Below the pieces are notes generated by a model. The model made no database searches. It had not been told where the DNA came from and worked only from the letters and a program-made list of their open reading frames with translations. Shown here piece after piece: positions 1 to 64,000 of a stretch of DNA of 64,000 nucleotides (the first letter of the stretch is position 1; each line of letters begins with the position of its first letter). The DNA comes from Promicromonospora sukumoe 327MFSha3.1 (GTDB taxonomy: Bacteria > Actinomycetota > Actinomycetes > Actinomycetales > Cellulomonadaceae). A program made the translations under genes and the position numbers. The stretch is taken from positions 868,001-932,000 of the forward strand of contig NZ_ARQM01000011.1 in the NCBI RefSeq assembly GCF_000385135.1, given 5' to 3'.

Positions 1-1946
1 GCGACGAGCCCGCCGTGGCGCCCCTGCTGGCCGCCGTGAAGACGTGCGCGGGAGCGCCGCGCGGCAGCCTGGAGGCGCTGATCGCGTCGGAGCTGGACGG
101 CGACGAGCCCGTGCTCGACCCGGAGACGGCGGCGCTGCTGCTCATCTCGCCCATCGGCGGGCTCGACGCGGTGGCCCTGCGGCGGCTGCGCCGCGCGCTG
201 CGGGCGGAGGAGCTGTCGGCGGGCGGCGGCCGCACCTCGGACGCGCTGCTGGTCGAGGTGCTCGCGGACCCGGCGCGCGCGGCCCTGCTGCCTACGCAGG
301 TGCGGCGCGGGCCGCTCGCGGTGGCCCGCGTGCTCGCCGCCGGCCGCGAGGCGGCGGGGGAGCCCGGTGCCACGGCGCAGACGGTGCTCTGGGCGGCCTG
401 GGCCGCCACGGGGCTGGCCGAGCGGTGGAGCGCCGCCGCGCTGACCGGCGGGCCCGCAGGCCTGCGTGCCGACCGGGACCTCGACGCCGTGCTGGCGCTG
501 TTCCGCGCGGCCGAGACCTTCGTCGACCGCATGCCGGGTGCGCCCGTCGGCGCGTTCGTCGACTACCTGGCCTCCCAGGACCTCCCCGCCGACTCCCTGG
601 CGGCCTCCGCGCAGGGCGCGGGCGCCGTCGAGGCGCTGACGCCCCCGGGCGCGGCGGGCCGGGAGTGGGACGTGGTGGTCGTGGCCGGCGTGCAGGACGG
701 CGTGTGGCCCGACCTGCGGCTGCGCGACTCGCTGCTCGGCTCCCAGGCGCTCGTCGAGCTCATCGCCGGCCGCTCCGAGGACGGCCGGGTGGTGGGCGCC
801 GAGGCCAGGCGCCAGGTGCTCACCGACGAGCTGCGTGCCTTCGCGGTCGCGGTCTCCCGGCCCCGGCGCCGGCTGCTCGTCACCGCCGTCGAGGACACCG
901 AGGAGGCACCGAGCGTGTTCTGCGACCTCGTGTCCCCCCGGGACGACGGCGGCGACGGCCCGGACCCGCGGCGGGTCCCGGTGGGCCCGCCGCTCGACCT
1001 GCGCGGTGTCGTGGCCGCGGCGCGCTCGGAGCTGGTGCGGGCGTCGGCGGGCGGGGACGGGCCGGCGCCCGGCAACCAGCCCGCGGCCGCGCTGCTGGCC
1101 GACCTGGCCGCCGCCGGCGTCGCCGAGGCCGACCCGACCACCTGGTACGGCGTGGCCGGCGTCTCCAGCGAGGTGCCGCTGTGGGGGGCCACCGACACGG
1201 TGACCGTGTCGCCGTCCAAGGTCGAGACCGTGACCACGTGCGCCCTGCGCTGGGCCTTCGAGGCGGCGGGCGGCACCAAGCCGGACGCCACCCACCAGAC
1301 CCTCGGCACGCTGCTGCACTCGATCGCGCAGACGCACCCGAAGGGCTCGCTCACCGACCTGAAGCAGGAGCTGGACCGCCGCTGGCCCGAGCTCGCGCTG
1401 CCCGACGGCTGGCCGTCGCTCCAGCTGCGCAAGCGCGCTGAGCGCATGGTGGAGCGGCTCGCGGACTACCTGGGCGACGCGGGCGAGCCGCTGCTCGTCG
1501 AGGCCGACTTCGACCTGCGGGTGGGCCGCGCCCGGCTGCGCGGCCAGGTGGACCGCGTCGAGGACGCGGGCGACGGCAGCGTCACCGTGGCCGACCTCAA
1601 GACCGGCAAGACCGCCGCCAGCAAGGACAAGGCGGCGGAGAACCCGCAGCTCGGCGCCTACCAGCTCGCCGTCGAGGAGGGCGCGCTCGACCTGCCCGAC
1701 GGCACGGTCAGCAAGGGCGCGAGCCTGGTCTACGTCGGCACCGAGACGGTCTCGGCGAGCGTGCGCAACCAGCCCGCGCTCGCCCCCGACGAGAACGGCG
1801 GGAGCTGGGCCCGCGACACCGTCGAGGGTGCGGCCGACACGATGGCCGCCGCGAGCTTCGCGGCCAGGAACAACGACCTCTGCGAGATGTGCGTGGTGCG
1901 CCGGTCCTGCCCGCTGCAGCCCGAAGGACGGAAGGTGGTCGAGTGA
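1..1946 (+). CDS. adnA: AdnA-type helicase-nuclease subunit, C-terminal part (5' truncated)
   Basis: This is the visible C-terminal part of a UvrD-like subunit of the AdnAB DNA-end resection motor-nuclease, which processes double-strand breaks in actinobacteria. The reading frame is open from base 3, so the true start and Walker A lie before the window. Late helicase motifs remain (REWDVVVVAG near base 660; RAFAVAVSRPRRRLL near base 835). The C-terminal RecB-like nuclease is recognisable by the VADLKTGK Asp/Lys motif near base 1590 and QLGAYQLAV near base 1650. A Cys (TTCALRW) plus a terminal CEMCVVRRSC cluster match the iron-sulfur cysteines of AddB-type nucleases. Its stop overlaps the adnB start (GTGA), indicating translational coupling. 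Assignment to AdnA rather than AdnB rests on gene order and the Cys cluster. Confidence 0.85.
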   Translation, partial: DEPAVAPLLAAVKTCAGAPRGSLEALIASELDGDEPVLDPETAALLLISPIGGLDAVALRRLRRALRAEELSAGGGRTSDALLVEVLADPARAALLPTQVRRGPLAVARVLAAGREAAGEPGATAQTVLWAAWAATGLAERWSAAALTGGPAGLRADRDLDAVLALFRAAETFVDRMPGAPVGAFVDYLASQDLPADSLAASAQGAGAVEALTPPGAAGREWDVVVVAGVQDGVWPDLRLRDSLLGSQALVELIAGRSEDGRVVGAEARRQVLTDELRAFAVAVSRPRRRLLVTAVEDTEEAPSVFCDLVSPRDDGGDGPDPRRVPVGPPLDLRGVVAAARSELVRASAGGDGPAPGNQPAAALLADLAAAGVAEADPTTWYGVAGVSSEVPLWGATDTVTVSPSKVETVTTCALRWAFEAAGGTKPDATHQTLGTLLHSIAQTHPKGSLTDLKQELDRRWPELALPDGWPSLQLRKRAERMVERLADYLGDAGEPLLVEADFDLRVGRARLRGQVDRVEDAGDGSVTVADLKTGKTAASKDKAAENPQLGAYQLAVEEGALDLPDGTVSKGASLVYVGTETVSASVRNQPALAPDENGGSWARDTVEGAADTMAAASFAARNNDLCEMCVVRRSCPLQPEGRKVVE

Positions 1947-4900
1947 TCGGGCACGAGCCGGAGATCCGCCTGTCGGCCCGCGCCATCGCGCGGCTGCTCG
2001 GCCGGCACGAACCCACCGACGAGCAGGTCCGCGTCATCGAGTCGCCCCTGGAGCCCGCGCTCGTCGTCGCGGGCGCCGGGTCCGGCAAGACCGAGACCAT
2101 GGCCGCGCGGGTGGTGTGGCTGATCGCCAACAAGCTGGTCCAGCCCGAGCAGGTGCTCGGCCTCACCTTCACGCGCAAGGCCGCGGGCGAGCTCACCCAG
2201 CGCGTGCAGACCCGCCTGGCGCAGCTCAACCGGGCGCTCGGCGAGGAATCCGGCGAGGCGCTGGCCGGCCTGGACCTCGACCGGCCCACAGTCGCCACCT
2301 ACAACGCCTACGCCGCCTCCCTGGTGGCCGACCACGGCCTGCGCCTGGGCGTCGAGCCCAGCGCGCGGCTGCTCGGCCAGGCCGAGCAGTGGCAGCTCGC
2401 GTCGCAGGTGGTGGAGTCCTGGGACGAGGACCTCGCCACCGACCGGGCCGTCAGCACCGTGACCGGGGCGGTCGTCGCGCTGTCCGACGCGCTCGGCGAG
2501 CACCTCGTCGACCCCGCGGACGCCCGGGCCCGGCTCACCGAGATGGCCGAGCACCTCGAGTCGGTCCCGCTCGGCCCCAAGCAGCGCAAGCGCACCAAGG
2601 ACGTCGACAAGCTCATCGGCTCGATCGCCGAGCGGGCCCGGTTCGTGGACCTCGTGGTCGAGTACCGGCGCCGCAAGCGGATCGCCGAGGCGCTCGACTT
2701 CGGCGACCAGGTCTCGTTCGCCGCCCAGCTCGCCCGCGAGGTCCCGATGGTGGGTGCCGCCGAGCGGGCCCGGTTCGAGGTCGTGCTGCTCGACGAGTAC
2801 CAGGACACGTCCTACGCCCAGGTCGAGCTGCTGTCCGGCCTGTTCGGCGGCGGGCACCCGGTCACCGCCGTCGGCGACCCGCACCAGTCCATCTACGGCT
2901 GGCGCGGCGCCTCCGCGGCGGGCCTGGCCCGCTTCCCCGACCGCTTCCAGCGCGACGACGGCTTCCCCGCCGCCGTGCACTACCTGTCCACCTCCTGGCG
3001 CAACGACGCCGCGATCCTCACCGCCGCGAACATCGTCTCGGGCCCGCTGCGCTCGCGGTCCGGCGCGGCCACGAACGTCGAGGTGCCGCCCCTGGACCTG
3101 CGGCCCGGGGCCGGCGAGGGTCTGGTGTCGGCGCACGTCGCCGCGACCCTGGACGAGGAGGCCGAGGCCGTCGCCGAGTGGGTCGCGGAACGCTGGCGCT
3201 CCGGCGCGCACCCGGACGGCCGGTCCACGGCCGCCGTGCTCTGCCGCGCGCGGGCGCAGTTCCCCGCGATCGAGGTGGCGCTCCGCCGCCGCGGGCTCCC
3301 GGTCGAGGTGGTCGGCCTGGGCGGCCTGCTGTCCACGCCCGAGGTGGTCGACGTCGTCGCGCTGCTCCAGGCGGCGCACGACCCGTCGCGCGGCGACTCC
3401 CTGCTGCGCCTGCTCACCGGCCCGCGCCTCAACCTCGGCGCGGCCGACCTGCACGCGCTGGGCTCCTGGGCGGCGGACCTGGCCCGCCTGGACGACCCGC
3501 GCCGCGCGGCGGCCGCCGCCCCGGTCGAGGAGCTGCCCGACGACGACCTGCGCGTGGTCGAGGGCGACGTCTCCGACCACCGCTCGATCGTCGACGCGCT
3601 CGACGACCTCCCGCCGGCCGGCGAGCCGGCGCGCGACGGCCGCGTGCTGTCCCCGGACGCGCACCGCCGCCTCGGGGCGCTCGCCCGGCTGCTGCGCGAC
3701 CTGCGCGGCCTCACCTATCTCTCCCTGCCCGAGCTCGTGGTCCAGGCAGAGCGGGCGCTCGGCCTGGACGTCGAGGCGGCCACGGCCCTCGCGCTGGCGG
3801 GCGCCGGGGTCGGCGGCGCCGTGAGCGACCGCGGGCGCGAGCACCTCGACGCGTTCCGGGACGTCGCGGCGTCGTTCGCGCAGTCCTCGGACACCGCGAC
3901 GCTCGGCGCGTTCCTGGCCTGGCTGGGCGTCGCGGGCGAGCGGGAGCGCGGGCTCGACATGCCGGTGCACGAGCCCGACCCCGACGCCGTCCAGGTCATC
4001 ACCGCGCACGCCGCGAAGGGCCTGGAGTGGGACGCCGTGGCGGTGGCCGGCCTGGCCGACGGCGCGTTCCCCACCTGGGACCGCGGCTCGCGCTCGGGGG
4101 AGTCGTCGTCGGGCTGGCTGTCCGACCTCGGCGAGCTGCCCTACCACCTGCGCGGCGACGCGGACGACCTGCCGAACTTCGACTGGGAGCACGCCTCCGA
4201 CACCAAGGACCTGGTCGCGCTGCGCGACGAGTTCAAGGCCGAGTGCGGCGAGCACCGCCTCGCCGAGGAGCGGCGCCTGGCCTACGTGGCGTTCACCCGC
4301 GCCCGCCGCGAGCTCTTCCTCACCGCGTCCTGGTGGGGCACGGCGAGCCGCCCGCGCGGCGTCTCCCCGTTCCTCGCCGAGCTGGCCGAGGCCGAGCTGG
4401 TCAAGGCCGACCTGTGGGCCCCGATGCCGGAGCCCGACGCCGAGAACCCGCGCAACGCGGAGGAGATCACGGCCGTGTGGCCGGCCCCGGACGGCGGCGC
4501 GGACCAGCAGAGCCCGGCCCCGACCGCCCGCGACGTCCTGCGCGCCACGGCCGGCCTGGTGGACGCGGCCGCGGAGGAGCGGCTGGTCGCGCTCGCCGCC
4601 ATGCGGCTCCCGGCCGACGCGCTGACCGCACCGCAGGGCGTTCTGGCCGACGCCGCCGGCCACGACCTGGTCGACCTCGCCCGCATGCTCCTCGCCGAGC
4701 GGAACCGGCGCACGGACCGCGAGGTCGCGTTCCCGGCGCACGTCTCGGCGTCGGGCCTGGTGCGGCTCGCCGCGGACCGCGACGCGTTCGCCCTCCAGCT
4801 GCGCCGGCCGGTCCCTGTGCAGCCCACGGTGCACGCCCGCCGCGGCACCCGGTTCCACGAGTGGGTCGAGCAGTTCTTCACGTCGGCCACGCTGCTCGAC

Positions 4901-5329
4901 GTCGACGACCTGCCCAGCGCCGAGGACGACGACCTGCCCGAGGACACCGACCTCGACAAGCTGCGCGACACCTTCCTGGGGTCGGAGTGGTCGGCCCGGA
5001 TGCCCGTGGCGGTCGAGGTCGACGTCGAGACCCCGGTGGCCGGCGTCATGCTGCGCTGCCGCATGGACGCCGTCTTCAAGGACCCGGCCACCGGCCCGGA
5101 CGCCGTCGTGGTGGTCGACTGGAAGACAGGCCGCGAGCCGCTCGACGCCTCGGCGCGGGCCGCCCGCGAGGTGCAGCTCGCCGTGTACCGCCTGGCGTGG
5201 TCCCGCTGGACGGGGCTGCCGCTGGACCAGGTCAGCGCGGCCTTCTACTACGTGGGCTCGGACACGACCGTGCGCCCGGACCGGCTGCTCGACGAGGCCG
5301 AGCTGGAGGCGCTGATCACGGGCGCCTGA
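1943..5329 (+). CDS. adnB: AdnB-type UvrD-like helicase-nuclease subunit
   Basis: This 1128-residue protein is the second subunit of the AdnAB resection complex. Superfamily 1 helicase motifs appear in order: Walker A GAGSGKT at residues 44-50, Walker B DEYQDTS, VGDPHQSIYGWRG, AHAAKGLEWDAV and YVAFTRARREL. A C-terminal RecB-family nuclease follows, with FHEWVEQF, CRMDAVFKD, VVVDWKTG (about residue 1059) and QLAVYRLAW. Both the motor and the nuclease residues look intact. The GTG start overlaps the adnA stop. A hairpin follows before the convergent nudC. Length fits mycobacterial AdnB, which is about 1100 residues. Unlike adnA, the nuclease lacks the Cys cluster. Confidence 0.92.
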   Translation: MIGHEPEIRLSARAIARLLGRHEPTDEQVRVIESPLEPALVVAGAGSGKTETMAARVVWLIANKLVQPEQVLGLTFTRKAAGELTQRVQTRLAQLNRALGEESGEALAGLDLDRPTVATYNAYAASLVADHGLRLGVEPSARLLGQAEQWQLASQVVESWDEDLATDRAVSTVTGAVVALSDALGEHLVDPADARARLTEMAEHLESVPLGPKQRKRTKDVDKLIGSIAERARFVDLVVEYRRRKRIAEALDFGDQVSFAAQLAREVPMVGAAERARFEVVLLDEYQDTSYAQVELLSGLFGGGHPVTAVGDPHQSIYGWRGASAAGLARFPDRFQRDDGFPAAVHYLSTSWRNDAAILTAANIVSGPLRSRSGAATNVEVPPLDLRPGAGEGLVSAHVAATLDEEAEAVAEWVAERWRSGAHPDGRSTAAVLCRARAQFPAIEVALRRRGLPVEVVGLGGLLSTPEVVDVVALLQAAHDPSRGDSLLRLLTGPRLNLGAADLHALGSWAADLARLDDPRRAAAAAPVEELPDDDLRVVEGDVSDHRSIVDALDDLPPAGEPARDGRVLSPDAHRRLGALARLLRDLRGLTYLSLPELVVQAERALGLDVEAATALALAGAGVGGAVSDRGREHLDAFRDVAASFAQSSDTATLGAFLAWLGVAGERERGLDMPVHEPDPDAVQVITAHAAKGLEWDAVAVAGLADGAFPTWDRGSRSGESSSGWLSDLGELPYHLRGDADDLPNFDWEHASDTKDLVALRDEFKAECGEHRLAEERRLAYVAFTRARRELFLTASWWGTASRPRGVSPFLAELAEAELVKADLWAPMPEPDAENPRNAEEITAVWPAPDGGADQQSPAPTARDVLRATAGLVDAAAEERLVALAAMRLPADALTAPQGVLADAAGHDLVDLARMLLAERNRRTDREVAFPAHVSASGLVRLAADRDAFALQLRRPVPVQPTVHARRGTRFHEWVEQFFTSATLLDVDDLPSAEDDDLPEDTDLDKLRDTFLGSEWSARMPVAVEVDVETPVAGVMLRCRMDAVFKDPATGPDAVVVVDWKTGREPLDASARAAREVQLAVYRLAWSRWTGLPLDQVSAAFYYVGSDTTVRPDRLLDEAELEALITGA

Positions 5330-5332
5330 GCC

Positions 5333-5360
5333 GGGCCCGGACCGGGCTCGGACCGGGCCC
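5333..5360. terminator. Hairpin between convergent adnB and nudC
   Basis: An 8-bp inverted repeat, GGGCCCGG (5333-5340) and CCGGGCCC (5353-5360), fills the 35-base gap between two convergent genes. There is no U tract, so intrinsic termination is only inferred. Confidence 0.4.
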
Positions 5361-5364
5361 CGCC

Positions 5365-6258
5365 TCACGCCCCGATGGGCCCGCCGAACCACTCCTCGAT
5401 CAGGGAGCGCGCGATCGAGGACCGCCCGGGCAGGCCCAGGTGCCCGTCCGCGACCGCCGTGGCGACCTCGTCGCGGGTGAACCAGTCGGCCTCGGCGATC
5501 TCGTCCTCCTGCCGCGTCAGCTCCGTGGTGGTCGCCCGCGCCCGGAAGCCGAGCATGAGCGACGCCGGGAACGGCCACGACTGGCTGCCGCGGTACTCGA
5601 TGGAGGCGGGGTCGAGCAGCACGCCGACCTCCTCCGACGTCTCGCGCGCCACGGCCTGCTCCAGGCCCTCCCCGGGCTCGACGAACCCGGCCAGCACCGA
5701 GCGGCGGCCCAGGTCCCACTGCGGGCCGCGGGCCAGGAGCAGGCGGTCCTCGGGGTCGGTGATCGCCATGATCACGGCGGGGTCGGTCCGCGGGAAGTGG
5801 TTGGACTCGTCCGCCGGGCAGTGCCGCACCCAGCCGGCCTGCGTCACCTCGGTCCGGGTACCGCACAGCGGGCAGTGGGTGTGCACCGTGTGCCACTGGG
5901 CCAGAGCGACGGCCTCGACCACCAGGCCGACCTCCAGGTCGGGCGCGTCGAGCGTGCGCAGCCCGGTCCACTCGACGTCGAGGTCCGGCTCGGCCTCGGC
6001 GTCGGCCAGGACCAGTCCGAGGTGGCTGACGCCGTCGGCCTCCCCGAGGAACAGCAGGGCCCGCGCCGCGAGGTGCGCCACGTCGTCGGGCGCGAGGAAC
6101 GCGACCCGCCCGTCCACCGTGGCGACCCGGGTGCCGCGCACCACGAGCACCCGCGTGCCCTGCTCCTTGAGCAGGTCGTCGAGGAGGCCGGGCGTCGCGC
6201 GCCGGTGGGCGGCCCGGTCGTGGGCGGCGCGGGCGAAGGGGAGGTCGAGAAAACGCAC
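5365..6258 (-). CDS. nudC: NAD(+) diphosphatase (Nudix family)
   Basis: This 297-residue protein hydrolyses NAD(H) to NMN(H) and AMP and, in the family, can remove NAD caps from RNA. The Nudix box spans residues 191-213 (GFVEPGE, then RETSEEVGV). The NudC signature SQSWPFPAS follows at 225-233, identifying an NAD(H) pyrophosphatase rather than another Nudix enzyme. The zinc ribbon has C129, C132 and C147, but the fourth cysteine of the E. coli enzyme is not at its expected place, so metal binding may be altered. It is convergent with adnB. Family identity is clear; cap removal in this organism is inferred. Confidence 0.93.
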   Translation of the reverse strand: MRFLDLPFARAAHDRAAHRRATPGLLDDLLKEQGTRVLVVRGTRVATVDGRVAFLAPDDVAHLAARALLFLGEADGVSHLGLVLADAEAEPDLDVEWTGLRTLDAPDLEVGLVVEAVALAQWHTVHTHCPLCGTRTEVTQAGWVRHCPADESNHFPRTDPAVIMAITDPEDRLLLARGPQWDLGRRSVLAGFVEPGEGLEQAVARETSEEVGVLLDPASIEYRGSQSWPFPASLMLGFRARATTTELTRQEDEIAEADWFTRDEVATAVADGHLGLPGRSSIARSLIEEWFGGPIGA

Positions 6259-6364
6259 GGGACGACGTTAGTCCTCTCGCGGGCCGGTGCCGCACCCGTG
6301 CCGTGGTCGGACACGCCACCGTCCCTGCGCCGTCGGGTGCCCGGCGCTGCTCTAGGGTGAGCAC

Positions 6365-7282
6365 GTGTCCCGCACGCCCCTCGCTCTCGCTGCCCTCTCG
6401 ACCGCCGCCGTGCCGGGTCTCGACGCCCAGTCGGTCCGCGTCGGGGACCTCGCCGGCGACTACGACGTCGCCGTCGTGACCGGTGCGGACGACCAGGAAT
6501 GGGTGGTGCGCGCGCCGCGCACCACCGTGGCGGGCGCGGCCCTGGAGGCCGAGATCGAGCTGCTCGACGCGCTCCGGCTGTACATCGACACGGGCGTGCT
6601 CCCGTTCGTCGTGCCACAGGTCGCGGGCTACGCGCTCCTGCCGGAGGGCGGCCGCGCCGTCGTGCACCGCCGGATCATCGGCGACAACCTCGACGTCGAG
6701 TCCCTGGAGCAGGGCCCCGGGCTGGCCGCCGACCTGGGCCGGGCCATCGCGGCCATCCACGAGCTGCCGACCTCCGTCGTGGAGACGTGCGGCCTGCCCA
6801 GCTACACCGCGTCCGAGTACCGGGAACGGCGGCTGACCGAGGTGGACGAGGCGGCCCGGACCGGCCGCATCCCGCCCACCCTGCTGCGCCGGTGGGAGAC
6901 CGCGCTGGAGGACGTCTCCCTGTGGCGGTTCAAGCCCGTCGTGACGCACGGCGACCTCGCGCCCGACCAGCTGCTCGTGGACAGGCAGCGGGTCGTGGCG
7001 GTCTCGGGCTGGTCGGAGGCCCGCGTCGCGGACCCCGCCGACGACCTCGCGTGGCTGATCGCCGCGGCCCCGATGGAGGCCGTGGACTCGATCATGGAGG
7101 CCTACCAGCTCCGCCGCACCGAGCTGAGCGACTCGCGCCTCGCGGAGCGCGCCATGCTCGTGGGCGAGCTGGCGCTCGCGCGCTGGCTCCTGCACGGCGT
7201 GCGGCACCGCCTGCCCGAGGTCGTCGAGGACGCCACGTCCATGCTCGAGGACCTGGACGAGGCGACCCTCGACGAGGGCTGA
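6365..7282 (+). CDS. Aminoglycoside phosphotransferase-fold protein with degenerate active site
   Basis: This 305-residue protein has the APH/choline-kinase fold: an N-lobe, then the HGDLAPDQLL loop at residues 195-204 and a following VSGWSEARVADPADDLAWL segment. In active kinases the loop is HxDxxxxN and the next motif contains a metal-binding Asp (IDW). Here the Asn is Gln and the Asp position reads Gly in SGW. It may be a pseudokinase or use atypical metal ligation. The GTG start follows AGGGTGAG. It lies in the conserved adnAB/nudC/uvrD2 neighbourhood, suggesting a housekeeping rather than antibiotic-resistance role. Fold assignment is firm; substrate unknown. Confidence 0.75.
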   Translation: MSRTPLALAALSTAAVPGLDAQSVRVGDLAGDYDVAVVTGADDQEWVVRAPRTTVAGAALEAEIELLDALRLYIDTGVLPFVVPQVAGYALLPEGGRAVVHRRIIGDNLDVESLEQGPGLAADLGRAIAAIHELPTSVVETCGLPSYTASEYRERRLTEVDEAARTGRIPPTLLRRWETALEDVSLWRFKPVVTHGDLAPDQLLVDRQRVVAVSGWSEARVADPADDLAWLIAAAPMEAVDSIMEAYQLRRTELSDSRLAERAMLVGELALARWLLHGVRHRLPEVVEDATSMLEDLDEATLDEG

Positions 7283-7287
7283 GCGCC

Positions 7288-8193
7288 CTACCCCCGGACC
7301 GCCTGCCCGGGCCGGGCGTGCGCGACGGCGTGGCTCACGCCGACGGTCAGCAGCACGCCGCCGGCCCACCAGATGCCGAGGGTGATCATCCCCACGTCGA
7401 GGGTGGCCACGATCAGCACCGCCACCCCGGCCACGGCGACGACGGCGCCGGCCCACGCCCGGCCCACCATGATCAGCGCGCCGACGGCGATGAAGCCGCC
7501 GGTCAAGAGCCAGCCGTCGGGATCGATCTCGTAGGACCCGACGAGGCCGCCGACGGCGAGCAGGACCGCGGGCAGGATGGCGAGCGCCCCGCCGGCGATG
7601 CGCCAGCCGGCCGCGGGGCGACCGTGCCGTGCGATGGCCGGCACGGCCAGCGCGGCCCACGCGAGCATGGCGGGCAGCGAGTAGAAGAGGGTGGCGTTGC
7701 CGGTCACGCCCAGCACCGTCAGCACGACGGCGGCCGCCACGGCGGTGACCTTCCGGGCCCGCCCGGGCACGAAGATCGGCAGCGCGGCGACCAGCGCCGG
7801 GAGCAGGTTCAGCAGCACGATCCCGAAGCCGTACTGCTCGACCTGTGAGTCCAGGCCCGGGAGGGACTCGTCGGGCCACAGGAACGACACGAACATCGCG
7901 GTGAACACCGCCGCGCCGGTCGCCAGCCACTGCAGCACGCGCCACATCCGGTCGGTCCGGCCGGCGTCGTGCCCCAGCTCTGCCCGCACACGCTCGGTGA
8001 ACTGCGCCGGGTCGCCGAGGCTCTCGGCGGCCTGCTCGGGGGAGCGGCCCGCGTCGGCGGCGTCCGCGAAGTGGGCCCGGACGTCGTCGAGCACCGCGTC
8101 CCGCTGCTCGGGGGTGAGCGACCGCAGGCGCTTGCCGACGTCGCGCAGGTAGGTCTCCTCGGCGTTCGCGTTCATCGTGTCCCTCTCGGTCAT
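7288..8193 (-). CDS. HAAS-domain integral membrane protein (PadR partner)
   Basis: The 301-residue product begins with a cytoplasmic helical domain of about 80 residues (LRDVGKRLRSLTPEQRDAVL, then LGDPAQFTERV) typical of HAAS/DUF1700-like signalling domains found beside PadR regulators. About eight hydrophobic segments follow, from near residue 95 to the end. The ATG overlaps the stop of the upstream padR gene (ATGA), so the two are co-translated. Such pairs are usually a PadR repressor with a membrane protein that may sense envelope stress or act in transport. The molecular function is not known from sequence. Confidence 0.8.
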   Translation of the reverse strand: MTERDTMNANAEETYLRDVGKRLRSLTPEQRDAVLDDVRAHFADAADAGRSPEQAAESLGDPAQFTERVRAELGHDAGRTDRMWRVLQWLATGAAVFTAMFVSFLWPDESLPGLDSQVEQYGFGIVLLNLLPALVAALPIFVPGRARKVTAVAAAVVLTVLGVTGNATLFYSLPAMLAWAALAVPAIARHGRPAAGWRIAGGALAILPAVLLAVGGLVGSYEIDPDGWLLTGGFIAVGALIMVGRAWAGAVVAVAGVAVLIVATLDVGMITLGIWWAGGVLLTVGVSHAVAHARPGQAVRG

Positions 8194-8522
8194 CGTGATC
8201 CCTCCAGAAGGGCGTCGACCTGGGCGCCGAGCGACGTCCAGACCTTCGCGAAGGTGGTGAGCTGTTCGGTGCCGTGATCGGTGATGGCGTAGTAGCGGCG
8301 GGGGCGGCCGGTCCCGGACGAGTCCCACCGGGGCTCGACGAGCCCGTTCTCGCGCATGCGGGCCAGCAGGGGGTACAGGCTGCCCTCGCTCGCGATGAGC
8401 TCGCGCGACGTCAGGTCGTCGGCCAGCTCGAGGCCGTACTTCTCGCCGTGCGAGAGCAGCGCGAGCACGCAGTACTCGAGCACGCCCTTGCGCAGGTTCG
8501 TCGCGATGCGGTCTTCGCTCAT
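8190..8522 (-). CDS. PadR family transcriptional regulator
   Basis: This 110-residue protein is a small PadR winged-helix repressor. The N-terminal region (LRKGVLEYCVLALLSHGEKYGLELADDL) and the wing region GSLYPLLARMRENGLVEPRW, followed by GRPRRYYAITDHGTEQL, are characteristic of the family. PadR proteins bind as dimers and typically repress their own operon. Here the operon is padR plus the HAAS membrane gene, joined by an ATGA overlap. Just upstream of its ATG lies an AT-rich block with repeated CAAGACTTG sequences that is the likely operator. Confidence 0.9.
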   Translation of the reverse strand: MSEDRIATNLRKGVLEYCVLALLSHGEKYGLELADDLTSRELIASEGSLYPLLARMRENGLVEPRWDSSGTGRPRRYYAITDHGTEQLTTFAKVWTSLGAQVDALLEGSR

Positions 8523-8534
8523 GGCAGGAACAGT

Positions 8535-8581
8535 AACCTTGTATAGCAAGACTTGCAATACAAGACTTGCGTAACAAGGTT
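8535..8581 (-). promoter_or_regulatory. padR promoter/operator with nested repeats
   Basis: A low-GC block upstream of padR has an outer inverted repeat AACCTTGT (8535-8542) and ACAAGGTT (8574-8581). Inside it are two copies of CAAGACTTG (8547-8555 and 8561-8569), each itself a 4-1-4 palindrome, spaced by 14 bases. On the minus strand TATACA could serve as a -10 element. Autoregulation by PadR is inferred. Confidence 0.5.
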
Positions 8582-8595
8582 CGAGACACGAAGAA

Positions 8596-8621
8596 GGGGG
8601 CCGACGACGACGTCGGCCCCC
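8596..8621 (-). terminator. Intrinsic terminator after mrx1
   Basis: The stem GGGGGCCGACG / CGTCGGCCCCC lies just after the mycoredoxin stop on the minus strand. It is followed in that direction by TTCTTCG. It separates mrx1 from the padR operon. Confidence 0.65.
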
Positions 8622-8632
8622 CGCTGCCCGCC

Positions 8633-8902
8633 TCAGGCCGCCAGGGCCTGCTTCACCTGGGCGAGGCTCGGGTTGGTCGCGGCCGAGCCGTCCGGGAAGA
8701 CCACGGTGGGCACGGTCTGGTTGCCGCCGTTGACCTGCTCCACGTACGCGGCGGCCTCCGGCTGCTCCTCGATGTCGATGACGGTGTAGCCGATGCCCTC
8801 GGAGTCGAGCTGCGTGCGCAGCCGCCGGCAGTACCCGCACCAGGTGGTCGAGTACATGAGGACGGTGCCGTCCTCGGGGAGCGGCGTGGTCGTCTCGGAC
8901 AT
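8633..8902 (-). CDS. mrx1: Mycoredoxin (glutaredoxin-like protein)
   Basis: This 89-residue thioredoxin-fold protein has the redox motif WCGYC at residues 21-25, a TVPTVVF cis-proline loop and a downstream GSAATNPS segment. This matches actinobacterial Mrx1, which uses mycothiol to reduce mycothiolated proteins in the cytosol. Divergent placement 39 bases from uvrD2 matches the mycobacterial arrangement as I remember it. Length and motif spacing are normal. An alternative name is NrdH-like glutaredoxin, but the CGYC motif and neighbourhood favour mycoredoxin. Confidence 0.9.
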   Translation of the reverse strand: MSETTTPLPEDGTVLMYSTTWCGYCRRLRTQLDSEGIGYTVIDIEEQPEAAAYVEQVNGGNQTVPTVVFPDGSAATNPSLAQVKQALAA

Positions 8903-8941
8903 CTGTTCTCCTTGTCGGTGGTTGCTGCGAGAATCGCAGAG

Positions 8942-11005
8942 ATGCTCACCCAGACCAACTCCGCCGGTGGTTCGAATCATCCTGGACCGCTGAGCCCCGA
9001 CGCGATCCTGACCGCCCTCGACCCCGAGCAGCGCGAGGTCGCCCTCGCGCTCAACGGGCCCGTGGTCGTGCTGGCGGGAGCGGGGACGGGCAAGACCCGC
9101 GCCATCACGCACCGCATCGCCTACGGCGTCCGCATCGGGGCGTACAAGCCGACCAGCGTGCTGGCGGTGACGTTCACGGCGCGGGCGGCCGGCGAGATGC
9201 GCACCCGGCTCCGGGGTCTCGGCGTCCAGGGCGTGCAGGCCCGCACGTTCCACTCCGCCGCGCTGCGGCAGCTCGGCTACTTCTGGCCCCGGGTCGTGGG
9301 CGGCGCCCCGCCGCGCCTGCAGGAGTACAAGGCGCAGATCGTGGCCGAGGCCGCGCGCCGCGTGGGCCTGAGCGTGGACCGCGTGGCGGTCCGCGACCTG
9401 AGCAGCGAGGTCGAGTGGGCCAAGGTCTCGCTCGTCACCGCCGACGACTACGAGAAGGCGGCGTACGCGACCGGCCGCGAGGCGCCGTCGGGCTACGACG
9501 CGCAGACGGTGGCCCGGCTGATCACGGCCTACGAGGACGTGAAGACGGAGCGCGAGGTCATCGACTTCGAGGACGTCCTGCTCATGCTCGCGGACATGCT
9601 GAACAGCCACAAGATCGTGGCCGACGAGGTCCGCTCGCAGTACCGGCACTTCGTCGTCGACGAGTACCAGGACGTCTCACCGCTGCAGCAGTTCCTGCTG
9701 GACCAGTGGCTGGGCGGGCGCAAGGAGCTGTGCGTCGTCGGCGACCCGTCACAGACCATCTACTCCTTCACCGGCGCCACCCCGCGCCACCTCCTGGAGT
9801 TCCGGCGCACCTACCCGGAGGCGCAGGAGATCCGCCTCGTGCGCGACTACCGGTCCACGCCCCAGGTGGTGAACCTCGCCAACGACGTGCTCAAGCGCGC
9901 CGGCCGGGCGGGCGGGGCGCACCAGGCCCTGGAGCTCATCGCGCAGCGCGAGCCCGGCCCGGCGGTCGCCTTCACGGCGTACGACGACGACGAGGCCGAG
10001 GCGAAGGGCATCGCGACCCGCGCCGCCCGGCTGATCGGCTCTGGGGTCAAGCCGAGCGAGATCGCCGTGCTGTACCGCACCAACGCCCAGTCCGAGGCGT
10101 TCGAGTCCGCCTTCGCCGACGCCGGTGTGGGCTACCTGGTGCGCGGCGGCCAGCGGTTCTTCCAGCGCAAGGAGGTCCGCGACGCCCTGGTGCTGCTCCG
10201 TGGGGCCGCCCGCTCCGCCGACCCGGCGCTGTCCATGCCGGACCAGGTGCGCGACGTGCTGTCCGCCGCCGGCTGGGCCGACCGGGCACCCGCGGGCCGC
10301 GGCGCCGCCCGGGAGCGCTGGGACGCGATGCAGGCGCTCGTCGCCCTGGCCGACGACCTGGCCGCCGCCGCGACACCCGAGGAGCCCGCCACGGTGTCCG
10401 GGCTGGTCGCGGAGCTCGACGAGCGCGCCTCCGCCCAGCACGCGCCCACGGTCGAGGGCGTCACGCTCGCCTCCCTGCACGCGGCCAAGGGCCTGGAGTG
10501 GGACGCAGTGTTCCTCGCCGGGATGAGCGAGGGCCTCATGCCCATCTCCCTGGCCGAGACCGACGACGCCGTGCACGAGGAGCGCCGCCTGCTCTACGTG
10601 GGGATCACCCGCGCGCGCGAGCACCTGGACATCTCGTTCGGGCGCTCGCGGAACCCGGGCGGCCGCGCCACGCGCAAGCGCACCCGGTTCCTGGACGGGC
10701 TCTGGCCGGAGGAGCACCGCGCCCCGCGGGCGCGGACGGCGCCCAAGGGGCAGGCCCGCGCGCTGCTGACCGGCGAGCACGACGCCGCGCTCTTCGACGC
10801 CCTGCGCGAGTGGCGACGCCAGGTGGCCCAGGAGACCGACAAGCCCGCGTACACGGTGCTCACCGACGCGACCCTGGCGGCCATCGCGGAGATCCGACCT
10901 TCGGGCACGACCGAACTTGCTCGCGTGAACGGGATCGGTCCTGCGAAGATCGACCGGTACGGCGCCACGATCCTCGCGATCGTGGCCAGTTCTCCGGCTT
11001 CTTGA
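8942..11005 (+). CDS. uvrD2: ATP-dependent DNA helicase UvrD2 with HRDC domain
   Basis: The 687-residue SF1A helicase carries Walker A GAGTGKT (46-52), DEYQDVSPLQ, VGDPSQTIYSFTGA, SLHAAKGLEWDAVF and YVGITRAREHLD. Its C-terminal region from about residue 610 is an HRDC domain (AYTVLTDATLAAIAEIRP, then LARVNGIGPAKIDRYG). This domain order is that of actinobacterial UvrD2, a 3'-5' helicase essential in mycobacteria. The ATG at 8942 is chosen because the upstream in-frame extension crosses the mrx1 gene on the other strand. whiB7 follows, as in mycobacteria. Confidence 0.93.
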   Translation: MLTQTNSAGGSNHPGPLSPDAILTALDPEQREVALALNGPVVVLAGAGTGKTRAITHRIAYGVRIGAYKPTSVLAVTFTARAAGEMRTRLRGLGVQGVQARTFHSAALRQLGYFWPRVVGGAPPRLQEYKAQIVAEAARRVGLSVDRVAVRDLSSEVEWAKVSLVTADDYEKAAYATGREAPSGYDAQTVARLITAYEDVKTEREVIDFEDVLLMLADMLNSHKIVADEVRSQYRHFVVDEYQDVSPLQQFLLDQWLGGRKELCVVGDPSQTIYSFTGATPRHLLEFRRTYPEAQEIRLVRDYRSTPQVVNLANDVLKRAGRAGGAHQALELIAQREPGPAVAFTAYDDDEAEAKGIATRAARLIGSGVKPSEIAVLYRTNAQSEAFESAFADAGVGYLVRGGQRFFQRKEVRDALVLLRGAARSADPALSMPDQVRDVLSAAGWADRAPAGRGAARERWDAMQALVALADDLAAAATPEEPATVSGLVAELDERASAQHAPTVEGVTLASLHAAKGLEWDAVFLAGMSEGLMPISLAETDDAVHEERRLLYVGITRAREHLDISFGRSRNPGGRATRKRTRFLDGLWPEEHRAPRARTAPKGQARALLTGEHDAALFDALREWRRQVAQETDKPAYTVLTDATLAAIAEIRPSGTTELARVNGIGPAKIDRYGATILAIVASSPAS

Positions 11006-11058
11006 GCCGTTTCCGGGGCCTCCCGAGGCAGTCCGAAAAACTTCTCAAGAAAGTTTGG

Positions 11059-11096
11059 AAAAAGAGTTGGCTCGCCACGGCGGCCCGGCATAGTGT
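11059..11096 (+). promoter_or_regulatory. Probable WhiB7-autoregulated promoter of whiB7
   Basis: AAAAA (11059-11063), a 3-base spacer, a -35-like TTGGCT (11067-11072), an 18-base spacer and a -10-like TAGTGT (11091-11096) lie just downstream of uvrD2. An AT tract 3 bases upstream of the -35 is the arrangement described for WhiB7-activated promoters in mycobacteria, bound by the AT-hook. The expected transcript start is about 11103, giving a leader of about 400 bases. Element identification is by eye. Confidence 0.65.
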
Positions 11097-11166
11097 TCAG
11101 ATGTCCCTGACAGCAGTGGGCGAGATCGAGAGATCTGGCCCGGATTCGAGTGAGGAGGTGGGTGCA

Positions 11167-11343
11167 TTGGAGATGAACATGATTCCGCAGACGGATCTGC
11201 AGGTGTGCAAGCACGTGCTCGGCTACGAGCCCGTCCCGGCCACTGGCGCAGCTCTGCCTTTCCGCGCGCGCACTCACCGCGGAGGCGTCAAGCCGTCCGC
11301 TCTCGCACCCGACTCCGCATCTCCAGGAGACTCGCCGGTCTAA
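11167..11343 (+). CDS. Upstream ORF (leader peptide) of whiB7
   Basis: A 58-codon reading frame sits in the whiB7 leader. The best start is TTG 11167, eight bases after AGGAGG (11153-11158). ATG 11173 and ATG 11179 are in-frame alternatives. An ATG at 11101 is in frame but almost at the predicted transcript start. The peptide includes DLQVCKHVLGYEPVPATG and resembles no enzyme. Codon use is less GC-biased at third positions than in neighbours. Its TAA ends 15 bases before the ascending arm of a strong terminator, the geometry expected of a uORF that senses ribosome stalling. I infer a regulatory role; translation is unproven. Confidence 0.55.
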   Translation: MEMNMIPQTDLQVCKHVLGYEPVPATGAALPFRARTHRGGVKPSALAPDSASPGDSPV

Positions 11344-11358
11344 CGACCGAAGAGTTCC

Positions 11359-11398
11359 AGGCCGCGGAGTCCACCTAGGACCCGCGGCCTTAATTCTT
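11359..11398 (+). terminator. Attenuator terminator in the whiB7 leader
   Basis: The stem is AGGCCGCGG (11359-11367), a bulged A, GTCC, a 5-base loop, GGAC and CCGCGGCCT (11382-11390). It runs directly into TTAATTCTT. This 13-bp stem with a U-rich tail lies about 110 bases before the whiB7 start, so it would stop transcription within the leader unless antitermination occurs. A second stem, AGATCC/GGATCT enclosing CCGGCC/GGCCGG (11405-11441), follows. Confidence 0.8.
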
Positions 11399-11505
11399 GC
11401 CCGGAGATCCGGCCCCACCTCGGCCGGCCCGGCAAGGATCTAGCCCCTGGGTCCTGCACCACCAACGTTCATCGACGACGTTCCTTCAGGACACAGGAGA
11501 CAACC

Positions 11506-11871
11506 GTGCGCCTCACTGCGCTCCTCGACACTCTTCCCCAGGGCGGCTCGGGCCCCTGGGACCCGCCTCAACACCCCGCCACGAGCGGGACCGGTTCGGA
11601 CTCGGCGGAGTTCAACCGGATCATGGACACACTGCTGCCGTGCCGTACCAACGACCCGGAGCTGTGGTTCGCCGAGCACAGCACGCAGGTGGAGCAGGCC
11701 AAGGCCCTCTGCCGTACGTGCCCCCTCATCGAGGGCTGCCTCGCGGGCGCCCTCGAGCGCAACGAGCCGTGGGGCGTCTGGGGCGGTGAGGTCTTCGTGG
11801 ACGGCGCCGTCGTCGCCCGCAAGCGTGGCCGTGGCCGGCCGCGCAAGTCGGAGAGCGTCGCTGCCGCATGA
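11506..11871 (+). CDS. whiB7: WhiB7 redox-sensing transcriptional activator of intrinsic antibiotic resistance
   Basis: The 121-residue protein has the four iron-sulfur cysteines C46, C69, C72 and C78, the WhiB signature GVWGGE and a C-terminal AT-hook RGRGRPRK (107-114). The AT-hook distinguishes WhiB7 from other Wbl proteins. Family members bind the housekeeping sigma factor and activate drug-efflux, ribosome-protection and methylation genes when translation is inhibited. The GTG start has AGGAGA six bases upstream. It gives an N-terminal extension relative to the roughly 92-residue mycobacterial protein; ATG 11623 would give a short form. The long leader with uORF and terminator supports translation-responsive control. 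Confidence 0.92.
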   Translation: MRLTALLDTLPQGGSGPWDPPQHPATSGTGSDSAEFNRIMDTLLPCRTNDPELWFAEHSTQVEQAKALCRTCPLIEGCLAGALERNEPWGVWGGEVFVDGAVVARKRGRGRPRKSESVAAA

Positions 11872-11882
11872 TCCGCCGTCGG

Positions 11883-12938
11883 TCAGGCCGCCCGTACCGG
11901 GAGGACCACGCACCCGCACCGCGGGTGCGGCTCCACCGGCCGGGCTCGGGGGAGCCCGGCCGGCAGGGAGATCTCCAGGCACGCACCGACGGCCGTGGGC
12001 CGGTGCCCGTCCAGCTGGGCGAGCACCTGGCCCGCGGCCGTCGCCGCAGCCACGGCGGCGAGCGTGGCCTCGTGGGTCGGCTCCGCCGTCTCGCGGAGCT
12101 GCGCCGCCAGTGCCGGCCACTCCCGGTCGGCGTCCGCGCGGGCCAGGTCCACGCAGCTCACGCACGCGGACCGGCCCGGGCGCACCAGCGGGCCCACCAC
12201 GACGTCGGCCTCGCGCACCACGACCGGTAGGTGCGGCACACCGAGCCCGAGCAGCCGCTGGTACCGCGCCGGGTGCGCGGCGTGCGGCTCGGTGACCACC
12301 ACGGCGTCGAGCGCCTCGGGGTCCAGCCCCGCGCCGCCGTCGTCCACCCGGACCGCGACCCGCGGGGAACGTTCTGCGAGCAGGGCCCGCACCGCGGCGT
12401 CGCGGGCCTGCCCGACGTCGGCGGTCCGCAGGCCGCCCAGCCCCACGTCCGTGGTCTGCACCGGCAGGGGATCGTGCAGCACCAGGCCGCCCACCCCCGC
12501 CGTCGCGAGGTGCAGGGCGACCGCCGTACCCAGGCGGCCCAGGCCCGCCAGGCCCACGACCCGCTCGGCGCGGGCGGCGAGCGTGGCCAGCCCGGCGCCG
12601 TCGGGTCGCAGCATCCCGAGCACGGTCGCGTCCGCCGCGCCGTCCGCCGGGGCCGTCACCGCGCCGACCACGCCCGGGACGGGCACCAGCACACCCGCCC
12701 GGAACAGGACGCCCATGATCTCGTCGCGCCGCTCGACGCCCACCCCACACCGCGCCGCCGACTGCTCGACGCTCACGTGCCTGCGCTCGGCGATCTCCTC
12801 CAGCCAGGACTCCTCGGACGGTGAGAGCCCGGACAGCACGAACGACCACCGCGGGTCGGAACCGCACTGGACCTGGCCGCCGCCGCGGCTGAGCACGGGC
12901 GTACCGGGCCGCAGCCGGAGGGCGGGAGTGCTCGTCAT
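11883..12938 (-). CDS. ThiF/E1-like adenylyltransferase-fold protein (cyclodehydratase-like)
   Basis: This 351-residue protein has a ThiF-type nucleotide-binding fold in its second half (VVGLAGLGRLGTAVALHLA, then LVLHDPLPVQTTDVG). Zinc-type cysteines follow: CVSC near residue 260 and CGC close to the C terminus. The N-terminal part resembles the leader-peptide-binding region of TOMM-type cyclodehydratase subunits. No precursor peptide, YcaO or dehydrogenase gene is nearby. The gene lies in the conserved uvrD2-whiB7 neighbourhood, so a housekeeping sulfur-transfer or modification role is more likely than natural-product synthesis. The stop is 12 bases from the convergent whiB7 stop. Confidence 0.7.
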   Translation of the reverse strand: MTSTPALRLRPGTPVLSRGGGQVQCGSDPRWSFVLSGLSPSEESWLEEIAERRHVSVEQSAARCGVGVERRDEIMGVLFRAGVLVPVPGVVGAVTAPADGAADATVLGMLRPDGAGLATLAARAERVVGLAGLGRLGTAVALHLATAGVGGLVLHDPLPVQTTDVGLGGLRTADVGQARDAAVRALLAERSPRVAVRVDDGGAGLDPEALDAVVVTEPHAAHPARYQRLLGLGVPHLPVVVREADVVVGPLVRPGRSACVSCVDLARADADREWPALAAQLRETAEPTHEATLAAVAAATAAGQVLAQLDGHRPTAVGACLEISLPAGLPRARPVEPHPRCGCVVLPVRAA

Positions 12939-13088
12939 GCCCGCAACGATGCCCGACGGCGGCGCCCCCGGGGCGTTGTCCACAGGCCCGGGAGGATATT
13001 CAAAGCATCCGGCGGGCCGGAAGTTCCCGGCTGCGCCCAGAGCCAAATGGACGGCGCCACGCTTGCCGACCCGGTTACGGTGAACACT

Positions 13089-14507
13089 ATGAGCGACCAG
13101 CACCAGCCCGGCGAGTCTCCCCAGTCGTGGGAGGAGATGCTGCGCTCCATGCTCGGCGAAGGCGCAGACGAAGTGATGGCCGAGATGCGCGAGCGGGGCA
13201 TCGACCCGACCGCGCTCGGTGGCGCGCCCGACCCCGTGATGATGCAGTACGCCCTGGCCCAGGTGCAGAAGATGCTCTCGGCCGAGGGCACCGGCCCCGT
13301 CAACGCCGACGTCGCGCACGACGTCGCGCGGCAGGTCGCCGTCAGCGAGGGCGACCCGTCCCTGACGGGCAAGCAGGCCAAGGACGCCACCGACGCGCTG
13401 GGGGTGGCCGAGCTCTGGCTCGACGCCGTCACCGACCTCCCGCCCGCCGGCGGGACCAGGCGCGCCTGGAACCGGTCCGAGTGGGTCGAGGCCACGCTCC
13501 CCGTGTGGAACGAGCTCGCGGCGCCCGTCGCGGCCTCGGTCGCGGACGCGCTGGCCACGGTGCTGCGCGACCAGCTCCCCGAGGGCGTCGACGACGGCGA
13601 GGCCGTGCCCGGCATGCCCGCCGGCGTGCTGCACGGTCTGGGCGGCTCGATCGACCCGGCCCAGATGATGCGCCGGCTCGGCTCCGCCGTCTTCGGCATG
13701 CAGGTCGGCCAGGCGGCCGGCACGCTCTCGCGCGAGGTGTTCGGCGCCACCGACGTCGGCCTGCCGCTGCTCGACAGCCCCGACACCGTGCTGCTGCCGA
13801 CCAACGTGGCGGCGTTCGCCGACGGCCTGGACGCCCCGCTGGAGGAGGTCCGGCAGTTCCTCGCAGTCCGCGAGGCGGCGCACGCGCGCCTGTTCACCCA
13901 CGTCCCGTGGCTCCGGTCGCACCTGCTGTCGATCGTGGAGCGGTACGCCCGCGGCATCACCATCGACCTCGACGCGCTCGAGGCCCAGGTGCGCGACATC
14001 GACCTCGCCGACTCGGACGCGCTGCGCAGCGCCCTGTCCGGCGGCGTCTTCGGCCTGCAGAACACGGACGAGCAGAAGGCCGTGCTCCTGAACCTGGAGA
14101 CCACGCTCGCGCTGGTGGAGGGCTGGGTGGACGAGGTCAGCGCCATGGCCGCGCTGCCGCACCTGCCGCACGCCATCCCGCTGCGCGAGATGATCCGCCG
14201 CCGCCGGGCCGCGGGCGGTCCCGCGGAGCAGACGTTCTCGACCCTGGTCGGGCTGGAGCTGCGGCCGCGTCGCTCGCGCGACGCGGCGACCCTGTTCTCG
14301 ATCGTGGCCCGCGCCCAGGGCACCGAGGGGCGCGACGCGGTGTGGGACCACCCGGACCTGCTGCCCGGCACCCAGGACCTGGACGACCCGTCCGGCTACC
14401 TGGTGCGCCGCGAGGCGGCGGAGAACGAGCACGCCGACATCGACGCCGCGCTCAAGGAGATCTTCGGCGAGGGCGACCCGGACGACGCGGCGGACCCGGA
14501 GAAGTAG
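13089..14507 (+). CDS. Zinc-dependent metalloprotease family protein (DUF2342 type)
   Basis: The 472-residue protein matches the actinobacterial family annotated as zinc-dependent metalloprotease or F420-associated protein (Rv3195-like). Family landmarks are FGMQVGQAAGTLSREVFG, VREAAHARLFTHVPWLRSHL in mid-protein, and FSTLVGLELRPRRSRDAATLF. The putative metal-binding helix reads EAAHARLF rather than a classical HExxH. The N terminus includes GEGADEVMAEMRERGIDP. Start ATG 13089 gives a normal N terminus. It is convergent with the YgjP-like gene, with one base between stops. The role is unknown; proteolysis is a family annotation rather than something visible here. Confidence 0.75.
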   Translation: MSDQHQPGESPQSWEEMLRSMLGEGADEVMAEMRERGIDPTALGGAPDPVMMQYALAQVQKMLSAEGTGPVNADVAHDVARQVAVSEGDPSLTGKQAKDATDALGVAELWLDAVTDLPPAGGTRRAWNRSEWVEATLPVWNELAAPVAASVADALATVLRDQLPEGVDDGEAVPGMPAGVLHGLGGSIDPAQMMRRLGSAVFGMQVGQAAGTLSREVFGATDVGLPLLDSPDTVLLPTNVAAFADGLDAPLEEVRQFLAVREAAHARLFTHVPWLRSHLLSIVERYARGITIDLDALEAQVRDIDLADSDALRSALSGGVFGLQNTDEQKAVLLNLETTLALVEGWVDEVSAMAALPHLPHAIPLREMIRRRRAAGGPAEQTFSTLVGLELRPRRSRDAATLFSIVARAQGTEGRDAVWDHPDLLPGTQDLDDPSGYLVRREAAENEHADIDAALKEIFGEGDPDDAADPEK

Positions 14508-14508
14508 G

Positions 14509-15051
14509 TCAGTCCCGCTCGTCGTCCGGGGTGGCGGTCCCCGGGTCGTCCTGCGTGAACGACGCGCCCTCCAGGAAGCCGCGCGCCCGGTCCGTGCGGG
14601 GGTAGACCTCGAGGATCTTCCAGAACTCCGGTCCGTGGCCGGCGTGCAGCAGGTGCGCCAGCTCGTGCAGCAGCACGTAGTCGAGCACCCACCCGGGCAT
14701 GCCCTGCAGCCGGGTCGAGATGCGGATCGAGCCGTCCAGCAGCGTGCACGACCCCCAGCGCCGGCCCTGGTTGTTCGACCAGCGGACGCTGGAGGGGCGG
14801 GCGCGGCCGCCGAGGTACTTGGCGGAGAGCTCGGCGGCGCGGTCGGCGAGCTCCTGGTCGGACGGGCGGCGGCGCCGCTCCTTGTCCTCGAGCCGGGCTA
14901 CCATCTTCGCCACCCACTCCCGTTCCTGCGCCCGAGAGAAGCGCGCAGGAATGGCGACGATGGTCCGTCCACCGTCGCGGTATGCGCTCACCGTGGCGGT
15001 CCGCCGGAGGCTCCGGCGGACCTCCACGGACGTCAGGGCGTCGTGGGCCAC
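14509..15051 (-). CDS. YgjP-like (DUF45/M48-type) metallopeptidase
   Basis: The 180-residue protein has an intact zinc motif HELAHLLHAGHGPEFW, with H129, E130, H133 and H139, plus WGSC at residues 99-102 and a basic N-terminal half. This is the arrangement of YgjP/WLM-type metallopeptidases, small cytosolic gluzincin-like proteins of unknown substrate. Its neighbours are another putative metalloprotease and a Lon-like protease, though on different strands. The catalytic residues are complete. Confidence 0.85.
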   Translation of the reverse strand: MAHDALTSVEVRRSLRRTATVSAYRDGGRTIVAIPARFSRAQEREWVAKMVARLEDKERRRRPSDQELADRAAELSAKYLGGRARPSSVRWSNNQGRRWGSCTLLDGSIRISTRLQGMPGWVLDYVLLHELAHLLHAGHGPEFWKILEVYPRTDRARGFLEGASFTQDDPGTATPDDERD

Positions 15052-15181
15052 GGAACGACCGTACCGGTTATCGGCGTCAAGGTGGGGTATAACACACCGT
15101 TCAAGTGGAAAAACTTTGCCTTAGGGGCCGTCGCGGGGTGCGATTCACCGAACCCTCAGCCAAGTGAGGAATGATGGGCCG

Positions 15182-16291
15182 GTGACTGACATGCGCGACC
15201 TCCAGCACTCCCCGCAACCCGAGCCGTCGCCGTTCGACGACTCCGGCACCGCGGCTGCGCCGATCTCCCGCCGCACGGTCACGCTGGGGGTGTCCTTGCT
15301 GCTCACCGCAGTCCTGTCCGCGCTGGCGCTGGTCGTGCCCACGCCGTACGCGATGCGCTCGCCGGGGCCCACGGAGGACACGCTGGAGCGCAACCTGATC
15401 CAGATCGAGGGCGCCCGCACCTACGAGTCCACGGGCGAGCTGCGCCTGACCACCGTCTCCGTGCTGGGCGGGCCGGGCTATCCGATGCTGGCCGGCCAGG
15501 TGATCCAGGGCTGGCTGGACCCGCGGCGCTCCGTGCTCCCCGTGGAGGCGATCTTCCCCGAGGCGACCACCAAGGAGGAGCAGCAGGAGGTCAGCCAGGC
15601 GGAGATGGTGTCCTCCCAGGAGTCGGCCACCGCCGCCGCCCTGACCGAGCTCGGCTACGACGTGCCCGCCGTGCTCGACGTCGCCGGCACGGAGCCCGGG
15701 TCCGGCGCCGAGGGCAAGCTGGAGGAGGGCGACGTCATCACCGAGTTCCAGGGTGAACCCGTGGGCACCTACGCCGACCTCATCGACGGGCTGGCCGGCA
15801 CGACGCCGGGCGACGACGTGACGCTCGGCGTGAAGCGCGGCGACAGCACCGAGGACGTCACCGTCACGACCGCCGACAACGGCCAGCGCGCCGTGCTCGG
15901 CGTCTTCATCGACCCGCACTACGACTTCCCGGTCGACGTCTCCATCGAGATCGAGAACATCGGCGGCCCCAGCGCGGGCACCATGTTCGCGCTCGGCATC
16001 ATCGACAAGCTCACGCCGGAGGACGAGGCGAACGGCAAGGTCATCGCGGGCACCGGGACCATGAGCCCCGAGGGCACCGTGGGCCCGATCGGCGGCATCG
16101 AGCAGAAGCTGTACGGCGCGCAGCGCGACGGCGCCGACTGGTTCCTGGCGCCGGCGGACAACTGCGAGCAGGTGGTGGGCAACGTGCCCGACGGGCTGCA
16201 CGTGGTGCGGGTGGCCACGCTGGCCGAGGCGCGGGACGCCGTCGAGCAGATCGGGCGCGGCGAGGGGGCCGACCTCCCGACGTGCTCCTGA
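15182..16291 (+). CDS. PDZ-domain Lon-like serine protease (YlbL type)
   Basis: This 369-residue protein has one N-terminal transmembrane helix (VTLGVSLLLTAVLSALALVV), a PDZ domain in the middle (GAEGKLEEGDVITEFQGEPV) and a C-terminal S16 protease domain. The catalytic dyad is visible as S264 in NIGGPSAGT and K309 in GGIEQK, 45 residues apart as in Lon. It lacks an ATPase module, like B. subtilis YlbL and M. tuberculosis Rv3194c, so it is an ATP-independent membrane-anchored protease facing outside. GTG 15182 is preferred; GTG 15164 and ATG 15191 are in-frame alternatives. Confidence 0.9.
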   Translation: MTDMRDLQHSPQPEPSPFDDSGTAAAPISRRTVTLGVSLLLTAVLSALALVVPTPYAMRSPGPTEDTLERNLIQIEGARTYESTGELRLTTVSVLGGPGYPMLAGQVIQGWLDPRRSVLPVEAIFPEATTKEEQQEVSQAEMVSSQESATAAALTELGYDVPAVLDVAGTEPGSGAEGKLEEGDVITEFQGEPVGTYADLIDGLAGTTPGDDVTLGVKRGDSTEDVTVTTADNGQRAVLGVFIDPHYDFPVDVSIEIENIGGPSAGTMFALGIIDKLTPEDEANGKVIAGTGTMSPEGTVGPIGGIEQKLYGAQRDGADWFLAPADNCEQVVGNVPDGLHVVRVATLAEARDAVEQIGRGEGADLPTCS

Positions 16292-16347
16292 CGCATCCGT
16301 GACGCATCTGCCGAGTCGTTGACCACGTGTTGCACATCTGGAGGATG

Positions 16348-16389
16348 TGGGAACCTTGTGTTGGGAACCTTGAGCAGAGCCTGGCCGTT
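16348..16389 (+). promoter_or_regulatory. Candidate ECF-type promoter of the UPF0182 gene
   Basis: An 11-base direct repeat TGGGAACCTTG occurs at 16348-16358 and 16362-16372. The second copy supplies GGAAC (16364-16368), then 18 bases, then GTT (16387-16389), matching the GGAAC-N18-GTT layout of SigE/SigR-type promoters. The translation start is 46 bases downstream. Assignment to a specific sigma factor is inference. Confidence 0.4.
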
Positions 16390-16435
16390 CCACCTGGGTA
16401 CGGCCCAACCATTGATGACGTGAGGTAACGCAGTC

Positions 16436-19400
16436 GTGTCCTTCGCCGCAGCACCCCGTCGCCCATCCGGCGGCGCACCCCGAGCCCGACGACGCAGTCC
16501 CCTGGGGGTGGCGGTCGTCGCGGTCGCCGTCGTCATCGCGGCCCTGCTCCTCCTAGCGCAGTTCTGGACCGAGGTGATGTGGTTCGGGCAGCTCGGGTTC
16601 TCCCGGGTGATCTGGACCGAGTGGGGCATGCGCGCCGCCCTGTTCGCCGGTGGCTTCGTGATCATGGCGGGCGCCGTGTTCTGGTCGTTCACCGCGGCCT
16701 ACCGCTCGCGCCCCGTGTACGCCCCGAGCACCCCCGAGCAGGCCACGCTCGACCAGTACCGCGAGGCCGTCGAGCCGCTGCGCCGGGTCGTGATGATCGC
16801 GGCCCCCGTGCTCGTCGGCTTCTTCGCCGGCGTCGCGGCCTCCGCGCAGTGGCGCACCGTGCTCCTGGCCTTCAACAGCGAGCCCTTCGGCGAGTCCGAC
16901 CCGCAGTTCGGCATGGACCTCGGGTTCTTCGTCTTCATGCTCCCGGCGCTGCGGTTCACCGTCGGGTTCCTCATCTCGGTCGTGGTGATCGCCGGCATCG
17001 CCGGAGTGATCACGCACTACCTGTACGGCGGCCTCCGGGTTGGCCCGGCCGCGGCCGGCGGCCCCCGCACCACGCCCGCCGCGCGCATCCACCTGGCCGT
17101 CATCGGCGCGGCGCTGCTGCTCCTGATCGCCGGGAACTACTGGCTGGACCGGTACTCGATCCTGACCAACGCCGGTGACCGGTTCGACGGCGCCTCCTAC
17201 TCCGACGTGCACGCCGTGATCCCCGCCAAGGGCATCCTCGCGGTGGTCGCGATCTTCGTGGCCGCGCTGTTCATCGTCACCGCCTTCCGGGGCGACTGGC
17301 GCCTGCCGGCGATCGGCGTCGGGCTCATGGTGGTCTCGGCCATCGCGATCGGCGGCATCTACCCCGCCGTCGTCCAGCGCTTCCAGGTGAACCCGAACGC
17401 GCAGGAGCTGGAGAGCGAGTACATCCAGCGCAACATCGACGCGACGCTGTCGGCCTTCGGCATCGACGACATCGAGAAGGAACCGTACGACGCCACGACC
17501 CAGGCCGAGGAGGGCGCGCTGCGCTCCGACGCCGACACGGCGGCCTCCATCCGCCTGCTGGACCCGCAGATCGTGTCGCCGTCGTTCCGCCAGCTGCAGC
17601 AGAACAAGCAGTACTACAACTTCAACGACTCCCTCTCGGTCGACAAGTACGAGATCGACGGCGAGTCGCGCGACACCGTGATCGCGGTGCGCGAGCTGAA
17701 CCTCGACGGCCTGGGCCAGGACCAGCGCAACTGGGTCAACGACCACACCGTGTACACGCACGGCTACGGCGTCGTCGCCGCGTACGGCAACCAGCCGGGC
17801 CCGGACGGACGGCCGGCGTTCTTCGAGGGCGGCATCCCGTCGCAGGGTGCGATCACCGACCTCGAGGGCGAGTACGAGCCGCGCATCTACTTCAGCCCGA
17901 GCACCACCACGTACTCGATCGTCGGCGCGCCCGAGGGCACCGAGGCCTGGGAGCTCGACTACCAGGCCGACGACGCCGACGACGGCGGGCAGGTCAACAC
18001 GACGTTCAGCGGCGACGCCGGCCCCGACGTCGGCGCGTTCGGCAGCAAGCTGCTCTACGCGCTGAAGTTCGGCGAGGAGCAGATCCTGTTCTCCGACCGC
18101 GTGACCAGCGAGTCGCAGATCCTGTACGACCGGGACCCGCAGCAGCGCGTCAGCAAGGTCGCCCCGTGGCTCACCCTCGACAACCGGGTCTACCCGGCGG
18201 TCGTGGACGGCCGCGTGAAGTGGATCGTCGACGCGTACACCACGAGCGACGCCGTCCCGTACTCGACCTCGACCCCGCTCGACGAGGCCGTGGCGGACAC
18301 CCTCACCCAGCAGGCCGGCGGTCCGGTCGAGCTGCCGGAGGAGGTCAACTACATCCGTAACTCGGTGAAGGCCACGGTCGACGCCTACGACGGTTCGGTC
18401 GACCTGTACGCGTGGGACGACCAGGACCCGATCCTGAAGGCCTGGGGCAACGTCTTCCCGAACTCGATCAAGCCGATGTCGGAGATCTCCGGCGACCTGA
18501 TGAGCCACCTGCGGTACCCGGAGGACCTGTTCAAGGTGCAGCGCACCCTGCTCAGCCAGTACCACGTGACGGACTCCGCGGAGTTCTTCTCGGGCCAGGA
18601 CTTCTGGAACAACCCGACCGACCCGACGTCGGACGCGACCGCCGCGCCGCTGCAGCCGCCGTACTACCTGACGCTGCAGATGCCGGGCCAGGAGGAGTCC
18701 ACGTTCTCGCTGACCTCGACGTTCATCCCGGGCGGTAACACCGACCGAGAGGTGCTGACCGGGTTCCTCGCGGTGGACGCGGACGCGGGCAACGAGGCGG
18801 GCAAGAAGGGCGAGGACTACGGCAAGCTACGCCTGCTCGAGCTCCCACGGGACACGACCGTCCCCGGACCGGGCCAGGTGCAGAACAACTTCGACTCGAA
18901 CCCGACGATCTCCGAGCAGCTGAACATCCTGCAGATCGGCGCGTCCACGGTGCGGCGCGGCAACCAGCTCACGCTCCCCGTGGGTGGCGGCCTGCTGTAC
19001 GTGCAGCCGGTGTACATCCAGTCGACCGGTGGCACGCAGTTCCCGCTGCTGCGCAAGGTGCTGGTGGCGTTCGGTGACGACATCGGCTTCGCCGACACGC
19101 TCGACGAGGCGCTGGACCAGGTGTTCGGCGGTGACTCGGGCGCCCAGGCGGGTGACGCCGGTGCGGCGGCCGAGGACGAGGCCCCGACCGCCCCGCCCAC
19201 GGGCGAGGGCGAGACGGGTACGGAGCCCACGCAGGAGCCGACCGAGGAGCCGTCCGGCGAGTCCACGCCGGACAGCACCGAGGCGCCGTCGTCCGAGCTG
19301 GACGCCGCGCTGCAGGACGCCCGCCAGGCCCTGGAGGACTCCAACACCGCCCAGCGGGCCGGTGACTGGGCCGCCTACGGCGAGGCGCAGGACCGGCTGC

Positions 19401-19450
19401 AGAAGGCCCTGGAGGAGGCGATCGCCGCCGAGGAGGGCCAGCAGGGCTGA
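16436..19450 (+). CDS. UPF0182 family large membrane protein
   Basis: This 1004-residue protein belongs to UPF0182/COG1615 (Rv3193c-like). About seven transmembrane helices occupy residues 20-310, including VAVVAVAVVIAALLLLAQFW and LAVVAIFVAALFIVTAF. A large extracytoplasmic domain follows (WVNDHTVYTHGYGVVAAYGN, YPEDLFKVQRTLLSQYHVTD, TLPVGGGLLYVQPVY). The C terminus after about residue 900 is an acidic Thr/Pro/Glu-rich linker and a helical tail. The function is unknown. The GTG start is four bases into a region following GAGGTAAC. It ends 18 bases before a strong hairpin shared with the convergent NAS-like gene. Confidence 0.9.
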   Translation: MSFAAAPRRPSGGAPRARRRSPLGVAVVAVAVVIAALLLLAQFWTEVMWFGQLGFSRVIWTEWGMRAALFAGGFVIMAGAVFWSFTAAYRSRPVYAPSTPEQATLDQYREAVEPLRRVVMIAAPVLVGFFAGVAASAQWRTVLLAFNSEPFGESDPQFGMDLGFFVFMLPALRFTVGFLISVVVIAGIAGVITHYLYGGLRVGPAAAGGPRTTPAARIHLAVIGAALLLLIAGNYWLDRYSILTNAGDRFDGASYSDVHAVIPAKGILAVVAIFVAALFIVTAFRGDWRLPAIGVGLMVVSAIAIGGIYPAVVQRFQVNPNAQELESEYIQRNIDATLSAFGIDDIEKEPYDATTQAEEGALRSDADTAASIRLLDPQIVSPSFRQLQQNKQYYNFNDSLSVDKYEIDGESRDTVIAVRELNLDGLGQDQRNWVNDHTVYTHGYGVVAAYGNQPGPDGRPAFFEGGIPSQGAITDLEGEYEPRIYFSPSTTTYSIVGAPEGTEAWELDYQADDADDGGQVNTTFSGDAGPDVGAFGSKLLYALKFGEEQILFSDRVTSESQILYDRDPQQRVSKVAPWLTLDNRVYPAVVDGRVKWIVDAYTTSDAVPYSTSTPLDEAVADTLTQQAGGPVELPEEVNYIRNSVKATVDAYDGSVDLYAWDDQDPILKAWGNVFPNSIKPMSEISGDLMSHLRYPEDLFKVQRTLLSQYHVTDSAEFFSGQDFWNNPTDPTSDATAAPLQPPYYLTLQMPGQEESTFSLTSTFIPGGNTDREVLTGFLAVDADAGNEAGKKGEDYGKLRLLELPRDTTVPGPGQVQNNFDSNPTISEQLNILQIGASTVRRGNQLTLPVGGGLLYVQPVYIQSTGGTQFPLLRKVLVAFGDDIGFADTLDEALDQVFGGDSGAQAGDAGAAAEDEAPTAPPTGEGETGTEPTQEPTEEPSGESTPDSTEAPSSELDAALQDARQALEDSNTAQRAGDWAAYGEAQDRLQKALEEAIAAEEGQQG

Positions 19451-19468
19451 TCCTCCGGCACGCTCCCC

Positions 19469-19508
19469 GTCAGGCCCGCAGGTCACCCCGGTGACCTGCG
19501 GGCCTGAC
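19469..19508. terminator. Bidirectional terminator hairpin, 19-bp perfect stem
   Basis: The arm GTCAGGCCCGCAGGTCACC (19469-19487) is perfectly complementary to 19490-19508 with only two bases between. It occupies the gap between the convergent UPF0182 and NAS-like genes. Confidence 0.75.
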
Positions 19509-19512
19509 CGCG

Positions 19513-20331
19513 TTACGGGAGCCTGCGGGCCACCACCACCGAGTTGATGACGTCGTCGGTGGGGTGCACCACCTCCAGCACCTCGAACCCCGGCATGGCG
19601 TTCAGGTCGACCGGCGGGTACAGCAGGGTGCGCATCCCGCGCGCGCTGCGCGCGAGCAGCAGCGCCCCCGGCCGCATCGCCTGGCCCACCGTCCGCAGGA
19701 TCGCGGCCTTGGCCGACGGCGTCTCGCCGACCAGGGCGGCGAGCACCACGACGTCGTGGTCCGTGAGGCCGACGTCGGCGGCGTCGGCCTGCTCGAACCG
19801 GACCGCCTGTGACCCGAGCCGCGCGCCGACCCGCCGGGCCAGCTCCACTGCCGTGGCGTCCCGGTCGACGCCGACGACGGGGGCGTCCAGCGCGGCGGCG
19901 TAGCCGAGGGTGCTCAGGGGGAGCGGCCCGCAGCCGAGCACCGCGACCGACGTCGCGGTGCCGCCGCTCGCGTGCAGCACGAGCCCGGCCTCCAGGGCCG
20001 TGAGCCGGCGGTAGTTGTCGAGGTACGGAAAGGCGTCGAGCGCGGCCCGGGCGTCGGGCGCGGAGGCGACGTGCTCCGCCCAGGCCCGCTCGAGCTCCGT
20101 CTCGCCGCGCGCCGAGAGGTCGCGGATGGCGTCCTTCCGGCGCCGGACCTCCGGGTGGTCCAGGAGGTCCCTGGCCTGGCGTTCCGGTGTCGCGAGGACG
20201 GTGTGCACCAGGTCGCCGAACAGGGCGTTGGTGCCGGGTTCGGGGCGCAGGTGGGGCAGTGCGGCAAGCTGGTCGGTGAGGTGGACGATCCGGTCGGCGG
20301 ACAGGGTGGTATCGCTCAGCTCCGTCGTCAT
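19513..20331 (-). CDS. Nicotianamine synthase-like aminobutyryltransferase
   Basis: This 272-residue Rossmann-fold protein carries nicotianamine-synthase hallmarks: FPYLDNYRRLTALEAGLVL before the SAM-binding region, and VAVLGCGPLPLSTLGYA (plant enzymes have GSGPLPLTS). These are followed by VGVDRDATAVELARRVG. NAS enzymes transfer aminobutyryl groups from SAM to make metal-chelating nicotianamine or opine-type metallophores such as staphylopine. No opine dehydrogenase or metallophore transporter is adjacent, so the product and partners are unknown. ATG 20331 (MTTELSD) is preferred because a longer form to 20439 would run into the tRNA promoter. SAM-dependent methyltransferase is the generic alternative. 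Confidence 0.8.
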   Translation of the reverse strand: MTTELSDTTLSADRIVHLTDQLAALPHLRPEPGTNALFGDLVHTVLATPERQARDLLDHPEVRRRKDAIRDLSARGETELERAWAEHVASAPDARAALDAFPYLDNYRRLTALEAGLVLHASGGTATSVAVLGCGPLPLSTLGYAAALDAPVVGVDRDATAVELARRVGARLGSQAVRFEQADAADVGLTDHDVVVLAALVGETPSAKAAILRTVGQAMRPGALLLARSARGMRTLLYPPVDLNAMPGFEVLEVVHPTDDVINSVVVARRLP

Positions 20332-20400
20332 GGGGACGATGGTTCCACGGCCGGATCGGTTCGACCGGCTGTGACCTGCGTCTCGACCGGCCGACCCGGT

Positions 20401-20430
20401 TTGCACATCGTCGCTCGGGGTGCGTAAAGT
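20401..20430 (+). promoter_or_regulatory. Promoter of tRNA-fMet
   Basis: A -35 TTGCAC (20401-20406), an 18-base spacer and a -10 TAAAGT (20425-20430) lie 12 bases before the tRNA. Confidence 0.7.
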
Positions 20431-20442
20431 AGGGATCACCGA

Positions 20443-20516
20443 CGCGGGGTGGAGCAGCTCGGTAGCTCGCTGGGCTCATAACCCAGAGGTCGCAGGTTCA
20501 AATCCTGCCCCCGCTA
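20443..20516 (+). tRNA. Initiator tRNA-Met (CAT anticodon)
   Basis: The cloverleaf is complete: acceptor CGCGGGG, D-arm GAGCAGCTCGGTAGCTC, anticodon stem GCTGGG with loop CTCATAA, and T-loop GGTTCAAATCC. The 5' C1 is mismatched with U72, and the anticodon stem carries the three G:C pairs of initiator tRNA, so this is fMet rather than elongator Met. CCA is not encoded (CAG follows). Confidence 0.97.
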
Positions 20517-20542
20517 CAGATGCGATGTCGCAGGACATCGCG

Positions 20543-20581
20543 AACAGCCGGACCTACGAATCGTAGGTCCGGCTGTTTTTT
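20543..20581 (+). terminator. Rho-independent terminator of tRNA-fMet
   Basis: A near-perfect palindromic stem, AACAGCCGGACCTACGA with its complement through 20576, is followed by six T residues (20576-20581). Confidence 0.92.
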
Positions 20582-20643
20582 GCTTTCGTGCGGGTCCTGG
20601 CTCGCGCCGCAAGGACGCGCACGGCGCCCGATTCCCTGCCGTG

Positions 20644-20670
20644 CCTCACATCGTGACGAGCAGACTCGTC
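20644..20670 (+). promoter_or_regulatory. Candidate ECF41 promoter of the oxidoreductase gene
   Basis: CCTCACA (20644-20650), 16 bases, then CGTC (20667-20670) match the described ECF41 consensus TGTCACA-N16/17-CGTC at five of seven -35 positions and all four -10 positions. The same pair of elements, with identical spacing and shared flanking bases (CTCACATCG and CTCGTCA), precedes the ECF41 sigma gene at 22596-22622. Confidence 0.75.
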
Positions 20671-20714
20671 AGGAACGTGAGAGGCGGACCTACCGCCTCG
20701 GAAGGAGCGGTGCC

Positions 20715-21452
20715 GTGAAGGTGCTGATCGCGGGTGGACGAGGTCGAGTGGGCTCGAAGGTCGCCGACCTCTTGGAGTCGAACCAGGTGGAGGTCGTCGC
20801 AGGTGGGCTGGCCGACGGAGTGGACTACATCGCGGGAACCAGGGTCGCGGAAGTGCTCGACGGCGTCGACACGATCATCAATGTGCTGAACACAGGGCGC
20901 TTCGACGAAGAGGGCGCAGTCAGCTTCTTCGAGGAGTCGACCCGAACGCTCACGGCCGAGGGTGAACGGGCGGGTGTGAAGCATCACGTCCTGTTGTCCA
21001 TCGTGGGCGTCGGCGAGGGCGACGCGTCCGAGATCGGTTACTACCTCGGCAAGGTCGCACAGGAACGGGCGCTCAAGGAGGGTTCGTTGCCGTTCACCAT
21101 CGTGCGGTCGACTCAGTTCCAGGGATACATTCCGGTGCTCGCTGACCAGCATGCGGTAGAGGACAAGGTCCTGGCACCCCGCGACCTCATCCAACCGGTC
21201 GAGCTCGATGAGGTCGTCGCACTCCTGGCGGAGATCGCCCTGGCGGGAGCACCACGTGGAGAGGTGGAGATCGCGGGGCCGGAGCGATTCCACATGGACG
21301 ACCTTCTGCGCGCGACCCTTGCGGCGTCCGGCGACGCTCGCGAGGTCGTGACCGTGGACGGCGAAGGGAAGATCGATGCGATGGTTCCACGCGGTGAGTA
21401 CCGCGCGGGCAAGACGCTCTACCCCCTTCGTGGCATCCCGCTTGCCGGCTGA
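20715..21452 (+). CDS. NmrA-like/atypical SDR NAD(P)-binding oxidoreductase
   Basis: This 245-residue protein has an N-terminal Rossmann motif, GGRGRVGSKVADLL at residues 7-20, and lacks the classical SDR Tyr-x3-Lys in its usual place, although YYLGKVAQE near residue 115 could supply it. FTIVRSTQFQG and the C-terminal substrate region resemble NmrA-like SDRs with YwnB-type roles. GTG 20715 follows GAAGGAG with about 7 bases spacing. It has an ECF41-type promoter and lies near an ECF41 sigma gene; oxidoreductases are common ECF41 partners. Codon use is slightly less GC-extreme than in neighbours. The substrate is unknown. Confidence 0.8.
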   Translation: MKVLIAGGRGRVGSKVADLLESNQVEVVAGGLADGVDYIAGTRVAEVLDGVDTIINVLNTGRFDEEGAVSFFEESTRTLTAEGERAGVKHHVLLSIVGVGEGDASEIGYYLGKVAQERALKEGSLPFTIVRSTQFQGYIPVLADQHAVEDKVLAPRDLIQPVELDEVVALLAEIALAGAPRGEVEIAGPERFHMDDLLRATLAASGDAREVVTVDGEGKIDAMVPRGEYRAGKTLYPLRGIPLAG

Positions 21453-21470
21453 GCCACCCGGATGACATCA

Positions 21471-21508
21471 ACGGCCCGCCCACCTCGGCAACGTGGTGGG
21501 CGGGCCGT
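21471..21508 (+). terminator. Terminator after the ECF41-linked oxidoreductase
   Basis: A 14-bp perfect stem, ACGGCCCGCCCACC (21471-21484) and GGTGGGCGGGCCGT (21495-21508), is followed by CTTGT. It also lies between convergent genes. Confidence 0.8.
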
Positions 21509-21583
21509 CTTGTGCGGGACCGCTCCCGCCCGGGCGGGCGATGCTGTCGCTGGCATGACGCTGCCGGCCGGAGAATTGTGAGC

Positions 21584-22528
21584 TCATTCCCTGCTGGTCG
21601 CGGGCGGCAGCCACGCCCCCAGCTTGTGAGGGTCGAGGACGAGCCAGATGTCGCTGATTCCTTCTCTCTCGACACGGAAGCCCATGATGCCGAAGAACTG
21701 CCCCGCCAGTGTGAGGGCGTAGCCGAGACCATCAGCTGTGTACCGTTCCTCGAACGCCAGCTCGGGCTGCTTCTGCCTCACTCCGAGCAGGAACCTGGCC
21801 ACGCGGTCGGCACCAGCGACGACGTTGGGCGCCACGCGGACGACCCCGCCGCCGTCTGCCCGCAGCTCGACCTCCGGGGCCAGGGTCTGCATGAGCAGGC
21901 GCAGGTCTCCTCCACGAGTCGCGGCGAGGAACGTGCGGACCACCTCATCATGTTGCTCCGCAGGGACTGCCACGGCCCGGTGCTCACGAACGCGCCGTCG
22001 GGCGGAGGCAGCCAGCTGGCGGGTGGCCGCCGCCGAGCGTCCGACAAGCTCCGCGATCTCGTCGAACGGCGCCCCGAAGACGTCGTGGAGCACGAACGCC
22101 ACCCGCTCGGGCGGGGTCATGGACTCCAGTACGACCAGCAGCGCTGTGCTGACGGCGTCGTCGAGCGTCACGCGGTCGAGCGGATCCTCGGTTCCCTGGG
22201 CGGTACCTTTCGACGTGACGGCGGTTCCGACGAAGAGATCGGCAGGAACCGGCTCCGGCAGCCACTGGCCGGCCTGCCGCTCACGTCGCGCTCGGGCCGA
22301 CTTGAGGACGTCCAGGGCGACGCGGCCGGCCACGCGGGTCAGCCAGGCCGCGGGCACTCTGATCGCGTCCCGCTCCTGCTCGGGCATCCGGTACCACCGG
22401 ATGTACGTCTCCTGCACGATGTCCTCGGCGTCCGCGAGGGTGCCGGTCATTCTGTACGCCAACGACATCAGGCGACGTCGCTCGCGGATCACCTCGTCGT
22501 GTTCGTGCGGACCGTCGTCGTTCACCAT
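21584..22528 (-). CDS. ECF41-group sigma factor with C-terminal SnoaL-like domain
   Basis: The 314-residue protein has sigma region 2 (LMSLAYRMTGTLADAEDIVQETYIRWY), sigma region 4 (LESMTPPERVAFVLHDVFGAPFDEIAELVGRS) and a C-terminal SnoaL-like extension. It shows the ECF41 signatures WLPEP between regions 2 and 4, DGGG in the extension, and DPHKL near the C terminus in place of NPDKL. In ECF41 factors the extension replaces an anti-sigma factor and regulates activity in cis. A candidate autoregulatory promoter lies upstream, and an oxidoreductase with the same promoter lies convergent to it. Confidence 0.9.
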   Translation of the reverse strand: MVNDDGPHEHDEVIRERRRLMSLAYRMTGTLADAEDIVQETYIRWYRMPEQERDAIRVPAAWLTRVAGRVALDVLKSARARRERQAGQWLPEPVPADLFVGTAVTSKGTAQGTEDPLDRVTLDDAVSTALLVVLESMTPPERVAFVLHDVFGAPFDEIAELVGRSAAATRQLAASARRRVREHRAVAVPAEQHDEVVRTFLAATRGGDLRLLMQTLAPEVELRADGGGVVRVAPNVVAGADRVARFLLGVRQKQPELAFEERYTADGLGYALTLAGQFFGIMGFRVEREGISDIWLVLDPHKLGAWLPPATSRE

Positions 22529-22595
22529 GCGAAGCTCCTCGTCTGTGCGGTCGGATGAGGCAGCCGCCCGGAAGGCGGATCACTCTGTCAAGCAT

Positions 22596-22622
22596 GACGA
22601 GACCCGCTGCGCCGATGTGAGG
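22596..22622 (-). promoter_or_regulatory. Candidate autoregulatory ECF41 promoter
   Basis: Read on the minus strand: CCTCACA (22622-22616), 16 bases, CGTC (22599-22596), then the sigma gene start 67 bases downstream. Elements and spacing are identical to those before the oxidoreductase at 20644-20670. Confidence 0.72.
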
Positions 22623-22659
22623 GCACGACGCACGAGGGCGTCCGTCGGGTTGTGTCGGT

Positions 22660-22688
22660 TTGACACAGGATCACGCGCCCCATCTACT
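22660..22688 (+). promoter_or_regulatory. Promoter of the CNNM/CorC gene
   Basis: A consensus -35 TTGACA (22660-22665), a 17-base spacer and TCTACT (22683-22688) lie 69 bases before the ATG at 22758. This looks like a housekeeping sigma promoter. Confidence 0.6.
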
Positions 22689-22757
22689 CGTCGCCATGGA
22701 TGACGCACACAGTCCCCGCGCCCACCGACCGCGCCGGACGGGGGAGGTGGGCGCCTG

Positions 22758-24029
22758 ATGGATCAGGACACGTGGGTCAACGCCGCGCTGGTGCTGGTGT
22801 TCATCCTGGTCGGCGGCGTCTTCGCCGGCACGGAGATCGCCCTGGTCTCGCTGCGGGAGAGCCAGATCGGCCGCCTGGAGGCCAAGGGCGGTCGCGGTGC
22901 CCGGGTCGCCGCCGTGGCCAGGGACCCCAACCGGTTCCTCGCCGCCGTCCAGATCGGCGTGACCGTCGCCGGCTTCTTCTCCGCCGCCTACGGCGCCTCG
23001 ACGCTGGCCCCGGACTTCGTGCCCGTGCTGGAGGGCATCGGCCTGCCGTCCGACGTCGCCGGCACCGTCTCGCTGATCTTCCTCACGCTCGTGATCGCCT
23101 ACCTGTCCCTGGTGCTGGGCGAGCTGGTGCCGAAGCGGTTCGCGCTCCAGCGCTCCCAGAGCGTCGCGCTGATCGTCGGGCCGCCGCTGGACCGGTTCGC
23201 GAGCCTGATGCGCCCGGTCGTGTGGCTGCTGTCGGTGTCCACCAACGCGGTGGTGCGCCTGCTCGGCGGCGACCCGCGGGCGACGTCCGAGGGGATGAGC
23301 GAGGAGGAGCTGCGGGACGTCGTCGTGGCCCACGAGGGCCTGCCCGCCGAGGAGCGCCGCATCCTGAGCGACGTGTTCGACGCCGCGGACCGGTCCATCA
23401 GCGAGGTGATGCGGCCGCGCGGCGAGGTGACCTTCGTCGCGGGCGACCTGCCGGTGTCCGAGGTCCTGGAGATCGTGCAGCGCAGCCCCTACTCGCGCTA
23501 CCCGGTCACCGGCACGGACTTCGACGACGTCATCGGCGTGCTGCACGTGCGGGACCTGTTCGGGGCGCCGGCCACGACGCCCGTGCGCGAGCTGGCCCGC
23601 ACCATGCTGTTCCTGCCGACCACGGCGCACCTCATCCCGGCGCTGTCGCAGATGCGGCGGGAGCGTCGTCACCTGGCCGTGGTGGTCGACGAGTACGGCG
23701 GCACCTACGGCATCGTCACCCTGGAGGACCTCGTCGAGGAGATGGTCGGCGACATCCGGGACGAGCACGACCCGGCCCCGGGCGGCGTGCGCCCGTCGGA
23801 CGACGGCACGATCGTCGTCGAGGCGGGCATGACGATCGAGGAGTTCGACGAGCTGACGGGCGTGACGCTGCCCGACGGGCCGTACGAGACCGTGGCCGGA
23901 TACGTCGTCAGCCGGCTGGGCCGGGTCGCCGAGGTCGGGGACACCGTGCAGGTCGAGGGCCTCGACCTGGCCGTGACCGAGGTGCAGGGCCGTCGTCTGA
24001 CCTACCTGGAGGCCGTCCGCCGCGACTGA
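22758..24029 (+). CDS. CNNM/CorC (HlyC) family transporter-like protein
   Basis: The 423-residue protein begins with a DUF21/CNNM membrane domain of about 190 residues with four hydrophobic segments (LVLVFILVGGVFAGTEIALVS onward). A CBS pair follows (VMRPRGEVTFVAGDLPVSE, then VDEYGGTYGIVTLEDLVEEM) and a C-terminal CorC_HlyC domain ends near residue 420 (TVQVEGLDLAVTEVQGRRL). Members are linked to magnesium/cobalt efflux or ion sensing; the old name hemolysin is misleading. The start has GGGAGGTGG upstream. Confidence 0.92.
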   Translation: MDQDTWVNAALVLVFILVGGVFAGTEIALVSLRESQIGRLEAKGGRGARVAAVARDPNRFLAAVQIGVTVAGFFSAAYGASTLAPDFVPVLEGIGLPSDVAGTVSLIFLTLVIAYLSLVLGELVPKRFALQRSQSVALIVGPPLDRFASLMRPVVWLLSVSTNAVVRLLGGDPRATSEGMSEEELRDVVVAHEGLPAEERRILSDVFDAADRSISEVMRPRGEVTFVAGDLPVSEVLEIVQRSPYSRYPVTGTDFDDVIGVLHVRDLFGAPATTPVRELARTMLFLPTTAHLIPALSQMRRERRHLAVVVDEYGGTYGIVTLEDLVEEMVGDIRDEHDPAPGGVRPSDDGTIVVEAGMTIEEFDELTGVTLPDGPYETVAGYVVSRLGRVAEVGDTVQVEGLDLAVTEVQGRRLTYLEAVRRD

Positions 24030-24045
24030 GGTCGAGCCGCACCAT

Positions 24046-24083
24046 CGTCGGCCGGGTCGTCGTCCACGACGACCCGGCCGACG
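24046..24083. terminator. Bidirectional terminator, 18-bp stem
   Basis: CGTCGGCCGGGTCGTCGT (24046-24063) is perfectly complementary to 24066-24083. It sits between the convergent CorC-like and Gfo/Idh genes. Confidence 0.75.
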
Positions 24084-24095
24084 ACGTGTGAGCCG

Positions 24096-25193
24096 TCAGG
24101 CGATACCGGCGCCCTCGCCCGTGGGCGTGAGCACCCGGGCCAGCTGCTGCGCCTGGACGCTCAGCTCCGCGGCCTTGAACGCGTGCTCCTGGGTCATCGC
24201 GGTCTCGGTGCGCTCCAGGCAGTCGAGGATGAGCCGGCCGAAGTACGGGTAGCCCACGTTGCCCTTGGCGACGAGGTGGTGCTCGCCCTCGCCGTTGACC
24301 AGGAACACGTGCCCGGGGCCCTCGTCCGTGGCGACGTTCGTGTACTTGCGCAGCTCGATGTAGCCCTCGGTGCCCAGGATGAACGTGCGGCCGTCGCCCC
24401 AGGTCCGCAGGCCGTCCGGCGTGAACCAGTCGACGCGGCAGTAGCCGGCGGCGCCGTTGTCCATCGCGATGTTGGCCTCGCCGAAGTCGTCCAGCTCCGG
24501 GTGCTCCGGGTGGTTGTAGTTGGCGATGGCCGCGTGCGTCACGGTCGCGTCCTTGGCGCCCGCGTAGTGCAGCATCTGCTCGAAGTTGTGGCTGCCGATG
24601 TCGCACAGGATGCCGCCGTACTTGTCCTTCTCGAAGAACCAGTCCGGGCGCCCGGTGCCGAGGCGGTGCGGGCCCAGGCCCATGACCTGCAGCACGCGGC
24701 CGATCGACCCGCGCTCGACGAGCTGGTCGGCCAGGACCGCCGCCTCGACGTGGATGCGCTCGGAGTAGTAGACGGCGTACTTGCGCCCCGTCCGCGCGGT
24801 GGCCTCACGTGCCGCGGCGAGCTGCTCGAGCGTGGTCAGCGGGGCCTTGTCCGTGAAGTAGTCCTTGCCCGCCTCGATCGCGCGCAGGCCGAGGGCGGCG
24901 CGCTCGGAGGTGACCGCGGCGCCGGCGACCAGGCGCACCTCGTCGTCGTCGAACACCTCGTCCTCGCTGCGCGCGACACGCACGTCCGGGAACTTGGCGC
25001 GGAACGCCTCCACCTTCGCCGGGTCCGGGTCGTACACCCACTTCACGGTGCCGCCCGCGGCCTGGAGGCCCTCGGCCATGCCGTAGATGTGGCCGTGGTC
25101 GAGCCGCACCGCCGCGAACGGGAAGTCGCCCGCGCCCACCACGGGGTCCGGCACCGGCTCCGGCGCGTAGTTGGCGCCGCTGGTCGCGTTCAT
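24096..25193 (-). CDS. Gfo/Idh/MocA family oxidoreductase (second gene of pair)
   Basis: This 365-residue protein has an N-terminal Rossmann domain that lacks the tidy GxGxxG of its neighbour: the region reads FAAVRLDHGHIYGMAEGLQ. DKAPLTT stands at the usual EKP position near residue 115, so the catalytic Lys is retained. The C-terminal domain contains GGILCDIGSHNFEQMLHYAG, with the family's metal/substrate histidine. Its ATG overlaps the stop of the upstream oxidoreductase (TGATG). The pair likely oxidises or epimerises a sugar or inositol under LacI control. The substrate cannot be read from sequence. Confidence 0.85.
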   Translation of the reverse strand: MNATSGANYAPEPVPDPVVGAGDFPFAAVRLDHGHIYGMAEGLQAAGGTVKWVYDPDPAKVEAFRAKFPDVRVARSEDEVFDDDEVRLVAGAAVTSERAALGLRAIEAGKDYFTDKAPLTTLEQLAAAREATARTGRKYAVYYSERIHVEAAVLADQLVERGSIGRVLQVMGLGPHRLGTGRPDWFFEKDKYGGILCDIGSHNFEQMLHYAGAKDATVTHAAIANYNHPEHPELDDFGEANIAMDNGAAGYCRVDWFTPDGLRTWGDGRTFILGTEGYIELRKYTNVATDEGPGHVFLVNGEGEHHLVAKGNVGYPYFGRLILDCLERTETAMTQEHAFKAAELSVQAQQLARVLTPTGEGAGIA

Positions 25194-26362
25194 CAGTTTG
25201 CCTCCTGGTTGCTGCTGCCGACCGTGATCGCGCCGGGCAGGTCGCCCACCGACGCGGTCTTCTCGAAGAAGTGGGGCGCCCGTGCCACCAGCGTCCCCGT
25301 GCGGTAGTAGGGGTCGTCGGGCTGCAGCGGCAGGTCGACGGTGCGGCGCTCGATGCCCGCCTGGTAGATCGCGGTGACCAGCTCGACGGCGCGGCGGCCG
25401 TCGGCGCCCGTGACGGCGGGGACGCGGCGGTCCCGCACGGCCTCGAGCGTGTCCCCGATCTGGCCGTTGTGCCCCAGGTGGGCCAGCGGCTGCCGGGCCG
25501 CGGCCAGCGCCTCGATCTTCGCCACGCGCTCGGGGTTGCCGTCGGGGGAGGGGAAGCCGTTCGGCGAGGCCGCGGAGGCCACCACCTTCCACGGCTGCGA
25601 GACGCGGGCGTCGCGGCCCTGCACCACGATCGCCTGCTCCTCGCCGTGGTGCACCACCGAGCTGGTCACCTCGGCCAGGGCGCGGTCGTACTGCAGCACG
25701 GCCACGGAGAGGTCCTCGACCTCGGCGTTCTCGTGCGCGGCGTTGGTCAGCACGGCGGTGACGGCGCGCGGGGCGCCGAGCATCCACTGCGTCAGGTCGA
25801 GGTGGTGGATCGCGTGGTTCAGCGTGCAGCCGCCGCCCTCCGACTCCCACGTACCGCGCCACCACAGGTCGTAGTACGCCGTGCCGCGCCACCACGCCGA
25901 GTTCACCTGGACGTGCGAGACCGGCCCGGCCAGGCCCGAGTCCAGCACCTCCTTGAGCGTGGCCATGTCGTCGCGGAACCGGTTCTGCGCCACCACGGAC
26001 AGCACGCGGTCGTGCTCGGCGGCGGCCGCGATCATCGCGTCGCACTCCTCCAGCGAGGGCGCCATCGGCTTCTCGACCAGCACGTCGACGCCGGCGCGCA
26101 GCGCCGTGATCGTCAGCTCCGCGTGGGACGACGGCGGCGTCGTGATGCTCACCAGGTCGAGGTCCGGCTCGGCGGCCAGCAGCTCCTCGATGCTCTCGTA
26201 GGCCCGCGCCTCGGGCACCTGGAGCCGGGCCCGCTGCTCCGCGGCCTTGCCCGGGACGATGTCGCAGACCGCGACCACCTCGCACTCCTGCGCGAAGCGA
26301 CGGTATCCCTCGGCGTGCGCACCGGCGATACCGCCGGTCCCGACGATGCCGATCTTGAGCAT
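25193..26362 (-). CDS. Gfo/Idh/MocA family oxidoreductase (first gene of pair)
   Basis: The 389-residue protein starts directly with the NAD-binding motif GIVGTGGIAGAHAEGY (residues 5-20). It has LVEKPMAPS with the catalytic Lys, and GGGCTLNHAIHHLDLTQWMLG with the conserved His-x3-Asp. This is a canonical sugar/inositol dehydrogenase layout. It is the first gene behind a perfect palindromic operator and is followed by a second family member with one base overlap. No sugar ABC transporter or kinase is in the window, so the substrate remains open. Confidence 0.88.
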   Translation of the reverse strand: MLKIGIVGTGGIAGAHAEGYRRFAQECEVVAVCDIVPGKAAEQRARLQVPEARAYESIEELLAAEPDLDLVSITTPPSSHAELTITALRAGVDVLVEKPMAPSLEECDAMIAAAAEHDRVLSVVAQNRFRDDMATLKEVLDSGLAGPVSHVQVNSAWWRGTAYYDLWWRGTWESEGGGCTLNHAIHHLDLTQWMLGAPRAVTAVLTNAAHENAEVEDLSVAVLQYDRALAEVTSSVVHHGEEQAIVVQGRDARVSQPWKVVASAASPNGFPSPDGNPERVAKIEALAAARQPLAHLGHNGQIGDTLEAVRDRRVPAVTGADGRRAVELVTAIYQAGIERRTVDLPLQPDDPYYRTGTLVARAPHFFEKTASVGDLPGAITVGSSNQEAN

Positions 26363-26434
26363 GCTTCCTCCGGTTGGCGTCCTGGACGACGACGGCAGCG
26401 GCGCCGGTCGCGGGAGGCGGTGCGGCGTCGCACA

Positions 26435-26456
26435 TCGCATCATACGTATGATGCGA
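26435..26456. promoter_or_regulatory. LacI-family operator, 22-bp perfect palindrome
   Basis: The half site is TCGCATCATAC, repeated inverted without spacer (26435-26456). It lies 73 bases before the first Gfo/Idh gene and 35 bases after the stop of a LacI regulator on the same strand. TATGAT inside the palindrome could double as a -10 element. Binding by the adjacent regulator is inferred. Confidence 0.75.
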
Positions 26457-26490
26457 CGGTTCATCATCGTCATGTCCGGTGCGCGGGATG

Positions 26491-27489
26491 TCAAGGCCGG
26501 GTCAGGTTTCCCGTCGACTCGCGCCACACCACCCGCTGCAGCGGCGCGGTCGGCGGAGGCGTCTCCTCGTCGCGGACGGCGGCGACCAGCCGGCGCATCG
26601 CGCGCCGCCCCGCCTCGACGAAGTCCACGGGGATCGTGGTGAGCGACGGCATCGTGTACGCGCTGAAGTCGGCGTCGTCCCAGCCGGTGACCACCAGGTC
26701 GCCGGGCACGGACCAGCCGCGCTCCGCCGCCCCGCGCAGCACCCCGAGCGCCACGTAGTCGTTGGCGGCGATCACGGCGAGCGGCGGCGCGTCGTCGGGC
26801 AGGGCGAGCACGGCGTCGCGGCCGGCCTCCGGGGACCAGACGCCGCCCACCACCCCGAGCGACTCGACGCCGTGCCGCTCGACCTCGGCGAGGTAGACGT
26901 CGCGGCGCGAGCGCGCCGACGCGAAGCGCTCGGGCCCGGCCACGTGCAGGAACCGCCGGTGGCCCGCCTCGACGAGGGCCGAGATCACGGTCCCGAGCAG
27001 GCCGGCGTCGGCCAGCTCGCCCGTGGTGCGCAGCTGCTCGTCGAGGGCGGGCTCGGCCACGACCGGCGCGGCGTCGTCGTCGAGGTGGAGCGCCTCGGGG
27101 ACCACGGGGAGGAACGTCAGCACGCCCTCGACCTGGCCACCCCGGGCCAGGTCGACGACGCGTTCGGTGCGGGCCTCGGCGGTCCCGTCCACGCTGTGGG
27201 TGTCCACGGCGTAGCCCGCCTCGGCCGCGACCTCGGCCGCGCCGGTGAGCATGCGCAACCGGTTGTCGACGGTCACGCCGGTGACGACGGCCAGCCGGCC
27301 CGAGCGCTGGGTGCGCATCGACCGTGCGGCGAGGTTCGGCCGGTAGCCCATCGACGCGGCGACGGCCAGCACGTGCTCGCGGGTGCGGGGCGCGATCGTG
27401 CCCTTGCCGGACAGGGCGTAGGAGACCGTCGACTGCGACACCCCGGCGGCGCGCGCGACGTCGTGGCTGGTGGGCTGGCGGGCTGACAT
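26491..27489 (-). CDS. LacI family transcriptional regulator
   Basis: The 332-residue regulator has an N-terminal helix-turn-helix (SHDVARAAGVSQSTVSYALSGKGTIAPRTREHVL) with the hinge MGYRPNLAARSMRT. A periplasmic-binding-protein-like effector domain follows (DALPDD region, VIAANDYVALGVLRGAAERGWSVPGDLVVTGWDD). It is complete and standard length. The perfect palindrome downstream of its stop precedes the Gfo/Idh pair, so it likely represses that operon until a sugar effector binds. ATG 27489 is chosen; the GTG two codons upstream is an alternative. Confidence 0.92.
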   Translation of the reverse strand: MSARQPTSHDVARAAGVSQSTVSYALSGKGTIAPRTREHVLAVAASMGYRPNLAARSMRTQRSGRLAVVTGVTVDNRLRMLTGAAEVAAEAGYAVDTHSVDGTAEARTERVVDLARGGQVEGVLTFLPVVPEALHLDDDAAPVVAEPALDEQLRTTGELADAGLLGTVISALVEAGHRRFLHVAGPERFASARSRRDVYLAEVERHGVESLGVVGGVWSPEAGRDAVLALPDDAPPLAVIAANDYVALGVLRGAAERGWSVPGDLVVTGWDDADFSAYTMPSLTTIPVDFVEAGRRAMRRLVAAVRDEETPPPTAPLQRVVWRESTGNLTRP

Positions 27490-27524
27490 CGACACAGTGT
27501 CCCCTCTGGCCGCCGCCCGCCGCA

Positions 27525-28034
27525 TCAGCTTGCCGGTGCGGCCGGCGGCGGACCGGCCGGGACCGGCTCCTCGAACACCAGCAGCGTGTGGGTGTTCACG
27601 ATGCCGTGCATGCCCTGGATCTGGTCCAGGATCAGGTGCCGCAGGTCGGCGTTGTCGCGGGCGCGGACGAGCAGGACGAGGTCGAACTCCCCGCCGACCA
27701 GGCCGATGTGCTCGACGCCGCGCAGCGTGCGCAGCTCCTCGCGGACCGAGCGCCACTGCGCCTGGTCCAGGTTGACCGTCACGTAGGCCGACGTGCCCAG
27801 CCCGGCCAGCACCGGGTCGATGTCCGCGCGGTAGCCGCGGATCACCCCGGTGGACTCCAGGCGCTGCACCCGGGCATAGGCGTTCGCGCGCGAGATGTGC
27901 AGCTTCTCGGCCAGTGCGCGCATGGACATCCGGCCATCCGTGCGCAGCTCGTCGACGATGCGCTGGTCGACGTCGTCGAGGCCTCCTGCCACTTGTCTCG
28001 CTGCCACGCCCTCAGCCCCTTCTGCGCTGGACAT
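27525..28034 (-). CDS. bkdR: Lrp/AsnC family regulator, probable regulator of the bkd operon
   Basis: The 169-residue protein has an AsnC-type helix-turn-helix (LDDVDQRIVDELRTDGRMSMRALAEKLHISRANAYARVQRLE) and a RAM domain (YVTVNLDQ, then HIGLVGGEFDLVLLVRARD) that binds amino-acid effectors. It is divergent from the branched-chain 2-oxoacid dehydrogenase operon across a 134-base AT-richer region, the classical bkdR arrangement. Branched-chain amino acids or their oxoacids are the likely effectors. The N-terminal extension before LDDVD may be shorter if a downstream GTG is used. Confidence 0.85.
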   Translation of the reverse strand: MSSAEGAEGVAARQVAGGLDDVDQRIVDELRTDGRMSMRALAEKLHISRANAYARVQRLESTGVIRGYRADIDPVLAGLGTSAYVTVNLDQAQWRSVREELRTLRGVEHIGLVGGEFDLVLLVRARDNADLRHLILDQIQGMHGIVNTHTLLVFEEPVPAGPPPAAPAS

Positions 28035-28059
28035 TTGGATCGCGTTACCCAGCCATGAC

Positions 28060-28165
28060 TGGACGAGTTCTCGGATTCTCGCCGTTGATGGAATCCGAAT
28101 GGAAGTTTGACCAGTATATCTACATGGTGATCAACGAAGATCTCATGCTCCCCACAAGGGAGCCG
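28060..28165. promoter_or_regulatory. Divergent bkdR/bkd control region and ribosome binding site
   Basis: This stretch is notably AT-richer than its surroundings (for example TTTGACCAGTATATCTACAT around 28106-28125) and separates the Lrp and E1 alpha starts. TTGACC on plus and TATACT on minus are possible promoter elements. AAGGGAG (28156-28162), six bases before ATG 28169, decides the E1 alpha start. An Lrp-type binding site here is inferred. Confidence 0.5.
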
Positions 28166-28168
28166 GTC

Positions 28169-29260
28169 ATGCTGCTCGATCCGGAGGGGCGGCCGACCGC
28201 CGGCGACGGGGCGGCGCTGCCCGCGCCCGACGACCTGGTTCGCGGCCTCGCGGGCATGGTCGCCGCCCGCCGGTTCAACGAGCAGTCCTCGGTGCTGGTG
28301 CGGCAGGGCAGGCTGGCGGTGTACCCCTCCTCCTACGGGCAGGAGGCGTGCCAGGTCGCCGCCGCGCAGGTGCTCGACGACGGGGACTGGCTCTTCCCGA
28401 CCTACCGGGACACCGCGGCCGCCGTCGCCCGCGGCGTCGACCCGGTCGAGGTGCTCGGGCTGCTCAAGGGCGACTGGCACTCGGGGTACGACCCGTACGA
28501 GCGCCGCGTGGCGCCCCTGGCGACGCCGCTGGCCACGCAGCTCCCGCACGCCGTGGGGGTGGCGCACGCCGGGCGGCTGCGCGGGGAGCCCACCGTGGTG
28601 CTCGCGATGTGCGGCGACGGTGCCACGAGCGAGGGCGACTTCCACGAGGCGCTGAACTTCGCCGCCGTCTTCCGGGCGCCGGTCGTGTTCTTCGTGCAGA
28701 ACAACCAGTACGCCATCTCGGTGCCGCTGTCCCGGCAGAGCGCCGCGCCCTCGCTCGCGCACAAGGGCGTGGGTTACGGCGTGCCCGGCGAGCTCGTGGA
28801 CGGCAACGACCTCGCCGCGCTGCTGGCCGTGCTGTCCGCGGCGGTCGGGCGCGCGCGGTCCGGGGCGGGACCGCAGCTCGTCGAGGGCCGCACCTACCGC
28901 ATGCAGGCCCACACCAACGCCGACGACGCGACCCGCTACCGCACCGACGCCGAGGTCGCGGCCTGGGCGGACCGAGACCCGCTGCGGCGGCTGGACGCCT
29001 ACCTGCGCACGCAGGGCCTGCTCGACGACGCACGCGCCGCCGCGCACGCCGACGCGGCCGAGCGGCTGGCTCGGCACACCCGGGACGGCATCAACGTCGA
29101 CGTCGTGCCCGACCCCGCGGACCTGTTCGCCCACGTCTACTCCCGCCCGACGCCGCAGCTCGTCGAGCAGCTCGCGCAGGTCAGGGACGAGCTGAGCCGG
29201 GACGAGCCGAGCCCGGACGCGACCGGCGCGGACGCGCCGAACCGAGCGGAGGCCCGCTGA
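28169..29260 (+). CDS. bkdA: Branched-chain 2-oxoacid (or pyruvate) dehydrogenase E1 alpha
   Basis: This 363-residue protein is the thiamine-diphosphate-binding alpha chain of a 2-oxoacid dehydrogenase E1. The ThDP motif runs from GDGATSEGDFHEALN (G149) to QNN at 177-179. YPSSYGQEA, FPTYRDTAAAV and AHTNADDATRYR with the phosphorylation-loop region also fit. The ATG at 28169 has AAGGGAG upstream; longer in-frame starts at 28145 and 28088 would translate through the control region. Stop and the E1 beta start overlap. The divergent Lrp regulator favours branched-chain oxoacids over pyruvate as substrate, but sequence alone cannot settle this. Confidence 0.9.
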   Translation: MLLDPEGRPTAGDGAALPAPDDLVRGLAGMVAARRFNEQSSVLVRQGRLAVYPSSYGQEACQVAAAQVLDDGDWLFPTYRDTAAAVARGVDPVEVLGLLKGDWHSGYDPYERRVAPLATPLATQLPHAVGVAHAGRLRGEPTVVLAMCGDGATSEGDFHEALNFAAVFRAPVVFFVQNNQYAISVPLSRQSAAPSLAHKGVGYGVPGELVDGNDLAALLAVLSAAVGRARSGAGPQLVEGRTYRMQAHTNADDATRYRTDAEVAAWADRDPLRRLDAYLRTQGLLDDARAAAHADAAERLARHTRDGINVDVVPDPADLFAHVYSRPTPQLVEQLAQVRDELSRDEPSPDATGADAPNRAEAR

Positions 29261-30261
29261 TGACCAGCACCGCGGTGGAGCACGAGACGCTCAGCACGGC
29301 CCAGGCGATCAACCGCGCCCTGCGCGACGCCCTGACCGAGGACCCGACGGTGCTCGTCTTCGGCGAGGACGTCGGCGCGCTCGGCGGGGTCTTCCGGGTC
29401 ACCGACGGGCTCACCGCCGAGTTCGGGGAGGACCGCTGCTTCGACACCCCGCTGGCCGAGGCCGGGATCGCGGGGTTCGCCGTAGGGCTCGCGATGAACG
29501 GCATGCGGCCGGTGATCGAGATGCAGTTCGACGCGTTCGCGTACCCCGCGTTCGAGCAGGTCGTGAGCCACATCGCCAAGATGCGGAACCGGACCCGCGG
29601 CCGCGTCGAGCTGCCCCTGGTCATCCGGGTCCCGTACGCCGGTGGCGTGGGCGGCGTTGAGCACCACAGCGACTCGTCGGAGTCGTACTACGCGCACACG
29701 CCCGGGCTGCACGTGGTGGCGCCGTCGAACCCCGCGGACGCCTACCGGCTGCTGCGCGAGGCGATCGCCTCGCCGGACCCGGTGGTCTTCCTCGAACCCA
29801 AGAAGCTCTACTGGGCCAAGGGTGAGGTCTCCTTCGGGGGCGGCGAGCCGGGCATCGGCACGGCCGTGGTGCGCCGCGAGGGCACCGACGCCACCCTGAT
29901 CGCGTACGGCCCGTCCGTCCCCGTGGCGCTCGACGCCGCCGAGGCCGCCGCGCGCGACGGCCGCAGCCTCCAGGTGGTGGACCTGCGCTCGATCGTGCCG
30001 TTCGACGACGCCACGGTCTGCGCGGCCGTCGAGTCGACCGGGCGCGCCGTGGTGATCGCCGAGGCCGCCGGGTTCGCCAGCGTCGCCTCCGAGATCGCGG
30101 CCCGGGTGAGCGAGCGCTGCTTCCACTCGCTGGCCGCGCCGGTGCGCCGCGTCACCGGGTTCGACATCCCGTACCCGCCGCCCAAGCTGGAGCACCTCCA
30201 GCTCCCGTCCGTGGACCGGATCCTCGACGCCGTCGACGACCTGCAGTGGGAGGACGCATGA
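29260..30261 (+). CDS. bkdB: Branched-chain 2-oxoacid (or pyruvate) dehydrogenase E1 beta
   Basis: The 333-residue beta chain has the expected landmarks: FGEDVGALGGVFRVTDGL near residue 28, CFDTPLAEAGIAGFAVGLA, IEMQFDAFAYPAFEQ, and the transketolase C-domain DLRSIVPFDDATV and VTGFDIPYPPPKLE. It pairs with E1 alpha to form the heterotetramer that decarboxylates the oxoacid and acylates E2. ATG overlaps the E1 alpha stop by one base, and its own stop overlaps the E2 start. Confidence 0.92.
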   Translation: MTSTAVEHETLSTAQAINRALRDALTEDPTVLVFGEDVGALGGVFRVTDGLTAEFGEDRCFDTPLAEAGIAGFAVGLAMNGMRPVIEMQFDAFAYPAFEQVVSHIAKMRNRTRGRVELPLVIRVPYAGGVGGVEHHSDSSESYYAHTPGLHVVAPSNPADAYRLLREAIASPDPVVFLEPKKLYWAKGEVSFGGGEPGIGTAVVRREGTDATLIAYGPSVPVALDAAEAAARDGRSLQVVDLRSIVPFDDATVCAAVESTGRAVVIAEAAGFASVASEIAARVSERCFHSLAAPVRRVTGFDIPYPPPKLEHLQLPSVDRILDAVDDLQWEDA

Positions 30262-31712
30262 GGGCCACCGCGACCGAGCAGACGTTCCTGCTGCCCGACC
30301 TCGGCGAGGGGCTCACCGAGGCCGAGGTGGTGCAGTGGCTGGTCGCCGCGGGCGACGTCGTCGCCGTCGACCAGCCGGTGGTCGAGGTCGAGACGGCCAA
30401 GTCCGTGGTGGAGGTGCCGTGCCCGTACGCCGGGCGCGTGGGCGTGCTGCACGCCGCCGAGGGGGAGTGCGTCGAGGTGGGGCGGCCGCTGATCACGATC
30501 GCGGCGGAGGGCGAGGCGACGCCGGAGCCCGAACCCCAGGCGACGCCGGAGCCCGACCCCGCCGCCGAGGCGTACCGCACCGAGGAGCAGGCCGGGTCCG
30601 GCAACGTGCTGGTCGGGTACGGGACGTCGGCGCATCCGGGCGCGGGGCGACGGCGCCGGCCGCGGGGGGCGCGGCCGACGGCGCCCGCCGCGCCGGCGCT
30701 CGCGGTTCCCGCTCCGGCCGCGCCGCTCGCCGCGGCCCCGGCCGCGCCGCCCTCGGCAACGGCCGTGCTCGCCGCCGGCGACGGGCGCGCCGCCCCCGGC
30801 AACGGCCGTGCCGCCTCCGGCGAGGCCCACGACAGCCGTCCCGTCCGCGTGATCTCGCCGATCGTCCGGCGGCTGGCCCGCGAGGCGGGACTGGACCTGC
30901 GCGCCGTCCCGCCGACGGGTGCGGGCGGCACCGTGACCCGGTCGGACGTGCGCGCCGCGATCGAGCGCGCCCGGGCGACGTCGGCCCCGGTCGGACTCCC
31001 GACAGAGACCCCCGAGACCCCCGGCGAGCACCGCATCCCGCTCGGCGGCTTCCGGCGCGCGGCGTCCCGGGTGCTCTCGCGCAGCCGCGCGGAGATCCCC
31101 GAGGCGACGGTCTGGGTCGACGTCGACGCGACCGCCCTCTGGGACCTGCGCGAGGCGACCCGCCGGCCCGACGACCCCGGCCCGGGCCTGCTGGCCCACA
31201 TCGCCCGGTTCGTCGTCTCCGCCCTGGCCGACCACCCCGTGCTCAACGCGCGGTTCGACGCCGAGCGCGACGAGATCGTCGTGTCCGACACGGTCAACCT
31301 GGGCATCGCCGTCCAGGGGGAGAACGGGCTGGTCGCCCCTGCCGTGCTCGGCGCCGACGCGCTGACCACGCGCGAGCTCGACGTGGCCCTGCGCGACCTC
31401 ACCACGCGCGCCCGCGCGGGCCGGGCCACGCCCGAGGAGCTGACCGCCGGCACGTTCACGCTGAACAACTACGGCAGCCTCGGCGTCGACGGCAGTGCGG
31501 CGATCATCAACCACCCGCAGGTCGCGATCCTGGGGTTCGGCCGGGTCATCGACCGGCCGTGGGTCGTCGACGGCCAGATCGTGCCGCGCAAGATCACGCA
31601 GATGTCCTTCGTCTTCGACCACCGGGTGTGCGACGGCGCGACGGCGGCGGGCTTCATGCGCCAGGTGGCGGACGCGATCGAGAACCCGCTCCCGGCACTG
31701 GTCCGCCTGTGA
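30258..31712 (+). CDS. bkdC: Dihydrolipoamide acyltransferase E2 of the 2-oxoacid dehydrogenase
   Basis: The 484-residue E2 has a single N-terminal lipoyl domain with K48 in VETAKSVVEVP, a long Ala/Pro-rich linker, a peripheral subunit-binding domain (ISPIVRRLAREAGLDLRAV, then GTVTRSDVRAAIE) and a C-terminal acyltransferase domain with the active-site motif DHRVCDG (H455). All catalytic parts are present. No E3 lipoamide dehydrogenase is adjacent, so the complex must use an E3 encoded elsewhere. Confidence 0.93.
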   Translation: MRATATEQTFLLPDLGEGLTEAEVVQWLVAAGDVVAVDQPVVEVETAKSVVEVPCPYAGRVGVLHAAEGECVEVGRPLITIAAEGEATPEPEPQATPEPDPAAEAYRTEEQAGSGNVLVGYGTSAHPGAGRRRRPRGARPTAPAAPALAVPAPAAPLAAAPAAPPSATAVLAAGDGRAAPGNGRAASGEAHDSRPVRVISPIVRRLAREAGLDLRAVPPTGAGGTVTRSDVRAAIERARATSAPVGLPTETPETPGEHRIPLGGFRRAASRVLSRSRAEIPEATVWVDVDATALWDLREATRRPDDPGPGLLAHIARFVVSALADHPVLNARFDAERDEIVVSDTVNLGIAVQGENGLVAPAVLGADALTTRELDVALRDLTTRARAGRATPEELTAGTFTLNNYGSLGVDGSAAIINHPQVAILGFGRVIDRPWVVDGQIVPRKITQMSFVFDHRVCDGATAAGFMRQVADAIENPLPALVRL

Positions 31713-31730
31713 CGCCGTCCTGAGTCGGAT

Positions 31731-31789
31731 TCAGCAGGCCGCCGGCGGCCGTTACCCGGGGGACAACGGCCGCCCGCGGCCTGCTGAAC
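31731..31789. terminator. Long bidirectional terminator hairpin
   Basis: TTCAGCAGGCCGC.. at 31731 pairs with ..GCGGCCTGCTGAA ending at 31789, and an inner GGCGGCCGTT/AACGGCCGCC stem continues it. It separates the convergent bkd and paa operons. Confidence 0.75.
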
Positions 31790-31814
31790 CTGAGTCAGTC
31801 GGACCGGCCCCGGC

Positions 31815-32585
31815 TCAGTGCCCCGTGAACCGGGGCGGGCGCTTCTCCTGGAAGGCCGCGAAGCCCTCCCGGTAATCGCCCGTCTCGCTCAGGGCGCCCT
31901 GGGCCTCGTTCTCGTGCGCGACCGCCGCCCAGAACGCCACGCGCTCGTCGCGCAGCTCCGTGACCAGGCGCTTCGACGCCAGGAAGGCGCTCGTCGGACC
32001 CTGCGCCACCCGCTCCACCCGGGTCCGCGTGAAGTCGAGCAGCTCCGCCCCGGGCACCGCGCGGGAGAACAGCCCGGCGGCCACCGCCTCGGCGCCGCTC
32101 ATCAGCTCGCCCGTGTAGACCAGGTCGAGCGTCCGGTGCGCGCCCAGCCGGTCGAAGAACAGCGCGTGCCCACCCGAGTCGAGCGTGGCCCCGAGGTTCG
32201 CGAACGGCGAGCCGATCTTCGCGTCGTCGGCCACATAGACGACGTCGGTGGCGATCAGGAGGCCCAGGCCGACGCCCAGGCACGCGCCGTGCGCTGCCGC
32301 GAACGTCGGCGCCGGGAACGCGGCCATGCGCCAGAGCAGCGGCGTCACCCGGTTGCGCAGGTAGCCCAGGGCGTCGTCCGTGCCGGGGTCGACGCCGGAG
32401 ATGTCCCGGCCCGCGCAGAACGCCCGGCCCTCGCCGCGCAACAGCAGCGCCCGCACCCCGGCCGCCTCGGCCTCGCGGTAGGCGTCGTCCAGGTCGGCCA
32501 GCGCGGTCTCGTCCAGGGCGTTCAGCCTGCCGGGGGCGTCGAGCACCACCTCCGCGACGTCGTCCTTGACGGTCAGCGTGATCAT
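31815..32585 (-). CDS. paaG: Enoyl-CoA hydratase/isomerase, probable PaaG-type 1,2-epoxyphenylacetyl-CoA isomerase
   Basis: This 256-residue crotonase-fold protein has an oxyanion-hole region GEGRAFCAGRDISG near residue 51 and GACLGVGLGLLIATDVVYVADDAKIGSPFANLG near 100, with an Asp in the active-site loop (GATLDSGG). It is the last gene of the paaABCDE operon and its ATG overlaps the paaE stop. The position implies isomerisation of ring-epoxide phenylacetyl-CoA to oxepin-CoA (PaaG). A second crotonase gene on the other arm would then be PaaF. The G/F assignment is by context, not by diagnostic residues. Confidence 0.75.
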   Translation of the reverse strand: MITLTVKDDVAEVVLDAPGRLNALDETALADLDDAYREAEAAGVRALLLRGEGRAFCAGRDISGVDPGTDDALGYLRNRVTPLLWRMAAFPAPTFAAAHGACLGVGLGLLIATDVVYVADDAKIGSPFANLGATLDSGGHALFFDRLGAHRTLDLVYTGELMSGAEAVAAGLFSRAVPGAELLDFTRTRVERVAQGPTSAFLASKRLVTELRDERVAFWAAVAHENEAQGALSETGDYREGFAAFQEKRPPRFTGH

Positions 32586-33721
32586 GAGTCGTAGTCCACG
32601 GAGATCTCCTTGCTGGTGGGGATCGCTTGACAGGTCAGCACGTACCCGCGGGCCAGCTCCTCGGGTTCGAGGGCGTAGTTCTCCGCCATCTCGACCGTGC
32701 CCGAGACCAGTTTGGCCCGGCAGGTGCCGCAGACGCCGCCCGCACACGCGAACGGCACGTCGCCGCGTACCCGGAGTGCCGCGTTCAGCACGCTCTCGCG
32801 CGCGCCGGCCGGGGTGGTCACCGTCGCCGTCGTGCTGTCGAGGCGGAACGAGATCGAGTGCGACTCCTCGTCCGGCGCGCCCCCGGCCGGCGGGACACCC
32901 CGGGGCGCCGTCGGCCGGTCGGGGCGGCCCGTGGTGAACAGCTCGTGCCGCACGCGCTCCGGCGGCACCCCCAGGTCCGTCAGCACCGCGCGGCAGGCCT
33001 GCACCACCTCGAACGGCCCGCACAGGAACCACTCGTCCACGTCGTCCGGCCCGATCAGCGACGTCATGATGCGGCGCAGCCGCTCGGCGTCGAGCCGGCC
33101 CGACAGCAGCTCGGCGCCCCGGCGCTCGCGGGTGAGCACGTGGTGCAGGGCCAGCCGGGCGGGGTAGCGGTCCTTGAGGTCGGCGAGCTCGTCCACGAAC
33201 ATCGTGTCCGTGGTGGTCCGGTTGGAGTAGACCAGGTCGAACGTGCTGTCCGGCGCGGAGCCCAGCGTGTGCTCCACGAGCGACATCATCGGCGTGATGC
33301 CGGAGCCTGCCGCGATGCCGACCACGCGCCCGCCCTGACCCGGCGGCCGGTGGGAGACGAACAGGCCCTCGGGGCTCATCACGTCCAGCGTCATCCCGGG
33401 CGTGAGGTGGTCGATCGCCCACGGCGAGAACAGCCCGCCCATGTCGCGCTTGATGCCCACCTTGAGCGACCCGGCCACCGGAGCCTGGCAGATCGAGTAG
33501 GTGCGGCGCACCTCCTCGCCCCCCACCCGGGCGCGGACGGCGATGTACTGCCCCGGCGCGTAGGTGTACGCCTCGGCCAGCTCGTCGGGGATCTCGAACG
33601 TCACCTCGATCGCGTCCGCCGTCAGCGGCCGCACAGCGGCCACGGTGAGCGGGTGGAACCGGGCCCGGCGCCGCGCGGGCGCTCCGGACACAGCCGGCAC
33701 GGGCGCGTCGGCGAGCGGCAT
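32582..33721 (-). CDS. paaE: Phenylacetyl-CoA epoxidase reductase subunit PaaE
   Basis: The 379-residue reductase has an FAD-binding domain (YAPGQYIAVRA, RRTYSICQAP), an NAD-binding domain (GIAAGSGITPMMSLVEHTL, WFLCGPFEVV) and a C-terminal plant-type 2Fe-2S ferredoxin with CAGGVCGTC and a later LTCQA cysteine. It passes electrons from NADPH to the PaaAC di-iron oxygenase. Start ATG 33721 overlaps the paaD stop region, and it is co-transcribed with paaA-D. Confidence 0.95.
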   Translation of the reverse strand: MPLADAPVPAVSGAPARRRARFHPLTVAAVRPLTADAIEVTFEIPDELAEAYTYAPGQYIAVRARVGGEEVRRTYSICQAPVAGSLKVGIKRDMGGLFSPWAIDHLTPGMTLDVMSPEGLFVSHRPPGQGGRVVGIAAGSGITPMMSLVEHTLGSAPDSTFDLVYSNRTTTDTMFVDELADLKDRYPARLALHHVLTRERRGAELLSGRLDAERLRRIMTSLIGPDDVDEWFLCGPFEVVQACRAVLTDLGVPPERVRHELFTTGRPDRPTAPRGVPPAGGAPDEESHSISFRLDSTTATVTTPAGARESVLNAALRVRGDVPFACAGGVCGTCRAKLVSGTVEMAENYALEPEELARGYVLTCQAIPTSKEISVDYDS

Positions 33722-34266
33722 CAGTGCTCCTTGAAGTGGTCGAAGGGCTCCCCGCAGCGCCGGCACACCCACAGCGCCTTGCACGACGTCGACCCGAACC
33801 GCGTCAGCTCGCGCGTGTGCAACGACCCGCACCGCGGGCACCGGATGCCGAGGTCCAGCGAGACGACGCCGCCCGCGCGCCGTGCCGGGGGCGCGATCCC
33901 GAACTCGGCGAGCTTGCGCCGCCCGGCGTCGCTCATCCAGTCGGTGGTCCACGCGGGGGAGAGCACCACGTTCACGCGGGCGCCCGGGAACCCGTGCTCG
34001 GCGAGCGCGACCACGACGTCGTCCCGGATCGCGTCGACGGCGGGGCAGCCCGAGTAGGTGGGCGTGATGTCCACGACCGGCGCGCCGTCCACGAACCGCA
34101 CGCCGCGCAGCACGCCCAGGTCCTCGATGGACAGCACCGGGACCTCGGGGTCGGTCACGGCCGCGGCGGCGTCCCACGCCGCGCGCTCCGGACCCGCCGC
34201 GGGGCGGGGCCGGGCGACCTGCTCGACGGGAGCGCCGACGGCGCCCTTCACCGCTCCGCCCGTCAC
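33721..34266 (-). CDS. paaD: PaaD, Fe-S assembly-type factor for the epoxidase
   Basis: The 181-residue protein has a MIP18/DUF59 domain (VTDPEVPVLSIEDLGVLRGV, then ITPTYSGCPAVDAIRDDV) followed by a C-terminal zinc ribbon with CPRCGS and CRRCGE. PaaD is needed for phenylacetyl-CoA epoxidase activity in vivo, probably for iron-sulfur or di-iron centre maturation. GTG 34266 overlaps the paaC stop (GTGA); GTG 34269 is an equally valid reading. Confidence 0.93.
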   Translation of the reverse strand: MTGGAVKGAVGAPVEQVARPRPAAGPERAAWDAAAAVTDPEVPVLSIEDLGVLRGVRFVDGAPVVDITPTYSGCPAVDAIRDDVVVALAEHGFPGARVNVVLSPAWTTDWMSDAGRRKLAEFGIAPPARRAGGVVSLDLGIRCPRCGSLHTRELTRFGSTSCKALWVCRRCGEPFDHFKEH

Positions 34267-35090
34267 CACACTGCCCCCGGATGCCGGCGGGCCAGCACCT
34301 GCATCTCCGCGAGCAGGGGGCCCAGCGCCTCGGAGTGCACGCCGAGGCGGCCACCCCCGCGCAGCGCGGGCGCGGCCGGCACCTCCAGCTCGGCGCGCGC
34401 GAGCACCGGGAGCACCAGGGCGTCGAACGGCTCGCGCAGCCCGGCCGGCGCCACGGCGGCGTCGGGCACCGCGTCGGCGGCCGGGTCGGCCGCGAACAGC
34501 TCGTCCACGAAGGGCCAGACCGCCTCCAGCCCGGTCAGCGTCCGGCGGCGCGACTCCTCGGTGCCCAGCGCGAGGCGGACCGTCCACAGCGAGGCGTGGT
34601 CCAGGTGGTACGCCACCTCCTTGACGGCCTTGGCCGCGATCGCCGCCAGCGTCGCGTCCGTGCTTTCGGCCAGGCCCCGGTACAGCGCCGTGAAGTACGC
34701 GGACACCACGAGCTGGCGCACGATCGTGCACGCGAAGTCGCCGTTCGGCCGCTCGAAGATCTGCCGGCACCGGAAGTCGGCCTCGTCCCGGAAGTACGCC
34801 AGGTCGTCCTCCGTCTGGTCCCACGCCGAGCCGGCGTAGGTCAGCAGGCTCCGTGCGTGCCCGAGGGTGTCGAGCGCGATGTTCCCGAGCGCCACGTCCT
34901 CCTCCAGCTCGGGGGCGCTCGCGATCCACGAGCCCAGGCGCTGCGCGAGCACCAGGGCGTCGTCGCCCAGGCCGAGCGCGTACCGCGCGACGTCGTCGGC
35001 GGCGCGGACGGTGGCGTCCTGTCCGGTCACCGAGGCGGCGATCGCCTCGGGCGTGAGGACCGCGGACGAGGGCTGGGGCGGGTTCGGCAT
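34263..35090 (-). CDS. paaC: Phenylacetyl-CoA epoxidase structural subunit PaaC
   Basis: The 275-residue ferritin-like subunit contains LGNIALDTLGHARSLLTYAG and KAVKEVAYHLDHASLWTVRL, the helices that in PaaA carry di-iron ligands but in PaaC are structural. It forms the PaaAC heterodimer. ATG 35090 gives MPNPPQPSS. It lies 65 bases from the paaB stop, the longest gap in this operon. Confidence 0.93.
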   Translation of the reverse strand: MPNPPQPSSAVLTPEAIAASVTGQDATVRAADDVARYALGLGDDALVLAQRLGSWIASAPELEEDVALGNIALDTLGHARSLLTYAGSAWDQTEDDLAYFRDEADFRCRQIFERPNGDFACTIVRQLVVSAYFTALYRGLAESTDATLAAIAAKAVKEVAYHLDHASLWTVRLALGTEESRRRTLTGLEAVWPFVDELFAADPAADAVPDAAVAPAGLREPFDALVLPVLARAELEVPAAPALRGGGRLGVHSEALGPLLAEMQVLARRHPGAVW

Positions 35091-35155
35091 CGGCTCTCCA
35101 TCGAGCGTCGGGCGGGTGCTGGACCGGCGGGGTGCCGGATCAGCGAGCACTGGGG

Positions 35156-35455
35156 TCAGAGGTGCGGCACGGCCTGGGAGGCCGTGTAGTAGGTCGCGTG
35201 CCGGAAGTCCTTCCCGCGCGGCGACTCGAACCAGGCGTCCTTCGCGTCGGGGTCGGACGCCGTGATCGCGGCGGCGGGCACGACCCAGATCGAGACGCCC
35301 TCGCTGCGGCGGGTGTAGAGGTCGCGGGCGTTGCGCACGGCCAGCTCGGCGTCCGGCGCGTGCAGCGACCCGGCGTGCACGTGGGACAGGCCGCGCGACG
35401 AGCGCACGAACACCTCCCACAGGGGCCAGGTCTCCCGGCGGGGCTCTGCGGTCAT
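35156..35455 (-). CDS. paaB: Phenylacetyl-CoA epoxidase subunit PaaB
   Basis: This 99-residue protein matches PaaB throughout: [26 protein letters not shown] at the N terminus and [14 protein letters not shown] in the middle. PaaB bridges PaaAC units in the epoxidase complex. ATG 35455 overlaps the paaA stop (ATGA), indicating coupled translation. Confidence 0.95.
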
Positions 35456-36438
35456 GACGCCATCCGTTCGCTCGTCGCGGTCCGCTCGGCGTACGCCCGG
35501 GCGGCCTCCCGGACCCACTCGCCCTCGGCGTGCGCGGCCCGGCGCTTGGCCAGGCGCAGCGAGTTGGCCTGCCCGTTCCCGTGCAGCACGTCCTGGAACT
35601 CGGCCCAGTCGAGCTCGCCGAAGTCGTGGTGCCCGCGCTCGGAGTTCCAGCGCAGGTCCGGGTCGGGCAGCGTGATCCCGAGGATCTCGGCCTGGGGCAC
35701 GATCATGTCGACGAACCGCTGGCGCAGCTCGTCGTTCGAGAACCGCTTGATCTTCCACGCCATGCTCTGCCGCGAGTTGGGCGACTCGGCGTCGGGCGGG
35801 CCGAACATCATCAGCGCCGGCGCGTACCAGCGGTTCACCGACTCCTGCGCCATGGCCCGCTGCTCGTCGGTGCCGTTCATCAGCGCCAGCAGGATCTCGA
35901 AGCCCTGCCGCTGGTGGAACGACTCCTCCTTGCAGATGCGCACCATCGCCCGCCCGTAGGGGCCGTAGGACGCGCGGCACAGCGGCACCTGGTTCGCGAT
36001 GGCGGCGCCGTCCACGAGCCACCCGATCGAGCCCATGTCGGCCCAGGACGGCGCCAGGTAGTTGAAGATCGAGGAGTACTTGGCCTTGCCGGAGTGCAGC
36101 GCGTCGAGCATCTCGTCGCGGGTGGTGCCGAGCGTCTCGGCCGCCGAGTAGAGGTAGAGCCCGTGCCCGGCCTCGTCCTGCACCTTGGCCATGAGGATCG
36201 CCTTGCGCTTGAGGCTGGGCGCGCGCGTGATCCAGTTGCCCTCGGGCTGCATGCCGATGATCTCGGAGTGCGCGTGCTGCGACATCTGCCGCACCAGTGC
36301 CTTGCGGTACGCCGGGGGCATCCAGTCGGTGGGCTCGATGCGCTTGTCGTCGGCGATGAGGGCGTCGAAGGCCGCGAGCCGCGCCGCCTCGGCTGCGGCG
36401 GCCGCGGGATCAGCCGTGGGCGGGTCTTCTGCGGGCAT
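35452..36438 (-). CDS. paaA: Phenylacetyl-CoA epoxidase catalytic subunit PaaA
   Basis: The 328-residue di-iron oxygenase inserts oxygen into the ring of phenylacetyl-CoA. Ligand helices are visible as [13 protein letters not shown] and [30 protein letters not shown] and [23 protein letters not shown] are strongly family-like. It is the first gene of the paaABCDE operon and is preceded by a PaaR-like site. The His and Glu ligands are intact. Confidence 0.97.
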
Positions 36439-36459
36439 GCCGCCTCCTGCGCTGGAGTC

Positions 36460-36482
36460 CTACTTACCGATCGTTCAGTCAG
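36460..36482 (-). promoter_or_regulatory. Candidate PaaR operator before paaA
   Basis: Read towards paaA the site is TGAACGATCGGTAAGTAG with inverted half-sites of the form ACYGAWC. A matching sequence, GAACGAACGGTCAGTAAGTAG spread over 37448-37468, precedes the second arm of the pathway in the same orientation relative to its gene. Binding by the adjacent TetR regulator is inferred. Confidence 0.65.
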
Positions 36483-36539
36483 GCTAGCACCGGCGGCGAC
36501 GCGGCGGCAATGCCCGCCGGGTCGGTTAGGTTGGCTCGC

Positions 36540-37163
36540 ATGGACGAACCGGCGCATGCCCCCGCACCCGCCCGACGCGGCGGCAACGGGCGCGCCGGGC
36601 GCGTGGCCTACGACCTGGACGCGGTCCTGTCGGTCGCCGTCCAGGCGTTCAACGAGCGCGGCTACGACGCGACCTCGATGGGCACGCTCGCCGAGCGCCT
36701 CGGCACCAGCAAGTCCGCGATCTACTACCACGTGAGTGGCAAGGAGGAGCTGCTGCGGCTCGCGCTGGAGCGCGCCCTCGGCAACCTCGAGCGGCTCCTC
36801 GACGAGCCCGACCCGGCGGCGAGCGCGCTGGACCGGCTGGAGCGCGTGCTCCGCGGCGCGGTGCGGGTGCTCGTGGCCGAGCTGCCCTTCGTCACGCTCC
36901 TGCTGCGGCTGCGCGGCAACACCGAGGTCGAGCGCGAGGCGCTGGCGCGCCGCCGCGAGTTCGACCACGCGGTGGCGCGGCTGGTCGAGGAGGCCGTGGC
37001 CGACGGCGCCCTACGCTCCGACGTCGACGCGCGCACGGCCACGCGGCTGTTGTTCGGCATGGTCAACTCCCTGGTCGAGTGGTACCGCCCCGGCGGCGGG
37101 CTCAGCGCCGACCAGCTCGCCGACGCCGTCGTCGCGATGGCCTTCGAGGGCCTGCGCGCCTAG
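36540..37163 (+). CDS. paaR: TetR family regulator, probable PaaR
   Basis: The 207-residue regulator has a TetR helix-turn-helix (AVQAFNERGYDATSMGTLAERLGTSKSAIYYHVSGKEELL) and an all-helical ligand domain. It is divergent from paaA, with 101 bases between starts, and precedes the second paa gene cluster. In actinobacteria and Thermus, TetR-type PaaR represses paa genes and is released by phenylacetyl-CoA; that effector is assumed here. ATG 36540 is preferred over ATG 36510. Confidence 0.85.
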   Translation: MDEPAHAPAPARRGGNGRAGRVAYDLDAVLSVAVQAFNERGYDATSMGTLAERLGTSKSAIYYHVSGKEELLRLALERALGNLERLLDEPDPAASALDRLERVLRGAVRVLVAELPFVTLLLRLRGNTEVEREALARRREFDHAVARLVEEAVADGALRSDVDARTATRLLFGMVNSLVEWYRPGGGLSADQLADAVVAMAFEGLRA

Positions 37164-37223
37164 GCCCTTGCCGCGGCTGGATGTCCGGCACGTGGCGCGC
37201 ACCGTCGCCGGCCCCGGTCGACT

Positions 37224-37320
37224 CCTGAGGTTCTGTTCGGGCCACGAGGTTGCGACGTTTCAACGCCGTTCCCGCGGGCAGGAGCTCGTGGTCCGAACAG
37301 AACCTCAGGTGGGAACGGCG
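37224..37320. repeat. Intergenic overlapping inverted repeats with pseudoknot potential
   Basis: The 345-base gap between paaR and the next gene holds arm A (37224-37248, CCTGAGGTTCTGTTCGG..) and its complement A' (37285-37309), matching at 24 of 25 positions. A second perfect 10-bp pair, CGCCGTTCCC (37264-37273) and GGGAACGGCG (37311-37320), interlocks with it. Order A-B-A'-B' allows a pseudoknot or alternative folds. No coding gene is seen in this gap. Function unknown. Confidence 0.7.
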
Positions 37321-37446
37321 ATGCCCGCGCCAGGTGCGAGTCGCGAACCAGGCGGGGACGTCCAGGTCAGACATTCCGCCGCGGCGGAGCCGCTCCTCCA
37401 GCAGAACCGGTCTTGTCCCCGGCCCCCGCACATGCGATGCTGCTAC

Positions 37447-37468
37447 AGAACGAACGGTCAGTAAGTAG
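37447..37468 (+). promoter_or_regulatory. Candidate PaaR operator before the hydratase-paaH-paaZ arm
   Basis: AGAACGAACGGTCAGTAAG begins at 37447 and continues TAG to 37468. It matches the site before paaA at most positions, sharing GAACGA, CGGT and AGTAAGTAG-like parts, and lies 41 bases before ATG 37509. Confidence 0.6.
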
Positions 37469-37508
37469 CGACGACGCTACGCCCGGCGCGACCCGAGGTG
37501 ATGAGGCC

Positions 37509-38246
37509 ATGCCAGCACTGCGGCGCGTGGAGGACCGCGCGGACCGCCTGCACGTACGTCTGGACAGGTCGGAGGTGCGCAACGCGATCGACCGGGCGAT
37601 GGTCGACGAGCTGCACGCGGTCTGCGCCGAGCTGGAAGAGCGTCCGCGCCTGCTGCTGCTGTCCGGGACCGAGAAGGTCTTCGCCTCCGGCGCCGACATC
37701 GCGGAGCTGCGCGAGCGCGGCCGCGAGGACGCGCTGGCCGGCATCAACTCCCGGCTGTTCGTGCGCATCGCGCGGCTGCCCATGCCGGTGATCGCCGCCG
37801 TCGACGGCTGGGCGCTGGGCGGCGGCGCCGAGCTGGCCTACGCGGCCGACTTCCGGCTGGCGGGCGCGAGCGCCCGGTTCGGCAACCCCGAGGTGGGCCT
37901 CGGCATCATCGCGGCCGCGGGCGCGACCTGGCGGCTCAGGGAGCTCGTGGGCGAGGCCCTCGCGCTGGAGATGCTGCTCGCCGGCCGCGTGCTCGACGCC
38001 GGAGAGGCCCTGGCGGCGGGGCTGGTCAGCGCGGTGCACCCGTCGGCCGACCTGGTCGCCGCGGCCCACGCGCTCGCCGACCGCATTTCCGAGCAGGACC
38101 CCCTCGCGGTCCGGTACACCAAGCGGGTCTTCCGGGCGCCGCGGGACGCCCACCCCGACGTCGACGACGTCGCGCAGTCCGTGCTGTTCGAGTCGCCGGC
38201 CAAGCGCGAGCGGATGACCGCCTTCCTGGAACGGAAGAGGTCATGA
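37509..38246 (+). CDS. paaF: Enoyl-CoA hydratase, probable PaaF-type 2,3-dehydroadipyl-CoA hydratase
   Basis: This 245-residue crotonase-family protein has GTEKVFASGADIAELRERG and AVDGWALGGGAELAYAADFRLAGASARFGNPEVGLG, matching the oxyanion hole and active-site loop of enoyl-CoA hydratases. It overlaps the 3-hydroxyacyl-CoA dehydrogenase gene by ATGA, a combination that performs lower-pathway beta-oxidation. ATG 37509 is chosen because the PaaR-like site lies just upstream; longer readings would cross it. F versus G identity is contextual. Confidence 0.78.
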   Translation: MPALRRVEDRADRLHVRLDRSEVRNAIDRAMVDELHAVCAELEERPRLLLLSGTEKVFASGADIAELRERGREDALAGINSRLFVRIARLPMPVIAAVDGWALGGGAELAYAADFRLAGASARFGNPEVGLGIIAAAGATWRLRELVGEALALEMLLAGRVLDAGEALAAGLVSAVHPSADLVAAAHALADRISEQDPLAVRYTKRVFRAPRDAHPDVDDVAQSVLFESPAKRERMTAFLERKRS

Positions 38247-39094
38247 CGCTGCCGCGGACCGTCGGCGTGGTGGGCGGCGGCCGCATGGGCGTCGGGATCG
38301 CGCACGCGTTCCTCCTCGCGGGGGCCACCGCCGTCGTCGTCGAGCGGGACCAGCAGGCGGCCGCCCGCGCCCGGGCCGGGCTGGAGCGCGCCGTGGCGGC
38401 CAGCGTGGAGCGGGGGAGCACCCCGCGCACCGCGGCGGAGCTGCTGGGCCGGGCGCGCGTGACCACCACCGTGGCCGACGTCGCCGGCGCGGGCCTCGTG
38501 GTCGAGGCGGTGCCCGAGGACCTCGCGACCAAGGTCGACGTCCTGGGCCGCGTCGAGGCGGTGCTGCCGCCGACGGCCTGGCTGGCGACCAACACCTCGT
38601 CGCTGTCGGTAGACGCCCTGGCCGGCCACCTGGACCGCGCCGAGCGGTTCGTCGGGCTGCACTTCTTCAACCCCGTGCCCGCCTCGGCCCTGGTCGAGAT
38701 CGTGCGCGGCGCCGCGACCGTGCCGGTCCTGGTCGAGGAGGCGGCCGCCTGGGTGGCCGCGCTCGGCAAGGCCTCGATCGTCGTGACCGACTCGCCGGGC
38801 TTCGCGAGCTCGCGGCTGGGCGTCGCGATCGGCCTGGAGGCGATCCGCATGGTCGAGGAGGGCGTCGCCTCGCCCGCCGACATCGACACCGCGATGGTGC
38901 GCGGCTACAAGTTCCCCGTCGGCCCGCTGCGGCTGACCGACCTGGTCGGGCTGGACGTGCGGCTCGGCATCGCCGAGCACCTGGAACGCGAGCTGGGGCC
39001 GCGGTTCGCCGTGCCGCCGCTGCTGCGGGAGATGGTCGCCGCGGGCCTGCTGGGGCGCAAGACCGGCGAGGGGTTCTTCCGGTGGGACGAGTGA
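38243..39094 (+). CDS. paaH: 3-hydroxyacyl-CoA dehydrogenase, probable PaaH
   Basis: The 283-residue enzyme has an NAD-binding motif GVVGGGRMGVGIAHAFLLAG at residues 8-27, LHFFNPVPASALVEIV with the catalytic His, and VTDSPGFASSRLGVAIGLEAIRM. The C-terminal dimerisation domain includes KFPVGPLRLTDLVGLDV. It would oxidise 3-hydroxyadipyl-CoA to 3-oxoadipyl-CoA. Overlap with the upstream hydratase implies co-translation. No thiolase (paaJ) follows. Confidence 0.88.
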   Translation: MTLPRTVGVVGGGRMGVGIAHAFLLAGATAVVVERDQQAAARARAGLERAVAASVERGSTPRTAAELLGRARVTTTVADVAGAGLVVEAVPEDLATKVDVLGRVEAVLPPTAWLATNTSSLSVDALAGHLDRAERFVGLHFFNPVPASALVEIVRGAATVPVLVEEAAAWVAALGKASIVVTDSPGFASSRLGVAIGLEAIRMVEEGVASPADIDTAMVRGYKFPVGPLRLTDLVGLDVRLGIAEHLERELGPRFAVPPLLREMVAAGLLGRKTGEGFFRWDE

Positions 39095-39140
39095 CATCGC
39101 CTGAGCACGAGACACGTTCGGACAGTGGAGAGGAAGCGTC

Positions 39141-41228
39141 ATGACCGCGACGGAGACCCCGGTTCGCCAGCTCGACAGCTACGTCCTCGGGGCGTGGCAG
39201 CGCCCGCCGTCGGACGGCGACGGGCAGGTGGTGCGCGACGCCGCGACGGGCGAGCCGATCGTGTCGGTCGCGGCAGGCGGCGTCGACCTCGGGGCCGTGG
39301 TCGAGTACGGCCGGACGGTGGGCCAGGCGGCGCTCGGCGCGCTGACGTTCCACCAGCGGGCGCTCCTGCTCAAGCGGCTGGCGCAGCACCTGACCGGCGT
39401 CAAGGACGGCCTGTACGAGGTGAGCCTGCGCACGGGCGCGACCCGGCGGGACAGCGCGGTCGACATCGACGGCGGCATCGGCGTGCTGTTCACCTACGGG
39501 TCCAAGGGGCGCCGGGAGCTGCCCAACGCCCAGGTGCTGGTGGACGGCCCGCCGGAGAACCTGTCGCGTGACGGCTCGTTCGGCGGCCAGCACGTGCGGC
39601 TGCGGCGCCCGGGCGTCGCCTTCCAGGTCAACGCCTTCAACTTCCCCGTCTGGGGCATGCTGGAGAAGTTCGCGCCGGCCTTCCTCGCGGGGGTGCCGAC
39701 GATCGTCAAGCCGGCGTCGGCCACGGCGTACCTCGCCGAGGCCGCGGTGCGCGCGATCGTCGAGGCGGACCTCCTCCCGGAGGGGTCGCTCCAGCTCGTC
39801 AGCGGCCCGGCCCGCGGTTTCCTGGACTTCCTCGACGTGCGCGACGCCGTGGGCTTCACCGGCTCGGCCTCCACGGCGCGCGTGCTCGCGGTCGACGACG
39901 CCGTGATCCGCCGGGGCGTGCACCTCACCGCCGAGACCGACTCGCTGAACGCCGCCCTGCTCGGCCCCGACGCCGAGCCCGGGAGCCCGGAGTTCACGGC
40001 GTTCGTCGCCTCCGTGGTCACCGAGATGACCGTGAAGGCGGGGCAGAAGTGCACCGCGATCCGCAGGGTGATCGTCCCGGCGGACCGGCAGGACGCCGTG
40101 GTCGACGCCGTGCGCGAGCGGATCGCGCAGCGCGTCGTCGTGGGCGACCCGCGGGCCGAGGGCGTCACGATGGGCGCCCTGGCGAGCGCCGCGCAGAAGG
40201 AGGAGGTGCTGCGCAGCGTCCGCGAGCTCGTCGCGGGCGGCGGCCGGATCGTGGTCGGCGACCTCGCCGAGCCCGAGGTGGTGCACGCCGACGGCACCCG
40301 GGCGCCCGCGCCCGACGGCGCGTTCGTCGCGCCCCTCCTGCTGCGGTTCGACGACGCCGACGCGCCCGCCGTGCACGACGTCGAGGCCTTCGGCCCGGTA
40401 GCCTCCGTGCTCGGCTACCGCGACCTGGACGACGCCGTCCGGCTGGCGAACCTGGGCGGCGGCTCGCTCGTGGCGACCGTCGCGTCCGCCGACCCCGACG
40501 TGGTGCGGCACCTCGTGACGGGTATCGCGCCGCTGCACGGCCGCGTGCTGGTGCTCGACCGCGACGACGCGCGGTCCTCCACCGGCCACGGCTCGCCCGT
40601 GCCGCACCTGGTGCACGGCGGCCCGGGCCGAGCGGGCGGGGGCGAGGAGCTGGGCGGCGTCCGCGCCGTCGAGCACTACATGCAGCGCACCGCCGTGCAG
40701 GGCACGCCCGCCGCCTTGACCGGGCTGACCGGCCGCTGGCGGGCGGGTGCGCCGTCGCGCACCGACGCGGGGCACCCCTTCCGCCGGTCGCTCGCGGAGC
40801 TGCGGATCGGCGACGCCGTCGAGTCGGAGCCGCGCGAGGTCTCGCTCGACGACATCACGCACTTCGCCGACTTCACGGGTGACACGTTCTACGCGCACAC
40901 CGACGAGGAGGAGGCCGCGGCCAACCCGTTCTTCCCGGGGCGGGTGGCCCACGGGTACCTGCTCGTGTCCTTCGCGGCGGGCCTGTTCGTGGACCCGGCG
41001 CCGGGCCCGGTGCTGGCGAACTACGGCCTGGAGAACCTGCGGTTCCTCACGCCGGTCTCGCCCGGGGACACGATCCGGGTGCGGCTGACGGCCGCCCAGA
41101 TCACGCCGCGCGAGGACGAGGAGTACGGCGAGGTGCGCTGGGACGCCGTGCTCACCAACCAGCGTGACGAGCAGGTGGCGACCTACGACGTGCTGACGCT
41201 GGTGGCCAAGGAGATCGCCGAGCAATAG
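39141..41228 (+). CDS. paaZ: Bifunctional PaaZ: oxepin-CoA hydrolase and semialdehyde dehydrogenase
   Basis: The 695-residue fusion opens the oxepin-CoA ring and oxidises the resulting aldehyde. The N-terminal aldehyde dehydrogenase domain (to about 520) has Glu in LTAETDSLNA and the nucleophile C304 in KAGQKCTAIRR. NAFNFPVWGMLEKFAPAFLAG is highly conserved. The C-terminal MaoC-type hydratase (from about 555) has DFTGDTFYAHTDEEEAAANPFF and RVAHGYLLVS. Both active sites look intact. It ends the plus-strand paa arm. Confidence 0.95.
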   Translation: MTATETPVRQLDSYVLGAWQRPPSDGDGQVVRDAATGEPIVSVAAGGVDLGAVVEYGRTVGQAALGALTFHQRALLLKRLAQHLTGVKDGLYEVSLRTGATRRDSAVDIDGGIGVLFTYGSKGRRELPNAQVLVDGPPENLSRDGSFGGQHVRLRRPGVAFQVNAFNFPVWGMLEKFAPAFLAGVPTIVKPASATAYLAEAAVRAIVEADLLPEGSLQLVSGPARGFLDFLDVRDAVGFTGSASTARVLAVDDAVIRRGVHLTAETDSLNAALLGPDAEPGSPEFTAFVASVVTEMTVKAGQKCTAIRRVIVPADRQDAVVDAVRERIAQRVVVGDPRAEGVTMGALASAAQKEEVLRSVRELVAGGGRIVVGDLAEPEVVHADGTRAPAPDGAFVAPLLLRFDDADAPAVHDVEAFGPVASVLGYRDLDDAVRLANLGGGSLVATVASADPDVVRHLVTGIAPLHGRVLVLDRDDARSSTGHGSPVPHLVHGGPGRAGGGEELGGVRAVEHYMQRTAVQGTPAALTGLTGRWRAGAPSRTDAGHPFRRSLAELRIGDAVESEPREVSLDDITHFADFTGDTFYAHTDEEEAAANPFFPGRVAHGYLLVSFAAGLFVDPAPGPVLANYGLENLRFLTPVSPGDTIRVRLTAAQITPREDEEYGEVRWDAVLTNQRDEQVATYDVLTLVAKEIAEQ

Positions 41229-41311
41229 GCCCCCGGGCCCAGAGGTTTTTGGGCGCACGGTTGGGCCGCCGGGCCGTCGTCCTCTACCCGGCTGGTCCAT
41301 ACCGTGAATGA

Positions 41312-43795
41312 ATGACCAGCGACGTCGAGGTGAACACCAGCCGTCGCGCCGGGGTGCCCCGCACCCGGCGTCCGGACCGCGAGGCCGGGCAGGCGCTCAC
41401 CGAGTACGTCGCGGTCATCGGCCTGCTCCTGCTGATCGTCGGCATGGTGTTCGCCGCGGCCACCCCGGTGGCCGCGGACATCGGCGAGCAGTGGTTGTGC
41501 GCCGTCGACCCCATCGTCAAGGAGGAGGGCGCGGACAACTGCGTCGACGACGACGGCGGTCCGGGGGAGCCCGGCGACTCCCCGAGCCCCGGGGACGACT
41601 ACAGCCCGCCGTCGGGCGACTGCGAGGAGGACGTCACCTTCGACTTCGTGGACAAGCCCGACTCCCAGTGGGACACCGCCGTCGTGCAGATCGACTGCGT
41701 CTGGTACCCGGGCCCGACCATCTGCTTCTCGGCGAACATGCCGGACGGGCACCTGGACCGCGACACCGATGACCAGGTGTACCTGGAGAGCGAGATCCAG
41801 GACTTCGTCGACTGCGTGCTCGACGGCCGGGGCGAGCCGAAGGACGACCCGAACGACGAGTCGTGCGTCAACACGATGCCGACCAGCGAGGAGTTCGACG
41901 AGGACGCCCCGCCGAAGGTGCAGGTGGGCTGCCGCGAGTACCCGGTGCCGAAGGGCTGCGAGGCCGAGTGGGCGGCGTACGAGGACGCCGAGCCCGGCAA
42001 GGAGCGGGCCGCGCGGTCGGGAGAGCTGGCCAACTGCATCACCGAGAAGTACAAGTCGATGGAGCCGACCTGCGTGGTCCAGGCCACCGGGCACGTGGAC
42101 AGCTCGGAGATCCAGTTCCTGTTCTTCCGCTGGGGCGACAGCAACGGCACGCTCATCGAGAAGCTGGGCGACGGGCGCATCCGCATCCACATCCTGACCG
42201 GGGTCGAGATGGGCGCCGGCGTGAGCGGCAGCGACGTGGGCGGCTCGCCGGTCAGCTTCGACATCGCCGGCATCACCGGGTACGGGACCGACAAGACGTA
42301 CGAGTTCACGGACATGCAGAAGGCCCAGGACTGGATCAACTGGTACAAGAGGTACGACCTGGCCAAGTCCATCGTCTACAGCGGTGGCGGCCGCAACTGC
42401 CCGCCGAACATGAGCTACTGCCCGCCGCCGCCCGACCACATGCCTGACGTCGGCGACGTGCAGGACCTCCAGGACGAGGAGCCCGAGCACCACGAGCTGG
42501 CCGAGGCCGACAGCGACATCAAGAAGGTGAAGCTCAAGGGCGGGCTCAGCCTGACCGGCAAGAACGGGCCGTTCTCCCTGACGGGCAGCGTCGAGGGCGG
42601 CTACGAGGGCGAGGTCCAGGTCGAGGACCGGCGCTGGTCCGACGGCAGCCGCACGGCCACGTACACGTCGTCCGACATCGGCGGGTTCCTGATCGGGGCC
42701 TCGCTGGGCGGCAAGAAGCCGTTCACCAAGGACAAGGACGGCAAGGAGACCAGCTCCGGCTCGGGCGCCGGCTCGGGCTCGGTGGGCATGGAGTGGAAGG
42801 GCACCACCAGCACCACGGCGGCCTGGGACAAGGAGGGCAAGCTCTCCAAGCTGATCATCTCGATGGACGAGCAGGTGATGCGCACCCTGGCCAAGGCCGG
42901 CATCGACCTGTCCGTGGCGCTGCCGTACGGCTTCGCGGTGAACGGCGGCTACAGCAGCTCCGAGGAGGAGGGCACCATCTCCAAGCGCGAGCTGATCATC
43001 GACTTCAACCAGTACCCGGAGCTGCGCGAGAAGCTCGGGCCCAAGATCGACGAGGCCTTCCCCCGCGACAAGGAGGGCAACCTCATCAAGGACGACGTCG
43101 AGATCGACGGGCAGGACGAGGAGGGCGGCGAGCTGTTCGAGGCCGCCGAGGACTACGCCAACGTGCGCGAGCTGACCTACGACGCGACCCGCTCGACCGA
43201 GGGCGGCAGCGGCGGCCTGACGTGGCAGGGGCTCGACCTGTTCAAGGTGTCGTTCACCTCGGTGGACGAGGAGCAGATCCTGTCGGAGTCGTCGTTCGAG
43301 GTGACCGACGTGGACGGCAACAAGCAGAAGGTCTCGCCGGCCCCGCAGTGCAAGGCCAAGGACTTCGAGCAGCCGCCCGCCTACTACAGCGACGACTTCT
43401 CGGACCCGCCCACACAGATCGGGCAGCAGAGCCACGACATCGGCACCGAGTACGTGGACAACAAGTCGCCCAAGTTCACCGAGGGCACCTACCCGGGCAC
43501 GGACTACGACGGCGACGTGCCCGGCGACCGGGCCGAGCGGGTGCACTCGCTGCTGGACGAGTACTCCGCGGCCTTCCCGGACAAGAACATCCTGGTGGTC
43601 AAGGACTTCGGCAACTTCAACTTCAGCGGCCTGTTCGGGTTCGTGCACCTGGCCACCGTCGACGGGATGGACGTCATCGGGATCAACCAGGGCACGGTGA
43701 AGAACAAGGGCGACGGCGGCTGGATCAACTGGGGGTTCACGGGCAACTACGACTACGACCCGGACACCAAGACCGTGAAGTTCAAGCAGCCGTGA
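41312..43795 (+). CDS. Giant prepilin-like secreted protein, long paralogue
   Basis: This 827-residue protein is not a family I recognise. It starts with a basic stretch and a class III prepilin signal, EAG/QALTE with Glu at +5 after G26, and a hydrophobic helix at about 32-56 (YVAVIGLLLLIVGMVFAAA). A Gly/Pro/Asp-rich linker follows, then a very large ectodomain rich in Lys/Asp/Glu with 14 cysteines. Repeated beta-like signatures occur around YTSSDIGGFLIGASLGGKKPF. The last roughly 125 residues (HSLLDEYSAAFPDKNILVV, GDGGWINWGFTGNYDYD) are absent from the paralogue. All 14 cysteines are conserved in that paralogue. Context is the Tad pilus locus, so surface display after prepilin-peptidase processing is inferred. 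Confidence 0.8.
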   Translation: MTSDVEVNTSRRAGVPRTRRPDREAGQALTEYVAVIGLLLLIVGMVFAAATPVAADIGEQWLCAVDPIVKEEGADNCVDDDGGPGEPGDSPSPGDDYSPPSGDCEEDVTFDFVDKPDSQWDTAVVQIDCVWYPGPTICFSANMPDGHLDRDTDDQVYLESEIQDFVDCVLDGRGEPKDDPNDESCVNTMPTSEEFDEDAPPKVQVGCREYPVPKGCEAEWAAYEDAEPGKERAARSGELANCITEKYKSMEPTCVVQATGHVDSSEIQFLFFRWGDSNGTLIEKLGDGRIRIHILTGVEMGAGVSGSDVGGSPVSFDIAGITGYGTDKTYEFTDMQKAQDWINWYKRYDLAKSIVYSGGGRNCPPNMSYCPPPPDHMPDVGDVQDLQDEEPEHHELAEADSDIKKVKLKGGLSLTGKNGPFSLTGSVEGGYEGEVQVEDRRWSDGSRTATYTSSDIGGFLIGASLGGKKPFTKDKDGKETSSGSGAGSGSVGMEWKGTTSTTAAWDKEGKLSKLIISMDEQVMRTLAKAGIDLSVALPYGFAVNGGYSSSEEEGTISKRELIIDFNQYPELREKLGPKIDEAFPRDKEGNLIKDDVEIDGQDEEGGELFEAAEDYANVRELTYDATRSTEGGSGGLTWQGLDLFKVSFTSVDEEQILSESSFEVTDVDGNKQKVSPAPQCKAKDFEQPPAYYSDDFSDPPTQIGQQSHDIGTEYVDNKSPKFTEGTYPGTDYDGDVPGDRAERVHSLLDEYSAAFPDKNILVVKDFGNFNFSGLFGFVHLATVDGMDVIGINQGTVKNKGDGGWINWGFTGNYDYDPDTKTVKFKQP

Positions 43796-43823
43796 GCGCG
43801 CGGGTGAAACCTTCCCGGGCTCT

Positions 43824-43858
43824 GGGCCCGTGGCCCCACCGCGTGGTGCCGCGGGCCC
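43824..43858 (+). terminator. GC-rich hairpin between the two prepilin-like paralogues
   Basis: GGGCCCG (43824-43830) pairs with CGGGCCC (43852-43858), with inner CCAC/GTGG pairing. There is no T tract. The rest of the 150-base gap shows no gene; the TTTTC before the next ATG is its only AT-rich part. Confidence 0.35.
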
Positions 43859-43945
43859 ATGACCTGCGGTTTCGGCGCGGATCTGTACGCCGACGGGACG
43901 TTTCCCGGACAGTTCGAGTTCACGCTCCCGTCCTAGTTTTCGAGC

Positions 43946-46042
43946 ATGACCAGACGAGATCGCGAGGCGGGACAGGCGCTCACCGAGTACGTCGCGGTCA
44001 TCGGTCTGCTGTTGCTGGTGGTCGGCATCGTGTTCGCCGCGGCGACGCCGGTGGCGGCCGACGTGAGCGAGCAGTGGCTGTGCGCCGTCGACCCGATCGT
44101 CAAGGAGGAGGGCGTCGACAGCTGCGGCGACCCCGGCTCCCCGGGGGACCCCGGTGACCCCGGCGACGACGAGTCCCCGGGGGACGAGTACAGCCCGCCC
44201 ACGGGCGACTGCGAGGACGACGTGACGTTCGACTTCGTGGACAAGCCCGACTCCCAGTGGGACACCGCCGTCGTGCAGATCGACTGCGTCTGGTACCCCG
44301 GCCCGACCATCTGCTTCTCCGTCAACATGCCCGAGGGGCACCTGGACCGCCCCCGGGACGAGCGGGTCTACCGCGAGGACGAGATCCAGGACTTCGTGGA
44401 CTGCGTGCTCGACGGCCGGGGCGAGCCGAAGGACGACCCGAACGACGAGTCGTGCGTCGCCACGCTGCCCACGAGCGAGGAGTTCGACGAGGACGCCCCG
44501 CCGAAGGTGCAGGTGGGCTGCCGCGAGCTGCCGGTGCCCAAGGGGTGCGAGGCCGAGTGGGCGGCCTACGAGGACGCCGAGCCCGGCAAGGAGCGCGCCG
44601 CACGGGCGGGCGAACTGGCCAACTGCGTCACCGAGAAGTACACCTCCATGGAGCCGCCGTGCGTCGTGGAGGCCACGGGGCACGTGGACAGCACCAACAT
44701 CCAGTTCCTGTTCTTCCGCTGGGGCGACAGCAACGGCACGCTCATCGAGAAGCTGGGCGACGGGCGCATCCGCATCCACATCCTCAAGGGCGTGGAGTTC
44801 GGCGTGGGTGCCAGCGGCAGCGACGTGGGCGGTACGCCCATCGCCTTCGACATCGCGGGCATCACCGGCTACGCCGAGGACTACACCTACGAGTTCACGG
44901 ACATGCAGAAGGCCCAGGACTGGATCAACTGGTACAAGAAGTACTCCCTGTCCGCGGAGATCGTGGCCTCCCCGCCGACGCACTGCCCGCCGCCGCACCT
45001 GAGCTCCTACTGCCCGCCGCCCCCGGACCACATGCCCGACGTCGGCGACGTGATGGACCTCCAGGACGAGGAGCCCGACCACCACCTGGTCGCCACCTCC
45101 ACGAGCGACGTCAAGAAGGTCAAGCTCAAGGGCGGCCTGAAGTGGGGCAAGGGCGTGGGCCCCGTCGAGCTCAAGGGCATCGTCGAGGGCGGCTACGAGG
45201 GCGAGATCCAGGTCGAGGACCGGCAGTGGTCGGACGGCTCGATGACGGCCACCTACACGTCGTCCGACATCGGTGGGTTCCTCATCGGGGCCGAGCTGTC
45301 CGGCAAGCAGCCCTTCACCAAGAAGAACGACAAGGAGACCAGCTCCGGCAAGGGCAAGGGCAAGGGGCAGGTCGGCATGGAGTGGAAGGGCACCACCAGC
45401 ACCTCGGTGGTCTGGAACAAGGACGGCGAGCTCTCCCGGCTCACGATCGCCATGGACGACCAGGTGATGAAGACGCTGTACAAGGCCGGCATCGACCTCG
45501 ACGTGGTGCTGCCGTACGGCTTCAAGGTGACGGGCGGGTACAGCAAGTCGGAGGAGGAGGGCACGCTCTCCAGGACCGAGCTCATCATCGACTTCAACCA
45601 GTACCCGGAGCTGCGCGAGAAGCTCGGCCCGAAGATCGACGAGATCTTCCCGCGCAACGACGACGGCACCCTGAAGAAGGGCGACGTCGAGATCAACGGC
45701 GAGGACGAGGAGGGCGGCGAGCTCTACGAGGCCGCCGAGGACTACGCCAACGTGCGCGAGCTCAAGTACGACATGGACAAGGTCACCGAGGGCGGCGGGT
45801 ACGGCCTGAAGTGGGAGGGCCTGGACCTGTTCAAGGTCGACTTCACCTCGGTCGACGAGAACCGCACCCTGTCCGAGTCGTCCTTCGAGGTGACCGACGT
45901 GGACGGCAACAAGCAGACGACGTCGCCGGCGCCGCAGTGCCGGGCCAAGGACTTCGAGGCGCCCGACGACTACTACACGACCGAGTTCTCCGCCCCGCCG
46001 ACCCCGACGTTCAGCGGCGGCAAGAGCTTCGGCAACCCATGA
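43946..46042 (+). CDS. Giant prepilin-like secreted protein, short paralogue
   Basis: The 698-residue product is a tandem paralogue of the preceding gene. It has the prepilin site EAG/QALTE (after G9, Glu at +5), the same hydrophobic helix and linker, the same 14 cysteines and the same domain order. It ends after the shared region with TPTFSGGKSFGNP and so lacks the long paralogue's C-terminal module. Parts of the DNA are almost identical to the first copy (for example 44231-44319 against 41642-41730), indicating recent duplication or gene conversion. It is convergent with DUF192, with 7 bases between stops. Function unknown. Confidence 0.8.
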   Translation: MTRRDREAGQALTEYVAVIGLLLLVVGIVFAAATPVAADVSEQWLCAVDPIVKEEGVDSCGDPGSPGDPGDPGDDESPGDEYSPPTGDCEDDVTFDFVDKPDSQWDTAVVQIDCVWYPGPTICFSVNMPEGHLDRPRDERVYREDEIQDFVDCVLDGRGEPKDDPNDESCVATLPTSEEFDEDAPPKVQVGCRELPVPKGCEAEWAAYEDAEPGKERAARAGELANCVTEKYTSMEPPCVVEATGHVDSTNIQFLFFRWGDSNGTLIEKLGDGRIRIHILKGVEFGVGASGSDVGGTPIAFDIAGITGYAEDYTYEFTDMQKAQDWINWYKKYSLSAEIVASPPTHCPPPHLSSYCPPPPDHMPDVGDVMDLQDEEPDHHLVATSTSDVKKVKLKGGLKWGKGVGPVELKGIVEGGYEGEIQVEDRQWSDGSMTATYTSSDIGGFLIGAELSGKQPFTKKNDKETSSGKGKGKGQVGMEWKGTTSTSVVWNKDGELSRLTIAMDDQVMKTLYKAGIDLDVVLPYGFKVTGGYSKSEEEGTLSRTELIIDFNQYPELREKLGPKIDEIFPRNDDGTLKKGDVEINGEDEEGGELYEAAEDYANVRELKYDMDKVTEGGGYGLKWEGLDLFKVDFTSVDENRTLSESSFEVTDVDGNKQTTSPAPQCRAKDFEAPDDYYTTEFSAPPTPTFSGGKSFGNP

Positions 46043-46049
46043 GCACCCG

Positions 46050-46397
46050 CTACGCCTGCGCCCGGGCCGCCAGGGCGACCCGGCTGCCCGGCCGCAGGCC
46101 CCAGCGCTCGAAGCTCCCGGTGGGCGCCTCGAGCACCTGGGTCACGCCCTTGCGGGGGCGGGTCACGGCCCACGGGCGCAGCACCTGGGCGTGCACCACC
46201 TCGCCGTCCGCCGAGAGCAGGGCGACGTCGAGCGGCACGCGCATCCACGCCCCGTGCACCGACGAGCACGGGGAGAGCAGCAGGGCCTCGGGCAGCACGC
46301 GCCGGAACAGCAGGCCGCGGGCGCGGGTCAGGGCGGTGTCGGCGACCTCGACGGCGGCCACGGGCCGGTCGTCCACCAGGAGCTGGATCGAGTTCAC
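46050..46397 (-). CDS. DUF192 family protein
   Basis: The 115-residue protein matches DUF192: ADTALTRARGLLFRRVLPEALLLSPCSSVHGAWMRVPLDVALL and VTQVLEAPTGSFERWGLRPGSRV. The family is small, often exported in Gram-negatives, and frequently encoded beside Tad pilus genes in actinobacteria. GTG 46397 gives VNSIQLLVDD as the N terminus without a signal peptide. Divergent from the Tad operon. Function unknown. Confidence 0.88.
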   Translation of the reverse strand: MNSIQLLVDDRPVAAVEVADTALTRARGLLFRRVLPEALLLSPCSSVHGAWMRVPLDVALLSADGEVVHAQVLRPWAVTRPRKGVTQVLEAPTGSFERWGLRPGSRVALAARAQA

Positions 46398-46413
46398 GAG
46401 CAGGAGCGTAGCG

Positions 46414-46486
46414 CGCTCATATGAGCGTCCACATACGGGAAAACGCTCAGAAGTGAAATTCATCCGTCCCAGATATATACGTATAT
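46414..46486. promoter_or_regulatory. AT-rich divergent control region of the Tad operon
   Basis: This low-GC stretch between DUF192 and the Tad genes contains two perfect palindromes, CGCTCATATGAGCG (46414-46427) and ATATACGTATAT (46475-46486). ATATGAGC occurs in the first and again directly after the second. Promoters and regulator sites for both directions are expected here but I cannot place a start site. Confidence 0.5.
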
Positions 46487-46559
46487 GAGCAAAATCAGTA
46501 CAGTCCGTGATGCACCCGTGGTTGTCAGCGGGTGCTTGTGTCGATGGTGAGGGGGCACC

Positions 46560-47375
46560 GTGCAGGTCATCGCGATCGGCGGTCCGGGGGGAACGCACCG
46601 GGGGGTCGGCCGGGCGGAGCGCACGCTGGGGGACGTCGTGGAGGCCGTCGCCCGGCTCTCCGCGGACGACGTGGTGCTGGCCACCCGTGACGACGCCGCC
46701 CGGCGGGTGGCCCGCTCCGCCCGCCTGGTGCTCGGCCCCGAACGGCTCGGCGTGCTGCACGTCGAGGCTCCCGTCACCGCGTGGGCGGTCATGCTGGCGG
46801 GGCTCGCCTCGCCGGGGCTGACGGCGTCGTCCGCCAGGGTGGTGGCCGACGAGGTGCTCTCGCGGACCAGCACGCGGGTGCTGCTGTCCAGCGTGGCCGC
46901 GCTGCACCGCCCCACACCGACGTTCCGCCAGCACGCGGGCAGCTACCTGCCGCGCACGGCGTTCGTGGTGGACCCGGGGCGCGGCTCGGAGCCCGGCTCC
47001 GTGCGCCGCTTCCGGGGCAACCTCGGGGTGCCCGACGGCGGTGCGCTGCTCGTCGCGGCGCGGTCCGCGCGGCCCGTCGTGCCGGACGAGGCCGGCGACC
47101 TGCTGCCCCGGGAGCCCGACACCGAGCTGACCGGCGCCGAGGCGGGCTGGTCCGCCAGGCGGTGGCTGGAGGTGTCGACCATCGCCGGCTCGCTGGAGAC
47201 GGCCGTCGCGAGCGCGCTCGCCCGGTCCTATCTCTGGGGCGCCTGCGACACGTGCGGCCGGGCCGTGGCCCAGAGCTGCATCTTCTGCGACATCGCGGAG
47301 CGTCGTGCCCGCGCCGAGACCAGGGCCGGCGCGCAGACCGGCCCGCAGACCGAGACACAGGGAGTGATCAGTTGA
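46560..47375 (+). CDS. Tad-locus protein of unknown function with C-terminal zinc ribbon
   Basis: This 271-residue protein is not recognised. The N-terminal 150 residues are alpha/beta with no nucleotide-binding loop (VIAIGGPGGTHRGVG, then VVLATRDDAARRVARSARL). GWSARRWLEVSTIAGSLETAVASALARSYLWG precedes a four-cysteine zinc-ribbon-like motif, CDTCGRAVAQSCIFC, near residue 240. No signal peptide or transmembrane segment is evident, so it is probably cytoplasmic. It is the first gene of the Tad assembly operon; its stop overlaps the cpaB TTG start. GTG 46560 is taken as start; no strong SD confirms it. Confidence 0.65.
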   Translation: MQVIAIGGPGGTHRGVGRAERTLGDVVEAVARLSADDVVLATRDDAARRVARSARLVLGPERLGVLHVEAPVTAWAVMLAGLASPGLTASSARVVADEVLSRTSTRVLLSSVAALHRPTPTFRQHAGSYLPRTAFVVDPGRGSEPGSVRRFRGNLGVPDGGALLVAARSARPVVPDEAGDLLPREPDTELTGAEAGWSARRWLEVSTIAGSLETAVASALARSYLWGACDTCGRAVAQSCIFCDIAERRARAETRAGAQTGPQTETQGVIS

Positions 47376-48076
47376 ACCCGCGTCAGCGCCGGGGAGTGTT
47401 CTTCCTCGTCGTCACCTCGATCCTGGCGGTCGCCGTGTTCGTCGGCGTCCTCTACTACGTGCGCACCGTGAGCTCGCAGGTGGGGCCCATGGTCACCGTG
47501 CTCCAGCTCAACCGGTCGGTCGACGCCCTGGAGCCCGTCGACGAGGACATGCTGGACCGCGTCCGGGTGCCGGAGCGCTGGGTACCGGACACCGCGGTGC
47601 GCAGCGCCGACGACGCCGACGGCCTCGTGGCGGCCACCTCGTTCGAGGCGGGCTCGCTGCTGCAGTCCGGGATGCTCGTCGAGCGGCCGGGCGTGCAGCC
47701 GGGGTTCCGCGAGGTCGCGATCATCGTGGACGCCGAGACCGGCGTGGCCGGCAAGGTCGAGCCCGGCGACCACGTGGACATCATCGCCACGATGGAGGGC
47801 GCCAAGGACGAGAAGCCGGTCTCGCGGGTCTGGGTGTCCAACGTGCTGGTCCTGGAGGTCGGCATCCCGCGCACCGTCGAGGCCTCGGACAGCCTGGAGA
47901 TGCGCAGCGGGCTGCCGGTGACGTTCGCGCTGAGCACCGAGGACGCGCTGACCCTGGCCTACGTCGAGTCCTTCTCCGTGAAGATGCGCCTGGCCCTGCG
48001 CGGCGCGGGCGACGAGGACATGCTCCCCGAGCAGCAGCGCGTGTACGACGGCGCGATCCCGAAGTCGGAGGGCTGA
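47372..48076 (+). CDS. cpaB: CpaB/RcpC-type Flp pilus assembly protein
   Basis: The 234-residue protein has an N-terminal membrane anchor (VFFLVVTSILAVAVFVGVLYYV), a SAF-like segment (VDEDMLDRVRVPERWVPDTAV, then GLVAATSFEAGSLL) and a RcpC region (VAIIVDAETGVAGKVEPGDHVDIIATM). CpaB/RcpC is a periplasmic/cell-wall component of Tad pili. The start is TTG 47372, overlapping the upstream stop (TTGA), with AGGGAG seven bases before it. Other starts would not preserve the N-terminal anchor. Confidence 0.85.
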   Translation: MNPRQRRGVFFLVVTSILAVAVFVGVLYYVRTVSSQVGPMVTVLQLNRSVDALEPVDEDMLDRVRVPERWVPDTAVRSADDADGLVAATSFEAGSLLQSGMLVERPGVQPGFREVAIIVDAETGVAGKVEPGDHVDIIATMEGAKDEKPVSRVWVSNVLVLEVGIPRTVEASDSLEMRSGLPVTFALSTEDALTLAYVESFSVKMRLALRGAGDEDMLPEQQRVYDGAIPKSEG

Positions 48077-48078
48077 GC

Positions 48079-49704
48079 ATGGTCACCAAGGTGCTGCTCG
48101 CCACGCCGGCGCACGAGGTCCGGGACCACCTGGGCCACATCTTCGCGGAGTCCGACGGGTTCGAGCTCGCGGCCGCGGTGTCCGACGGCGCGGGCGTGCT
48201 CACGGCGCTCGACCGGCAGCCGGACATCGAGATCGTGGTGGTGGACGAGGCCGCCGACGACGGGCACGGGCACGCCGTTGCCCGCAGCGTCGGCCTGGCC
48301 ACCCCGCTGACCGGCATCGTCATGGTCGTCGACGCGCACGGACCCGCCGAGATGAGCCGGGCGATGGGCGCCGCGATGGAGGTCGGCGCGCGGTCGGTGA
48401 TCGCCCGGAACGCGGGCCTGGAGGAGGTGCTGACCCGGCTGGAGGCGGTGGCCTCCTGGTCGGCGATGGCGCGGGCCTCGATCGCCGCGGAGCGCAACGG
48501 CGGCCGCAGCGGCCAGGTCGTCGCGATCGCCGGGGCCAAGGGCGGCGTCGGGACCTCGGTGCTGTCCCTGCTCCTGGCGCGCGCCGGGCGCACGAACGAC
48601 ACCCTCCTGGTCGACCTGGACCTCGGGGCCGGTGACCTCACCGCCTACACCGGGGTGCGCACCCGCCGCTCGGTGGTGGACCTGGCCGCGGTCGAGGGCG
48701 AGGTCACCGGGCGGATGCTGCGCGAGACCACCTACGAGGTGCCCGGCGGCCTGCGGCTGCTGCCCGCCCCCGCCGAGGGCGAGCGGGCCGAGGCGATGAC
48801 GCCGGCCGCCGTCCGGTCGATCGTGAGCGCCCTGCGGTTCGAGTCCGGCCTGGCCGTGATCGACGTCGGCGCCCACCTGGACGAGCCACGGGCCACGGCC
48901 CTGGAGTTCGCGGACCGCGTGCTGCTGGTGACCACCCCGGACCTGCCGTCCCTGCGCGCCGCGCGCCGCAGCCTGGCGCAGTGGGACCGGCTGGCCGTGC
49001 GGCGCCCGGCGACGGTCGAGCTGGTGCTCAACCGGCGCACCCCGCGCGACGAGGTGACGCCCGCCCTGGTGGAGCGCATCGTGGAGCGGCCCATCGCCTT
49101 CACGGTGCCCGACGGCGGCACCGCGTTCGCCGGCGCGGTCAACACGGCCACGCTCCTGGAGACGCCCACGCCGGTGCACACCGCCGTGGCGGAGGTCGGC
49201 GTCGCGGCGATCCAGCCCCAGGCGGCCGCCGCGCGCGAGGGCACGCCCGACGGGCCCACCGAGGTCGAGTCGCTGGTCGCGGGCACGGGGCGGCGGGCGG
49301 GCAGGCGGCCGGGGCGGCGCAAGGGCGCCGACCCCGAGGCCGGCCAGGCCACCGCCGAGCTGCCCGTGGTCATCCTCATGGTGCTCATGGTGGTGCTGCT
49401 GTGCGTGCAGGGCATCGGGTGGGCCTCCGGCCTGCTCGCGGCGCGGGCCGCCGCGCAGGAGGGGGCCCGCACGGTCGGCGTCCTCGGGTACTACGACGCG
49501 CTGGGCCAGCCCCGCGACGACGTCGTCGACCAGGTGCGCGACGACGTGCGCGAGCAGCTCCCGGGCCCGTACCGCGCCGCCGTCGGCGACTCCGACATCG
49601 AGGTGTCGCCGCAGGAGGTCAGCGTGCGCGTGACCGTCTCGACGATCCTGCCGGGCGTGGACCTGTCCGCGTCGTCGTCGGCCGCCGTCTACCGGGAGGG
49701 CTGA
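48079..49704 (+). CDS. tadZ: TadZ/CpaE-like ATPase fused to a TadE-like pseudopilin
   Basis: The 541-residue protein has a receiver-like N-terminal domain (about 1-125) and a MinD/ParA-type ATPase domain with a deviant Walker A, AKGGVGTSVLS (K154), plus LLVDLDLGAGDLTAYTG. A basic linker (RRAGRRPGRRKG) then leads to a class III prepilin site EAG/QATAE (G422/Q423), a hydrophobic helix and a TadE-like periplasmic segment (AAQEGARTVGVLGYYDALGQ). TadZ positions the Tad machine in the cytosol, whereas TadE is an exported minor pseudopilin; their fusion is unusual. Prepilin peptidase cleavage could separate the halves. The frame is continuous without a stop. Confidence 0.85.
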   Translation: MVTKVLLATPAHEVRDHLGHIFAESDGFELAAAVSDGAGVLTALDRQPDIEIVVVDEAADDGHGHAVARSVGLATPLTGIVMVVDAHGPAEMSRAMGAAMEVGARSVIARNAGLEEVLTRLEAVASWSAMARASIAAERNGGRSGQVVAIAGAKGGVGTSVLSLLLARAGRTNDTLLVDLDLGAGDLTAYTGVRTRRSVVDLAAVEGEVTGRMLRETTYEVPGGLRLLPAPAEGERAEAMTPAAVRSIVSALRFESGLAVIDVGAHLDEPRATALEFADRVLLVTTPDLPSLRAARRSLAQWDRLAVRRPATVELVLNRRTPRDEVTPALVERIVERPIAFTVPDGGTAFAGAVNTATLLETPTPVHTAVAEVGVAAIQPQAAAAREGTPDGPTEVESLVAGTGRRAGRRPGRRKGADPEAGQATAELPVVILMVLMVVLLCVQGIGWASGLLAARAAAQEGARTVGVLGYYDALGQPRDDVVDQVRDDVREQLPGPYRAAVGDSDIEVSPQEVSVRVTVSTILPGVDLSASSSAAVYREG

Positions 49705-49705
49705 G

Positions 49706-50062
49706 ATGGCCTCGGGCACGCGGCGCGAGCGGGGCCAGGCGACCGTCGAGCTCGTCGGCGTCGTGTTCGCCATGGTGCTGGTCGCGCTGCTGGCGATCCA
49801 GGGGATCACCGTGGCGCAGACGGCGTCGATCGCGCAGGAGGCCGCCCGCAACGGCGCCCGGGCCCTGAGCATCGGCGGCGACGCGCACGGCGAGGCGCAG
49901 CGGGCGGTCCCGGACGGGCTGACCGTCCGGGACATCCAGGTGGCGGTCGACGACGGCACGGCGCGCGTGCGGGTCACGGTCACGGCGCCGCTGGGGCTGG
50001 CGGGCATGAAGGTGGTCGACGTCGCGCTGACCCGTACCGCCGCGTTCCCGGTGGACGGCTGA
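49706..50062 (+). CDS. tadE: TadE family minor pseudopilin
   Basis: This 118-residue protein has the prepilin signal ERG/QATVE (G10/Q11, Glu15), a single hydrophobic helix (LVGVVFAMVLVALLAIQGI) and a short extracytoplasmic domain. It starts one base after the stop of the TadZ-TadE fusion, giving two adjacent TadE-like pseudopilins. It is typical of Tad loci. Confidence 0.88.
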   Translation: MASGTRRERGQATVELVGVVFAMVLVALLAIQGITVAQTASIAQEAARNGARALSIGGDAHGEAQRAVPDGLTVRDIQVAVDDGTARVRVTVTAPLGLAGMKVVDVALTRTAAFPVDG

Positions 50063-50078
50063 GGGGGAGAGGAAAGCA

Positions 50079-51407
50079 ATGGCACTGCGCGACCGGCTCG
50101 CCGCCGACGAGCGGCACGACGAGGACAACGACCTCGCCAAGGTGTACCGCGAGCGGCTGCTCGAGGAGATCGACGTCGACGAGCTCGCCCGGCTCTCGCC
50201 GGCCCAGCGGCGGGTGCGGCTGGAGCGGGTGCTGTCCCGGCTGCTTTCGGTGGACGGGCCCGTGCTGTCCGCGCGCGAGCGCGGCGCCCTGGTGCAGCGG
50301 ATCACCGACGACGCGCTCGGCCTGGGCGTGCTGGAGCCGCTCCTGGCGGACGAGTCCATCACCGAGATCATGGTCAACGGCCCGGACGACGTGTTCGTGG
50401 AGCGCTACGGCAAGGTCGAGCGGGTGCCGGCCCGGTTCGCGTCGGCGGAGCAGCTCTACCAGACCATCGACCGGATCGTGTCGCAGGTGAACCGCCGCGT
50501 GGACGAGTCCTCGCCGATGGTCGACGCGCGCCTCCCGAGCGGCGAGCGCGTCAACGTGATCATCCCGCCGCTGGCCCTGGACGGGCCCACGCTGACCATC
50601 CGCCGGTTTCCGACGCCGTTCCGGATGGGCGAGCTGGTGGACAAGGGCACCCTGGACGTGACGACGGCGAGCCTGCTCGGCGCGTGCGTGCGGGCCCGGC
50701 TGAACATCGTGGTCTCGGGCGGCACCGGCTCCGGCAAGACGACGTTCCTCAACGCGCTGTCCGGCCTGATCCCCGACCACGAGCGCATCGTCACCATCGA
50801 GGACGCCGCCGAGCTCTCCCTGCAGCAGGGGCACGTGGTGCGGCTGGAGTCCCGGCCGGCGAACGTGGAGGGGCGCGGCGCCGTCGCCATCCGCGACCTG
50901 GTGCGCAACGCGCTGCGCATGCGGCCCGACCGGATCATCGTCGGCGAGGTCCGCGGCGGCGAGACGCTCGACATGCTCCAGGCGATGAACACGGGCCACG
51001 ACGGCTCGGTGGCCACGGTCCACGCCAACACGGCGCGCGACGCGCTGGGCCGCCTGGAGACGCTGGCCTCGATGAGCGAGCTGGACCTGCCCTCGGCGAC
51101 CCTGCGGGACCAGATCAACTCCGCGATCGACCTGGTGGTGCACCTGGAGCGCGCGCAGGACGGGTCCCGCCGCGTGCTCGAGGTGCAGGCCGTGACCTCC
51201 CAGCGGCGCGAGGAGTACGCGCTGACACCCCTGATGCGGTTCGTCTCCGAGCCGCTCGGCCCCGACCGCACCGTGGCCGGCCGGTTCGTGCCCGAGCCCG
51301 TGCCCGCCGACCTGCTGGAGCGGCTGCACCGGGCGGGCGAGACGGTGCTGACCGCGTCGGCTCCCGCCGAGCCGGCCCAGCCCGCCGCCACGGGAGGTGC
51401 GTCGTGA
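50079..51407 (+). CDS. tadA: TadA/CpaF secretion ATPase
   Basis: The 442-residue hexameric type II/IV secretion ATPase powers pilus extension. EIMVNGPDDVFVERYGKVERV marks the N-terminal domain. Walker A SGGTGSGKTTFLN lies near 214-226, the Asp box is TIEDAAELSLQQGHVVRLE, and Walker B and His-box regions follow (DRIIVGEVRGGETLDMLQAMNTGHDGS). AGAGGGAGAGG precedes the ATG. The stop overlaps the tadB GTG. Confidence 0.95.
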   Translation: MALRDRLAADERHDEDNDLAKVYRERLLEEIDVDELARLSPAQRRVRLERVLSRLLSVDGPVLSARERGALVQRITDDALGLGVLEPLLADESITEIMVNGPDDVFVERYGKVERVPARFASAEQLYQTIDRIVSQVNRRVDESSPMVDARLPSGERVNVIIPPLALDGPTLTIRRFPTPFRMGELVDKGTLDVTTASLLGACVRARLNIVVSGGTGSGKTTFLNALSGLIPDHERIVTIEDAAELSLQQGHVVRLESRPANVEGRGAVAIRDLVRNALRMRPDRIIVGEVRGGETLDMLQAMNTGHDGSVATVHANTARDALGRLETLASMSELDLPSATLRDQINSAIDLVVHLERAQDGSRRVLEVQAVTSQRREEYALTPLMRFVSEPLGPDRTVAGRFVPEPVPADLLERLHRAGETVLTASAPAEPAQPAATGGAS

Positions 51408-52327
51408 CCGTCCTGCTGATCGCCGCGGGCCTGCTGCTGACCCTCCTCATGGCCGCCGCCACCGTCGCGACGCTCGTCAGCAACGCCGAGACCGAGCGGC
51501 GCATGGTCGAGACCGCCGACCTCGACCAGCTCGCCGGGGTCTCCGTGTTCACGCGGATCGACGAGCGGCTGGCCCGGCGGCGCTGGGGCCAGCGCCTCGT
51601 GGCGCTGCTCGCCGGCGCCGGTCTGCCGGCCTGGTCGCCGTCGCTGTTCCTGACGGCCGCCTGCGCCGGGGCCCTCCTGGCTGGCCTGGCCGTGCTGCCC
51701 CTGTTCGGCTGGGCCACGGCGGCGCTCGCGGTGCTGCTGGTCGCGATCGGCGCGCAGCGCTGGCTGGATCGGCGGCGCAAGCAGCGCGTGGACCGGTTCG
51801 TGGCGCAGCTCCCGGAGCTGGCGCGGCTGCTGGCGAACGGCGCCTCCGCGGGGCTGGCCGTGCGCCGCTCGCTGGAGATGGCGGCCGAGGAGATGTCCGA
51901 GCCGGCGGCGTCCGAGGTGGCCCAGGTCAGCGCCGAGATGGCGGTGGGCCGGTCCATGCGGGACGCGCTGTCGGGCCTGAGCGAGCGGCTGCCGTCCCGG
52001 GAGCTGTCGGTGCTGGTGCAGACGCTGACCATCCAGGGCCGCTCGGGCGGCGAGCTGGTCACCGCGCTCGGCGGCATCGGGCAGACGCTGGAGGAGCGCC
52101 GCCGCCTGCGCCGCGAGGTGGTGACGTCCACGATGGGCGCCCAGTTCTCGGGCTACACGGTGATTTTTCTGGCGTTCGGCGCGGTGGCGCTGATGAACGC
52201 GTTCAGCCCCGGCGTGGTGGACGTGATGATCACGAACCTGGCGGGCCAGGTGGTGCTCCTGGTGGCGACCGGCCTGTTCGTCGTCGGCTACCTGGTGGTC
52301 CGGCGGCTGTCGCGGGTGGAGGTGTGA
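51404..52327 (+). CDS. tadB: TadB inner-membrane platform protein
   Basis: The 307-residue protein has an N-terminal hydrophobic helix, a helix pair around residues 80-115 and a GspF-type domain (FVAQLPELARLLANGASAGLAVRRSLEMAAEEM, then RSGGELVTALGGIGQTLEERRRLRREV). Two C-terminal membrane helices end the protein. It forms the platform with TadC. GTG overlaps the tadA stop. Confidence 0.92.
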   Translation: MTVLLIAAGLLLTLLMAAATVATLVSNAETERRMVETADLDQLAGVSVFTRIDERLARRRWGQRLVALLAGAGLPAWSPSLFLTAACAGALLAGLAVLPLFGWATAALAVLLVAIGAQRWLDRRRKQRVDRFVAQLPELARLLANGASAGLAVRRSLEMAAEEMSEPAASEVAQVSAEMAVGRSMRDALSGLSERLPSRELSVLVQTLTIQGRSGGELVTALGGIGQTLEERRRLRREVVTSTMGAQFSGYTVIFLAFGAVALMNAFSPGVVDVMITNLAGQVVLLVATGLFVVGYLVVRRLSRVEV

Positions 52328-52328
52328 C

Positions 52329-53210
52329 GTGGAGGGGCTGATCGTCGCGGCGGGTGCCGCACTGGCGGCGGTGCTGGGGATGGTCGCGCTGCGGCTGCTG
52401 ACCAGCACCGGCCTGGAGGAGGTCGAGGCCGAGTACGCACCCGAGGCCGAGGAGCGGCCGCGCGGGTTCGTGGCCGTGCTGGACCGGATCGGGGCACCGC
52501 TGCTGCCGCTGGCCGTGCGGCTGTACGGGCGGCAGCGCCTGCAGCGCCTCGACACGGTCATCCGGCGGGCGGGCCGGCCCGAGGGCGTGACCCTGACGAT
52601 GTTCGTGCGGCGCGAGGCGGGCCTCGTGCTGCTCGGCGTCCTGTTCGGGCTGCTGTTCGTGGTCCAGGACCTGTGGACGGTCGGCGTGCCGATCGGCCTG
52701 GTGCTGTGCGCCTGGATGCGGATCTGGCTGTACACCGAGGCGGGCCGGCGCCGGCGGCAGATCGACACCGAGCTGCCCGACTTCCTCGACGTGCTGGCCG
52801 TGACCGTGACGGCGGGCCTCGGCTTCCGGCAGGCCCTGGAGCGGGTGTGCGAGTTCCACGGCGGCGCGCTGGCGGCCGAGATGCGCACGGCGCTGGAGGA
52901 GATGAACGTCGGCGCGTCCCGGCGGCAGACCTTCGTGGCGCTGCGCGAGCGCAGCAAGTCGCCCGCCGTCGGGTCGTTCGTGACAGCGCTGTTGCAGGCC
53001 GAGGAGCTGGGCGTGCCGCTGGCGGACGCGCTCACCGGCATCGCCTCGGACGTGCGCCGCGAGCACGCCGAGACCGTGCGGCAGCGCGCGGCCCGGGCGG
53101 CGCCGCTGGTGTCCCTGGCCGTGACGATGACGATCCTGCCGGGCGCGCTGATCCTCATCGTGTCGGCCGTGCTGGTCGCGAACGCGGGGGTGCTCGGTGA
53201 ACTTTTCTGA
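52329..53210 (+). CDS. tadC: TadC inner-membrane platform protein
   Basis: The 293-residue GspF-family protein carries LPDFLDVLAVTVTAGLGFRQALERV and TFVALRERSKSPAVGSFVTALLQAEELGVPLADAL, flanked by hydrophobic helices near residues 5, 95 and 260. It partners TadB. The GTG at 52329 is one base from the tadB stop. Its 3' end overlaps the start of the histidine kinase gene by 14 bases. Confidence 0.92.
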   Translation: MEGLIVAAGAALAAVLGMVALRLLTSTGLEEVEAEYAPEAEERPRGFVAVLDRIGAPLLPLAVRLYGRQRLQRLDTVIRRAGRPEGVTLTMFVRREAGLVLLGVLFGLLFVVQDLWTVGVPIGLVLCAWMRIWLYTEAGRRRRQIDTELPDFLDVLAVTVTAGLGFRQALERVCEFHGGALAAEMRTALEEMNVGASRRQTFVALRERSKSPAVGSFVTALLQAEELGVPLADALTGIASDVRREHAETVRQRAARAAPLVSLAVTMTILPGALILIVSAVLVANAGVLGELF

Positions 53211-54429
53211 GCGGCTGAGCCCGAGGCACGCCATGGACGCCCTGACCCAGCGCGCCATCGGCCCGGCGGTGCGCCTGCTGTGCCAGGTGCGGCTCGTGGT
53301 CCTGGCGTTCGCCCTGGTGCTCGCGCTGCTCGACGGCGCGGGCTGGCTCGGCGTGTTCCTGGTGGTGCTCGCCGCGCCCTTCTCGTTCGTGCCCGCGCTG
53401 AACTGGGACACCCGGGGCCGGTTCTACGCCCGCAACGGGATCCTGCTCGCGGGGGACACGGCCGTGGCCGTCGTGGCGCTGCTGCCGCTGGCGGGCTCGC
53501 CGCTCATGGCGGTCTACGCCGCGGCGACCGCCGCCCTGTGGGGCCTGTTCGCCGGGCTGCGGCTCGCGGTCGTGATGGCGGCGCCGCTGTGCCTCTACCA
53601 GCTCACCGCGTACGACGGCGGCTGGCGCGGCCTGGTCACGGGCGCCGCCGGCGCGGTCCTGACCATCATCATGACCTGGACCGGGACCCACCTCGGCCGG
53701 CGGCTACGGCGGCAGGCGGTACAGGCGGCCGAGCTGGCCGCCGTCCGCGCCGACCAGGCGGCCCTGGCCGAGCGGCTGAGCCTGGCCCGCGACCTGCACG
53801 ACACGGTGGCCGGCGACCTCGCCGGCCTCGCCCTGGCCGCGCGCGGCCTGGCCGACCGGCTCGACCGCGAGGGCGCGGCGGCGGACACGGTCGGCGTCGC
53901 GCGCGAGCTGGGCGCCGCCGTCCGCACGGCGCACGAGCACACCCGGCGCGCGCTCGGCGAGCTGCGTGACGACCCCGACGGCCTCGCGGCGCTGCTCACC
54001 GAGACGGTCGGGCGCTGGACCGAGCGCACCGGCACGCCCGCGGCCGCCGACGTCGACCCCGGGGTCGACGCCGCCGCCGGGCCGGGCCGCGCGCGGCACG
54101 TCCGGGCCGTGGTGACCGAGCTGCTGGAGAACGTGCGCAAGCACGCGGGCGCGTCCCACGTGGCGGTCACCGTGGCCGTGACGGACGGCGCGGTCCGCGT
54201 GGTGGTGTCCGACGACGGCGCCGGGCTGGGCGCCGCGGGACCACCCGGCGGCGGCTCGGCGCTCGACACGGGCGGCTCGCACGGCGGGCACTACGGCATG
54301 CGCGGCGTCCGCGAGCGGGCCCAGCTCTGCGGCGGCGACGCGACCTGGGAAGCCGGACCGGAGGGCGGCACCGTGGTCACGGTGGTGCTGCCCGCCGAAC
54401 CGGCCCGAGCACTGGTGGAGGCAGCCTGA
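53197..54429 (+). CDS. Sensor histidine kinase (NarL-type partner) in the Tad locus
   Basis: The 410-residue kinase has about five or six membrane helices in residues 20-160. A HisKA_3 dimerisation domain with H201 in LARDLHDTVAGDLAGLALAAR follows, then a HATPase domain (VVTELLENVRKHAGASHVAV, VVSDDGAGLG, GMRGVRERAQLCGG). It phosphorylates the adjacent response regulator. GTG 53197 overlaps tadC by 14 bases; ATG 53233 is the alternative start. Position inside the tad operon suggests pilus-specific control. The signal is unknown. Confidence 0.9.
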   Translation: MNFSERLSPRHAMDALTQRAIGPAVRLLCQVRLVVLAFALVLALLDGAGWLGVFLVVLAAPFSFVPALNWDTRGRFYARNGILLAGDTAVAVVALLPLAGSPLMAVYAAATAALWGLFAGLRLAVVMAAPLCLYQLTAYDGGWRGLVTGAAGAVLTIIMTWTGTHLGRRLRRQAVQAAELAAVRADQAALAERLSLARDLHDTVAGDLAGLALAARGLADRLDREGAAADTVGVARELGAAVRTAHEHTRRALGELRDDPDGLAALLTETVGRWTERTGTPAAADVDPGVDAAAGPGRARHVRAVVTELLENVRKHAGASHVAVTVAVTDGAVRVVVSDDGAGLGAAGPPGGGSALDTGGSHGGHYGMRGVRERAQLCGGDATWEAGPEGGTVVTVVLPAEPARALVEAA

Positions 54430-55115
54430 TGCGCATACTCGCGGTGGACGACAACCCCATCATCCGGATGGGCCTGCGGACACTCCTGGACGGGACCCCG
54501 GGCGTGACGTCCGTGGCCGACACGGGCGACCCCTACGAGGCGATCGCGTACGTCCGGGCCGGCCAGGTCGACGTCGTGCTGCTGGACGTGCGGATGCCCC
54601 GGATGAGCGGGCTGGAGCTGCTGCCCCAGCTCACCACCGGGGCGACCGTGGTCATGCTGACCCACACGGACGACCCGGAGACGGTCGCCGAGGCCATCGC
54701 CGCGGGCGCCGCCGGGTACCTGGTGCACGGCGCGCTGGAGCCCGAGGCGATGGTCGCCGCCGTGCGGCTCTGCCGGAGCGGGAGCCAGGTGGTCTCCGGG
54801 GTGGCCCCGCCGTCCGCCGCGCCGTCCCGCGCGCCCGCGGTGCGCGACCTGCTGTCCCGGCGCGAGGCCGAGGTGATGGACCTGGTCGCCGACGGCCTGG
54901 CCAACGGCGAGGTGGCGGCCCGGCTGTTCATCTCCGAGAAGACCGTCAAGAACCACGTGAACAGCCTGTTCGCGAAGCTCGGTGTGACCACGCGCAGCCA
55001 GGCGATCGTGCGCTGGCTGCAGCGGGGCCCGGAGCCGGGTAGTGCCGTGGGCCCAGGCAGAACAGGCCCCCGACCAGGCCCGCACACCCTGGGGCCGCGG
55101 GCCGCCGCTCCGTAG
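54429..55115 (+). CDS. NarL/LuxR-type response regulator in the Tad locus
   Basis: The 228-residue regulator has a receiver domain with D53 in VVLLDVRMPRMSGLELL and a LuxR-type helix-turn-helix (LSRREAEVMDLVADGLANGEVAARLFISEKTVKNHVNSLFAKLGV, about residues 138-185). A low-complexity Pro/Gly tail of about 30 residues follows. ATG overlaps the kinase stop. It most likely regulates transcription of flp or of the operon itself, because the flp gene starts 68 bases after its stop. Confidence 0.92.
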   Translation: MRILAVDDNPIIRMGLRTLLDGTPGVTSVADTGDPYEAIAYVRAGQVDVVLLDVRMPRMSGLELLPQLTTGATVVMLTHTDDPETVAEAIAAGAAGYLVHGALEPEAMVAAVRLCRSGSQVVSGVAPPSAAPSRAPAVRDLLSRREAEVMDLVADGLANGEVAARLFISEKTVKNHVNSLFAKLGVTTRSQAIVRWLQRGPEPGSAVGPGRTGPRPGPHTLGPRAAAP

Positions 55116-55182
55116 GTTCTCTGGTGTGGCCGCGGTCCTTGAACCCGCGACCGGACACCGGACACCGAACGTGGAGGACACC

Positions 55183-55428
55183 ATGAACAAGCTGATCGAG
55201 AAGGCCACCGCCGCCCGCATCGCGCTCGCGGCCGTCGCCGAGCGTGCGGCCCGCCGGGCCCGCGACGACGAGCGCGGCCAGGGCACCGTCGAGTACGTCG
55301 GCGCGGTCCTGCTGGTCGTGGCCGTCGTCGGTATCGTCATCGCCGCGGCGAGCGACGTCGGCGACGCGATCGTCACGCAGCTCACCGACGCCGTGAACGA
55401 CATCGCGGGCGCGGGCGGCGGCGAGTAA
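55183..55428 (+). CDS. flp: Flp family type IVb major pilin
   Basis: The 81-residue pilin has the class III signal ERG/QGTVE (G32/Q33, Glu37), followed by VEYVGAVLLVVAVVGIVIAAA and a short C-terminal region, giving a mature pilin of about 49 residues. It is preceded by GGAGG at a suitable spacing. Small size, motif and location among tad genes identify the major pilin. Confidence 0.93.
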   Translation: MNKLIEKATAARIALAAVAERAARRARDDERGQGTVEYVGAVLLVVAVVGIVIAAASDVGDAIVTQLTDAVNDIAGAGGGE

Positions 55429-55457
55429 GGCTCCACCGAACACAACGGAGGTACTGG

Positions 55458-56993
55458 ATGCGTCAGGTCCACCGCGCGGCGCTCACCGTCGGACTCGTCG
55501 GCCTGCTGACAGGCTGCGGCCTGACCGGCCCCGACGACCGGGCCGACACGGTGACACCGCCACCCGACGCATCGGGAACCCCGACCTCGTCCGGGGGCGC
55601 CACCGCGCCTCCGGACGAGGTCGTCTCCGTGGAGCGGGAGCTGCACGAGGCGCGCGTGCGGTTCGACCTGCGCCCCGTCGAGGCCGACGGCGACCTGGCC
55701 GTGCTCCGCTACACGTACACCGCAGAGCCCGCCGGCGACGACTCCCTGGGCTCCGGCACCGTCCCGCTGAGCCTGGGCGGGCTGGGCAAGTCCGTCACCG
55801 ACGGCCGCGGCGTCCGCCTCGTCGACACCGAGGCCCAGGTGGTGCACCCCGTGGCCCAGGCCGCCGACGGGACCCCCGCGGCGGAGCTCGACCAGGAGCG
55901 GGGCGACGACGACACGCTGACCGGCTCCGCCGTCGCCGTCTTCGCGGCCCCCGCCGGCGACTCGGTGGACGTGCTGCTGCCCGGGTACGGCGCCGTCACC
56001 GTGCCCGTCGTCGCCGCGGGCGACGACCTCGACGCCGCGCTCGAGCAGACCGGCGGCGCCGGGACCGGGGCGACCAAGGAGCTGCGCGCCTTCACCCAGG
56101 GCTACGACGCCGGGTCCGCGACCTCCGCCGAGGACGACGACGTCACGGTCACCCTGGCCTCCGACGTCCTGTTCGACTCCGACGAGGACACGCTGTCGCG
56201 GTCCGCGCGGGGCGTCGTCGAGCGGGCCGCCGCCTCGATCGTGGAGCAGGCCGACGCCGGGGACGTGCACGTGGTGGGGCACACCGACGACGTCGACACC
56301 GACGCCTACAACCAGGCCCTGTCCGAGCGGCGCGCCCGCTCCGTGGCCGAGCGCCTGCGCGCCGACCTGGGCGGCGACTTCACCGTGACCGAGGAGGGCC
56401 GCGGCGAGTCCGAGCCGGTCGCCGAGGGCCGGAGCGCCGAGGCGCGCGCCGCCAACCGGCGCGTCGAGATCCACTTCCAGGGCCACCTCGTGGTCGACAC
56501 GACGGCCGAGAGCGAGGCGCCCGCGACCGACGCCCCGACCGCCCGGGACGCCGCCGTGACCATCGAGACGGGCAAGGGCGAGTACACGGTCGAGGTCGAG
56601 TCGGTCCAGCGGCGCCCCGGCGCTCTGGTCGGCACGCTCGTCGCCGAGCGGACCGACGGCACCGGGATCGACCCGGCCTGGTTCCTCCCGGCCCACCTGA
56701 CGATGCTCGGCGACCGGAAGTTCGGCGCCCTGGCCGAGGTGGCCGGCCCCCACAACCTGTCGCTGCTCGGCGCCCGCGAGCGGGTGCTGCCCTACGACTA
56801 CGTGGCCGAGGAGCGCACGGGCGGCTTCGTGCTGCGCCGGCTGCTCGGCGACGAGGAGGTCGGGACGCTGGACCAGGGCCAGCGTGCCACGATCGCCGTC
56901 TACTGGCCCGACACCGGCCAGGACACCGTGACCGTGGACGCCCCGGAGCGGTTCCGCATCACCGACGTGCCCGTGACCGACCCTGCCCCGTGA
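55458..56993 (+). CDS. OmpA-like domain lipoprotein of the Tad locus
   Basis: The 511-residue protein has a lipoprotein signal with lipobox LLTGC (C20), an N-terminal beta-rich region and an OmpA-like peptidoglycan-binding domain (LASDVLFDSDEDTLS, then VVGHTDDVDTDAYNQALSERRARSVAERL and NRRVEIHF, about residues 230-340). The C-terminal part from about 365 is a separate unrecognised domain. In an organism without an outer membrane it would tether the pilus machine to peptidoglycan from the membrane outer face. GGAGG precedes the ATG. Confidence 0.85.
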   Translation: MRQVHRAALTVGLVGLLTGCGLTGPDDRADTVTPPPDASGTPTSSGGATAPPDEVVSVERELHEARVRFDLRPVEADGDLAVLRYTYTAEPAGDDSLGSGTVPLSLGGLGKSVTDGRGVRLVDTEAQVVHPVAQAADGTPAAELDQERGDDDTLTGSAVAVFAAPAGDSVDVLLPGYGAVTVPVVAAGDDLDAALEQTGGAGTGATKELRAFTQGYDAGSATSAEDDDVTVTLASDVLFDSDEDTLSRSARGVVERAAASIVEQADAGDVHVVGHTDDVDTDAYNQALSERRARSVAERLRADLGGDFTVTEEGRGESEPVAEGRSAEARAANRRVEIHFQGHLVVDTTAESEAPATDAPTARDAAVTIETGKGEYTVEVESVQRRPGALVGTLVAERTDGTGIDPAWFLPAHLTMLGDRKFGALAEVAGPHNLSLLGARERVLPYDYVAEERTGGFVLRRLLGDEEVGTLDQGQRATIAVYWPDTGQDTVTVDAPERFRITDVPVTDPAP

Positions 56994-57015
56994 CCCACCC
57001 ATACCAGGAGTGACC

Positions 57016-57702
57016 ATGCCCCGACGGACCGACGACCGTGAGCGCGGCTCGATGCACGTGATGACGATCCCCGTCGCCGTCGGGATGCTGACCGCAGCGG
57101 TGCTGGTGATCGCGATGTTCGGCTCGGCCACGAACGACCGCCGCGAGGCGGGCACCGCCGCCGACGCCGCGGCGCTCGCCGCCGCCCAGGAGTGGGACGA
57201 CCGGCTGGGCCACCTGCCCGCGCTGCACCTCCTGGGCGGGGAGCGCTCGGCGTTCTGGGAGCTGCTCGAGGAGGCGCTGCTCGGCCCCGGCACCGAGGAG
57301 GAGATGTACGAGGCGGCGCGCCAGTACGCCGAGCGCAACGGCGCCGAGCTGGTCGACCTCGACGTCGACGTCGCGCGCCTGCGGGTCACCGCCGAGGTGC
57401 GGCACCACGAGGTGGTGCCCGGCACCGGGATCGCCTCGGAGGCGCGCGCGACGGCGGGGATCCGCCTGAGCGGCGGCCTGTGCCTGGACGGCGGCCTGGG
57501 CTGGCTGATCGACGGCGAGTGCGTCACCGAGGCGCCCCCGGAGGAGGACGAGGACGCGGGTGCCGGAGACGGCGGTGGCTCCGGCACCGGCGACGACTCG
57601 GGTGACGAGGACTCAGGCGACGCCGACTCCGGTGACGAGGAGGACGACTGGACCCCGCCCGAGGTGACGGCTTACGCGAGCGACGTCGTCCTGGTGGACT
57701 GA
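57016..57702 (+). CDS. TadG-like pilus assembly protein
   Basis: The 228-residue protein has an N-terminal RERG/SMHVM segment similar to prepilin signals but without Glu at +5. A hydrophobic helix follows (VAVGMLTAAVLVIAMFGSAT), then AGTAADAAALAAAQEWDD, a typical TadG/Tad-domain feature. The C terminus is an acidic Asp/Gly/Ser-rich tail. ATG 57016, five bases after CAGGAG, is preferred to GTG 57010. It is the last gene of the Tad cluster. Confidence 0.75.
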   Translation: MPRRTDDRERGSMHVMTIPVAVGMLTAAVLVIAMFGSATNDRREAGTAADAAALAAAQEWDDRLGHLPALHLLGGERSAFWELLEEALLGPGTEEEMYEAARQYAERNGAELVDLDVDVARLRVTAEVRHHEVVPGTGIASEARATAGIRLSGGLCLDGGLGWLIDGECVTEAPPEEDEDAGAGDGGGSGTGDDSGDEDSGDADSGDEEDDWTPPEVTAYASDVVLVD

Positions 57703-57751
57703 CCAGGACTGGGTCCTGACCGGGGCGGGCACGTTTGCCCCGGGCACTCTC

Positions 57752-57780
57752 TTGACAGCGCTGTCGGGCGGGTGAAAACT
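57752..57780 (+). promoter_or_regulatory. Promoter with LacI-type operator before the glycosidase gene
   Basis: TTGACA (57752-57757) serves as a consensus -35, and AAAACT (57775-57780) is a weak -10 after 17 bases. A perfect 12-bp palindrome, GACAGCGCTGTC (57754-57765), overlaps the -35 and resembles operators of sugar-responsive LacI regulators. Confidence 0.6.
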
Positions 57781-57853
57781 TGCCGCGTCGAGACGGCCCC
57801 CAGACGGGCCGCGACGAGCTCCACACCACACCGCCGTGGAAGGGTGCGCAGCC

Positions 57854-59491
57854 ATGACCGTCGTCCTCAGTCGTCCCCGGACGTCCCACCGGCAGCTCCC
57901 CGCTGTCGTCGCGGCCGCCGTCGCGCTCACGCTCGGCGCCGCCGGGCTCGCCGCGCCGCAGGCCGCGGGCGCGGTGGCCGGACCACCACCAGAGGCCACA
58001 GGAGCGCAGCACGTGCCGACACTCAGCTTCACCGACCCGGACACGCAGGCCCTGCTGGGCCCCGCCTACGCGGGCGCCCTCACCAACCTGCTGGAGACCA
58101 ACACGGTGCCCTACGACCCGGACGTCTACGACGGCTCGGGCCTGATGGACCCGGAGGTCGGCACGTTCTTCCGCGCGGGCGGCGGGTACGAGCAGCCCTG
58201 GACCCGGGACGCCTCGGTGAACTCGTGGAACGCCGGGAGCCTGCTCGCCCCCGACGTCGCGCGCAACACCCTGTGGTCGGTCGTGACGCGGGAGGACGAC
58301 GGCTCGCTCGTGGTCCAGCAGGACAACCAGTGGTGGGACCAGGTGGTCTGGGTCCCGGCCGCCTGGAACCACTACCTGCTCACGGGCGACCGCGCCTTCC
58401 TGCGCGACGCGTTCGACACGGCTGCCCGCACGATGGCGGTCCGCGAGGCACAGCAGTGGGATGCCGGCTACGGGCTGTTCAGGGGCCCGTCCTTCTTCAA
58501 CGACGGGATCGCCGGGTACCCGGACGGGATGCTGGCGGCGACGGACGACGGCGAGTCGGACAGCAGCTTCGTGCTCGACTACGCGAACACCGCGACCCAG
58601 CTCGCCCTGAGCACCAACGCCGTCTACCACCAGGCCTACGTGAGCCTCGCCGCGATGGCCGACGAGCTCGGGCGGCCCGGCGGCGTCGCGCGCGGGTACG
58701 CCCGCGACGCCCACCGGCTCGCCGCGTCGATCAACGAGCACTTCTGGCAGCACGACCGCGGCTACTACGGGTACACGACCCCGACCGAGGGCCCCGCCGC
58801 CGGCGAGCTGCAGGACTACCAGGAGGGGACCGGCCTGGCCTTCACGATCCTCTTCGGCATCGCGGACCGGGCACAGGCCCGGTCGATCGCCCGGAACACC
58901 CACGTCTCGCCGTACGGGATCACCGACGTGTACCCGCGCTTCGACCGCTACGCCGCCGCCGGGTACGCGGGCCGGCACAACGACATCGTCTGGCCCGTCG
59001 TGCAGGGCTTCTGGGCCGACGCGATGGCCCGGTCCGGCCACCAGGCGGAATTCGCGGAAGAGGTGACGACCCTGGCCGGGCTGTACGGCCGCCAGGACAG
59101 CTTCTTCGAGATCTACGACGCCACCACGGGTGCCGTCGACGGCGGCTACCAGACCGGTCACGTGTGGGACTCCCAGCCGGAGCAGACATGGTCGGCCACC
59201 GCGTACCTGCGGATGATCCACGACGGCGTGTTCGGTCTGCGGCCGACGCCGGACGGCCTCGACCTCGCCCCGGTGCTCCCGGCCGGCTGGGGTGACGCGA
59301 CGCTCAGCGGCCTCCGCTACCGGGACGCCGACCTGACGGTGCGGCTGCACGGGTCGGGCGACAGGGTCCGGTCGTTCGCGCTCGACGGGGTCCCGCAGCG
59401 TCTCGCGCACGGTGCGGCGCGCATCCCGGCGGACCTGACCGGTCCGCACACGCTCGACGTGGAGCTGACCGGCGGAGACCAGCCCGACTGA
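57854..59491 (+). CDS. Secreted six-hairpin glycosidase
   Basis: This 545-residue protein has a Sec signal peptide (VVAAAVALTLGAAGLAAPQAAGA) and a long (alpha/alpha)6-barrel-like domain: PWTRDASVNSWNAGSLLAPDVARNTLW, QQDNQWWDQVVWVPAAWNHYLLTGD, FNDGIAGYP, DYQEGTGLAFTILFGI and HVWDSQPEQTWSATAYLRMIHDGVFGL. A C-terminal beta domain is present. The pattern resembles amylo-glucosidase/trehalase/rhamnosidase-type barrels; I cannot fix the GH family. Likely catalytic acids include the Asp in PWTRD and Glu in QEGTGL or QPEQTW. A LacI-type operator upstream suggests carbohydrate-responsive expression. Confidence 0.75.
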   Translation: MTVVLSRPRTSHRQLPAVVAAAVALTLGAAGLAAPQAAGAVAGPPPEATGAQHVPTLSFTDPDTQALLGPAYAGALTNLLETNTVPYDPDVYDGSGLMDPEVGTFFRAGGGYEQPWTRDASVNSWNAGSLLAPDVARNTLWSVVTREDDGSLVVQQDNQWWDQVVWVPAAWNHYLLTGDRAFLRDAFDTAARTMAVREAQQWDAGYGLFRGPSFFNDGIAGYPDGMLAATDDGESDSSFVLDYANTATQLALSTNAVYHQAYVSLAAMADELGRPGGVARGYARDAHRLAASINEHFWQHDRGYYGYTTPTEGPAAGELQDYQEGTGLAFTILFGIADRAQARSIARNTHVSPYGITDVYPRFDRYAAAGYAGRHNDIVWPVVQGFWADAMARSGHQAEFAEEVTTLAGLYGRQDSFFEIYDATTGAVDGGYQTGHVWDSQPEQTWSATAYLRMIHDGVFGLRPTPDGLDLAPVLPAGWGDATLSGLRYRDADLTVRLHGSGDRVRSFALDGVPQRLAHGAARIPADLTGPHTLDVELTGGDQPD

Positions 59492-59558
59492 CCGTCACGT
59501 TCCGTGCGCCCCGTCCGTCACACCGGTGAGGCACCACCCGACGGAAGGACGGACAGCG

Positions 59559-59999
59559 ATGAGCACGCAGGCACTGGACGACGAGGCGGCGATCCGGAGC
59601 CGGCTCGACGGGATCGTCGAGGGGCTCCGGGCCAAGGACCTCGACCGGCTGCGGCAGGTCTACGCGGCCGACGTCGTCTCGTTCGACGTCGAGCCGCCGC
59701 TCCAGCACGTGGGCGTGGACGCGAAGCTGGCGAACTGGGCGCGGGTGTTCGCGGTCTTCGCCGAGGTCCGCTACGAGCTGCGCGACCTGGACCTCACGGT
59801 CGGCGACACCGTCGCGTTCGGGCACGGCTTCGGCCGGCTCAGCGGCACCCTCGCGGACGGCACCGCGACGGCCGGCATGTGGGTGCGGGCCACGTTCTGC
59901 CTCCGCAAGGACGGCGGCACCTGGCTGGTCGCCCACGACCAGGTCTCGGTGCCGCTCGACCTGCGCACCGGCAGGGGGCTGACCGACCTGGAGCCGTGA
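59559..59999 (+). CDS. SnoaL-like/NTF2-fold protein
   Basis: The 146-residue protein has the NTF2-like layout: DEAAIRSRLDGIVEGLRAKDLDRLRQVYAADVVSFDVEPPL, then a curved sheet ending in VRATFCLRKDGGTWLVAHDQVSVPLD. Family members range from ketosteroid isomerase-like enzymes to stress proteins of unknown role. GAAGGA precedes the ATG. No catalytic assignment is possible. Confidence 0.8.
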   Translation: MSTQALDDEAAIRSRLDGIVEGLRAKDLDRLRQVYAADVVSFDVEPPLQHVGVDAKLANWARVFAVFAEVRYELRDLDLTVGDTVAFGHGFGRLSGTLADGTATAGMWVRATFCLRKDGGTWLVAHDQVSVPLDLRTGRGLTDLEP

Positions 60000-60020
60000 C
60001 CGGCCGGGCCCCGGCGCCGG

Positions 60021-60054
60021 ACCGCGGCCGCTGCCTCCTGGCGGCGGTCGCGGT
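60021..60054. terminator. Hairpin between convergent genes
   Basis: ACCGCG (60021-60026) pairs with CGCGGT (60049-60054), with inner GCCGC/GCGGC pairing. The gap is 67 bases between convergent stops. Confidence 0.45.
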
Positions 60055-60066
60055 TCCTCTCCGGCG

Positions 60067-60693
60067 TCACGCCATCTCTGGCACGTGGAGGTGCGCGAAC
60101 GCGATCTCCATCTCCTCGAGACCGTCGACCGTGGCGCCCAGCTCACGGACCACGCGCTCGCGGATGTGGGCGGTGGCCTCCCGCGCGCGCACGACGGCCT
60201 CCATGCTGTCGAACGCGGTGGTGCCCACGGCCCGGCCCCGCTCGCGGTCGACCATCAGGCTGCCGCTGCAGAACCCGTCCATCTCCTGCAGCTGCGGCAG
60301 GATGACCATCCGGTAGAGGTCGATACAGCGGTCGACCATGTCCTGCCCGCCGCTCAGCCAGGTGAGGCGGGCACAGGCGCCGTCGGGCGTGGCATGGTCG
60401 CGGTGCACGACGGCGGCCTCCCACTGGTTGACGTCGCTGCCCCCGGTGCTGCCCAGCGCCTGGACGGCCCGCTCGCGCAGCGGGAGCACGGCGTCGGCGC
60501 TCGCCAGCATGGCGTCCATGGACTGCCACGCCGTCGTGGCGATGCACCGGCCGGACTCGCGGTCGACCAGCATGGACATCCCGACGCAGCCGTCCATCGC
60601 GGTGACGGCCGGGAACACGTCCTCGCGAACGATCCGCAGCCCGTCGTCGATCCCCCTGGGATCACCCTGGACCTCGGTAGTGCGTACGTACAT
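60067..60693 (-). CDS. Two-repeat antibiotic-biosynthesis-monooxygenase-like protein
   Basis: The 208-residue protein consists of two tandem ferredoxin-like (dimeric alpha/beta barrel) repeats. Each has MDGCVGMSMLVDRESGRCIATTAWQSMDAML-type and MDGFCSGSLMVDRERGRAVGTTAFDSMEAVV-type segments, at about residues 35-65 and 145-175. Single-domain relatives are ABM or YgiN-like quinol-linked monooxygenases. No cofactor motif is visible. ATG 60693 gives MYVRTTEVQ as N terminus. Function unknown. Confidence 0.75.
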   Translation of the reverse strand: MYVRTTEVQGDPRGIDDGLRIVREDVFPAVTAMDGCVGMSMLVDRESGRCIATTAWQSMDAMLASADAVLPLRERAVQALGSTGGSDVNQWEAAVVHRDHATPDGACARLTWLSGGQDMVDRCIDLYRMVILPQLQEMDGFCSGSLMVDRERGRAVGTTAFDSMEAVVRAREATAHIRERVVRELGATVDGLEEMEIAFAHLHVPEMA

Positions 60694-60797
60694 GTCGGAC
60701 TCTCCCTGTGTGCTCGGGGCAGCGTCCGGACGGCGCTGCCGTCGCTCTCCACACTCCGCCGCCGGGTGGCACAGGTCAAGGCCGGAGCCGCGGGATC

Positions 60798-61055
60798 TCA
60801 GCGCCGCAGCTCGACGGCGCTCAGCCCCGCGAGGCTCAGGATCACGCGGTCGCCCGTGTCGACGACGGTGGCGAGCACCCGGTCGCAGCTGGCGCACCTG
60901 GCCACGAGGCCGGGGGCGTCGGTCCAGACCATGGCCTCGGCGATGGGGGCGGTGCGGCCGCAGCCCCCGCACCGGCCGCGGGCGGCGGTGACGTCGGAGC
61001 GGAACACCTCCGAGAGCGCACCGGCGAGGACGTTGCCGTCGAGGTGGTGTGTCAT
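60798..61055 (-). CDS. DUF6510 family zinc-ribbon protein
   Basis: This 85-residue protein has two CxxC pairs, CGGC and CASC, framing a short sheet, with LDGNVLAGALSEVFRSDVT at the N terminus. It matches small proteins (DUF6510) that accompany sulfite-oxidase-like and ferredoxin-reductase genes in actinobacteria. It starts at the base before the reductase stop, so the three genes form one operon. Confidence 0.8.
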   Translation of the reverse strand: MTHHLDGNVLAGALSEVFRSDVTAARGRCGGCGRTAPIAEAMVWTDAPGLVARCASCDRVLATVVDTGDRVILSLAGLSAVELRR

Positions 61056-61817
61056 CTAAAGACCTCCGAAGCGCTCGGTGTGGATGTCCGCCGCGGCGTG
61101 GCCCAGGTCCTGCAGCCAGCGGGCGACCGTCTCGACGAAGCCCGTCGAGCCGCAGACGTAGACGTGCGGGCGCTGCTCCGCGGCGACGGTGCGCGCGGCG
61201 AGGGCGTCCCTGGTGAGCCGCCCGACCGGGTCGGCCCAGCCGTCCGGCGCCGCCCGCGTGTAGACGAGGTCGAGCGCGAGCGTGGGCCCGGCGAGCGCAG
61301 CGAGCTCGTCGGCGAAGAAGACGTCGGCGGGCGTGCGGGCCGAGTACAGCAGCCGGAAGGGCACGGTGTCGGCGGCGGCGCCGTGCGCGGCGGCCATGGC
61401 GTACAGCGGCACGACGCCGGAGCCGCCCGCGACGAGCTGCACCGGGCGGGTGCTCCGCCCGGGCCGCCAGACGAAGAACGCGCCCAGCGGGCCGTGCAGC
61501 TCGACCTGGTCGCCGGGCCGCAGGTCGTGCACCAGGAACGGGGAGACCTCGCCCTCGGGCACCTCGTCGACCGCGAGCACCACCTGTCCGGCCGGCATGG
61601 CCGAGGCGACGGAGTAGGAGCGGCTCGCCTGGTAGCCGTCCGGGGCGGTGAGCCGCACGTCGAGGTGCGCGCCCGCCGGGCTCTCCGGCCACGTGGGCAC
61701 GTCCAGCGTGATCCGGACGGCGGACGGCGTCTCGCGGCGCGTCTCGACCACGGTCCCGGTGTGCCAGGAGACGCGGGGCCGGGGCGGGCTCGCGACGTCC
61801 GCGGGCTGCGCGCTCAC
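61056..61817 (-). CDS. Ferredoxin reductase-type FAD/NAD(P)-binding oxidoreductase
   Basis: The 253-residue FNR-family protein has an FAD domain (HLDVRLTAP, RSYSVASAM) and an NAD(P) domain (VQLVAGGSGVVPLYAMAAAH, HVYVCGSTGFVETVARWLQDLGH). No iron-sulfur domain is present. GTG 61817 overlaps the stop of the molybdopterin-type oxidoreductase (GTGA), suggesting it is the electron-transfer partner of that enzyme. Confidence 0.88.
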   Translation of the reverse strand: MSAQPADVASPPRPRVSWHTGTVVETRRETPSAVRITLDVPTWPESPAGAHLDVRLTAPDGYQASRSYSVASAMPAGQVVLAVDEVPEGEVSPFLVHDLRPGDQVELHGPLGAFFVWRPGRSTRPVQLVAGGSGVVPLYAMAAAHGAAADTVPFRLLYSARTPADVFFADELAALAGPTLALDLVYTRAAPDGWADPVGRLTRDALAARTVAAEQRPHVYVCGSTGFVETVARWLQDLGHAAADIHTERFGGL

Positions 61818-62407
61818 CAGTACCGCTCCTCCTTCCACGGGTCGCCGTAGAGGTGGTAGCCGTACTGCTCCCAGAAGCCCGGGTCGTTGTCGGGCATCAT
61901 CGTCAGGCCGCGCAGCCACTTGGCGCTCTTCCAGAAGTACAGGTGCGGCACGAGCAGCCGGGCCGGGCCGCCGTGCTCGGGGTCCAGCGGGCCGCCGTCG
62001 GCCTCGGTGGCGATCCAGGCCTTGCCGTCCAGCAGGTCCTCCAGCGGCACGTTGGTCGTGTAGCCGCCGTAGGAGTGCGCCATCACGTACTCGTGCTCCG
62101 ACTCCACGTTCTCGAAGACCTTGTCCAGGCTCACGCCGCGCCAGGCCATGTCGAGCCTGGACCAGTGGGTCACGCAGTGGATGTCGACCGTGACGTCCTC
62201 GACCCCGAGCGCGAGCAGCTCGTCCCAGCTCCACCGGTGGTCGGCGCCGGTCTCGTCGCGGATCGTGAACTCCCAGTCCGCGGTGTCGACCTGCGGGGTG
62301 GGTCCGGCGCTGAGCACCGGCCAGTCCTGGACCAGCGTCTGGCCCGGCGGGAGGCGCGGGTCCGCCTCGCGCCTGCGACCGGAGAAACCACGGGTGACGA
62401 AGGACAT
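61814..62407 (-). CDS. Sulfite oxidase-like molybdopterin oxidoreductase
   Basis: The 197-residue protein has the sulfite-oxidase/YedY molybdopterin domain: DIHCVTHWSRLDMAWRGV with the molybdenum-ligand C78, GGYTTNVPLEDLLDGKAWIATEADGGPL, and HGGPARLLVPHLYFWKSAKWLRGLTM. There is no Tat signal, so unlike MsrP it is probably cytoplasmic. It heads an operon with an FNR-type reductase and DUF6510. Substrate unknown. Confidence 0.9.
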   Translation of the reverse strand: MSFVTRGFSGRRREADPRLPPGQTLVQDWPVLSAGPTPQVDTADWEFTIRDETGADHRWSWDELLALGVEDVTVDIHCVTHWSRLDMAWRGVSLDKVFENVESEHEYVMAHSYGGYTTNVPLEDLLDGKAWIATEADGGPLDPEHGGPARLLVPHLYFWKSAKWLRGLTMMPDNDPGFWEQYGYHLYGDPWKEERYW

Positions 62408-62534
62408 GCGCACTCTCCTCCCGGCGACCGTGCCGCGCACGGTTCGATGGTGGGTTCAGCGTAGGGCCGCGACCGGCCCGCGGCGCGCGAACCGGCCCGT
62501 ACCGGAGGGTGAGATCGCGCAGTAGGGTCGCGCC

Positions 62535-63497
62535 ATGACTGGTGCGCCTGGTGAGCCGTTGCGGCAGGACGAGCTCGAGGTCTTCGAGGGCCTTCGCGGA
62601 CGGTTGGAGGCCATCGCGTACCGGCTGCTCGGCTCGGCGTCGGAGGCCGAGGACGCCGCGCAGGAGACGTTCCTGCGCTGGGAGGCGGCCGACCGGGCGC
62701 GGATCCAGGTGCCCGAGGCCTGGCTGACCCGGGTGCTGACCAACCTGTGCCTCACCCAGCTCAAGTCCGCGCGGGCCCGCCGCGAGGTCTACGTGGGCGA
62801 GTGGCTGCCGGAGCCGGTGCTGGGCGGCGACCCGATGCTCGGCCCGGCCGACACGGCGGAGCAGCGGGACTCCGTGTCCACCGCGGTGCTCGTGCTGATG
62901 GAGCGGCTCACGCCCACCGAGCGGGCGGTCTACGTGCTGCGCGAGGCGTTCGCGTTCTCGCACGCCGAGGTCGCGGACATGCTCGACCTCACCGAGGCGG
63001 GCAGCCAGCAGATCTTCCACCGGGCCAAGCAGCACCTGGCCGCGGAGCGCACCCGTGCGGCGGTGGACGCCGCGGTGGCCCGGCCGGTCGTGGAGGAGTT
63101 CCTGGCGGCGGCCACCAGCGGGCAGCTCGAACCCCTGGTCAAGCTGCTCACCGCCGACGTCGTGGGCGTGGGCGACGGCGGCGGCAAGGTGCCGGCGCGC
63201 GCGAAGGCGGTGCTCGGGGCTCAGGCCATGGCCAAGTTCCTGCGCGGCCTCTTCCGGCCGGCCGAGGCCAAGCGCGCCGCCCTGGGCGGCAGCCCGGACA
63301 TCTACGCGTGGACGGCCAACGGCCTCCCGGCGCTGGTCGTCGTGGTCGGCGACCAGGTGGTCGGCGTGATGACGCTGGAGGCGACCGCCGACGGGATCAC
63401 CGCGGTGCTCAGCCAGGTCAACCCGGACAAGCTCGGCCGGGCCACGCAGCAGTGGGCCGCCACGGAGCACGGGGAGCCGCTGATCAAGGGCTGGTGA
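62535..63497 (+). CDS. ECF41-group sigma factor with C-terminal SnoaL-like domain (SigJ-like)
   Basis: The 320-residue protein has region 2 (LRGRLEAIAYRLLGSASEAEDAAQETFLRWE), region 4 (LMERLTPTERAVYVLREAFAFSHAEVADMLDL) and the full ECF41 signature set: WLPEP, DGGGK and NPDKL. The C-terminal NTF2-like domain replaces an anti-sigma factor. The next gene, an FAD-dependent oxidoreductase, is the probable target. It differs from the ECF41 factor at 21.6-22.5 kb in keeping all canonical signatures. Confidence 0.92.
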   Translation: MTGAPGEPLRQDELEVFEGLRGRLEAIAYRLLGSASEAEDAAQETFLRWEAADRARIQVPEAWLTRVLTNLCLTQLKSARARREVYVGEWLPEPVLGGDPMLGPADTAEQRDSVSTAVLVLMERLTPTERAVYVLREAFAFSHAEVADMLDLTEAGSQQIFHRAKQHLAAERTRAAVDAAVARPVVEEFLAAATSGQLEPLVKLLTADVVGVGDGGGKVPARAKAVLGAQAMAKFLRGLFRPAEAKRAALGGSPDIYAWTANGLPALVVVVGDQVVGVMTLEATADGITAVLSQVNPDKLGRATQQWAATEHGEPLIKGW

Positions 63498-63505
63498 TCC
63501 GGGGC

Positions 63506-63523
63506 CTGTGACCGCCGTCACAG
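63506..63523. promoter_or_regulatory. Palindrome and possible ECF41 -35 element before the oxidoreductase
   Basis: CTGTGAC-CGCC-GTCACAG is a 7-4-7 palindrome. It contains CGTCACA (63516-63522), six of seven matches to the ECF41 -35 TGTCACA. The expected -10 CGTC is not found 16 bases on (GTTC instead), so a promoter is uncertain. Confidence 0.35.
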
Positions 63524-63599
63524 GTGCGATCTGTCAGGGTTCGGCGCGCTGTCCGGTTCAGGAGGCACAACCGTCCCGAACGACAGGAGCTGACGGATC

Positions 63600-64000
63600 A
63601 TGAAGCACCGCATCGTCATTCTCGGAGCCGGGTATGCCGGAGCCTCCGCCGCCGGCCGCCTGGCCCGCCGGCTGCACCCGGACGACGTCGAGCTCACCCT
63701 GGTCAACGCCGAGCCCGACTTCGTCGAGCGGGTCCGCCTGCACCAGCTCGCCGCGGGGCAGGACCTGAAGGCCCGCCCGCTCGCCGACATGTTCGCCGGC
63801 ACCGGGGTGACCCTGCGGGTCGCCCGCGTGACCGGCGTCGACGTCGACCGCCGGACGGTCGCCCTCGCGGGCGCGGACGGCGCCCCCGGCGCGGACGGAC
63901 CCGCCGAGCTGGCCTACGACACGCTCGTGTACGCCCTGGGCAGCTCGGCCGACGACCACCAGGTGCCCGGCGTCGCCGAGCACGCCCACGAGCTCGCGGG
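63600..64000 (+). CDS. NAD(P)/FAD-dependent oxidoreductase (NDH-2-like), 3' truncated
   Basis: The visible 133 residues start with the dinucleotide-binding motif IVILGAGYAGASAAGRLARRL and continue with TLVNAEPDFVERVRLHQLAAG and DTLVYALGSSADD. This is the N-terminal half of a type II NADH dehydrogenase-like or pyridine-nucleotide disulfide reductase-family enzyme. The gene runs off the window end. CAGGAG precedes the ATG. It is likely controlled by the upstream ECF41 sigma factor. Confidence 0.88.
   Translation, partial: MKHRIVILGAGYAGASAAGRLARRLHPDDVELTLVNAEPDFVERVRLHQLAAGQDLKARPLADMFAGTGVTLRVARVTGVDVDRRTVALAGADGAPGADGPAELAYDTLVYALGSSADDHQVPGVAEHAHELA

Follow-up and report, generated by a model that had tools for sequence, protein, structure and literature searches.

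We analysed a window of 64,000 nucleotides from Promicromonospora sukumoe 327MFSha3.1, that is, the whole stretch of DNA under study, with positions counted from its first letter. The window contains two adjacent open reading frames, here called P1 and P2, and, downstream of them, a tad locus. The features, with the basis of each assignment, are:

41312..43795, + strand: P1, a predicted Flp-headed modular pilin of 827 residues (open reading frame, homologues, dN/dS)
41312..41389, + strand: P1 leader of 26 residues, cleavage predicted after G26 in G/QALTEY (sequence; all 20 aligned rows have G26 and E31)
41390..41539, + strand: Flp-like unit of P1, residues 27-76 (profile alignment to Flp)
41543..41617, + strand: Pro/Gly/Asp-rich linker of P1, residues 78-102 (sequence; pLDDT below 50 for P1 residues 1-96)
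41618..43411, + strand: cysteine-rich, beta-rich ectodomain of P1, residues 103-700 (cysteines; partial model; profile relatedness over about 252-570)
43442..43792, + strand: C-terminal module of P1, residues 711-827 (module relatives; mean pLDDT of the model 80.9)
43946..46042, + strand: P2, a tandem paralogue of 698 residues without the C-terminal module (open reading frame; module-less Promicromonospora clade, support 100/100)
43946..43972, + strand: P2 leader of 9 residues, cleavage predicted after G9 (sequence)
47372..48076, + strand: RcpC/CpaB (Pfam RcpC, 4e-20)
48079..49704, + strand: TadZ-like ATPase and TadE-like pilin sharing a single open frame (sub-threshold Pfam matches to CbiA, 0.00098, and TadE, 0.016)
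49706..50062, + strand: TadE-like minor pilin (Pfam TadE, 5.6e-6)
50079..51407, + strand: TadA/CpaF assembly ATPase (Pfam T2SSE, 9.5e-70)
51404..53210, + strand: platform proteins TadB and TadC (position, size, conservation)
55183..55428, + strand: Flp major pilin, 49 residues past the cleavage glycine (G/QGTVEY and size; Pfam below cut-off)
57010..57702, + strand: TadG-like protein (Pfam Tad, 5.3e-6)

RcpC, TadE, TadA (T2SSE) and TadG (Tad) passed the Pfam cut-offs; the TadZ-like protein, TadB, TadC and Flp were assigned by weak matches, order, size or motif. P1 and P2 lie outside the tad operon, and a minus-strand open reading frame that we read as DUF192-like sits between P2 and the operon. 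The genome gave one match to an A24 prepilin peptidase, at C11:731600; it is not part of the tad locus and lies some 178 kb from P1. Actinobacterial tad loci are described as typically lacking a peptidase gene (PMC4322843), and the same is true here.

P1 and P2 were 79% identical over their common part. Both have G/QALTEY at the predicted processing site (G26 in P1 and G9 in P2), with the Flp-type tyrosine at +6. A single strongly hydrophobic stretch is present in each protein, with a 19-residue Kyte-Doolittle maximum of 2.71 in P1 and 2.83 in P2. Beyond residue 70 the maxima were 1.37 and 1.11, respectively; that is, neither protein has a second credible membrane helix. There are exactly 14 cysteines in P1 and exactly 14 in P2. 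We aligned 20 rows, picked by hand among P1-like open reading frames with a 27% relative (L053) and broken copies excluded (alignment A1), and all 14 cysteine columns of P1 were cysteine in 20 of 20 rows. Conservation of the cysteines was weaker in alignment A2 (23 rows, a distant Phycicoccus protein included): 5 of the 14 were invariant, 8 were kept in at least 90% of rows, and C363 in fewer than 90%. The sequence-only reading of this DNA had described two adjacent genes for proteins of 827 and 698 residues, a class III prepilin signal followed by a single hydrophobic helix in each, 14 cysteines common to both, and a position at the edge of a tad locus. All of these descriptions were borne out.

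GC3 was 0.989 for P1 and 0.981 for P2, and 0.982-0.984 for three neighbouring genes. The nearest named record is that of Promicromonospora kroppenstedtii DSM 19349 (96% identity). Compared with the orthologues from that species, dN/dS was 0.16 for P1, 0.17 for P2 and 0.08 for TadA, and the values were higher for more distant pairs (0.49 for P1 and P2; 0.45 for P1 and P. citrea). We take these values to mean that P1 and P2 are constrained yet evolve faster than the Tad machine. A third paralogue (48% identity) is on another contig of the same genome (C10:776937) next to an open reading frame read as purC, and a copy in another genome (G097) adjoins the same purC-like frame. Two candidate origins were rejected: P1 had no match in the phage collection, and matches on two Streptomyces plasmids covered the C-terminal module only, arguing against plasmid cargo.

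We found that the N-terminal head of these proteins resembles a whole Flp pilin. We compared 56 residues (P1 22-77) of 20 family members to 13 Flp pilins and 8 TadE rows taken from the same kind of loci. The profile alignment to Flp covered 54 of 56 columns (probability 98.3, E 2.5e-14) and extended beyond the membrane helix. The alignment to TadE covered 25 columns (probability 86.6), limited to the signal and the first part of the helix, and Pfam placed neither protein in the TadE or Tad(G) family. Mean ungapped identity of the head was 32% to Flp and 22% to TadE. Because the head aligns with the whole of Flp, P1 and P2 look like Flp subunits to which a linker rich in Pro, Gly and Asp and a large ectodomain have been added. 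According to PMC4322843, Flp pilins have 50-80 residues and a G/XXXXEY motif. P1 and P2 have this motif before a hydrophobic helix of about 20 residues and are homologous to the whole mature Flp, but with 827 and 698 residues they are too large for plain Flp pilins and we therefore call them Flp-headed. The Flp major pilin of the window makes the same point: the heads of P1 and P2 align with it nearly end to end, but it stops 49 residues past its cleavage glycine, whereas P1 continues for 801.

The ectodomains matched no known family. Searches of Pfam, NCBIfam, PHROG and PADLOC with P1 and P2 gave no significant match, and P1 had no Pfam family at E≤1. A DUF2002 match seen for P2 only (Pfam 0.27, NCBIfam 0.17) was rejected as chance, as were the best matches of the family profiles to PDB sequences (E 0.25 or worse). 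The full-length model of P1 was partial (pLDDT 62.8, pTM 0.59), and Foldseek found nothing similar to it at E≤0.001 in either PDB or BFVD. We rejected its FadL/porin matches (best E 2.8e-3, probability 0.16, TM-score 0.09) and its BFVD matches. Neither Pfam nor the best 50 of 633 Foldseek rows contained a vWA domain, a result that a split vWA like that of CpaL could escape with so poor a model. Thus the sequence-family and structure searches agree with the initial impression that no known domain is recognisable in the ectodomains.

The P1 ectodomain does have relatives among other proteins next to tad genes. Residues ~252-570 are related to a set of ~470-residue prepilin-headed proteins adjoining tad in another genus of the family (A5; A1 versus A5 profiles, probability 93.6, E 2.1e-7). 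The profile of a second such set (A4) aligned with that of A5 over nearly the full length (99.4), and directly with A1 over the head region alone (95.4). The Flp-type tyrosine at +6 was present in three of four A4 rows and absent from the A5 heads. Since the A1-A5 and A4-A5 profiles join, we consider P1 to be a single branch within a wider group of large prepilins linked to tad.

Co-occurrence of these proteins with Tad was determined across 200 genomes from the GTDB family to which P. sukumoe belongs. The P1 query matched 20 genomes and the A5 profile 39, for a union of 42; long P1 homologues were present in 12, P. sukumoe included. RcpC from the window matched 81 genomes, 45 of them at E≤6.3e-30 and none of the others below 1.9e-10, and we took the 45 above this gap as strong matches. 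Large prepilins were detected in 42 of the 45 genomes with strong RcpC matches (that is, all 42 positives) and in 0 of the 155 others, although diverged members could escape detection. RcpC was found without a large prepilin in G047, G082 and G186; one of the 42 positives (G194) matched over the head only, in a frame of 339 amino acids. The corresponding Fisher p (5e-40) is descriptive only, because the genomes are related and the counts are not independent. Prepilin and RcpC were on one contig in 38 of the 42 genomes, a median of 10.5 kb and at most 14.0 kb apart, counting one hand-chosen prepilin place per genome. They were on different contigs in G128, G154, G175 and G194, and in G128 and G175 other tad genes share the contig with the prepilin.

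Individual copies were not always next to tad. Of 20 fetched P1-family regions, 12 had tad genes (L034, L036, L038, L040-L043, L046, L047, L049, L051, L052) and eight had none (L033, L035, L037, L039, L044, L045, L048, L050). The region of the third paralogue is among the eight, and two of them (L035, L044) are close to contig ends. The 10-kb flanks of a Phycicoccus relative (L076) also had no tad gene. All 12 genomes in which long members occur, including that of P. sukumoe, had at least one tad-linked copy, with one to three copies per tad locus. Among 13 sampled Promicromonospora genomes, all eight that were P1-positive matched TadZ-TadE at E<1e-180. In the five without P1 there was no match to RcpC, and TadZ-TadE gave none in three and partial matches of 26-28% in two. 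The proposed tie between the prepilin-headed giants and Tad therefore held in 42 of 42 positives, with none among the 155 genomes lacking strong RcpC, and is stronger than the window by itself could reveal. Consistent absence from the tad loci of relatives had been named as evidence against such a tie; the family as a whole is tad-linked, and single copies do lie elsewhere (the eight regions above).

P1 ends in a module of ~110 residues (residues ~711-827) that is missing from P2 and its orthologues. The Promicromonospora proteins without it group in a single clade (5 rows, support 100/100). L076, from Phycicoccus, has no module either, which gives two module changes on a tree that carries long-branch warnings. 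The model of the module had a mean pLDDT of 80.9, mostly ~90 past residue 30, with one helix and eight strands. It had no match in PDB by Foldseek (best E 0.47) and no Pfam match above cut-off. Matches to DUF7888 (PF25411), well short of its cut-off (E 0.04-0.9), overlap the module in proteins of Streptomyces and Nocardioides. A DUF7888 search of the genome containing P1 found nothing, and we keep this family as a lead.

The module occurs in other proteins. It sits at the C-terminus of TadG in two of the four g14 genomes that were fetched (L046 and L049; Myceligenerans pegani and M. salitolerans). In Streptomyces and Nocardioides, all 11 loci encode three tandem modules behind a prepilin-type head, and the heads, read by eye, have tyrosine at +6 in 10 of 11. 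No tad core gene was recognisable with the window's proteins in any of these 11 loci, within flanks of up to 10 kb and some much shorter. One of the loci contains a histidine kinase and a regulator matching at 29-35%. The module profile matched 16 of 199 genomes in the genus of G222 (taken as Streptomyces) compared to 1 of 246 genomes of the phylum (the window's own), and on these counts the module is rare overall. We took longer stretches from 14 of the 16 module-positive genomes (G446 and G584 were left out) and found 17 open reading frames with the module. Four were prepilin-headed triples, and in one the triple was accompanied by GH30 (75.6 bits against a cut-off of 23) and by a match to B_lectin below threshold. 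A ricin-type lectin was present in five, four above a Pfam cut-off and one just below. Five others were small single-module proteins; three of these had an evident Sec-type signal by reading and the remaining two were truncated by a run of N or the end of a contig. The last two were fragments in L118 resembling a broken second copy. We call the module carbohydrate-associated because of this domain company (ricin-type lectin, GH30), which is the one ground for the name; it points to carbohydrate as the most likely target of the module in P1.

Based on these results we infer that P1 and P2 are Flp-headed modular pilins of a monoderm Tad pilus, a reading to which we give a probability of roughly 0.6. 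They have what defines a modular pilin, a pilin module with an extra module C-terminal to it: an Flp unit, a linker and an ectodomain, and in P1 a module that recurs in TadG and in lectin proteins. The hydrophobic Flp helix would insert into the membrane and leave the ectodomain outside. The A24 prepilin peptidase encoded at C11:731600 would remove the leaders after G26 and G9, and the Tad machine (TadA, TadB and TadC) would add the proteins to the Flp pilus. The ectodomains, in which the conserved cysteines may form disulfides, would then decorate the tip and bind a surface; display along the shaft is considered possible because of the flexible linker. P1 and P2 probably act as adhesins, and the C-terminal module would most likely give P1 its recognition of carbohydrate. 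The sequence-only reading had proposed pilus-tip adhesins. Its interpretation was right in kind, a pilus-associated surface protein and plausible adhesin, and the lectin and glycosidase company of the module fits it; a place at the pilus tip is likewise plausible.

It is also possible, if unlikely, that P1 and P2 are membrane-anchored surface proteins, prepilin-processed or not, for which the Flp helix is an anchor only and which never enter a pilus. Linkage to Tad would then reflect shared regulation or export by the Tad machine. In favour of this reading, eight of the 20 fetched regions, and the flanks of L076, show no tad gene. P1 and P2 themselves form a transcription unit separate from the tad operon, the Streptomyces prepilins have no recognisable tad core nearby, and the ectodomain far exceeds the 49-residue Flp. 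However, the Flp homology runs past the membrane helix, co-occurrence with Tad is unnecessary for a simple anchor, and all 12 genomes that encode long members have retained a tad-linked copy. A role in priming assembly or sensing surface contact, as minor pilins like CpaL and not as adhesins, strikes us as quite improbable. The TadE- and TadG-type proteins already in the locus argue against it, and one to three copies per tad locus would be unusual, in our judgement, for an essential primer. The attraction of this idea is that CpaL, a Tad minor-pilin-like protein with a large module, is reported to affect piliation and surface sensing (PMC12607857), and that P2 is retained despite missing the putative binding module.

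We think it very unlikely that P1 and P2 are tips for contact-dependent killing or polymorphic-toxin-like effectors borne on the pilus. The Kil Tips of Myxococcus demonstrate the principle (PMC12075869), and an Flp-headed open reading frame of 418 amino acids from another genus (L060) has an HEVNH motif and a sub-threshold match to DUF6782 (14.1 bits, cut-off 27). But family members either conserve the C-terminal module of P1 or lack it, and it is not polymorphic; with no variable toxin C-terminus, we rejected the polymorphic toxin as a candidate. The module is also found with lectins and as small proteins, and PADLOC had no match for P1 or P2.

Our preferred reading, that P1 and P2 are modular pilins, can be extended to a widespread design of actinobacterial Tad pili. 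Whole Flp subunits would be scaffolds for disulfide-stabilised binding ectodomains of ~400-800 residues, on the shaft as well as the tip. Both the shared core of the ectodomains and the ~110-residue module would have new folds, and the module would be a new carbohydrate-binding domain exchanged among pilins, TadG and secreted lectins. We regard this extension as tentative and somewhat doubtful.

To our knowledge, the decoration and specificity of Gram-positive Tad pili are poorly known. The large prepilins, present in 42 of 45 RcpC-positive genomes versus 0 of 155, are a concrete set of candidates for such decoration, and our results suggest that the pili of P. sukumoe would carry bulky surface-binding proteins. 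The C-terminal module, shared by pilins, TadG and lectin or glycosidase proteins without a Pfam match above cut-off or a PDB match, is a tractable target for structure and ligand studies. The titles and abstract openings of the open-access literature, to which we confined the search (closed papers were outside its scope), contained no description of a P1/P2 family.

Pilins with a grafted module are well established: more than 1,200, in 264 architectures, are reported in PMC8179133. Large-module pilins are also described for Tad systems (PMC12075869; PMC12607857), and our results give no sign of toxicity or delivery, so the earlier suggestion of a possible new class of pilus-borne effector is not supported in that form. 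PilB and PilC of Streptococcus sanguinis, also a monoderm, likewise have a large non-pilin module grafted C-terminally, for which display at the tip and adhesion are proposed (PMC8179133). As described there, PilB combines a globular type IV pilin module with a vWA domain, whereas P1 and P2 have an Flp-like helix and an ectodomain without a recognised domain. CpaL of Caulobacter crescentus, with a predicted vWA domain, resembles P1 and P2 in being Tad minor-pilin-like, in its size (at least 626 residues) and in its beta-rich insert, but it is described as having vWA/MIDAS and a globular pilin module (PMC12607857), and Pfam found no vWA in P1 and P2. In Myxococcus, Tad pili have exchangeable Tips that contain large KilN minor pilins, and modelling suggests that TadG of several Tad systems has a modular C-terminus (PMC12075869). 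These KilN/TadG Tips are, like P1 and P2, large and Tad-associated, with variable distal domains and predicted disulfides. They are set apart, by their description in PMC12075869, by a predicted beta-stranded pilin fold, kinship with TadG and occurrence in diderms, in contrast to the Flp-type head of P1 and P2. Thus P1 and P2 are not a new class as such. They are a new family, and what is new in it is the complete Flp subunit as carrier, together with its ectodomain.

In the tad locus downstream of the large Flp-headed prepilin P1 and its tandem paralogue, one reading frame contains a TadZ-like ATPase together with a TadE-like prepilin. Another gene in this locus is conserved.

Window 48079-49704: TadZ-like ATPase and TadE-like prepilin, single open frame
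Window 46560-47375: conserved gene without assigned function, immediately upstream of RcpC

There was no stop codon between the two parts of the TadZ-TadE frame, and the prepilin site (G/QATAEL) of the TadE-like part was at about residue 422. A near-full-length match without stops was found in 10 of the 18 genomes searched. Within the frame, two GTG codons precede the TadE-like cleavage glycine, by 56 and 52 residues, and the prepilin could have its own translation start at either one, apart from the TadZ-like ATPase. Because of these two in-frame codons, we consider the protein only a putative fusion. The product of the gene upstream of RcpC has a CxxC...CxxC pattern close to its C-terminus; nothing was above the cut-off in a Pfam scan. 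Comparison of fetched regions indicated that the position of this gene is retained in related tad loci.

A relative of the C-terminal module of P1 was located near the C-terminus of TadG in two Myceligenerans genomes.

L046:4791-5768: TadG with the module relative, one genome
L049:8143-9120: TadG with the module relative, second genome

The P1 relative of P. umidemergens (L044, the same as L075) is probably a pseudogene; its coding sequence is broken across several frames. The P1 paralogue found away from tad genes adjoins a purC-like open reading frame in two Promicromonospora genomes (L033 and L039), and this shared neighbor suggests that it is an old orphan copy that has been kept vertically.

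Other Flp-headed proteins were smaller.

L038:11784-12689, minus strand: intermediate size, 253 residues after the glycine
L052:2730-3446, minus strand: intermediate size, 218 residues after the glycine
L060:8605-9858, minus strand: Flp-headed open reading frame, 418 amino acids

The two intermediate forms, both adjoined by tad genes, suggest that Flp-headed proteins span a range of sizes. Using the tad proteins of the window as queries, we found no match in the 16.7-kb L060 region. The C-terminal part of the 418-residue product contains an HEVNH motif, and it matched DUF6782, a family of metallopeptidases, below threshold (14.1 bits against a cut-off of 27; E 0.029).
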